In this document: one piece after another, positions 1-33,018 of the stretch
Layout of the letters: each line of letters opens with the position of its first letter
Numbering within the stretch: the first letter of the stretch is position 1
Assembly: GCA_019694575.1 (NCBI GenBank)
Contig: JAIBBR010000053.1
Coordinates: forward strand, 1-33,018
DNA length: 33,018 bases
Reading direction: 5' to 3'
DNA from: Myxococcaceae bacterium
GTDB taxonomy: Bacteria > Myxococcota > Myxococcia > Myxococcales > Myxococcaceae
The notes under the pieces: generated by a model
The model's input: the letters and a program-made list of their open reading frames with translations, nothing else
What the model was told of the DNA's origin: nothing
Database searches by the model: none
Position numbers and translations under genes: made by a program

Positions 1-1757
1 GCGGCCGGTGGAAAATGGAATGGGAAGGCTTGGTCAACAAGCTGATGCGCAGCTTCAAGACCACCGCGTCTGAGTCGATGCGGCAGTACTACATGAAGTT
101 TTTCTCAGACAAGCCCTGCCCCACCTGCGGCGGTGAGCGCCTGCGCCCCGAATCTCGGGCGGTGAAAGTGCACGGCAAGACACTGGTTGAGCTCTCGCAT
201 TTCACTATCAGCGATTCACTGGAGTTCTTGAGCAAGCTGCCGCTTGGCACCACCGATGCGAAGATTGCCGCTGAGCTGCTGAAAGAAATTCGCAGCCGTC
301 TGGGCTTCTTGGACAACGTGGGGTTATCGTACCTGACGTTGGACCGTTCAGCCTCGACGCTGTCGGGGGGAGAAAGCCAGCGCATTCGGTTGGCCTCGCA
401 AATGGGCTCTGAATTGACCGGGGTCATTTATATTTTGGACGAGCCGTCGATTGGCTTGCACCAGCGCGACAACGGCCGGCTGCTCAACACGCTGAAGCGG
501 CTGCGCGACTTGGGCAATTCGGTGCTGGTGGTGGAGCACGACGAAGAGACAATGGAAGAAGCCGACTGGCTGGTCGACTTTGGCCCGGGTGCGGGCGAGT
601 TGGGAGGCGAAGTGATTGCCGCGGGCACTCCGGCCGAGGTGATGGCCAACCCCAAGAGTGTCACCGGCGCCTACCTTGCGGGCCGGCAAGAATTGGCAGT
701 GCCACAAACGCGCCGCAAAGGAGACAAGCGGCGGCTGGTCATCAACGGAGCCAAGGCCAACAACTTGAAGAACGTCAGCGTCGAGATTCCCCTCGGGGTG
801 CTGGTGGCGGTGACCGGTGTGTCGGGTGCTGGCAAGTCGACGTTGATCAACGAGATTCTCTACCCCGCTCTCACCAAGGCGCTGTTCGGCTCGCGAGAAG
901 TGCCTGGAGCGCACCATTCGATCAAGGGCATCGAGTTTTTAGACAAGGTGATCGACATTGATCAGCGGCCGATTGGTCGCACCCCGCGTTCAAACCCGTC
1001 GACGTACACCAAAGTTTTCGATGCGGTGCGTGAAGTGCTGGCGCAGACCCCCGAAGCGCGGGTGTATGGCTATACCCCGGGCCGCTTCAGCTTCAATGTC
1101 AAAGGCGGCCGCTGCGAAGCGTGCGAAGGCGACGGCGTGCGCAAAGTCGAAATGCACTTCTTGGCTGACGTGTACGTGCCCTGCGAAGTGTGCGGCGGCA
1201 AGCGCTTCAACGAGGCGACGTTGCGCGTGCGGTACAAGGGCAAGAACGTGGCCGAGATTCTTGAAATGTCGGTGCGCGAGGCAATGGTGCACTTCGAAGT
1301 GCACCGCGACATCATGCGCGTGCTGAAGACGCTCGATGACGTGGGCCTTTCGTACATTCGTTTGGGTCAGAGTTCTCCCACGCTGTCGGGCGGAGAAGCG
1401 CAGCGCATCAAGCTCTCGCGCGAGTTGGCGAAGGTGGCCACCGGGCGCACGCTTTACATTTTAGATGAGCCCACCACCGGCCTGCACTTCGAAGACATTC
1501 GCAAACTGCTGGTGGTTATCAACCGCTTGGTCGACGCGGGTAACAGCGTGCTGGTGATTGAGCACAACTTAGACGTCATCAAGAGCGCAGACCACGTCAT
1601 CGACTTGGGCCCCGAAGGCGGCGCCGGCGGGGGCGAGATTTTGGCGCAAGGCACGCCCGAAGAAGTGGCGCAGGTAAAAGCCAGCTACACCGGGCAGTAC
1701 TTGAAGCAGATGCTGAAGCAATCGCGCCGCGAGCGTGTGCGACAGCAAGTGGGGTGA
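1..1757 (+). CDS. uvrA: UvrABC excision nuclease subunit A, 3' part (5' end outside window)
   Basis: UvrA is the ATP-dependent damage-recognition subunit of nucleotide excision repair; it acts as a dimer on DNA and loads UvrB. The frame is open from the left edge (codons in phase with base 3) to the TGA at 1755, about 585 residues, so roughly the first 350 of the usual ~940 residues are missing only because the window starts here. Visible elements in order: CPTCGG near the start of the fragment; ABC signature [15 protein letters not shown] followed by [14 protein letters not shown] (first ATPase); Walker [10 protein letters not shown] of the second ATPase; zinc module CEAC...CEVC with about 20 residues between the pairs; second signature [16 protein letters not shown] and [14 protein letters not shown]. 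No interruption is seen. The ATG at 15 is an internal Met, not the start. Confidence 0.97.
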
Positions 1758-1774
1758 GGGGTTTGGTGAGCAGT

Positions 1775-1804
1775 TTGGTCCAAGTGACCACCAGTGGTTA
1801 CAAT
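1775..1804 (+). promoter_or_regulatory. Promoter/operator of the Phd-PIN locus
   Basis: Immediately before the antitoxin gene I see TTGGTC (1775-1780) and TACAAT (1799-1804) with an 18-nt spacer, a plausible sigma70-type promoter. Two overlapping inverted repeats fill the interval: TGGTC-CAAGT-GACCA (1776-1790) and ACCAC-CA-GTGGT (1787-1798). Phd/YefM-type antitoxins are known to repress their own operons by binding palindromes at the promoter, so these are good operator candidates. The predicted transcript start falls about at the ATG at 1812, which would make the message leaderless. This is inference from sequence only. Confidence 0.45.
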
Positions 1805-1811
1805 GGGCACA

Positions 1812-2114
1812 ATGAAAGCGGTCGGCATTAAACGGCTCAAGGCACGTCTTTCCGAATATGTGCGGCTCGCCAAAGGCGGCGAGACCGTGCTGGTGATGGA
1901 ACGCGACGAGGTGGTGGCCGAGCTAAGGCCCGCTCGCCAACACGAGCTGGCTGGCACTCCGGTCGAAGATGTGTTGAGCGTTTTGGCAGAAGCAGGAGAC
2001 CTGTCACTTCCAACGTTGCCGAAGCGAAACTGGAGATGGAACACGCGCAGCCTCGGGCTGAAGCCGGGCACGGCGCGCCGTGTACTCGATGAACTGCGGT
2101 CAGAGCGTGACTAA
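1812..2114 (+). CDS. Type II antitoxin, Phd/YefM family
   Basis: The 100-residue product begins MKAVGIKRLKARLSEYVRLA and continues with a segment rich in V-E-x-D and V-A-E-L-R-P, the usual pattern of the Phd/YefM N-terminal DNA-binding fold; the C-terminal half is expected to wrap the cognate toxin. In-frame GTG 1794 and ATG 1803 are alternative starts, but they lie in the putative promoter, and family proteins normally begin with the M-K-x-V/I-G-I-K-x-L pattern, so I prefer 1812. The stop TAA abuts the ATG of the following PIN gene with no gap, as in vapBC-like operons. Because the toxin gene is broken, this antitoxin is probably an orphan; it may still act as a repressor or neutralise other PIN toxins. 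The frame itself looks intact. Confidence 0.8.
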   Translation: MKAVGIKRLKARLSEYVRLAKGGETVLVMERDEVVAELRPARQHELAGTPVEDVLSVLAEAGDLSLPTLPKRNWRWNTRSLGLKPGTARRVLDELRSERD

Positions 2115-2404
2115 ATGAGTGCCGTCTACCTCGATACGTCGGCTGTGCTGCGCATGCTGCTTGAAACAGAGGGCGACGACGATCTCTCACCAGCGCTGAA
2201 ACGCAGCTCAATGCATTGTGGGCCAGAACCCATATTTGGGAGCTCACCCGCGATGTCTGCGAGTTGGCCAAGCAAGTGGCACCCTCGAAGGGTCTGCGCA
2301 CGCTCGATGCGCTTCATTTGTCGACATACTTGATAGCAAAGCGGAAAATTGACGCGCTCGAGCTCGTCACCACTGACAAGCGTTTGCGTGACGCGCTGCT
2401 CTAA
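2115..2404 (+). pseudogene. Broken PIN-domain (VapC-like) toxin
   Basis: The start reads MSAVYLDTSAVLRMLLE in frame with ATG 2115, the typical first strand of a PIN RNase with its metal-binding Asp. That frame then drifts into unrelated sequence. In the next frame, from about 2192 to the TAA at 2402-2404, the conserved C-terminal half appears: LRTLDALHLSTYL and LVTTDKRLRDALL, carrying the late acidic residues. Only about 95 residues of PIN-like sequence remain across both frames, against about 130-140 normally, so a stretch of roughly 40 residues around 2165-2195 (including the conserved middle acidic residue) was deleted with a change of frame. The product cannot fold as an active endoribonuclease. 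Confidence 0.85.
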
Positions 2405-2410
2405 GCCTCT

Positions 2411-2599
2411 TCAAAGGTCGACTGAAATGCCACCGAAGCCAAACGGCCCCGCGGCCAGCGGCTGACTCATCACATAGCCACCCGTCTTCGCGCCCAGCTG
2501 CGCTGTCAACCCAAAGCGAGAAATCGGCTTCCAGGTCACAATACCCGTCACACTGCGATGCACCAAGTCGGTAGGAGCAAACTTTTGAAAGCTTGAAAA
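2411..2599 (-). pseudogene. C-terminal gene remnant, possibly an outer-membrane beta-barrel
   Basis: On the minus strand a frame of 62 codons runs from just after a TGA (2600-2602) to a TGA at 2411-2413. It has no convincing start. The peptide has alternating hydrophobic/polar strands separated by glycine turns (for example SVTGIVTWKPISRFGLTAQL and GPFGFGGISVDL at the end), which is what the last strands of an outer-membrane barrel look like. It sits downstream of the UPF0158 gene and ends 6 bp from the end of the broken PIN gene on the opposite strand. I read it as the tail of a lost gene; a random open frame cannot be excluded. Confidence 0.4.
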
Positions 2600-2610
2600 T
2601 CAGGCACCGG

Positions 2611-3045
2611 CTACGCCGCAATGCCCTGCTCGTGCAGCCACGCCTTGGCACGCTGCTCAATGCGGGTCTGCCGAAACGCGTGCCACTGCTTCTGCGTGTC
2701 AGGCAACCAGCCCATGACCGAACGAAACCGCCTCTCGGGGCGCGGAGCGAGCAGCGCCATCTCGAGCGATTCTTTCAGCTTCATGTCTGCACACGTCGCC
2801 GCGAAGGTGCGCATGTCTTCGAGCACATGGGCGCCGTCCATCTCGGGAATTCTGCGGTAACGCTCCGGGTTGCTTTCAACCTCTTCCACCGAGCGGTTGC
2901 CGTACTCTTCAGGGTTGTATTCACCCGTGACGAGAATCGTCTCGCCATTTTCGGTGTCGAGGTACCAACGGTGCCCAGCATCGCCACTTTCCAGGGCGAT
3001 GCAGACTTCCATCAAGTCGACCGGTAACGGCTCGGCTTTTTTCAT
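2611..3045 (-). CDS. UPF0158 family protein
   Basis: A 144-residue soluble protein. The pattern fits UPF0158: an N-terminal segment ending in a Y-L-D-T-E-N-G-E turn, then R-Y-R-R-I-P-E-M followed by a helix with M-R-T-F, and a C-terminal helix with W-H-A-F-R and K-A-W-L-H-E-Q-G-I. The biochemical function of the family is not known. The ATG at 3045 is preceded by a G-rich stretch at a suitable distance. It lies 58 bp downstream of the peptide transporter on the same strand and could be its distal cistron, though the gap also leaves room for its own promoter. Confidence 0.8.
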   Translation of the reverse strand: MKKAEPLPVDLMEVCIALESGDAGHRWYLDTENGETILVTGEYNPEEYGNRSVEEVESNPERYRRIPEMDGAHVLEDMRTFAATCADMKLKESLEMALLAPRPERRFRSVMGWLPDTQKQWHAFRQTRIEQRAKAWLHEQGIAA

Positions 3046-3103
3046 GGCTCAGCCCCCAGTGCAATTGTGGCTTAAGAGCACACGTCGCTCAAATTGACCG
3101 CCG

Positions 3104-4504
3104 CTATGCCGCTTCGGCGGTGGCGTTGCCGAGGGCCGGTTTTTTATTCGGCGCCTCATGGTTGATGGCGTCGGCACCGTGCATCATCTTCTTCAGCACC
3201 GGTGAGAGCGCGAGCAGCAACACCGCCGACGCGGTGAGCACCACCACCAAACCACCAAAGATTTGGTACTCACCCAGCTCTTCAGCAAAGCCGCCAATGT
3301 AACCGGCCAGATAATTGGCGAACGCATTGCCGATGAGGAACCACGTTCCCATCAAGAGAGATACGTAACGCACCGGCGCCAGCTTGGTCACCATCGAGAG
3401 GCCAACCGGAGAGAGACAAAGCTCGCCCACGGTGTGCAAAAAGTATGTCGCCACTAACCACCACATGCCAGCCTTGCCTCCGCCGTCGGTGATTTTGGCG
3501 GCGCCCAGCATCACCACGAAGCCCGCGGCACAGAACAAAATGCCCATCGCCATCTTCACGGGAATCGACGGATCTTTGCCGGTGCGCCCCAAGTACGTCC
3601 AAATCATCGAGAAGAGAGGCCCGAGCAAGAAAATGAACAACGGGTTCAAATTCTGAAATTGCGTGGCCGGCATTTCCCAACCGCCCAAGGAGCGATCGAC
3701 CTTGTTCTTCGCGTACAGGTTGAGCAAACCACCCGCTTGCTCGAAGGCGGCCCAAAACGTCATCACAAACACGGCCAGAATCAGAATCACCAGAATGCGC
3801 GAAATTTCTTCTTTCGTGAGCGGCTGCCGCGGGCCTTCGTCTTTCACCACGCGGGGTTTGGGAGCCATGCCCACGGTGTCACCGAGCAGGCGCTTCTGCA
3901 GAGTCAAGAAGGCTATCAACCCCAAGCCCATGCCCACGCCAGCTGAAGCAAACCCCCAGTGCCAACCAACCACTTCACCCAAGGTGCCACAGATGAGGCC
4001 GCCCAACAGCGCACCCAAGTTGATGCCCATGTAAAAGATGGTGAATGCTCCGTCGCGGCGTGCATCTCCCGGACGGTACAAACCACCCACCATCGTCGAG
4101 ATGTTCGGCTTGAAAAAGCCATTGCCCAAAATCAAAAAACCGAGCGCACTGAAGAAGGCAACTTTTCCCGGCACGGCCATCAAGAAGTGACCAATCATCA
4201 TCAGCGAGCCACCAACAATGACCGCCTTGCGCTGCCCCCAAAACTTGTCTGCCACCCAACCACCGAGCAATGGCGTCACGTACACCAGGCCGGTGTAGAT
4301 GCCGTAGATCTGCAGCGTCTCTTTTTGCGTCCAACCGAAGCCACCGTTGATGGTCGCCGCCGCCATGTACAGCGTGAGCAGCGCACGCATGCCGTAGTAC
4401 GACATGCGCTCCCACATTTCTGTGGTGAAGAGCATGTACAGACCCGGTGGGTGCGATTTGTACTTGTCAGAAAGGTACTGATCACCAGTCGCTGCGACGC
4501 TCAT
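3104..4504 (-). CDS. Proton-dependent oligopeptide transporter (POT/PTR2 family MFS)
   Basis: The protein of 466 residues is an inner-membrane H+/di-tripeptide symporter of the POT family. The family signature E-x-x-E-R-x-x-Y-Y-G is present at residues 29-38 (TEMWERMSYYG), with GGWVADKFWG in the first cytoplasmic loop, FFKPNISTMVGGLY, and the PTR2 signature IFYMGINLGALLGG. Twelve or more hydrophobic helices follow one another along the length. A TTG codon directly precedes the start, but ATG 4504 is the better start because a strong GGAGG lies about 8 nt upstream. It follows ybeY on the same strand with a 102-bp gap and may have its own promoter there. The substrate range cannot be told from sequence. 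Confidence 0.93.
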   Translation of the reverse strand: MSVAATGDQYLSDKYKSHPPGLYMLFTTEMWERMSYYGMRALLTLYMAAATINGGFGWTQKETLQIYGIYTGLVYVTPLLGGWVADKFWGQRKAVIVGGSLMMIGHFLMAVPGKVAFFSALGFLILGNGFFKPNISTMVGGLYRPGDARRDGAFTIFYMGINLGALLGGLICGTLGEVVGWHWGFASAGVGMGLGLIAFLTLQKRLLGDTVGMAPKPRVVKDEGPRQPLTKEEISRILVILILAVFVMTFWAAFEQAGGLLNLYAKNKVDRSLGGWEMPATQFQNLNPLFIFLLGPLFSMIWTYLGRTGKDPSIPVKMAMGILFCAAGFVVMLGAAKITDGGGKAGMWWLVATYFLHTVGELCLSPVGLSMVTKLAPVRYVSLLMGTWFLIGNAFANYLAGYIGGFAEELGEYQIFGGLVVVLTASAVLLLALSPVLKKMMHGADAINHEAPNKKPALGNATAEAA

Positions 4505-4606
4505 CAAAAGGCCTCCAGGCGGGGTGCAAAGACGCCGGGCCTCATAGCAGATTCACTTCTACGAGCGATAGGGCAGGCGCTGATCTTCCCCTCTTCATTT
4601 CGAATG

Positions 4607-5074
4607 TTACCGCTGGGGAATGAGCCCCGTTCGGCCGAGAAGCCGCTCTTCCCAGCGCGCCATTTTCAACCGTTCAGCCCGCCGGTGGTGATCATGCCCC
4701 AGCAGGTGAAGAATGCCGTGCGCCAAGTACCTGTCGAGCTCGTCTTCGAGCGAAACACCCAACTCTTTCGCCACCCTGCGCGCGGTATCGAGCGAGATAA
4801 TCACATCTCCCAATAAAAGCTGCGCGCCCCCCAGCGGCCCCTCCCCAGAAGGAAAAGACAGCACGTCAGTCGCTTTGTCTTTGCGCCGAAAATCACGGTT
4901 CAGCTGGCGAATCTCGGCGTCGTTTACCAACGCAATCGACAGCTCGCGCCCCTCTTGGCGCAGCACTTTCAAAAACGCCCGCGCCTTGCGTTTCATGCGG
5001 GGCGCCCAGCGCAAGGCCACTGCCCCCTTGGCAGACACTTCAACGCGGCTGAGGTGATTACGGGCTCGAGCCAA
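4607..5074 (-). CDS. ybeY: Endoribonuclease YbeY (rRNA maturation factor)
   Basis: YbeY is a zinc-dependent single-strand RNase involved in 16S rRNA 3' maturation and ribosome quality control. The defining metal motif H-x3-H-x5-H is seen as HGILHLLGHDH at residues 119-129, and the upstream pattern LNRDFRRKDKATDVLSFP is typical. Length (155 residues) is normal. The start is a TTG, supported by AAGGA about 9 nt upstream, and it overlaps the end of pgpH by 17 nt, so the two are probably translationally coupled. The pgpH-ybeY pairing is widespread; the phoH-like gene that often precedes it is absent here. Confidence 0.96.
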   Translation of the reverse strand: MARARNHLSRVEVSAKGAVALRWAPRMKRKARAFLKVLRQEGRELSIALVNDAEIRQLNRDFRRKDKATDVLSFPSGEGPLGGAQLLLGDVIISLDTARRVAKELGVSLEDELDRYLAHGILHLLGHDHHRRAERLKMARWEERLLGRTGLIPQR

Positions 5075-7586
5075 CGCGTTTTCCTTCGAACGGCTTGTTG
5101 AACGTCACCGCGCGCAACGGTTCAGCGTTTTTGCCGCCGCCCAGCGCTCCCGGTGGGTACACCGGCCGCGCGTGGTAAATGCCTTCGAGCGTGCGCACGA
5201 ACGATTCACCGATGATGTGCAGGTCTTTCAACGTCAAATCGCACTCGTCGAGCTGGCCTTCACTGAAGACCATGTTGATTAGCTTCTGCACCAAAGCATG
5301 CAAGTTGGCGGTGGTGGGCTCGGGCATCGAGCGCGAGGCTGCTTCAACCGCGTCGGCAATCATCACCAACGCCGCTTCGCGAAACTGCGGCTTCGGCCCC
5401 GGGTAGCGGTAAATGGCTTCATCGACCGGCTGGGGGTTTTCTTTCGTTTCCTGTTCTTTCTTCGCCTTGTGAAAGAAGTAACCCACCAAACGCGTGCCGT
5501 GGTGCTGGGGTATCGCGTCGGCCACCCGGCGCGGCAACTTGTACTCGCGCGCCATTTCTAAACCTTCAGTGACGTGGCGCTTGATAATCACCGCGCTCAT
5601 CGCTGGAGCGAGCTCGTCATGGCGGTTTTCGCCCTTCTGGTTCTCACCGAAGTAGAGCGCGTTACGGCCCTTGCCGATGTCGTGGTAGTACGCGCACGAG
5701 CGCGCGAGCAACGGGTTGGCGCCAATCGCTTCGGCCGCCGCTTCGACCAAGCTGCCCATCACGATGCTGTGGTGATACGTGCCCGGCGCTTTCACAATCA
5801 GCTCTTTCAACGCCGGGTGATTCAAGTTGGCGAGCTCGAGCAGCTTGATGTCTGACGCATAACCAAACGCCGCTTCTGACAACGGCGTGAGCGCCATGAC
5901 CACCATGGGCACAATGAATGCGCCTGACAACAAGGCCAAGGCCGCGCCCATGAAGCCGTCGACCGAAAAGCCCTTGCCTTCTGCCAAGGCCAAGAAGAGC
6001 ACCAACGCCGCCCCGACGAAACCGGTCACCACGCCCGCGCGAAAAATGCCGGCCCGGTCTTTGGCGCGGGTAATTCGGTCTGCGGCGACCAGCGAAGTAA
6101 TCAATGTGAAGACGCCGAAGCTCAACGAGTTGCCCCACAACAACCCGCTCAAAAACGAGAACACCAGCGCGAAGAAGAGCGCCACTTCTTCGTACAATAC
6201 GAAGCGCACCAGCATCGCGCCGAACGCCACCGGGAACGCATAGTGCAGCACGTCGACCGGCAACTTCACATAGCGGTCGTGAATCGCGTCGGCGATGGTG
6301 CCCCACAAGTGCATCGCGCTCAACCCAAACAGCAACAGCAGCCCCATGAAGAGCGCGTCTTTGCGCGTGGGGTTGAAGCGGCGAAACGCGGCGCGGTGAA
6401 AAGCGAACAACGCGCTGATCACAATTGCCACCAAGCCTGCTCCACCGACTTGCAGCTGCAGCACGTCGAGCTCGTCGGTCTGGGCTCTCATGCCCTCGAC
6501 CTTCACCAAGTGCAGCTCGGTTACCAGCTCTCCGTCGCCGAGCACTTTTTCACCCTTCTTGATGGTGACCACCACCGGCTTCACCATGTCGTACGCGGCC
6601 CGGCGTCGGCCTTCAGTCTCGGCGATGTTGACGCTCAAATTGCTGCGAATTTGCCGCTTGGCAATGCGCAACAAGGCGCGGCGCAGTACTTGCGGCGCGT
6701 CGGGCAAGAAGCTGTCGGGGCCTGAAGCGAAACGGTCTAACTCGCGCGCGGCTTCGTGCAAGTCGAGCACCGCCGGCGCAGTGGTGGTCATCTCGTGCTC
6801 GCTGGTGCCGCCCAAAATACGCACGGTAATGCCCGCCGCGTCGACGCGTGACAGCTCTTCACGCGACGTCACCAGCTTGGCGCGGTACGCCACTTCAATC
6901 AGTGAGAGCACCGCCCGTTCGGTCTCGCGAGAAAACCGGGCCTGGGCCAGCGCTTCAAAATCGTCGTCGTCAGCCAGCGCCGCGTGCTGCTCGAATTGCG
7001 GCCGCGCTTCACGCAACAGCCCTATCAGGTCGGCGGTTTCACCTTCGGTGGCTTTCTTGCGCGCAGCGGTAGGCGCCGCGGCTTCTTCTGCCGTCTTCTT
7101 TGCGATGGCCTTGTGCTCTTCGTCCCACTTCGCCACCACCGCCTGCATGTCGCCAAAGGCATCTTGAATCGAACGCGTAATGTTCGGCTGCACCGAGGTG
7201 TCGTAGTCGAACACCGGGCGCACTTTGGAACGGGCCTCTTCACGCCGCGCGAGCGTCTTTGCTTCGTCGAGCACTTCGTAGTCGCGGCCCGCCTTCAAGC
7301 CCAACTGCGATGAGGCGCGAAACGGCTTGCCAATGTCTTCACGTCGCAATTCGGGAATTTTCTGGCTGTAGAGACCGGGCGACGCGAGGAACGCCGCGCC
7401 CACTGACACGCTCAACAGCAAAATCACATAGGGGCCGCCGCGCATCCACTCGCTGGTGGCGGTGAGGCGTAACCCCAGCGTCTTCCACGCCGAAGGAGCC
7501 GAAGGCCCAGGCAGTGGGTTTTGCCCGGTGGGGTTTTCGAGGGAGCTGTACTCGCCCGAAGGGTCTGTCTGCGTGGGATCTGCCAT
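5058..7586 (-). CDS. pgpH: Membrane HD phosphohydrolase, 7TMR-HD (PgpH family, c-di-AMP hydrolase)
   Basis: An 842-residue inner-membrane protein. After a disordered N-terminus there is one TM helix (about residues 52-70), a large extracytoplasmic domain (about 70-370, the 7TMR-HDED type), a bundle of seven TM helices, and a cytoplasmic HD domain. The HD metal site is seen in the segment from TYHHSIVMGSLVEAA to CAYYHDIGKG, followed by the H-H-G-T patch. PgpH proteins of Firmicutes degrade c-di-AMP; the role in this lineage is inferred. The open frame extends 41 codons further upstream, but ATG 7586 has GAGGGG about 9 nt before it and the extension overlaps the preceding gene, so I take 7586. 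It overlaps ybeY downstream. Confidence 0.94.
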   Translation of the reverse strand: MADPTQTDPSGEYSSLENPTGQNPLPGPSAPSAWKTLGLRLTATSEWMRGGPYVILLLSVSVGAAFLASPGLYSQKIPELRREDIGKPFRASSQLGLKAGRDYEVLDEAKTLARREEARSKVRPVFDYDTSVQPNITRSIQDAFGDMQAVVAKWDEEHKAIAKKTAEEAAAPTAARKKATEGETADLIGLLREARPQFEQHAALADDDDFEALAQARFSRETERAVLSLIEVAYRAKLVTSREELSRVDAAGITVRILGGTSEHEMTTTAPAVLDLHEAARELDRFASGPDSFLPDAPQVLRRALLRIAKRQIRSNLSVNIAETEGRRRAAYDMVKPVVVTIKKGEKVLGDGELVTELHLVKVEGMRAQTDELDVLQLQVGGAGLVAIVISALFAFHRAAFRRFNPTRKDALFMGLLLLFGLSAMHLWGTIADAIHDRYVKLPVDVLHYAFPVAFGAMLVRFVLYEEVALFFALVFSFLSGLLWGNSLSFGVFTLITSLVAADRITRAKDRAGIFRAGVVTGFVGAALVLFLALAEGKGFSVDGFMGAALALLSGAFIVPMVVMALTPLSEAAFGYASDIKLLELANLNHPALKELIVKAPGTYHHSIVMGSLVEAAAEAIGANPLLARSCAYYHDIGKGRNALYFGENQKGENRHDELAPAMSAVIIKRHVTEGLEMAREYKLPRRVADAIPQHHGTRLVGYFFHKAKKEQETKENPQPVDEAIYRYPGPKPQFREAALVMIADAVEAASRSMPEPTTANLHALVQKLINMVFSEGQLDECDLTLKDLHIIGESFVRTLEGIYHARPVYPPGALGGGKNAEPLRAVTFNKPFEGKRVGSSP

Positions 7587-7605
7587 CGCGAGTACCCCTC
7601 GCTTC

Positions 7606-7860
7606 TTAAGCCCGGTCGGCCCTCGAGCTGCCGACTGACGCTGTGAACAACAAGACCTTACGCCCCACCTGCGCCACCCCGAAATGCTGCTTGAGCGGCC
7701 GTTTCTCATTGGCCACGTAAGCGCGCAACCCAGGGTACAACGTCATTAAGGTGAGCACCACGTCACCCAGCCCCGAAGCGGGAGGCACGCCCAGCTCGAT
7801 CTTCGACCTGCCCTCGCAGGCCGGCTGCAACGCACGGGGTATCAGAACGGTCACGTTCAT
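7606..7860 (-). CDS. MoaD/ThiS-like beta-grasp small protein lacking the C-terminal diglycine
   Basis: An 84-residue protein starting MNVTVLIPRALQP, followed by a parallel strand/helix pattern (IELGVPPASGLGDVVLTLMTLYPGLRAYV) typical of MoaD/ThiS-type ubiquitin-like sulfur carriers. The end reads VLLFTASVGSSRADRA: the position where such proteins finish with V-x-G-G carries V-G-S-S and then seven further residues. Without the diglycine it cannot be adenylated as a normal sulfur carrier. Its ATG overlaps the truB stop as ATGA (4 nt), implying coupled translation, and pgpH follows 19 bp after its stop. The family call rests on pattern only. It could be a shortened or decayed carrier, or a scaffold. 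Confidence 0.55.
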   Translation of the reverse strand: MNVTVLIPRALQPACEGRSKIELGVPPASGLGDVVLTLMTLYPGLRAYVANEKRPLKQHFGVAQVGRKVLLFTASVGSSRADRA

Positions 7861-8732
7861 GCTTTCGCCAGCACGCGACGATACTTGAGTCTGCCCTCGA
7901 CTACTTCGGCAATCGCCAACAGCTCTCCGCCCTTGTCGACCACACGGTAAAGCCCAGTCGGCTTGAGCACTTCGACGCGCACACCATGGCGCACCTTGTC
8001 GGCTTCGACCCCCGACACTTCGAGCGTGGGTACCGCGCTCAAGGCGTCATTGAGGCTCACCTGCTTCGACAGTGCCAACGCCGGGCGCTCGAGCAGCGTC
8101 TGCAAAGGCAGCGCCTGCGCCAAAGTGAACGGCCCCGACTCGGTTCGCCGCAGCGCCGTGAGGTGCGCACCGCAACCCAGCGCCTGGCCCAAGTCAAACG
8201 CCAACGAGCGCACGAAAAAACCTTTCGAGCAGCGCAATGAAAGCTGCGCCTCGGTGGCCGAGAAATCGTTCAAGGTCAGCGAATAGACAGTCACCGTGCG
8301 CGGCTCGACTTCGACGTGCTTTCCCGCGCGCGCCAATTCATAGAGCTTCTTGCCGTTCACTTTGATGGCCGAGTACATCGGCGGCTTTTGCGAGAAGGTG
8401 CCTCGAAACGGCTGCAGCGCACTCTCGAGCAACTCTCGCGTCAGCTTGGGCACCAGCGCGGTGCTCACCACCTGCCCTTCAGCGTCGTAGGTGTCGGTGG
8501 TGGCCCCAAAGCGTACCGTGGCCTGGTAACCCTTGTCGGCTTCGATGATGTAGCCCGCGACCTTGGTTGCTTCACCCAAGCACAGCGGCAACACGCCGGT
8601 GGCCATGGGGTCTAACGTGCCGGTGTGGCCCACTTTGCTCAGGGCCAGCGCCCGCCGCACTTTGTGCACCACGTCGAAAGAAGTGGGCCCCTTCGGCTTG
8701 TCAATCACCACCACGCCGTTCAAACCGTCCAT
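7857..8732 (-). CDS. truB: tRNA pseudouridine(55) synthase TruB
   Basis: TruB makes pseudouridine 55 in the T-loop of tRNAs and also acts as a tRNA-folding chaperone. The catalytic motif GHTGTLDPMATGVLP (nucleophile Asp in T-L-D-P) lies near residue 40, preceded by the usual GVVVIDKPKGPTSFDVV opening; the K-G-F-F-V-R-S-L segment and a C-terminal PUA-like tail complete the fold. The 291 residues are normal for the family. ATG 8732 has a modest AAGG upstream. It lies 28 bp after rbfA and overlaps the MoaD-like gene by 4 nt, in the classical infB-rbfA-truB order. Confidence 0.97.
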   Translation of the reverse strand: MDGLNGVVVIDKPKGPTSFDVVHKVRRALALSKVGHTGTLDPMATGVLPLCLGEATKVAGYIIEADKGYQATVRFGATTDTYDAEGQVVSTALVPKLTRELLESALQPFRGTFSQKPPMYSAIKVNGKKLYELARAGKHVEVEPRTVTVYSLTLNDFSATEAQLSLRCSKGFFVRSLAFDLGQALGCGAHLTALRRTESGPFTLAQALPLQTLLERPALALSKQVSLNDALSAVPTLEVSGVEADKVRHGVRVEVLKPTGLYRVVDKGGELLAIAEVVEGRLKYRRVLAKA

Positions 8733-8760
8733 CGGGGCGCCTTCGTCACCAAGAGAACTG

Positions 8761-9120
8761 CTACCAGCCTTCTTTCGCTTTCACCTTCTTCAACAGCCGC
8801 TCGATTTTGTCGCCTTCTTGAAGCGAACCGTCGAACGCGAAGTAAATTTCGGGAGACACCCGCAGCTTCAACCGGCTCGTCACTTCACGCCGCACGAAGC
8901 CCTTGGCGGCTTCGAGCCCTGCCTGCGTCTCGGCCCGCTGCTCGTCAGTGCCCAAGCTCGAATAAAAAACCTTGGCCACGCGCAAGTCGGGTGACACCTT
9001 CACGCCGGTGATGGTGATGAACCCCACCCGCGGGTCTCGCAGCATGCCCCGGGCGAAAATGTCGGCCACTGCGGCCTGTATTTCTTGGCCAACGCGCTCC
9101 ACCCGGGTGCTGGTACTCAT
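8761..9120 (-). CDS. rbfA: 30S ribosome-binding factor RbfA
   Basis: RbfA helps mature the 5' end of 16S rRNA and is needed for growth in the cold. The 119-residue product has the KH-like pattern: an N-terminal helix [17 protein letters not shown], then [26 protein letters not shown], and the late [20 protein letters not shown]. The frame opens a few codons earlier, but ATG 9120 is preferred: it has an A/G-rich AAAAAGG upstream and overlaps the TGA of the preceding ylxP as ATGA, a typical coupling arrangement. Confidence 0.95.
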
Positions 9121-9641
9121 GAACCTTTTTCCTTTTCCCACTCGCGGCGTTTGCGCAGCGAGCTCGCTTTGGCCCGCGCGTCTTCCAACGACAGCTTGGC
9201 ACCTTTGGTCTGTTTTTCGGCCACGGGCGACGGCGGCGGGGCGTTACGCTGCTCCCAGCTGCCCATGCCTTCTGCTTCGGCGAGCGAGCGCTCTCCTTTG
9301 GGAATGGTGAGGCTCTGCACGCCCTCGCGGTCGACATCGCCAAAGAGCGTGTCGCCCAAGGTGATGATCTCCATCTCTCGAGAGATGACCGGCGCCACGT
9401 ACATGTCTTCGATGAGCTGAAAAATCTTGTCCATCTGCTCGTTGACATGGGCGCGCTCGTTGCCGACCACCGCCATCGCCAGCGTGGCGCGGTTCTGGTG
9501 CTCGCTCTCGTCGATTTCGACGACTGACACGTTGAAGCGCGCCTTGGCCCTCTCGGTGATGCGGCGAACAATCTGCCGCTTCGCTTTCAGCGAGCCATTA
9601 GACGGTGTTTCGAGCGACACACGCGCGACGCAGACGAACAC
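9117..9641 (-). CDS. DUF503 (YlxP-like) protein with a long C-terminal tail
   Basis: The first ~95 residues match the DUF503/YlxP pattern: L-K-x-K-R-Q-I-V-R-R-I near residue 20, then [28 protein letters not shown]. YlxP is a small protein of unclear biochemical role, often beside infB and rbfA, and implicated in ribosome maturation. The remaining ~80 residues (rich in Pro, Lys, Arg, Glu) are an extra tail with no domain I recognise. The start is GTG 9641 with AGG about 9 nt upstream, 39 bp after the infB stop; the TGA overlaps the rbfA ATG. Confidence 0.85.
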
Positions 9642-9680
9642 TTTGCTGACCTCACTCCTTGGCCCTGAAGGCTTACCGCT

Positions 9681-12446
<2,766 letters not shown>

Positions 12447-12491
12447 AACGACACCCCGTACTTCAGAAACGTGGCAGAAGCCACTGCCAGT

Positions 12492-12743
12492 TTACGCACC
12501 CTTAGGGGGTGCTACCGCTTTTCCCTTGAACGAGCGAACCCACGCCTTTCGCCTCGACGCTGCTTCGAGGCAGCCCTCGCCGCAGACATAACCCCCTCGG
12601 CCTGGCGCCACCTGCTCCGCGTCAAATGCCAACACGCCTCCCGAGCCCAGGCACAGCCGTATCAGGCTGCGCTTGGGCCGTTTTTGCCCACACCCCAGAC
12701 ACGTGCGCTGGGGAGCTTTCGATGGGGAGTGCGGTTGCTTCAT
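12492..12743 (-). CDS. YlxR/RnpM family RNA-binding protein (DUF448)
   Basis: An 83-residue protein with the YlxR pattern: RTCLGCGQKRPKRSLIRL at the start, GRGGYVCGEGCLEAASRRK in the second half and a basic C-terminus. YlxR sits between nusA and infB in many bacteria; the Bacillus protein is reported to bind and modulate RNase P. ATG 12743, 25 bp downstream of nusA. The four cysteines (C-L-G-C and C-G-E-G-C) are a possible metal site, which only some family members keep. Confidence 0.9.
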   Translation of the reverse strand: MKQPHSPSKAPQRTCLGCGQKRPKRSLIRLCLGSGGVLAFDAEQVAPGRGGYVCGEGCLEAASRRKAWVRSFKGKAVAPPKGA

Positions 12744-12768
12744 GTCGGCAATGAACCCTCATTAACGG

Positions 12769-14463
12769 TTAGACGGTGGGTTGACCCGCAGCTGCAGCCG
12801 GGCCCGCCGCGGCTTGGTTTGCCGCGCGTTGGGCGTCGAGCTCGGTACGCCGCTTGGCCTCGTCGAGCAGGTAGTGCTCAGCCGCAGCCTTTACCTGACG
12901 CGCCTTCTTGATACCCACGCCCGGTACATTGCCGAGTTTGCCCAAGTCAGTCTCCTTGGCGATGTCTTCTACCGTGGCGTAACCGGCCGCCTTGAGCTGC
13001 TCAATGGTCTTGTCGCCGATACCACGCACCCGGGCCAGGCGCTCATCTTGGCTCAAATCGTCGGGGTGACGGCTGGCCTCGACCAAGCGGGCTTGTTCTT
13101 TCACCTGCTCGTTGTGCGCCTTCAGGTCATCGTCGACCGATTGCTGCTTGAGCGCTGCTTCTTGCATCGCGGGAATGCGGGCCACGTCAATGCCGGGAAT
13201 CTGAGCGAGCAATTCAGCCGAAGCCTCGGCGATGTCACGCGCTTCACGCAAGCCGTGGGCATAGAGCGTTTCAATCAACATTTCGTTGACGCCCGGCAAC
13301 GCCGAGAGCGACTTGTTGGCAAACTCGCGGCGTTCTTTCACCTCGGTTTCGCTGTTGATGTCGAGCTTCCAGCCGGTGAGCTGGGCTGCCAAACGCACGT
13401 TTTGACCAAAGCGGCCGATAGCGAGCGAAAGCTGATCATCAGGCACGACAATTTCCATCGCGTGGTTGGCCTCGTCGATAATCACCCGCGCCACTTCAGC
13501 GGGCGCCAGCGCAGAGCAGACAAAGCGCGCGGGGTCTTCGTCCCAAGGAACAATGTCGATTTTCTCGCCGCGCAGCTCTTGCACCACTGCCTGCACGCGG
13601 CTGCCCTTCATGCCCACGCACGCGCCCACCGGGTCGACGTCGCCATCGCGCGAGCTGACCGCGATTTTCGCACGGCGGCCGGGCTCACGGGCGGCGGCTT
13701 CAATCACCACGATGCCTTCGGCGATTTCAGGCACTTCCATTTCAAAGAGCTTGGTGAGCAAGTTCACCGACGAGCGCGACAAAATAATTTGGGGGCCTTT
13801 GGCCTCGCGCAACACGTCAATCACGAATGCCTGCACCCGGTCGCCGGGGCGGTAAATTTCACGCGGCACCTGCTCACGCTCGGGCAACACCGCTTCGGCG
13901 CGGCCCAAGTCGACGATGATGTTCCGGCGCTCCATGCGGCGGGCGATGCCGGTGACAATTTCGTTCTTGCGGTCTTTGTACTCATTGAAAACGTTCTCGC
14001 GCTCGACATCGCGGGTGCGTTGCATCAACACCTGGCGCGCGGTCTGCGCGGCAATGCGGCCGAAACCACGGCGAAACGTCTTTAAGCCCAAAATGTCGCC
14101 GTACTGCTCGTCTTGTGCTTTGGCTTCGGCGGCGTCTTCGTCGCGGTAAAAAATCTGAAACACCAATTCGTCGCCGGGAGCGACTTCCATGCCCTTGGCG
14201 CCCGCCTGCTCAGTGGTGAGCTGGTTGACGGCGTTGATGGGGTCAGACACTTGCTCAACCACGGTAATCGCCTGAAAAATTTCGACGACGCCCTTTTCAG
14301 GGTCGAACTTCGCTTCGAGTGCCCGGTCTTGGCCAAAGTGCTTCTTGGCAGCCGTCTTCATCGCTTCTTCGAGGCTGGCGACGAGAACCGATTTGTCGAT
14401 GCCTTTGTCCTTGGCGACCTGGGTGAGCACGTCGTCCAAGCGAGGAGAATTGGTGGCGAGCAT
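12769..14463 (-). CDS. nusA: Transcription termination/antitermination factor NusA
   Basis: NusA binds RNA polymerase and nascent RNA and tunes pausing, termination and antitermination. The 564-residue protein has the N-terminal RNAP-binding domain (LDDVLTQVAKDKGIDKSVLV), S1 and two KH domains (DPVGACVGMKGSRVQAVVQE and LAIGRFGQNVRLAAQLTGW), and C-terminal helix-hairpin-helix acidic repeats (VRGIGDKTIEQLKAAGY and VPGVGIKKARQVK). The frame opens 9 codons earlier, but ATG 14463 has AAGGAAG upstream and matches family N-termini. The 103-nt gap to rimP contains a GGCGC/GCGCC hairpin without a T tract. Confidence 0.97.
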   Translation of the reverse strand: MLATNSPRLDDVLTQVAKDKGIDKSVLVASLEEAMKTAAKKHFGQDRALEAKFDPEKGVVEIFQAITVVEQVSDPINAVNQLTTEQAGAKGMEVAPGDELVFQIFYRDEDAAEAKAQDEQYGDILGLKTFRRGFGRIAAQTARQVLMQRTRDVERENVFNEYKDRKNEIVTGIARRMERRNIIVDLGRAEAVLPEREQVPREIYRPGDRVQAFVIDVLREAKGPQIILSRSSVNLLTKLFEMEVPEIAEGIVVIEAAAREPGRRAKIAVSSRDGDVDPVGACVGMKGSRVQAVVQELRGEKIDIVPWDEDPARFVCSALAPAEVARVIIDEANHAMEIVVPDDQLSLAIGRFGQNVRLAAQLTGWKLDINSETEVKERREFANKSLSALPGVNEMLIETLYAHGLREARDIAEASAELLAQIPGIDVARIPAMQEAALKQQSVDDDLKAHNEQVKEQARLVEASRHPDDLSQDERLARVRGIGDKTIEQLKAAGYATVEDIAKETDLGKLGNVPGVGIKKARQVKAAAEHYLLDEAKRRTELDAQRAANQAAAGPAAAAGQPTV

Positions 14464-14566
14464 GTGTCTTCCTTCTCTTGTTACGTCCACGGCGCCAGTC
14501 GGGAGCGCCTGTATGTTTTACGGCGATGAGAACCGTCGAAAGCGTGAGTCCCCGCTGATACGCGCT

Positions 14567-15058
14567 TCAACGTGAATCGAAATCGAACTCCAAATTGGCC
14601 TTGGCAATGTCTTTGAACGAAATGTCGAAGCGGCCCGCGCCGCTGACGTCGACCGCCACTCCGTCTTCAGAAACGCCGATCAGCTTGCCGGTGAAATTTT
14701 TACGCGGCGGCTCAAACAGCGGCCCATACGTCTTCACCTTGATGGTTTGACCTTCGACCTTCTTGAAGTGCTCCGGCTTGGTGAGCGGTCTGTTCAACCC
14801 AGGGCTCGACACTTCAAGCGAATATTCCTGGGGAATAATGTCTTCGACGTCGAGCGCGGTTTCCACCGCCCGTGAAGCTTGTTGGCAGTCTTCGAGGCCC
14901 ACTCCACCCGCTTTGTCGATGAACAAGCGCAGCACCCAACCTTCGCGCTCACGCACGTACTCGACGTCGAGCAATTCCATGCCTTCACCGGCCACAATCG
15001 GGCCAGCGACGTCGCGCGTCTTCTGTTCGATGCTCTGTCGGCCAGAGGGTTCAGCCAT
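14567..15058 (-). CDS. rimP: Ribosome maturation factor RimP
   Basis: RimP is needed for 30S subunit assembly. The 163-residue product shows the family pattern: ELLDVEYVREREGWVLRLFID, then C-Q-Q-A-S-R-A-V-E, the hallmark YSLEVSSPGLNRPL, and a C-terminal Sm-like domain. It is the first gene of the nusA-infB string. ATG 15058 has only a weak GGGTG upstream, and this directly follows the T8 tract of a terminator-like hairpin, so both transcription and translation initiation may be held low or controlled here. Confidence 0.95.
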   Translation of the reverse strand: MAEPSGRQSIEQKTRDVAGPIVAGEGMELLDVEYVREREGWVLRLFIDKAGGVGLEDCQQASRAVETALDVEDIIPQEYSLEVSSPGLNRPLTKPEHFKKVEGQTIKVKTYGPLFEPPRKNFTGKLIGVSEDGVAVDVSGAGRFDISFKDIAKANLEFDFDSR

Positions 15059-15067
15059 GATGCACCC

Positions 15068-15093
15068 AAAAAAAATGGGCCTTGCCGGCCCAC
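15068..15093 (-). terminator. Terminator-like hairpin in the rimP leader (possible attenuator)
   Basis: Read on the minus strand, TGGGCC-GGCAA-GGCCCA (15092-15076) is a perfect 6-bp GC-rich stem with a 5-nt loop, followed directly by eight T residues (15075-15068). This is a textbook intrinsic-terminator shape ending 9 nt before the rimP ATG. No minus-strand gene ends just upstream (the nearest is about 0.9 kb away, beyond a plus-strand gene), so an attenuator for the rimP-nusA-infB string is the best reading. Termination of antisense read-through is the alternative. Confidence 0.6.
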
Positions 15094-15101
15094 TTTTCTT
15101 T

Positions 15102-15130
15102 AAAACGAAAAATGTAGGACAGGGCCCTAC
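15102..15130 (-). terminator. Second upstream hairpin in the rimP leader
   Basis: On the minus strand GTAGG-GCCCTGT-CCTAC (15130-15114) forms a 5-bp stem (6 with a G-U pair) followed by ATTTTTCGTTTT. It is weaker than the hairpin 20 nt further on. The two in tandem between the nitrilase gene and rimP look like a double attenuator or terminator. Confidence 0.4.
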
Positions 15131-15165
15131 TACAAAGTCATCTGCGGTGTAAACATGCGGCCGGT

Positions 15166-15969
15166 ATGACGCCTTTCGCAGCCGCGGTGCAAATGACCTC
15201 GGGCGCTGAAAAGCCGCGAAATCTCGAGGTGGCTGTCCGTTGGGTGCGGGCCGCCCGAGTGGCTGGCGCGCAACTGGTGGGCCTGCCCGAAAACTTCAGT
15301 TGGGTGGGCCCCGAAGCCGAACGGCAGAGCGCGGCCGAAGATCTTTTCGGCCCCACCCTGACCGCGATGGCGGCGCTGGCGAAAGAATGCAGCGTGTATT
15401 TGCTGGCGGGGTCGGTGCTCGAACGCGGCGCTCCCGAAGGCAAGCTCTTCAACACCAGCGTGCTCTTCGGGCCCGACGGCGCGCGGCTTGCGGTGTATCG
15501 CAAAATTCACTTGTTCGACGTGGCGCTGGGCGACGGGCAGACCTACCGCGAATCGGCGCAGGTACACGCAGGAGAACAACTGGCGCTGGCCGACACACCG
15601 CTGGGCAAGTTGGCCTTGAGCATTTGTTACGACTTGCGCTTTCCCGAGTTGTACCGCCAGCTCTCGGCGCAGGGAGCCACGGTGCTCACCGTGCCTTCCG
15701 CATTCACGTTGATGACGGGAAAAGACCACTGGGACGTGCTGCTCAGAGCGCGGGCAATTGAGAACCAGTGCCATGTCATCGCGCCAGCGCAATGGGGCAC
15801 ACACGCGGCGGGGCGCATGACTTACGGGCACGCGATGATCGTCGACCCCTGGGGCACGGTTCTTTCGCAAGCGTCTGATGGCGAAGGTTTCGCGCTGGCG
15901 CCGATTGATTCAGCGCTGACCGAGCAGGTACGTACGAAGTTGCCGGCGCTGACGCATCGGAGGCTTTAA
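15166..15969 (+). CDS. Carbon-nitrogen hydrolase, deaminated-glutathione amidase (Nit1) type
   Basis: A 267-residue cytoplasmic amidase of the nitrilase superfamily. The catalytic triad is visible: Glu in GLPENFSW, Lys in YRKIHLFDV, Cys in ICYDLRFPELY. The segments PSAFTLMTGKDHW, LLRARAIENQCHVIAPAQ and YGHAMIVDPWG are characteristic of the Nit1/YbeM branch, which repairs deaminated glutathione made by transaminase side reactions; the substrate is inferred from this similarity. ATG 15166 is the first usable start; an earlier ATG at 15155 runs into a stop after four codons. No strong ribosome-binding site is seen. The gene is transcribed away from rimP and converges on the GNAT gene 6 bp beyond its stop. 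Confidence 0.9.
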   Translation: MTPFAAAVQMTSGAEKPRNLEVAVRWVRAARVAGAQLVGLPENFSWVGPEAERQSAAEDLFGPTLTAMAALAKECSVYLLAGSVLERGAPEGKLFNTSVLFGPDGARLAVYRKIHLFDVALGDGQTYRESAQVHAGEQLALADTPLGKLALSICYDLRFPELYRQLSAQGATVLTVPSAFTLMTGKDHWDVLLRARAIENQCHVIAPAQWGTHAAGRMTYGHAMIVDPWGTVLSQASDGEGFALAPIDSALTEQVRTKLPALTHRRL

Positions 15970-15975
15970 AACCCT

Positions 15976-16536
15976 TTAAGCCGGCGCCCACTGCTCTCGC
16001 GACAGGCGGTAAAGCACGTGCCGGCGCATCGGGTGGCCTTCTCCCAGCGCGGGGTGATCAAAGTCTTCTTCTGCGCGGCGGGTGAAGCCGAGCTTTTCCA
16101 TCACCCAGCGCGAACGTACGTTGGCGGGCACGGTGTAACTCACCAGCTCGGGCAGCTGCAGCTTGCCGAAAGCGAACGCTACCGCCGCGCGGGCCGCCTC
16201 GGTGGCATAGCCCTGCCCCCAATGGTCCCACGCCAAGCGCCAACCTATTTCGACACTCGGAGTGAAGTGCGCTTTGAAATCAGGCATCGACAGGCCCACG
16301 AAGCCGGCAAACGGCGTCACCCCGGGCACCTCGACGGCCCAGAACCCGTAACCGCGTTCTGCGATTTCACGCTCGAGCTTGCCAGCCAACTCGTCACTCT
16401 TGTCGTTCGAAAGCAAACTGGGAAAATGCTCTCGTACTCTTTTGTCAGCATTCAGCGCTGCAAACGGCGCGCGGTCTTCAGGTCGCCATTGCCGTAAAAG
16501 CAGGCGCTCAGTACGCAACTGATGTGGTGCCACCAT
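15976..16536 (-). CDS. GNAT acetyltransferase, RimJ/RimL type
   Basis: A 186-residue N-acetyltransferase. It opens with LRTERLLLRQWRPEDRAPFA, the usual start of RimJ/RimL-like acetyltransferases; the acetyl-CoA loop is in GWRLAWDHWGQGYATEAARA (Q-G-Y-A) and the V-P-A-N-V-R-S-R-W-V-M-E-K-L-G-F motif follows. Family members acetylate ribosomal-protein N-termini, small molecules or antibiotics; the substrate here is unknown. It begins 6 bp after the glnS stop and is probably cotranscribed with glnS. Confidence 0.88.
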   Translation of the reverse strand: MVAPHQLRTERLLLRQWRPEDRAPFAALNADKRVREHFPSLLSNDKSDELAGKLEREIAERGYGFWAVEVPGVTPFAGFVGLSMPDFKAHFTPSVEIGWRLAWDHWGQGYATEAARAAVAFAFGKLQLPELVSYTVPANVRSRWVMEKLGFTRRAEEDFDHPALGEGHPMRRHVLYRLSREQWAPA

Positions 16537-16542
16537 AAATGT

Positions 16543-18219
16543 CTACTCGCTCTTGGCCGCTACTTTCGCCCAGCTGTCTTTCAGCGTCACCGTGCGGTTG
16601 AACACCAGCGCGCCAGGTTTCGAATCAAGGTCAGCACAGAAGTACCCTACCCGCTCGAACTGCACGCCCTCTGAAATTTTCGCATGGGCCAGCGCCGGTT
16701 CCAACTTCGCGTCTGCCAGTACCACCAAAGAATGAGGGTTGAGCAGTTCTTTATAGTCTTTACCTTCAGCGTCGGGGTTTTCTGCCACGAAGAGCCGGTC
16801 AAAGAGCCGCACTTCAGCGTTGACCGCGTGCGGGGCCGAGACCCAGTGAATGGTGCCCTTCACTTTGCGGCCATCGGGCGCTTCGCCACCTTTGGTCGCC
16901 AAGTCCACCGTGCAGATAAGTTCCACCACTTCGCCCGCCGCGTTCTTCACCACGTCTTTACAGGTGATGAAATAACCCGCGACCTTCAAGCGCACTTCGC
17001 GGCCCGGGCCGAGACGAAAAAACTTCTTCGGAGGGTCCACCATGAAGTCATCGGCGTCAATGTACAGCTCGCGCGAAAACTGCACTTTGCGCGTACCCAT
17101 TGACGCGTCTTCGGGGTGGTTCGACGCCTCGAATTCCTCCACTTGCCCTTCCGGGTAATTCTCGAGCACCACTTTGAGCGGCTTGAGCACCGCCATGCGC
17201 CGAGGCGCCCGTTTACCCAAGTCGTCACGCATTGCATTTTCGAGGCGGCCCACGTCAATCACGCTGTTGATACGCGTGACGCCCACCTCTTCGTTGAACT
17301 TCCACAACGCTTCAGGCGTACAGCCGCGGCGGCGCAACGCCGAAATAGTGGGCATGCGGGGGTCGTCCCACCCACGCACGTGCTTCTCGTTCACCAGCGC
17401 GAGCAGCTTGCGCTTGCTCATCACCGTGTAATTCAGGTTGAGCCTGGCGAACTCGATCTGCTGTGGGTGATAGACGCCGAGCTCATTCAAGAACCAGTCG
17501 TAGAGCGGGCGGTGGTTTTCGAACTCCAACGTGCAGATGGAATGCGTAATTTTTTCCAGCGAATCTTCCAGCCCATGCGCCCAGTCATACGAAGGGTAGA
17601 TGCACCACTTGTCGCCCGTGCGGTGGTGGTGCGCACGAATAATGCGGTACATCACCGGGTCGCGCAGGTTGATGTTGCCCGACGCCATGTCGATTTTCGC
17701 CCGCAGCGTCTTGGCGCCGTCGGCGAACTCGCCGGCCCGCATGCGGCCGAGCAAGTCTAAATTTTCTTCCACGGTGCGGTTGCGAAACGGGCTGTCGATG
17801 CCCGGCTTTTCGAAAGTGCCGCGGTGTTCACGCATTTGTTCAGCGTTGAGGTCGCAGACATAGGCCTTGCCCTTCTTCACCAACTGCACAGCGAAGGCGT
17901 ACATCTGTTCGAAGTAGTCGCTGGCGAAGAACAGGCGGTCGCCGAAATCGCCTCCCAACCACTTCACGTCAGCGATGATGCTGTCGACGTATTCTTGGTC
18001 TTCTTTCGCCGGGTTGGTGTCATCGAAGCGCAAGTTGAAGAGACCACCATTGGCGCGGGCGAGGCCGAAATTCAGACAAATGCTCTTCGAGTGACCAATG
18101 TGCAAATAGCCGTTGGGCTCAGGGGGAAACCGGGTATGCACGCGGCCCTGCCAACGCTGAGTCTTCAGGTCCTCGTCGACGATGTCTTGAATGAAATGTG
18201 ATGGTTTGGGTGAGGTCAT
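16543..18219 (-). CDS. glnS: Glutaminyl-tRNA synthetase
   Basis: GlnRS charges tRNA(Gln) directly with glutamine. The 558-residue protein has the class I signatures: [15 protein letters not shown] at residues 32-46 (HIGH box) and VMSKRKL (KMSKS equivalent); F-D-D-T-N-P, typical of Glu/Gln enzymes, and the GlnRS-type C-terminal beta-barrel anticodon domain are also present. The frame is open 91 codons further upstream, but that part is not GlnRS-like and overlaps the divergent gene, so ATG 18219 is the start. GlnRS is of eukaryotic origin in bacteria and has a patchy distribution, including Myxococcota and gamma-proteobacteria. Confidence 0.96.
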
Positions 18220-18265
18220 CGCGGGGCACCCTATGCCATTTTTCACTGGTAAGGTGGAGCGCGAC

Positions 18266-18604
18266 ATGACGTTCTGGGACCATTTGAAACCCGCCAAGCG
18301 GGCGCCGGTAGCCACCGAAGTCAAAGTGGCCGAAGACCAAAAGACCCTCGTTCTCACGTGGAACGACGGGGCGGTAACACGCATCACCGGGCAGAAACTG
18401 CGGGGCCAATGCCCATGCGCCGAGTGCGTTGAAGAATGGAGCGGCCGCCGCACCTTCGACCCTTCCAGCATCGATTCACAGATGAAAATCATCGAAGTGG
18501 CGCCAGTGGGTAACTACGCGCTGTGCTTCACCTTTGGCGACGCGCACCGCATTGGCATTTACCATTGGACCTACCTCCGCGAGCTGTCAGCCCCCGCGCC
18601 ATGA
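18266..18604 (+). CDS. DUF971 (GBBH-like N-terminal) protein
   Basis: A 112-residue stand-alone DUF971 protein. The pattern is [26 protein letters not shown] (cysteines of a probable metal site), then [27 protein letters not shown]. The domain occurs at the N-terminus of gamma-butyrobetaine hydroxylase and alone beside ATPase/iron-sulfur genes; its function is unsettled. ATG 18266 has GGTGGAG about 8 nt upstream; ATG 18233 is a possible longer start. It diverges from glnS across a short gap and its TGA overlaps the next ATG (ATGA). Confidence 0.88.
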
Positions 18605-19200
18605 ACGACGAGTCCGAGACGCCTCAGCAAGACGAGCAGCCGACGAAAATCGACGGTCCCGAGCTGACGGTCGACGGCAAGCTGACGGGTCCCTTGCGAG
18701 AAGCGCCTTGGGAGCCAGCGCCCGATGAGTTGCCGAAAGAAGAACCGCTCGAGCTGAAGCCGCAGCGGGGGCCTTTGCCGCACGCCGAGCCCGCGCCGTA
18801 CCGCGACGTGGGCATTCCGAAGAACCCTTGGCCGATGCGATGGGTGTTAGGGCTGTTGGCCGCGGGAACTGTGGGGTTGGTGAGTTTGGTGGTGATGGGC
18901 CGAACGGAAAAGTCTTTGGCCCCTCATTCGGCGAAAGGCGACGGCGTGACAGCAAACGCTCCAGCTGAACCCCCCCCCGGCGTGGTGATAATCGACAGCC
19001 AGCCTTCTGGCGCGTCAGTGATTATCGCGGGCCGCTCCGTGGGCACGACACCGTGGGCCACCGACAACGCGTATAGCGGCAACGTGAAATTCGAGTTGTC
19101 GTTGCCAGGCTACCAGCGCGCAGCGGGTTCTTTCGTCGGCCGACAAGACACGAAGGTACGCGTCACGCTGAAGGCTGTCGAAGCGGGCACTGCGCCCTAA
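18601..19200 (+). CDS. Single-pass membrane protein with PEGA domain
   Basis: A 199-residue protein. Residues 1-78 are acidic and Pro-rich (cytoplasmic), 80-100 form one TM helix (WVLGLLAAGTVGLVSLVVMG), and 127-192 are a PEGA domain (VVIIDSQPSGASVIIAGRSVG...). PEGA domains are beta-sandwich modules common on the outside of the inner membrane and in surface proteins. Positive residues after the helix are few, so topology is uncertain, but N-in with PEGA outside is most natural. The start overlaps the DUF971 stop by 4 nt, so both are one operon. It converges on sspB, 19 bp away. Confidence 0.85.
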   Translation: MNDESETPQQDEQPTKIDGPELTVDGKLTGPLREAPWEPAPDELPKEEPLELKPQRGPLPHAEPAPYRDVGIPKNPWPMRWVLGLLAAGTVGLVSLVVMGRTEKSLAPHSAKGDGVTANAPAEPPPGVVIIDSQPSGASVIIAGRSVGTTPWATDNAYSGNVKFELSLPGYQRAAGSFVGRQDTKVRVTLKAVEAGTAP

Positions 19201-19219
19201 GCCATGCCCGAAAAGCGAC

Positions 19220-19708
19220 CTACTTCACCAACCGTAAATGCCCGCGGCTGGGAGGCGAGGCCGCTTCGTCTTGCACCGCTTTACGCGGCATCAAAGGCGC
19301 CTCTTCGCTCACCACTTCACGCAAGAACGAACGCGAAGGAATTGGCGCGGGCGGTGTCATTTCTCCCTGCGGAGGCGGAATGCCCTCGAGCAATTCTTTC
19401 GGCATGTCCTCGGGGAACATCCAAAACTCTTTCGTCGCGTGGCTGCTAATGGCGTACAGCGCTGACCAAGGCACGGCCACGGTGAAACGCTTGCCGCCGA
19501 ACGTCAGCGTCGAACGCACCCCCCACTCGCCCACTGCCAAATCAGGAGGCGCGAACCGGTACGACAAGTTCAACAGCAAATGCGCTTCGTTCTTCAAATA
19601 CTCGGGCACCAGCACGCCAGGGCGCCGGGCATCGACATGAATCATCGTCATGCCTTGACCGAGCGCATGGAGCAGCCGGTCTTTTTTGTCTGGCATTTCT
19701 TTTTCCAT
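19220..19708 (-). CDS. sspB: SspB-like ClpXP adaptor
   Basis: SspB tethers ssrA-tagged proteins to ClpX and speeds their degradation. The 162-residue protein follows the family pattern: helix LLHALGQGMTMIHVDARRPG, then VLVPEYLK, LNLSYRFAPPDLAVGEWGVR, STLTFGGKRFTVAVPWSALY. The C-terminal ~60 residues are a low-complexity Pro/Glu tail, matching the flexible tail that carries the ClpX-binding peptide in known SspB; the last residues GHLRLVK resemble that short basic-hydrophobic motif. The start ATG 19708 overlaps the smpB stop by 1 nt (TGATG). Confidence 0.85.
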   Translation of the reverse strand: MEKEMPDKKDRLLHALGQGMTMIHVDARRPGVLVPEYLKNEAHLLLNLSYRFAPPDLAVGEWGVRSTLTFGGKRFTVAVPWSALYAISSHATKEFWMFPEDMPKELLEGIPPPQGEMTPPAPIPSRSFLREVVSEEAPLMPRKAVQDEAASPPSRGHLRLVK

Positions 19709-20178
19709 CACCGTCGACGAACCGCCCTGTCCATCTCGCGTTTCGTTTCGCGCTCCTTGATGTCGTGCCGTCTGTCTTGGTGCGTTTTCCCCCGACCGAG
19801 CCCCAACTTTACCTTGGCCCGCCCGTTCTTAAAGTAGAGCATTAACGGAATAATGGAATAACCGCGCTCTCTCACCTTGGCAGCCCATTTATCGATTTCA
19901 TTGCGGTGCAAAAGCAAGCGCCGCGGCCGGGTCGGTTCATGGGCAAAGAAACTCGAAGGTTTGTATGCGCCGAAATGGGCATTGTGCAGGTACATCTCGG
20001 TCTTCTTCGGCATCGCGTACGAATCGTTCAAGTGCGCTTCACCCGCGCGCAGCGCCTTGACTTCGCTGCCCAGCAATTCGAGCCCCGCTTCGACCGTCTC
20101 GTCGATGGCGTAGTCGTGCCGTGCCCGGCGGTTCTCGCAGATCATCTGTTCGCCGGCGGCGGGTTTGTGCGAAGCCAT
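19708..20178 (-). CDS. smpB: SsrA-binding protein SmpB
   Basis: SmpB binds tmRNA and delivers it to stalled ribosomes for trans-translation. Diagnostic segments are NRRARHDYAIDETVEAGLEL, GSEVKALRAGEAHLNDSYA, RKLLLH-like RRLLLHRNEID, and GRAKVKLGLGRGKTHQDRR, followed by the basic C-terminal tail that acts in the decoding site. The 156 residues are normal. It is 14 bp downstream of panC and overlaps sspB by 1 nt. The tmRNA gene itself is not visible in this window. Confidence 0.97.
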   Translation of the reverse strand: MASHKPAAGEQMICENRRARHDYAIDETVEAGLELLGSEVKALRAGEAHLNDSYAMPKKTEMYLHNAHFGAYKPSSFFAHEPTRPRRLLLHRNEIDKWAAKVRERGYSIIPLMLYFKNGRAKVKLGLGRGKTHQDRRHDIKERETKREMDRAVRRR

Positions 20179-20192
20179 GAATCAGACGCGGC

Positions 20193-21038
20193 TTATACCG
20201 ACATGTTGTCGACGAGTCGCGTGGTGCCGACAAAACCGGCCACCAATGCACGAGAAGGCACCCCTGGCTCGATGCGCGAAATCGGCCGCAGGGTGTGGGC
20301 ATCGACAATCTCTACGTAGTCTTCGCGCACGTCGCTCGCTTGTAACTCGCGCCGAATCACCGCCAGCAGAGGCTCGACTTCGCTTTCTCCCCCGCGAACC
20401 AACGCCTGCGCCGCGAGCAGCCCCCGCGACAAAGCCAGCGCCCGCTTGCGCTCATCGGCAGACAGGTACGCGTTGCGCGAGCTCATTGCCAAACCGTCGG
20501 CCTCGCGCACAATTGGCATGCCCACAATGTCGCAGCCCAAGTCGAGGTCACGGTTCAACGCTTCAATCACCTTGAGCTGCTGAAAATCTTTCTCGCCAAA
20601 CAGCGCCACGTGCGGGCGAAAGAGCGCGAGCAGCTTGGTCACCACCGTGGCCACGCCGCGAAAATGCCCGGGCCGTTTGGCGCCGCACAAACCTTGGCTC
20701 GCGTTGGTGACGTCGACATACGTCTGGTAACCGGGTGGATAAACCGCGGCAGGCTCGGGCGCATAGACCACCGACACGCCAGCGCGCTCGCACTTCGCCA
20801 AGTCGCCCGCCATGTCGCGGGGGTAACGCGACAAGTCTTCGTTGGGCCCGAACTGCGTCGGGTTGACGAAGATTGACGCGGCCACCATGTCGGCGCGCGA
20901 AGCGCCTTCACGCATCAGCGACACGTGGCCGTCGTGCAAAAAGCCCATCGTCGGCACCAGCGCCAAGCGCTTGCCCTGGCGCCGCACGCTGTCAGCAAAG
21001 GCCGCCACTTCGAGCGGCATTTTGAAAACGCGAATCAT
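20193..21038 (-). CDS. panC: Pantothenate synthetase
   Basis: PanC condenses pantoate with beta-alanine using ATP, the last step to vitamin B5. The HIGH-like motif PTMGFLHDGHVSLM, FVNPTQFGPNEDLSRYPRD, GHFRGVATVVTKL, FGEKDFQQL and the KMSKS-like MSSRNAYLS are all present in the 281-residue product. It starts 11 bp after panB and ends 14 bp before smpB, so the coenzyme A precursor genes and the smpB-sspB pair are likely one transcript. The ribosome-binding site is weak, which fits coupling to panB. Confidence 0.97.
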   Translation of the reverse strand: MIRVFKMPLEVAAFADSVRRQGKRLALVPTMGFLHDGHVSLMREGASRADMVAASIFVNPTQFGPNEDLSRYPRDMAGDLAKCERAGVSVVYAPEPAAVYPPGYQTYVDVTNASQGLCGAKRPGHFRGVATVVTKLLALFRPHVALFGEKDFQQLKVIEALNRDLDLGCDIVGMPIVREADGLAMSSRNAYLSADERKRALALSRGLLAAQALVRGGESEVEPLLAVIRRELQASDVREDYVEIVDAHTLRPISRIEPGVPSRALVAGFVGTTRLVDNMSV

Positions 21039-21049
21039 GTCAGCCGCAG

Positions 21050-21940
21050 TTAAACCGGCACTCCGTAGACACCGCTCTTCTCTTCGCGCTCGGTCGAACC
21101 CAACTCGGGGTTCGAAGCAATCAACCGAATGCTGGTTGAGCGGAACGAGTGGTCTTCATCGGGAAAACTCTGCGCGCGCACTTCTTGAAAGAAAGTGGCC
21201 GCGGCTCCAGTCACCGCGCCGTGCAGGTCGGCATAGCGTTTGACGAACTTGGGTTTGAAGTCAGGGTTCAAACCCAGCAAGTCGTAGCAGACCAGCACTT
21301 GCCCGTCGCAGTGTTTGCCAGCGCCAATGCCAATGGTGGGAATGTGCAACCGCGCGGTGATTTGCTTGGCGAGCTCGAGCGGCACGCCTTCGAGCACCAC
21401 CGCGTACGCTCCGGCTTCTTCCAACGCCAGCGCGTCGTCAGCCAACTTGCGCGCGGTTTCTTCATCGCGGCCCTGCACCACGTAGCCACCCATTTTGTGC
21501 ACCGACTGCGGAGTGAGGCCGATGTGCCCCATCACGGGAATCGACGCGCGCGCAATGCGGCTGACCGCTTCAGCAAATTCAGCGCCGCCTTCGAGCTTCA
21601 CCGCGCCCACGCCGCCTTCTGCCACCAGACGCCCGGCGTTGCGAACCGCGTCGTCAACCGAGCCTTGGTAGCTCATGAACGGCATGTCGCCCACCACGTG
21701 CGCGCGCTTGGCGCCCCGGGTGACTGCGCGGCAATGGTAAATCATTTGCTCCATGGTGACAGGCAACGTCGAGTCATTGCCCTGTACCACCATGCCGACC
21801 GAATCTCCGACGAGCAGAACGTCGGCGCCCGCTTCATCGAGCAAGCGCGCAAACGTCGCGTCGTACGCCGTGACCATGCAGATCTTCTGACCTGCCGCCT
21901 TCAACTTCTTCAACGTGTGGATGGTGACCTTGTCCTTCAC
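21050..21940 (-). CDS. panB: 3-methyl-2-oxobutanoate hydroxymethyltransferase
   Basis: PanB makes ketopantoate from 2-oxoisovalerate and methylene-tetrahydrofolate. Seen: [66 protein letters not shown] and [18 protein letters not shown]. The 296 residues exceed the common ~265; the extra is a C-terminal tail (about 30 residues, Glu/Ser-rich). The start is GTG 21940 with a very good GGAGGT about 6 nt upstream. The 120 bp to the deoxynucleoside kinase hold no other gene that I can support. Confidence 0.97.
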
Positions 21941-22060
21941 GGTTCACCTCCTATGGTTGCTGCGGGTGAAGCTGCCGCCCCTTTTGCTGCGTGTTCCTTC
22001 GCCGTCGCTTTTGCGATCGCCGTGGACTTGGTTCAGGTGGTTCGAAAAGTCTAACGCCCT

Positions 22061-22702
22061 TTACTTCGCTACGCTCATCGGCTGGTAGTGGTGAGTGCCC
22101 TTGTGCGTCTCGCCGATAATCTTGACCAAATTCTCTAAATCTTCCGCGTTGTTGACGAAGTCGATGTCAGAGGTGTTGACCACCAAGAGCGGAGTGTCTT
22201 TGTAGTGAAAAAAGAACTCGCCGTACGCCCGCGACAAGTCTTCGAGATAGACGGGGTCGAATTTGCGCTCGAATTCGCGGCCGCGTTTCTTAATGCGATT
22301 GAGCAGCACGTCGTTGCGCGCCTGCAGGTAGACCACCAAATCGGGCCGGGTGACGCGCGGGCCAAGCTCTTCGAAGACGCGCTCGTAGAGGGCGAGCTCG
22401 TTGGGGTCTAACGTGAGGTGCGCGAAGATGCGGTCTTTCGCGAACAAGTAGTCGCTCACGGTGATGCTGGCGAAGAGGTCTTGCTGGAAAAGCGCCTGCT
22501 GCTGCTTGAAGCGCGAGAGCAAAAAGAACATTTGCGTCTGAAACGCGAACTTGGCGCGGTCTTCGTAGAACGCAGAGAGAAATGGGTTCTCTTCCACCAC
22601 CTCCATGACGCGGCGGGCAGAGAAACGCTCAGACAGAATGTTGGCCAAAGACGACTTGCCAACCCCAATCGGGCCTTCGATGACGATGTAGCGGTGGTCC
22701 AA
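22061..22702 (-). CDS. Deoxynucleoside kinase
   Basis: A 213-residue P-loop kinase of the dNK family (deoxyadenosine/deoxyguanosine kinase-like), which phosphorylates deoxynucleosides in nucleotide salvage. The P-loop is IVIEGPIGVGKSSLA at residues 6-20; ENPFLSAFYED and QTQMFFLLSRFKQQ shape the substrate site; SDYLFAKDRIFA and the lid GREFERKF follow. The start is TTG 22702 with GAGG about 10 nt upstream; no ATG is available before the P-loop. Base specificity cannot be assigned from sequence alone. Confidence 0.9.
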   Translation of the reverse strand: MDHRYIVIEGPIGVGKSSLANILSERFSARRVMEVVEENPFLSAFYEDRAKFAFQTQMFFLLSRFKQQQALFQQDLFASITVSDYLFAKDRIFAHLTLDPNELALYERVFEELGPRVTRPDLVVYLQARNDVLLNRIKKRGREFERKFDPVYLEDLSRAYGEFFFHYKDTPLLVVNTSDIDFVNNAEDLENLVKIIGETHKGTHHYQPMSVAK

Positions 22703-22888
22703 GAAAAAGTGCCTCTAAACAGTGCTCTACCTTCGCCCCCAACAGTGTTCCAAGGCCGATTTTCAGGCTTCAGATCGAAATCGGACATACAACCATGTGC
22801 CAGGTGAAAAGGCTACGACTTGTCTGAAAGATCGAATGATCACGCGCAGTTGGTTGACGTCGCATGTCTTGTCACATATCGTCATGTC
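22703..22888 (+). promoter_or_regulatory. Divergent intergenic region with candidate promoter and repeats
   Basis: This 186-bp gap separates the minus-strand kinase from plus-strand small genes. It contains two copies of ACAGTG(C/T)TC (22719-22727, 22742-22750), an inverted repeat CCGATTT/AAATCGG (22756-22762 and 22778-22784), and a good plus-strand promoter candidate TTGACG (22854-22859)-17 nt-TATCGT (22877-22882). The latter would start RNA almost at ATG 22889. No gene is seen within it. Confidence 0.4.
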
Positions 22889-23167
22889 ATGCCAAACGCC
22901 TCGAGGAAGTCGTCGAGCAACGTCGTTGAGCTGGCCCACCCCGATTTACCGAACGAAGAAGTCTCTTCACGCGTCACCGCGAGCCCGTTGTACGGCGTGG
23001 CGATGCTGAAAATCGCGATGGAAATGAAGAAAGCTGACGCGGCACCGCTCGACGACTTGGTTCAGGGCGTGTTGAAAAAAATGAACCTGCCCGAGCGCGA
23101 GTTCTACGACTTCTTGGCGATGAACGGCGGGTTGTTGCGCACGTTGGCATTCAAGCGGGGCTACTGA
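22889..23167 (+). CDS. Small protein of unknown function, first of a coupled pair
   Basis: The 92-residue product is not recognised. After a Ser-rich polar N-terminus, residues ~30-92 look like a compact helical domain (SPLYGVAMLKIAMEMKKAD, LDDLVQGVLKKMNLPEREF, YDFLAMNGGLLRTLAFKRGY). There is no signal peptide or TM helix. The frame is open 23 codons upstream, but that part reads like noncoding sequence and ATG 22889 sits just after a promoter-like element; there is no clear ribosome-binding site. Its TGA overlaps the next ATG by 1 nt (TGATG), strongly suggesting that both are real and translated together. Confidence 0.65.
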   Translation: MPNASRKSSSNVVELAHPDLPNEEVSSRVTASPLYGVAMLKIAMEMKKADAAPLDDLVQGVLKKMNLPEREFYDFLAMNGGLLRTLAFKRGY

Positions 23168-23364
23168 TGGCGACTTCGCGCAATACGAAGCGCATGCTGC
23201 CAGCGCAGGTTTTGGCGAAGGCGAAAGAGCTCTCGCGCAAGAGCGTGGCCAAGCTTGATGCTCCGCCAGATTCGACGACGACACGGGCGCGGGCGGGTGC
23301 AACGGGCAACCCGGCGCGGGCGAAGGTCATCGCAGCGTTGAAGCGTCTGCACCCGATGGATTGA
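23167..23364 (+). CDS. Small basic protein of unknown function, second of the pair
   Basis: A 65-residue, strongly basic protein (many Lys/Arg, few acidic residues) with a helix near the N-terminus (LPAQVLAKAKELSRKSVAKL), a Thr/Ala/Arg-rich middle and a C-terminal helix (ARAKVIAALKRLHPMD). I recognise no family. The charge suggests nucleic-acid or ribosome contact, which is only inference. It begins in the stop of the preceding gene (TGATG). Confidence 0.6.
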   Translation: MATSRNTKRMLPAQVLAKAKELSRKSVAKLDAPPDSTTTRARAGATGNPARAKVIAALKRLHPMD

Positions 23365-23412
23365 AATGTTCGCTGACTCGTCGGCGGCGCGCTTTTCGCA
23401 CAGCCTCGAGGG

Positions 23413-23559
23413 GTGAGCAGAGCACGCCGCATTCGTGTCGTTGTAGCCACTCTCTTGGTGGGGACTCTCACCTCACCTCTGTGGGGGTTTGAGCTGAGCA
23501 CCAGGAACAACGTCGACGAGAAATTCCCGAATGGTGTGCACCCGTATTCATACCCGTAA
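23413..23559 (+). CDS. Short secreted-type ORF, probably a truncated gene
   Basis: From GTG 23413 a 48-codon frame reads a signal-peptide-like start: a positive stretch (S-R-A-R-R-I-R) and a hydrophobic core (VVVATLLVGTLTSPLWG), then about 25 polar residues ending V-H-P-Y-S-Y-P before a TAA at 23557. The stop lies inside the repeat array of the fic promoter. A GAGGGG precedes the GTG but is too close to be a good ribosome-binding site. It looks like the 5' end of an exported-protein gene that was cut off where the fic locus begins. It could also be a chance frame. Confidence 0.35.
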   Translation: MSRARRIRVVVATLLVGTLTSPLWGFELSTRNNVDEKFPNGVHPYSYP

Positions 23560-23612
23560 CGTACCCATTTTGGTCAGGACAAGGCGGAATCGGGTATGTT
23601 TCGGGTATGAAT
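23546..23612 (+). promoter_or_regulatory. Symmetric CGGGTATG operator array over the fic promoter and start
   Basis: An 11-bp perfect inverted repeat, ATTCATACCCG (23546-23556) and CGGGTATGAAT (23602-23612), flanks the promoter. Each arm is doubled with 11-bp periodicity: CATACCCG (23549) with CGTACCC (23560) on the left; CGGGTATG at 23591 and again at 23602 on the right. A promoter candidate lies between: TTGGTC (23570-23575) and TATGTT (23595-23600). The fic ATG (23607) is inside the last repeat. The arrangement fits a repressor binding as two tandem dimers with DNA looping; the Fic protein's own winged helix is the obvious candidate. Confidence 0.6.
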
Positions 23613-24671
23613 GCAGGTACGCCACGTGACCTTCTTAAAACTCTTGTGATTTCGCCAGAGTTGCTACTCGCCATCGCGGAAATCGACGAGTTCAAAGGCC
23701 GCTGGCAAGCGCTCGGCACCTTGGCGCCAGACCGTCTGGCCGCTATGCGGCGCATCGCCACCATCGAATCGGTTGGATCCTCCACGCGCATCGAAGGCGC
23801 CAAGTTGTCCGACCAGGAAGTCGATCGCTTGCTGTCCGGGTTGGACGTTCGCTCTTTCCGTTCCCGTGATGAACAGGAGGTCGCGGGTTACGCCGAGGCC
23901 ATGGAGCTGCTCTTCGAGGCCTGGCGAGACATGTCTCTGACGGAGAACCACATCAAGCAACTCCACGGCACGCTGCTTCGGTACTCCGACAAGGACGAGC
24001 ACCATCGTGGCAACTACAAGACGGTGACGAATCACGTCGAAGCGTTCGACGCTGAAGGGAAGAGTCTCGGGGTCATCTTCCAGACGGCGAGCCCATTCGA
24101 CACACCGCGCCTAATGGAAACGTTGGTGCGATGGACCGACGACGCACTCAAGGTTGTCACCTACCATCCCTTGCTCGTCATCGGGGTCTTCGTCGTTCGG
24201 TTTCTGGCGGTGCATCCCTTCCAGGACGGAAACGGAAGACTCGCCCGTGTGCTTACCAACCTTCTGCTCCTTCGAGCTGGGTACACCTACGTTCCGTACA
24301 GCTCACTGGAGCGGGTTATCGAGGAGAACAAAGACGACTACTACCGATCGCTGCGGCGCGCGCAGGCCACACTGGACCGTGATGAGTCACAGCTCGTGGA
24401 GTGGTTGCTTTTCTTTCTGCGGTGCCTCATCAAGCAGAAGGACGTTCTCGCGAGAAAGGCAGAGCGGGAGAGCATCATGGCTCCCCTCTCACCTTTGGGC
24501 GAACGCCTTATTGAGCTCGCGCGCGAGCATGGTCGCCTGACCCTCGCTGCTGCCGAGAAGCTGACCCACGCAAACCGCAACACGCTCAAGGCACATCTGC
24601 GACGGCTCGTTGAAGCGGGTCGTCTCCGCCTCTTGGGTCGGGGAAGGGCGTCCTGGTACGAGCTCGGGTGA
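23607..24671 (+). CDS. Fic family protein, class II, with C-terminal winged helix
   Basis: A 354-residue cytoplasmic Fic enzyme, normally transferring AMP from ATP to a protein hydroxyl. The N-terminal Fic_N region carries the inhibitory motif S-x-x-x-E-G (S59...E63-G64 in SSTRIEG), placing it in class II, where a glutamate from this helix blocks ATP gamma-phosphate. The flap HHRGNYKTV is followed by the complete catalytic motif HPFQDGNGRLAR (His203). Residues ~290-354 form a winged helix (LTLAAAEKLTHANRNTLKAH, then LVEAGRLRLLGRGRASWYEL), so it is likely a DNA-binding autoregulator. ATG 23607 has no ribosome-binding site and may be leaderless. The target protein is unknown. Confidence 0.9.
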   Translation: MNAGTPRDLLKTLVISPELLLAIAEIDEFKGRWQALGTLAPDRLAAMRRIATIESVGSSTRIEGAKLSDQEVDRLLSGLDVRSFRSRDEQEVAGYAEAMELLFEAWRDMSLTENHIKQLHGTLLRYSDKDEHHRGNYKTVTNHVEAFDAEGKSLGVIFQTASPFDTPRLMETLVRWTDDALKVVTYHPLLVIGVFVVRFLAVHPFQDGNGRLARVLTNLLLLRAGYTYVPYSSLERVIEENKDDYYRSLRRAQATLDRDESQLVEWLLFFLRCLIKQKDVLARKAERESIMAPLSPLGERLIELAREHGRLTLAAAEKLTHANRNTLKAHLRRLVEAGRLRLLGRGRASWYELG

Positions 24672-24720
24672 CCGACGCAATCAACCGCGGTCGGTGTCGG
24701 AGCCTGCACCCGTGAAGCGT

Positions 24721-24972
24721 TCAGTCATCGCCTTCGTCGTCATCGAGCACCCGAAGCTCTCCGGATTTTCCCGGCTGGTACTCGAGTATTTCTCCTGGCT
24801 GGCAGCCGAGCTCGGCACACAATGCTTCGAGCGTAGAAAAGCGAATCGCTTTCACGTGGCCGGTTTTCAGCTTGCTCAAGTTGACCTGTGAAATGCCCAC
24901 CCGCTCGGCGAGTTCTTGCCCGCGAATTTTTCGCAGCGCCATCACCACGTCGAGGCGAACGACGATCGGCAC
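24721..24972 (-). CDS. XRE-type helix-turn-helix regulator (YozG-like)
   Basis: An 83-residue protein. Residues ~5-68 match the YozG/HTH_26 pattern: LDVVMALRKIRGQELAERVG, ISQVNLSKLKTGHVKAIRFS, TLEALCAELGCQPGEILEY. The last 13 residues are very acidic. Such regulators usually accompany a membrane protein (often DUF2975) and control that operon. The start is GTG 24972, sharing one base with the stop of the preceding membrane-protein gene (TAGTG), so translation is coupled. It converges on fic, 49 bp away; that gap holds an ACCGAC/GTCGGT inverted repeat with a 13-nt loop but no T tract. Confidence 0.85.
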   Translation of the reverse strand: MPIVVRLDVVMALRKIRGQELAERVGISQVNLSKLKTGHVKAIRFSTLEALCAELGCQPGEILEYQPGKSGELRVLDDDEGDD

Positions 24973-25268
24973 TAGATGGTCTCCCCGAGCTCTCGAATGA
25001 CGCCGACGAGCGTTTTAAAGGCCTCTGAAACTCGGCGTGCCGCAATCGAGAGACTCAAAAACAAAACGCCGTTAGCAGCGTTATTAAGAGAATCATTGAG
25101 CGTCGAAAAAATCTCGGCGTTCGCTTTTAGCAACGGCAACAGAAAAACCACCGCCACGAGCAACCACATGATGCCAAAGAACCGCAGGAACTTTTCTGCG
25201 TCTCGGAACAACTGAGCAACCCGTTCGATACTCTTCACTTTTTCTTCGACAGACTGAGTCATTGCCAT
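24972..25268 (-). CDS. Small membrane protein coupled to the XRE regulator
   Basis: A 98-residue protein: an N-terminal charged helix (about 1-26), one strong TM helix (residues ~28-48, FFGIMWLLVAVVFLLPLLKA), a polar loop, a second moderately hydrophobic helix (about 63-76), and an amphipathic C-terminal helix. ATG 25268 is preferred since GGAG is about 8 nt upstream; ATG 25262 is also possible. The placement before a YozG-like regulator recalls the DUF2975 modules of other bacteria, but it is shorter and I cannot assign it to that family with confidence. Confidence 0.7.
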   Translation of the reverse strand: MAMTQSVEEKVKSIERVAQLFRDAEKFLRFFGIMWLLVAVVFLLPLLKANAEIFSTLNDSLNNAANGVLFLSLSIAARRVSEAFKTLVGVIRELGETI

Positions 25269-25301
25269 TTCTGCACTCCAGGTGTGTGAATTGGAGCCGC
25301 A

Positions 25302-25331
25302 GAGATACAACCAATAGACAATGTTTTACAA
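25302..25331 (-). promoter_or_regulatory. Candidate promoter of the membrane-protein/XRE operon
   Basis: On the minus strand TTGTAA (25331-25326) and TATCTC/GTATCT (around 25308-25302) are spaced by 17-18 nt, about 35 nt before ATG 25268. The surrounding 60 bp are conspicuously AT-rich for this sequence. Confidence 0.4.
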
Positions 25332-25338
25332 ATAATTA

Positions 25339-25370
25339 TTATCGAATATCGATAATACAATATCGATATT
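25339..25370. promoter_or_regulatory. Paired ATCGAT palindromes (candidate operator)
   Basis: Two perfect palindromes stand side by side just upstream of the candidate promoter: TTATCGA-ATA-TCGATAA (25339-25355) and AATATCGATATT (25359-25370). They share the TATCGATA core. Their centres are about 17-18 bp apart, and the second reaches into the stop codon of the thioredoxin-like gene. They are good binding sites for the small XRE regulator encoded downstream. Confidence 0.5.
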
Positions 25371-25926
25371 AGCCTGGGTGCCACTTGATGTTGCAGCCGA
25401 TGCTCGCCCGCTGCTCGGGTGAAACCGGCTGGCCCGCCAACACTGCATCGATAGCGCCTTTCAAATCTTTCCCCGACACCGGCACCTGATTTGACGGCCG
25501 GCTGTCGTCGAACTGGCCGCGGTAAACGAGCTTCTGCTCCTTATCGAAGAGAAAAAGGTCAGGCGTGCACGCGGCGTGAAAGCGCTTCGCCACCGCTTGC
25601 GATTCGTCGAAGAGAAACGGAAAAGCCCACCGCTCTTCTGTCGCCAGCTTCTTCATATTGGCCGGGCCGTCTTGAGGGTGGGTCTGCACACTGTTGGAGT
25701 TGATGGCGAAAACCGAAAGCCCGCGTTGCGTGGCTTCGTTCGCCAGCGCCACCAGCACCTTGCGAATGTGCACCACATACGGGCAGTGATTACAGATGAA
25801 CATTACCAGCGCCCCATGAGGGCCCGCCGCGTCTGAGCTGACTTGATGTCCATCGACCGTGTTGGGCAACGAAAATGCGGGAAGCGGCGTACCCAAAGGC
25901 AACATCACGGAAGGAACAGCACTCAT
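25369..25926 (-). CDS. Thioredoxin-fold (AhpC/TSA-redoxin) family protein with single Cys
   Basis: A 185-residue protein of the redoxin type: TPLPAFSLPNTVDGHQVSS at the N-terminus, ALVMFICNHCPYVVHIRKVL (active-site region), INSNSVQTHPQDGPANM, FPFLFDESQAVAKRF, ACTPDLFLFD, and the C-terminal IGCNIKWHPG. The active site reads N-H-C-P instead of C-x-x-C, as in the 'thioredoxin family protein' group close to peroxiredoxins; Cys residues in A-C-T-P and I-G-C may be partners. ATG 25926 is supported by AAGGAGA about 8 nt upstream; the open frame continues 54 codons further but overlaps another possible gene. Its exact oxidant or role is unknown. Confidence 0.88.
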   Translation of the reverse strand: MSAVPSVMLPLGTPLPAFSLPNTVDGHQVSSDAAGPHGALVMFICNHCPYVVHIRKVLVALANEATQRGLSVFAINSNSVQTHPQDGPANMKKLATEERWAFPFLFDESQAVAKRFHAACTPDLFLFDKEQKLVYRGQFDDSRPSNQVPVSGKDLKGAIDAVLAGQPVSPEQRASIGCNIKWHPG

Positions 25927-25928
25927 GT

Positions 25929-26111
25929 TTAGTCTCCTTGGCCCAAGGGAACTATCGCCGTCAGCAAGGCTGCGCAAGCCCATGAGCAGCCTGCCACTCG
26001 GAGCGTTGTGGCATCGGCTTTGACGAGAAAGTGGGACGCGCTGCGTGACATCGCGCCTTCGTGTTTCTTGGCTGTGGCGACCTCGCACTGATTAAACACA
26101 CTGGACTTCAT
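25929..26111 (-). CDS. Possible small ORF between rsmA and the thioredoxin-like gene
   Basis: A 60-codon frame starts with ATG 26111, which overlaps the rsmA stop as ATGA, and ends TAA 2 nt before ATG 25926, within the region carrying that gene's ribosome-binding site. The exact fit at both ends argues that it is, or was, a gene of this operon. The sequence (MKSSVFNQCEVATAKKHEGA...) resembles no family I can name with confidence, though its beginning could be a truncated cupin-type protein; a hydrophobic C-terminal part follows. It may be a degenerate remnant. Confidence 0.35.
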   Translation of the reverse strand: MKSSVFNQCEVATAKKHEGAMSRSASHFLVKADATTLRVAGCSWACAALLTAIVPLGQGD

Positions 26112-26944
26112 CTTTGAAAAAACCACGCCCGCTCGAGCGCGGCGAATTCTTCTACGGACAACGTTTCAGCGCGACGCTTTTCATCGATGGCACACGCAGC
26201 GAGCACCGCTTTCACGTCAACGCCTTCGCACAACGCTTTGTCACTGCGCAGCGAATTAGAAAGCGTCTTGCGGCGCTGCGCGAACGCCGCCTTCACGATT
26301 TTTCGAAAGCGCGCTTCGTCATTCACCGGTGCACGGGGAACCGGCAGGCGCGTCAGCCGCACCACCGCTGAATCGACTTTCGGCGGAGGGTGAAACAAGT
26401 GCGCCGGCACCAAGAAACAGTTTTCGACTTTGAAGCGCAAGCCGAGCAGCACCGAAAGAATGCCGTAATCGCGGTTACCCGGCGGCGCGGCCAGACGTTC
26501 GACCACTTCTTTTTGCAGAGTGAACACAGCGCGCTTCACGCTCGCGGGCTGCTCCAGCACTTCGAACAAAATCGAGCTGCTCAAGTGGTACGGCAAATTG
26601 CCCACCACCACGCATTCAGCCACTCCCGCCGCTTCGTCAAAGCGCACGTGGGCGGCGTTGCCTTCGACGATGGTGAGTCCTGGCAACGCCAAGTTTTTCA
26701 ACACGCGCACCATGTCGCGGTCGCGTTCAACGGCCACCACTTTGGCGCCGGTGGCAAGCAGCGCACGCGTCAGGTGCCCCAAGCCCGGGCCGAGCTCGAC
26801 GACGGTGTCACTGGCTTCCACTGCCATCGCTTCGACCAAGCGCTCGAGCACGCTTTCGTCTTCGAGAAAATTCTGGCCCCAGCTCTTCTTCGGCTTGAGC
26901 CCATGCTCGCGCAAGAGCTCAGCGGGAGAACGTGACGCGCTCAT
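26108..26944 (-). CDS. rsmA: 16S rRNA dimethyladenosine transferase RsmA (KsgA)
   Basis: RsmA dimethylates the two adjacent adenosines near the 3' end of 16S rRNA. The SAM-binding and catalytic parts are clear: GLKPKKSWGQNFL, VVELGPGLGHLTRAL, VVAVERDRDM, VVVGNLPYHLSSSILF (catalytic N-L-P-Y), FHPPPKVDSAVVRL, and the C-terminal AFAQRRKTLSNSL. At 278 residues it is full length. The ATG overlaps the tsaD stop as ATGA. Confidence 0.97.
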   Translation of the reverse strand: MSASRSPAELLREHGLKPKKSWGQNFLEDESVLERLVEAMAVEASDTVVELGPGLGHLTRALLATGAKVVAVERDRDMVRVLKNLALPGLTIVEGNAAHVRFDEAAGVAECVVVGNLPYHLSSSILFEVLEQPASVKRAVFTLQKEVVERLAAPPGNRDYGILSVLLGLRFKVENCFLVPAHLFHPPPKVDSAVVRLTRLPVPRAPVNDEARFRKIVKAAFAQRRKTLSNSLRSDKALCEGVDVKAVLAACAIDEKRRAETLSVEEFAALERAWFFQR

Positions 26945-27951
26945 GCCAACCGCCAGCTCGGGTCTGCGTCGAGAGACAATGGAGACGTCACCCCACGGCG
27001 AAACGCTTCGTACCCGGCCACGGCAATCATCGCTCCATTGTCAGTGCACAATTTTACGCTCGGCAAAAAGAGCCTGAGGCCATTTTCCGCGCAACGCTCT
27101 TGGGCGAGTTGTCGCAACCGCGAATTGGCGGCCACGCCTCCGCACATCACCACTTGTTTGGTACTCGAGCGTTTCACGGCGTTGATCATTTTCTGGGTGA
27201 GCGAATCGGCGACGGCTTCTTGAAACGAAGCGCACACGTCAGCCAGCGCTTGGCCCTGCGGCGCGCCGTGCTTCTGCACATGGTGCAGCACCGCGGTTTT
27301 CAACCCCGAGAAAGACCAGTCGACTTCGTCGGGTGCGGGCATCGCACGGGGAAAGCGATGAGCCTTCGGGTCGCCGTTTTGCGCCAGCTGATCAATCGGC
27401 ACACCACCGGGGTACGGCAGCCCCAAAACGCGCGCCACTTTGTCGTACGCCTCACCCGCCGCGTCGTCACGTGTGGTGCCCAGCCGCCGGTACTGGCCGA
27501 AAGCCGCCACTTCATAGAGCGTGGTGTGGCCGCCCGAAACGACCAGCCCAAAAAACGGAGGCTCTGGCCGCTCAGCCATTAACCGCGCCGCGAGCAAGTG
27601 CCCTTCCAAGTGATTCACTCCAATGAGCGGTCGCCCTTTCGCCAGCGCCATTGACTTAGCAGCTTGCACGCCCACCAAGAGCGCTCCCTGCAAACCGGGC
27701 CCGCTGGTGACGGCGATTTCGTCAACCGCGTCGAGCGTGACTTGTGCGCGTGAAAGCGCTTCTTGCATCACCGGAAAAAGCTGCATGACGTGGTTGCGGC
27801 TGGCGAGCTCAGGTACCACCCCACCCCAGCGGCGGTGAATGTCGATTTGCGTCGACACCACGTCGGCAAGCACTTCGCGGCCCTCGCGCACCAGCGCCAC
27901 CGCGGTTTCGTCGCACGACGTTTCAATGCCCAGGGTCAACACGCGTCGCAA
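26941..27951 (-). CDS. tsaD: tRNA N6-threonylcarbamoyladenosine transferase TsaD
   Basis: TsaD transfers the threonylcarbamoyl group to A37 of ANN-decoding tRNAs, together with TsaB/TsaE. The ASKHA signatures are complete: LGIETSCDETAVAL, VVPELASRNHV, TSGPGLQGALLVG, the metal-binding HLEGH, VVSGGHTTLYE, DDAAGEAYDKVARVLGLPYPGG and CGGVAANSRLR. The start is unclear: TTG 27951 or GTG 27942 are the only candidates before LGIETSC, and neither has a good ribosome-binding site; GTG 27942 fits family N-termini best. About 336 residues, normal length. It overlaps rsmA by 4 nt. Confidence 0.96.
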   Translation of the reverse strand: MRRVLTLGIETSCDETAVALVREGREVLADVVSTQIDIHRRWGGVVPELASRNHVMQLFPVMQEALSRAQVTLDAVDEIAVTSGPGLQGALLVGVQAAKSMALAKGRPLIGVNHLEGHLLAARLMAERPEPPFFGLVVSGGHTTLYEVAAFGQYRRLGTTRDDAAGEAYDKVARVLGLPYPGGVPIDQLAQNGDPKAHRFPRAMPAPDEVDWSFSGLKTAVLHHVQKHGAPQGQALADVCASFQEAVADSLTQKMINAVKRSSTKQVVMCGGVAANSRLRQLAQERCAENGLRLFLPSVKLCTDNGAMIAVAGYEAFRRGVTSPLSLDADPSWRLA

Positions 27952-27979
27952 GCGTCTACTTGGTTATCGCCCGTTTGCC

Positions 27980-28008
27980 AAAAGCGGCGGTTTCGCCCGA
28001 CTGCCGCT
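27980..28008 (-). terminator. Possible intrinsic terminator after the response-regulator gene
   Basis: On the minus strand AGCGGC (28008-28003) pairs with GCCGCT (27988-27983), a perfect 6-bp stem with a 14-nt loop, followed by TTTT. It overlaps the stop codon of the response-regulator gene and precedes tsaD. The loop is long, so strength is doubtful. Confidence 0.35.
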
Positions 28009-30745
28009 ACGGCCCGTTGGCGAGAATGGCACGCACTTCGTCAGCGGTGGCACCGTGCGGTTTCAGCTTCAAATATTCTTGAAATGGCTTTCGCGACTGC
28101 GCCATGCGGCCAATGTTTTGGTACGCCATACCCAACGCCAACCACGCTTGGGCATTGGTGCGTTCGGCTTTCACCGCTTCTTCAAGCAGTGGCAGTGCTT
28201 CGCGAAAGCCTGTTTCTGACATCACCAAAGAGATGCCCAGCCCGCTCTTCGCTTCTGCCGAGTCGGGGCTGAGCGCCAACGCTTTGCGGAAACTGGCGGT
28301 GGCGCTTTTCCACTTCTCGTTTTGAATTGCCAACTTGGCTTCGGCGAGCGCTTGCTCGAAACCGCCTTCACCGCCCGAGGGTAGGGCTGCCCCTGCGTCG
28401 ACGACCGCCGCCAGTTCCACCACGCCGGCATCGACAACGGGGGCCTTTGCGTCGACAGCTGCCGCGGCGACATCAACCGGGCCCGCGTCGACAACTGCGG
28501 CGGTACCCGCGTCAACAGGCACTTCTGCCACCACGGCCGCGCCGGCGTCTTCAGGGGCTGCGAGCGCTTCTTCGGCTGCAGGCACCGGCACCGCGCCAAC
28601 GTCGGCGGGTTGCCGCGTCATCAAATAAATTGCCGCCAGTCCCGCTCCTACCAGCAGGCTCACAATCACTCCTGAAGCCCAGCCGCCCGAGCGTGGCACC
28701 GGGTACTCGCCGGTGCCGGCCGCTGCCGCAATGACCGAGGGAGGCACTTCGACCGGCAGCGCTGGCGTGTGCTGTTCTCCGAAGAAGCCTTCTTCGAGAC
28801 GACGACGGGCGACTGGCGTGGGCCGCGGAGGCAGCTGCACAGGCGACGGCGTCGGAGGCGGAACACCATGGCCGGGGTACGGAGGCAACGCCAACAGCGG
28901 CGAATTGTCAGTACCCAACGGCGGCGTATTGCCCGTCTCGTTGCCTAGGCTTGAGGGCGGGGGAGACACCGGCGTGGGTCGCGGTGGTGGCAACGACGCG
29001 TCAGTCGCCAACGGCTCCACCGGTGAGGGCGGGCGAAGCGGCGGCAGGTCAATTTTTTCTATCGCTGCGCCTCCAAACACTGGCGGCTTGAGCGGCGACG
29101 AAACCTTCGCTTCGGGCGGGCTACTGCTGTTGTCTTTCGCCCATGAGCGTGAAGGGCTCCACAGCGGCTGTGGGCCTTGACCTTCCATCTCTGAGAAGGT
29201 GTCGAGGAGCTTGCTCTTGGCGCGCTCCATTTCGCTTAAGCCACCCGTAACGGCGGCTGACGACGGCAACACGGTGGTGCCCGACGCCACGACCGGGGGC
29301 ACCGCAGGCACTTGAAACGGCGGAAATTCAGGGTTGGTGACGGGCCCGCGCGCTCGGCGGCCGAAGTGGTGAACATCAGTAATTTTCGCAGGCGGCCCCA
29401 AGGGCACTGACCGACGCACCGGCGTGGGAATTTGCGGAAAAGGCGGTGCCGCAGGTTCGGGCGGGGCCGCTTCGACGGGGTGTTGTGGGGGCGGCAACTC
29501 CGCGGCGGCTGACACGGCAGGAGGCGGCGGCGTGGCGCGTGGGGCCGGCGCTTGGGGCGTCACCAAAGTCGGTTGCGCCTGTGGAATGACGGGTGGCGGC
29601 GTCGCCATGGGCGCTTGAGAAGCCAGAGGCAACAGCTCGGGCATTTCGGGCTCGGCTGAGGCGACTTCTTGCGCCACAAAGGCTTCGGGTTTCATCACCG
29701 GCGCCTGCGTGCTTGGCAATGGCACAGGCGGCGGCGCCGACGGCTTGGGCGGTAGCGCATTGAGCCATTCTTCGATACCGGGCTTACCGGGCAGCTCTTC
29801 TTGTGGCGAGCCGACTTCGCGAATCAACCCTTCGAAGAAAAGTTTGGAAACAATGCCCAACGCGGCCAGGTCTTCGAAGTCAGAATCGTCGACCACTCTC
29901 GACAACGAGCGCCGCCCATCGAAAAGGCGCAGCAGGCCGTTCACCTCGTCGGGAATTTCAGAAAGCCGCTCTGACAGCTGGGGGTAATCGAGCTCGAAGA
30001 CCGTCTCGAGCGGAGGCAGCTGCTCGAGCATGCGGCCCCACTCATCGAGCCGACGCATGCCTTCCATCAGCAGGGCCTGGGTCGACATCTCGATGCGCTC
30101 GGGGCGATCGACCGCCTGAAACTGCAGGTCGAACGTGCCCTCGAACGTATTGAGCATTCGATAGAAGGCGTTTTCGCCCGACAACCGGCCCAGCTCGGCG
30201 TCAATCACCTTGCCTTCGCGAAAAAAAATCAGCCCGGCGCGCTCTCCGTCGAGCCGAATGGTGCCCGTCTTACGGCCCAGCTCGAAGGTCTGCACCAAGT
30301 CGACCACGCCCATGTCAGACAAATTGCCCGCGAAGCCGGCGCGCACTTCTTTCTTCTCGAGCCGTTCTTTCTCGACCTTCTGAAGAATCATCTTCAGGCG
30401 GGTAACGATTTCTTTGATGTAAATCGGCTTGGTCAGGTAGTCGTCGCCGCCCAGCTCGAGGCCGCGCACCTTGAATTCCACCGACTTCTGATTGGTGAGA
30501 AAAACGAAGGGAATGTGGCGAAAGCGCTCGTCGCTCTTGAGCACTTTGCACAACTCGAAGCCGTCTACCTCGGCCATCTTGGTGTCAGACAGCACCAGGT
30601 CAGGTGGACTGATTTGCACCTTTTCAAGCGCGTCTTTGCCGTGAATGGCCGTGGTGACAGAAAAGCCAGCCTTCTTCAGGCTGACCTCCATTACACGCAG
30701 ACTTTTCGCGTCTCCATCGACGAGGAGGAGATGCTGCTTCGCCAC
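28007..30745 (-). CDS. Response regulator receiver-DUF4388 (PATAN)-TM-TPR protein
   Basis: A 912-residue multi-domain protein. Residues 1-120 are a receiver with phospho-acceptor Asp54 (LVLSDTKM), Thr84 and Lys106; the acidic pair is D10/D12. Residues ~136-235 are a DUF4388/PATAN domain ([20 protein letters not shown]...). Residues ~235-330 form a helical domain, ~330-685 a long Pro-rich linker, ~690-710 one TM helix ([20 protein letters not shown]), 732-786 an Ala/Val linker with repeated V-D-A-G, and ~795-895 TPR repeats. The receiver should be cytoplasmic and the TPR part outside. The start is GTG 30745 with AGAGG about 10 nt upstream. The sensor kinase is not in the window. It is divergent from the PilZ gene. 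Confidence 0.88.
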
Positions 30746-30882
30746 GGTTTTGAGCCTCTCTGTGCCCCTTAACGACTACGGCCAGACCGTATGATTTCGC
30801 CGGCACGGCAAGAGTGTCAACGTTTCATCACACGGCTGCGCTTGACATCTTCGGCGCTTGGCTGCTGACTGCGCCCCACCTT
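30746..30882. promoter_or_regulatory. Divergent promoter region between response regulator and PilZ gene
   Basis: Two -35-like hexamers face away from each other: TGTCAA (30815-30820; TTGACA on the minus strand) and TTGACA (30842-30847, plus strand), forming an inverted repeat with a 21-bp centre. Matching -10 elements are poor (ATCATA-like on the minus strand at a 19-nt spacing, none convincing on the plus strand), so this is only a candidate. Confidence 0.3.
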
Positions 30883-31218
30883 ATGCCTGCTTACCACCGA
30901 CGACATGTGCGCAAGGCTTTGGAGGTCGACTTCAAAGCCCTCGAAGCAACCGGGGCTGGCGAGTTGCTCTTCACTGGAGCCGATTTGTCAGAAGGAGGCA
31001 CCTTTCTGAAAAGCGATTTGCTCTTGGAGCAAGGTGACGGGCTTTCGCTGCGTTTCTCGATACCTGGCGCGATTGAGCCGGTGCAGACACAAGCCCGCGT
31101 GGCCTGGGTGCGGCGCTTTCCCGGGGTCGATGAAGTCAGCGGCATGGGCATTGAATTCGTCGCGATGAACGACACCGATCGCCAGACGCTGCTCAAATAC
31201 CTGTTGGCCGAGTCGTAA
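30883..31218 (+). CDS. PilZ domain protein (c-di-GMP receptor)
   Basis: A 111-residue stand-alone PilZ domain. The two c-di-GMP-binding motifs are recognisable: the arginine cluster Y-H-R-R-H-V-R-K near the N-terminus (R-x-x-x-R) and D-L-S-E-G-G (D-x-S-x-x-G), followed by strands of the barrel (LSLRFSIPGAIEPVQTQARV, AWVRRF, GMGIEFV). The frame is open 23 codons upstream, but ATG 30883 directly before the PilZ N-terminus is the natural start; the ribosome-binding site is weak. It converges on the J-domain gene, 36 bp away. Confidence 0.85.
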   Translation: MPAYHRRHVRKALEVDFKALEATGAGELLFTGADLSEGGTFLKSDLLLEQGDGLSLRFSIPGAIEPVQTQARVAWVRRFPGVDEVSGMGIEFVAMNDTDRQTLLKYLLAES

Positions 31219-31254
31219 CCTTCACCCGCTAACGCTTTTCAAAGTTGAAATGCA

Positions 31255-33018
31255 TCAGCGGAAAAAGCCCTTACCGTCTTTCTTCTTACGCATTTCAATC
31301 AGCCGCAGCTCTTGGTTTGCTTCTAAGTGCTTGGCGTTGATGCGCACCGCTTCACGAAAATGTTTCTCGGCACGGTCAACTTCGCCTTCGACGCGGGCAA
31401 TCACTCCCAGCTGGTAGTGCGCGCGGTCGCAATTGGGGTCGAGCTTGAGCGCTTGGGTCATCATCTGCTTGGCCGAGCCAATTTCGGCCTTGCGGGTGGG
31501 GTCTGAATAAATCGCCCACGCGCGTGCCGCCAACGAGTTGGCCTTGTTGTCGAGCGCATGCGCCTTGGCGAAATGATCTTCGGCCTGGCGGTAATCGCGT
31601 TTCTTGAAAAAAACCTCGCCCATGCGAGCCAAGTCGTCGGGGTTGCTACCCGCGGCAGCCGGCTTGGCGACGGGAGCGCCCGGCGCTTTGCCCGACGCCA
31701 TGGCGCTCATGTACGAAGCGCGCTTGGCGTCATCGTAGAGCTGCTCGTAGGCGTCGCGAATCGCCTCGAAGAGGCTGTTCATCTTCGGAGCGAGGTGGGG
31801 CAACGTCGAGGGTAAGCGGTCGGGGTGATAAATTTTGGCGAGCGAAAGAAATGCTTGTTTGACCTGATCTTTCGGAGCGCCGACCGGCAAACCGAGCACA
31901 GCGTACAGTTCACGGTTCTTCTGCAGCGCTTCGTAGCGTTTCTCGATTTGGTCGGCGACTTGTTGGTCAGCGCCTCCCGCGGGTGGAGGCGTCGCGGTTT
32001 TGCCGACCGGAGCAGGCGTGGCGGCGCGGCCTACCGGAGGCGGCGTGGCGGTACGCCCGACCGGTGCCGGAGTCAGGGTGCGACCTGCTGGCGCAGGCGT
32101 AGGGCTGACTGGCACGGCGCCCTGCATTTCGGGGCGCTGTGGAATGGTGCCCAAGTTCTCCATCGCGCGGCGCAACAAGCGCTGGCGGCGTTGCCGGGCG
32201 GCTTCAGCGGAATCAGAGGGGTCGTCTGCCAAATCTTCCTCGCTAAGACGAATTTCCTCCGTCGCAGTTTCAGGTTCTACCACTGTCTCGACGGTGGCCT
32301 CCACCACGGGGGTGTCCCAAACGCCTTCATCAGTGGCTTGGGCAACCAAAGCTTCGAGGTCAGAGTCGACCCGTTGTAGGGCTTCTTCGAAAGAATTACT
32401 CGTGGTCTGAACCACTTCGACTGCTGAAGGCTCGACGATTTTCCACAAATCGCCGTCGCCTGAGTCTGCGACGGCCGACTGGGGGCCCAAAATAAGCGGC
32501 TTGGGAACAGCGCTGGCGGGCGCCGCCGACACCTGGGTCGCCGCGAGGTGAATTGGCTTTAAACCCTTCACCTCTTTGGGCAGCTCGAGATTGGGAGCGG
32601 TCTTGTCAACATCGACAACCACACTTGGCTCTTCGGCTTCAATGGTGGCGCTCGACACCGAACGGCGCAGCGCTTCGTTCAGCTCGCGCAGCAAATCAGA
32701 CTGCTCGCGGTGTTTGGCGAGGTTGTCGCGGTCAGATACGGCTGCGGCGTCGGCTACTTTCGCCAACTGCAACGGCTGGGTGGCCTCAACATCAGGCGTA
32801 CCGGTAATCCACCCCTCGTCCATCGTGGCATTGAGCAACGCTTCGCGGTCAGCTGCGATGCGCGCTTCTTCTTCTGCTCTCCGCCGTTCCTCAGCCAGCC
32901 GCAGCTCTTCTTCTGCTCTCCGCCGCTCCTCAGCCAGCCGTGCTTCTTCTTCTGCTCTCCGCCGCTCCTCAGCCAGACGGGCTTCTTCTTCTGCTCTCCG
33001 CCGCTCTTCAGCCAGACG
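31255..33018 (-). CDS. J-domain/TPR protein with charged helical repeats (5' end outside window)
   Basis: The frame runs from the stop at 31255 to the right edge without a start; 587 residues are visible. Order: four 13-residue repeats R-L-A-E-E-R-R-R-A-E-E-E-A at the edge (one ends in L), about 190 acidic low-complexity residues, five 9-residue T-x-T-P-x-P-V-G-R repeats, a J domain (about 31705-31914) with the intact H-P-D motif in AKIYHPDRL, an Ala/Pro linker, and TPR helices to the C-terminus. J domains stimulate Hsp70 (DnaK) ATPase. ATG 32823 and TTG 32838 are internal, since the repeats upstream are in frame and well formed. Related J-TPR proteins are common in Myxococcota; the client is unknown. 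Confidence 0.85.
   Translation of the reverse strand, partial: RLAEERRRAEEEARLAEERRRAEEEARLAEERRRAEEELRLAEERRRAEEEARIAADREALLNATMDEGWITGTPDVEATQPLQLAKVADAAAVSDRDNLAKHREQSDLLRELNEALRRSVSSATIEAEEPSVVVDVDKTAPNLELPKEVKGLKPIHLAATQVSAAPASAVPKPLILGPQSAVADSGDGDLWKIVEPSAVEVVQTTSNSFEEALQRVDSDLEALVAQATDEGVWDTPVVEATVETVVEPETATEEIRLSEEDLADDPSDSAEAARQRRQRLLRRAMENLGTIPQRPEMQGAVPVSPTPAPAGRTLTPAPVGRTATPPPVGRAATPAPVGKTATPPPAGGADQQVADQIEKRYEALQKNRELYAVLGLPVGAPKDQVKQAFLSLAKIYHPDRLPSTLPHLAPKMNSLFEAIRDAYEQLYDDAKRASYMSAMASGKAPGAPVAKPAAAGSNPDDLARMGEVFFKKRDYRQAEDHFAKAHALDNKANSLAARAWAIYSDPTRKAEIGSAKQMMTQALKLDPNCDRAHYQLGVIARVEGEVDRAEKHFREAVRINAKHLEANQELRLIEMRKKKDGKGFFR
31972..32106 (-). repeat. Five tandem 27-bp repeats coding for T-x-T-P-x-P-V-G-R
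   Basis: Five consecutive 9-residue units: SPTPAPAGR, TLTPAPVGR, TATPPPVGR, AATPAPVGK, TATPPPAGG. They form a Pro/Thr linker immediately before the J domain. The DNA copies have diverged but stay in frame. Confidence 0.85.
32863..33018 (-). repeat. Four tandem 39-bp repeats coding for a charged helix
   Basis: The period is exactly 39 bp: the CTGCTCT landmark recurs at 32874, 32913, 32952 and 32991. Each copy codes for R-L-A-E-E-R-R-R-A-E-E-E-A in the J-domain protein frame, with only a few base changes. The array reaches the window edge, so the copy number is at least four. Confidence 0.95.

Follow-up and report, generated by a model that had tools for sequence, protein, structure and literature searches.

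A typical response regulator is soluble and relays a phosphoryl signal; the question raised by this locus is whether one such protein has become built into the inner membrane and, if so, what its receiver does there. The window, that is, the whole stretch of 33,018 nucleotides analyzed here (contig JAIBBR010000053.1, assembly GCA_019694575.1, of a Myxococcaceae bacterium), encodes a protein that the original prediction took for a regulator with receiver and PATAN domains at its N-terminus, a Pro-rich linker of ~350 residues, a transmembrane (TM) helix, and tetratricopeptide repeats (TPRs) outside the cytoplasm, together passing a phosphorylation signal across the membrane. The architectural part of that reading, a receiver–PATAN protein that most probably spans the membrane and has its TPRs outside, is supported by the analysis described below, but the transmembrane phosphorylation signal is not.

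The limits of the regulator ORF are exact, with the GTG start codon at 30745 and the stop at 28007; AGAGG, a Shine–Dalgarno-like sequence, lies 9 nt on the 5′ side of the start, and the opening M-A-K-Q-H is common to the relatives in the alignment. The two N-terminal domains are both recognized by Pfam, PATAN (DUF4388) above its gathering score, together with a TPR match at ~801–900 (4.6e-11), and no Pfam family is reported for the conserved extension that follows PATAN (Table 1). Across the whole 912 residues, Pfam reports no DNA-binding family, and HisKA and HATPase domains are absent. The Pro-rich linker proved slightly longer than had been foreseen and is poorly conserved save for short islands, among them KPGIEEWL and YPGHGVPP.

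Table 1 Features of the regulator gene and its neighbors in the window.
Feature	Coordinates	Strand	Residues	Basis or remark
Regulator, whole gene	28007..30745	(-)	1–912 (912 aa)	Receiver-PATAN-extension-Pro-rich linker-TM-acidic linker-TPR
Receiver domain	30395..30727	(-)	7–117	Pfam Response_reg, 2.3e-21
PATAN domain (DUF4388)	30038..30331	(-)	139–236	Pfam, 2.2e-22; 79.8 bits vs gathering cut-off 25
Conserved helical extension	29810..30037	(-)	237–312	Many residues invariant
Pro-rich linker	28676..29809	(-)	313–690	Predicted disordered and cytoplasmic; ~380 residues, ~24% Pro
Linker islands			321–328, 551–560, 621–630	KPGIEEWL at 321–328; the other two of 10 residues each
Predicted TM helix	28616..28675	(-)	691–710	20 residues; predicted N-in/C-out
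Acidic linker	28367..28615	(-)	711–793	Predicted periplasmic; VDAG repeated, net charge about -13
TPR domain	28016..28366	(-)	794–910	Predicted periplasmic; three TPRs and capping helix
TsaD	26941..27951	(-)		Directly downstream; conserved neighbor (Pfam, synteny)
RsmA/KsgA	26108..26944	(-)		Next after TsaD; conserved neighbor (Pfam, synteny)
PilZ-domain protein	30814..31218	(+)		Divergent from regulator, 68 bp between starts; Pfam
DnaJ-TPR protein	31255..33018	(-)		Upstream, cut by contig end; Pfam, relatives

The case for a membrane helix comes from comparison within the family rather than from the window protein by itself. In the latter, the hydrophobic segment (~691–710) is uncharged and has a Kyte–Doolittle value of 2.11; when the protein's own Ala/Val/Pro-rich linker is shuffled, 164 of 5000 shuffles (3.3%) reach the observed hydrophobicity, and the Lys and Arg residues flanking the helix are balanced 1:1 (one per side, within 15 residues). 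Taken alone, the window protein has an unremarkable hydrophobicity and offers modest evidence for a membrane location, and the frequency of matching shuffles would suit a soluble protein in which the stretch is not a membrane helix. A scan of genome contigs, however, yielded 68 loci, nearly all from Myxococcota, and the same domain order, whose occurrence in relatives had been proposed as a check, is present in 55 other complete proteins of this phylum. In all 56 complete proteins, the window protein included, a single hydrophobic segment is found upstream of the TPRs, at a distance of 86–198 residues, with Kyte–Doolittle values of 1.29–2.99 and a core charge of at most one, and for 24 of these proteins none of the shuffles attains its hydrophobicity. 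The N-terminal side of the segment carries on average 2.73 Lys/Arg within 10 residues, against 0.95 on the C-terminal side, and is the richer of the two in 48/56 proteins (15 residues), the Wilcoxon p value of 2e-10 for this asymmetry being overstated, since the 56 rows are related to one another. In the AlphaFold model of the C-terminal part (alignment of 42 proteins), a lone helix (691–709) is followed by ~80 disordered residues and then by a TPR fold of seven helices (pLDDT ~98), separate from the lone helix and matching TPR proteins in the PDB. Against the conserved position, the charge asymmetry, and the isolation of the predicted helix, a soluble protein is the least probable of the readings considered here.

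These three lines of evidence point very probably to an N-in/C-out topology, with one pass through the inner membrane and the TPRs outside the cytoplasm, as had been proposed; a conserved helix (56/56) and a positive cytoplasmic flank, the marks of such a single-pass protein, are seen at the level of the family. In addition, the residues that follow the helix are acidic, with a net charge of -13 in the window protein. In six complete proteins from relatives like Sandaracinus and other Polyangia (L059, L061, L063, L065, L068, and L070), the C-terminal domain contains exactly two Cys residues, at alignable places in the rows shown, as a disulfide would need, which fits an oxidizing compartment for this domain. 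Because Cys is rare throughout, its low frequency in the C-terminal half was not retained as topology evidence, and the paired Cys residues alone were kept.

The receiver is predicted to fold in an ordinary way but has an unusual active site. In the AlphaFold model of the N-terminal part (alignment of 38 proteins; mean pLDDT 83), the receiver, the PATAN domain (pLDDT mostly ~90), and a further helical part extend to residue ~312, and the modeled receiver matches CheY/PhoB receivers on comparison with the PDB. For the PATAN region, no relative was found among the sequences of solved structures. The window receiver has D10 (DD1), the phospho-site D54, T84, Y103, and K106, so that the phospho-acceptor Asp, the Thr/Ser, and the Lys of a canonical regulator are all present; of the two acidic metal-binding residues, however, only D10 is retained, since G11 occupies the place of DD2. 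The DD2 position is non-acidic in 55/56 proteins (Gly in 43, Ala in 9, Ser in 2, Gln in 1, and Asp in 1), compared with Asp in 36/37 receivers sampled from the same genome, all 38 of which have Asp at the phospho-site; this sample of 38 aligned rows, one gapped at DD2, was drawn from the best-scoring Pfam matches and hence leans canonical. In a 2025 review (PMC12632262), a pseudo-receiver is defined as a receiver missing any one of five active-site residues, and DD2 is non-acidic in about 80% of such proteins. By this definition, the missing DD2 makes the regulator a pseudo-receiver protein.

Residue 54 is Asp or Glu in 67/67 proteins, with Glu in 13 of them (L006, L008–L011, L014, L016, L025–L027, L032, L036, and L057). 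A single Asp-to-Glu change is the minimum required on the tree, where these proteins form one group with a support of 78/74, and the complete members of this E54 clade retain the entire architecture. Glu at this site can mimic phosphorylation, and Ile at K+2, found in the window protein at residue 108, is among the residues favoring active CheY conformations (PMC12632262); a PhoB receiver altered at the two matching positions (D10A/D53E) has been deposited as constitutively active (2jb9). The loss of DD2, the E54 clade, the K+2 Ile, and the PhoB parallel together make ordinary phosphorylation improbable as the working mode, and, judging from sequence, the receiver probably does not operate in this way.

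A working phospho-switch nevertheless deserves consideration, in which an unlinked kinase would phosphorylate D54, with D10 and D12 holding the metal, and thereby alter binding by the cytoplasmic half, the signal ending in the cytoplasm. D12 is invariant (56/56) and might substitute for DD2; T/S84, Y103, and K106 are kept across the 56 proteins; and two-component proteins are plentiful in the genome as a whole (116 receiver matches). On the other hand, DD2 is a direct metal ligand, an E54 clade exists, and the T+1 residue is Asn or Ser in nearly all 56 proteins, compared with mostly Ala or Gly in receivers (PMC12632262). Moreover, the suggestion that genome context would reveal the cognate kinase was not borne out, a domain search finding no histidine kinase among the window proteins scanned. 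We therefore regard such a switch as unlikely, though the most credible of the alternatives to the reading developed below.

In Myxococcaceae and Archangiaceae, the usual gene order is that of the window, namely, the DnaJ-TPR gene, the divergent PilZ gene, the regulator, tsaD, and rsmA; the last three are still together in several more distant relatives, and the PilZ gene lies beside the regulator in many relatives and was not found there in Myxococcus and Corallococcus. Complete relatives of the DnaJ-TPR protein measure 914–1706 aa (full-length example, L035:681-5801) and have a weak PATAN-like N-terminus, and two of the three complete ones contain a very long coiled-coil-like repeat of the EEARLA type, greatly variable in length. 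A HAMP-HisKA-HATPase kinase two genes upstream of the regulator at one distant locus (L053) and an NtrC-like regulator, recognized by eye on the opposite strand ~3 kb upstream at several other loci, were not taken as cognate partners.

The original proposal that cytoplasmic phosphorylation is passed through the helix to the TPR domain and periplasmic partners draws on the predicted placement of the receiver on one side of the membrane and of the TPRs on the other. It meets two difficulties. The receiver is a pseudo-receiver, and the single helix is preceded by ~380 and followed by ~85 or more disordered residues, both modeled ends of the Pro-rich linker having a pLDDT near or below 60. Disorder on both sides of the helix leaves no rigid path by which a conformational change of the receiver could reach the TPRs, and only clustering or relocation could transmit a signal; this mechanism is accordingly very improbable.

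A signal running the opposite way is scarcely easier to sustain. ToxR/CadC-like transmembrane transcription regulators have a cytoplasmic N-terminal effector, one helix, and a periplasmic C-terminus, as predicted for the present regulator, and by analogy periplasmic TPRs could bind an envelope ligand and so recruit or release the cytoplasmic PATAN end, regulation by location being suited to a receiver resembling constitutively active forms. However, the ToxR/CadC-like proteins lack a receiver and possess a domain for DNA binding, whereas in the regulator a receiver is present and Pfam finds no DNA-binding family; rigid coupling is again absent, and the C-terminal part is poorly conserved from clade to clade, with a mean column identity of 27%. 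We consider an outside-in device of this kind quite unlikely.

The best explanation, to which we assign a rough probability of 0.55, is that the regulator is a two-ended membrane tether, or scaffold, with a pseudo-receiver. According to this proposal, the pseudo-receiver and PATAN would be held in the cytoplasm on the flexible Pro-rich tether and the TPR domain in the periplasm on the flexible acidic one. The TPRs would bind an envelope complex or a peptide there, and a cytoplasmic partner captured by the receiver–PATAN end would in this way be held at a particular place on the membrane. The receiver would then work by its shape and by contacts with other proteins, with phosphorylation of the Asp playing at most a secondary part. 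At 0.36 nm per residue, the cytoplasmic linker would have a contour length of ~130 nm and the periplasmic linker one of ~30 nm, which suits a tether letting both ends reach for partners. Counted against the scaffold reading are the presence of D54, T84, and K106 together in the window protein, the unfailing acid at position 54 and the invariant D12, as well as the weak hydrophobicity of the window helix with its one basic residue per side.

As the inner partner, a motor ATPase of the PilB kind may be the first candidate, because PATAN is reported to bind the pilus motor PilB in Synechocystis (PMC10519157), and because two PATAN proteins of Myxococcus xanthus, MXAN_3211 and MXAN_4965, which share this domain and a Myxococcales origin with the regulator, were found in Myxococcales to occur together with SgmX, a regulator of pili (PMC11580455). 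PilB was found in 21/21 genomes searched (20 above its cut-off), so that co-occurrence with pili is uninformative; GltE, searched as the gliding marker, was above its cut-off in 17 of the 21, and this profile supported no conclusion either.

The architecture is worth comparing with those of other atypical regulators. The cyanobacterial PATAN–receiver regulators of Synechocystis (PixG, PilG, and TaxP2) likewise combine the two domains in one protein, but with PATAN N-terminal, whereas here the receiver comes first, followed by PATAN, the Pro-rich linker, the membrane helix, and the TPRs. FrzS of M. xanthus, a pseudo-response regulator, resembles the present one in having an N-terminal receiver without critical residues and acts by partner binding (PMC11580455), with a large coiled coil where the regulator has PATAN, helix, and TPRs. 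For the MetOD3 response regulators of methanogens, passages of PMC5847659 describe a membrane-anchored output, a likeness to the regulator, although the output domain and the organisms are different and these passages do not mention a periplasmic TPR domain. The NCBIfam matches listed are to receiver domains and fall far below their cut-offs, and none names the regulator family; the literature search found no paper on this family or on a "transmembrane response regulator", nor one for GltJ as an architectural comparison. The regulator can be classed as atypical, with a receiver tied to a membrane anchor and with TPRs that are predicted to lie in the periplasm.

Several observations on individual relatives may be added. 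At L064, the gene is split just before the membrane helix into two ORFs, 134–2278 (receiver–PATAN half) and 2296–2997 (TM–TPR half), which may be real or a sequencing frameshift. The record at L030 (BNCN01000011.1), titled Comamonas sp. KCTC 72670, groups on the tree with M. xanthus and M. vastator and, given this position, looks misnamed or contaminated. The genome of the window also encodes a second receiver–hydrophobic helix–TPR protein (L003:349-2520, contig C5; 723 aa, 23% identity), in which E-A-D replaces the usual acid pair of the receiver and no PATAN is called by Pfam. PATAN domains occur at about 13 places in the same genome (L072–L085), and their diverse partner domains, as read by eye, include receiver, DnaJ-TPR, and FHA-like ones.

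Altogether, the regulator family, present in this myxobacterium and most of its relatives across Myxococcota, M. xanthus included (strain AM003, L035), attaches a receiver that lacks the usual metal site to a membrane anchor bearing a folded domain beyond the membrane. The control of pseudo-receiver activity in bacteria is still an open question (PMC12632262). Because related lineages carry this conserved protein with either D54 or E54, it provides a direct test of the importance of the phospho-site, in a phylum that includes a genetic model organism. Tentatively, and with less confidence than in the scaffold role itself, we speculate that these proteins may represent a class of pseudo-response regulators, present throughout the phylum, that span the membrane and serve as permanently "on" tethers between a PATAN-bound machine in the cytoplasm, e.g., a motor for pili or secretion, and a complex in the periplasm. 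The phosphomimetic Glu fixed in one clade would then be a natural counterpart of the engineered PhoB D10A/D53E, which is constitutively active.
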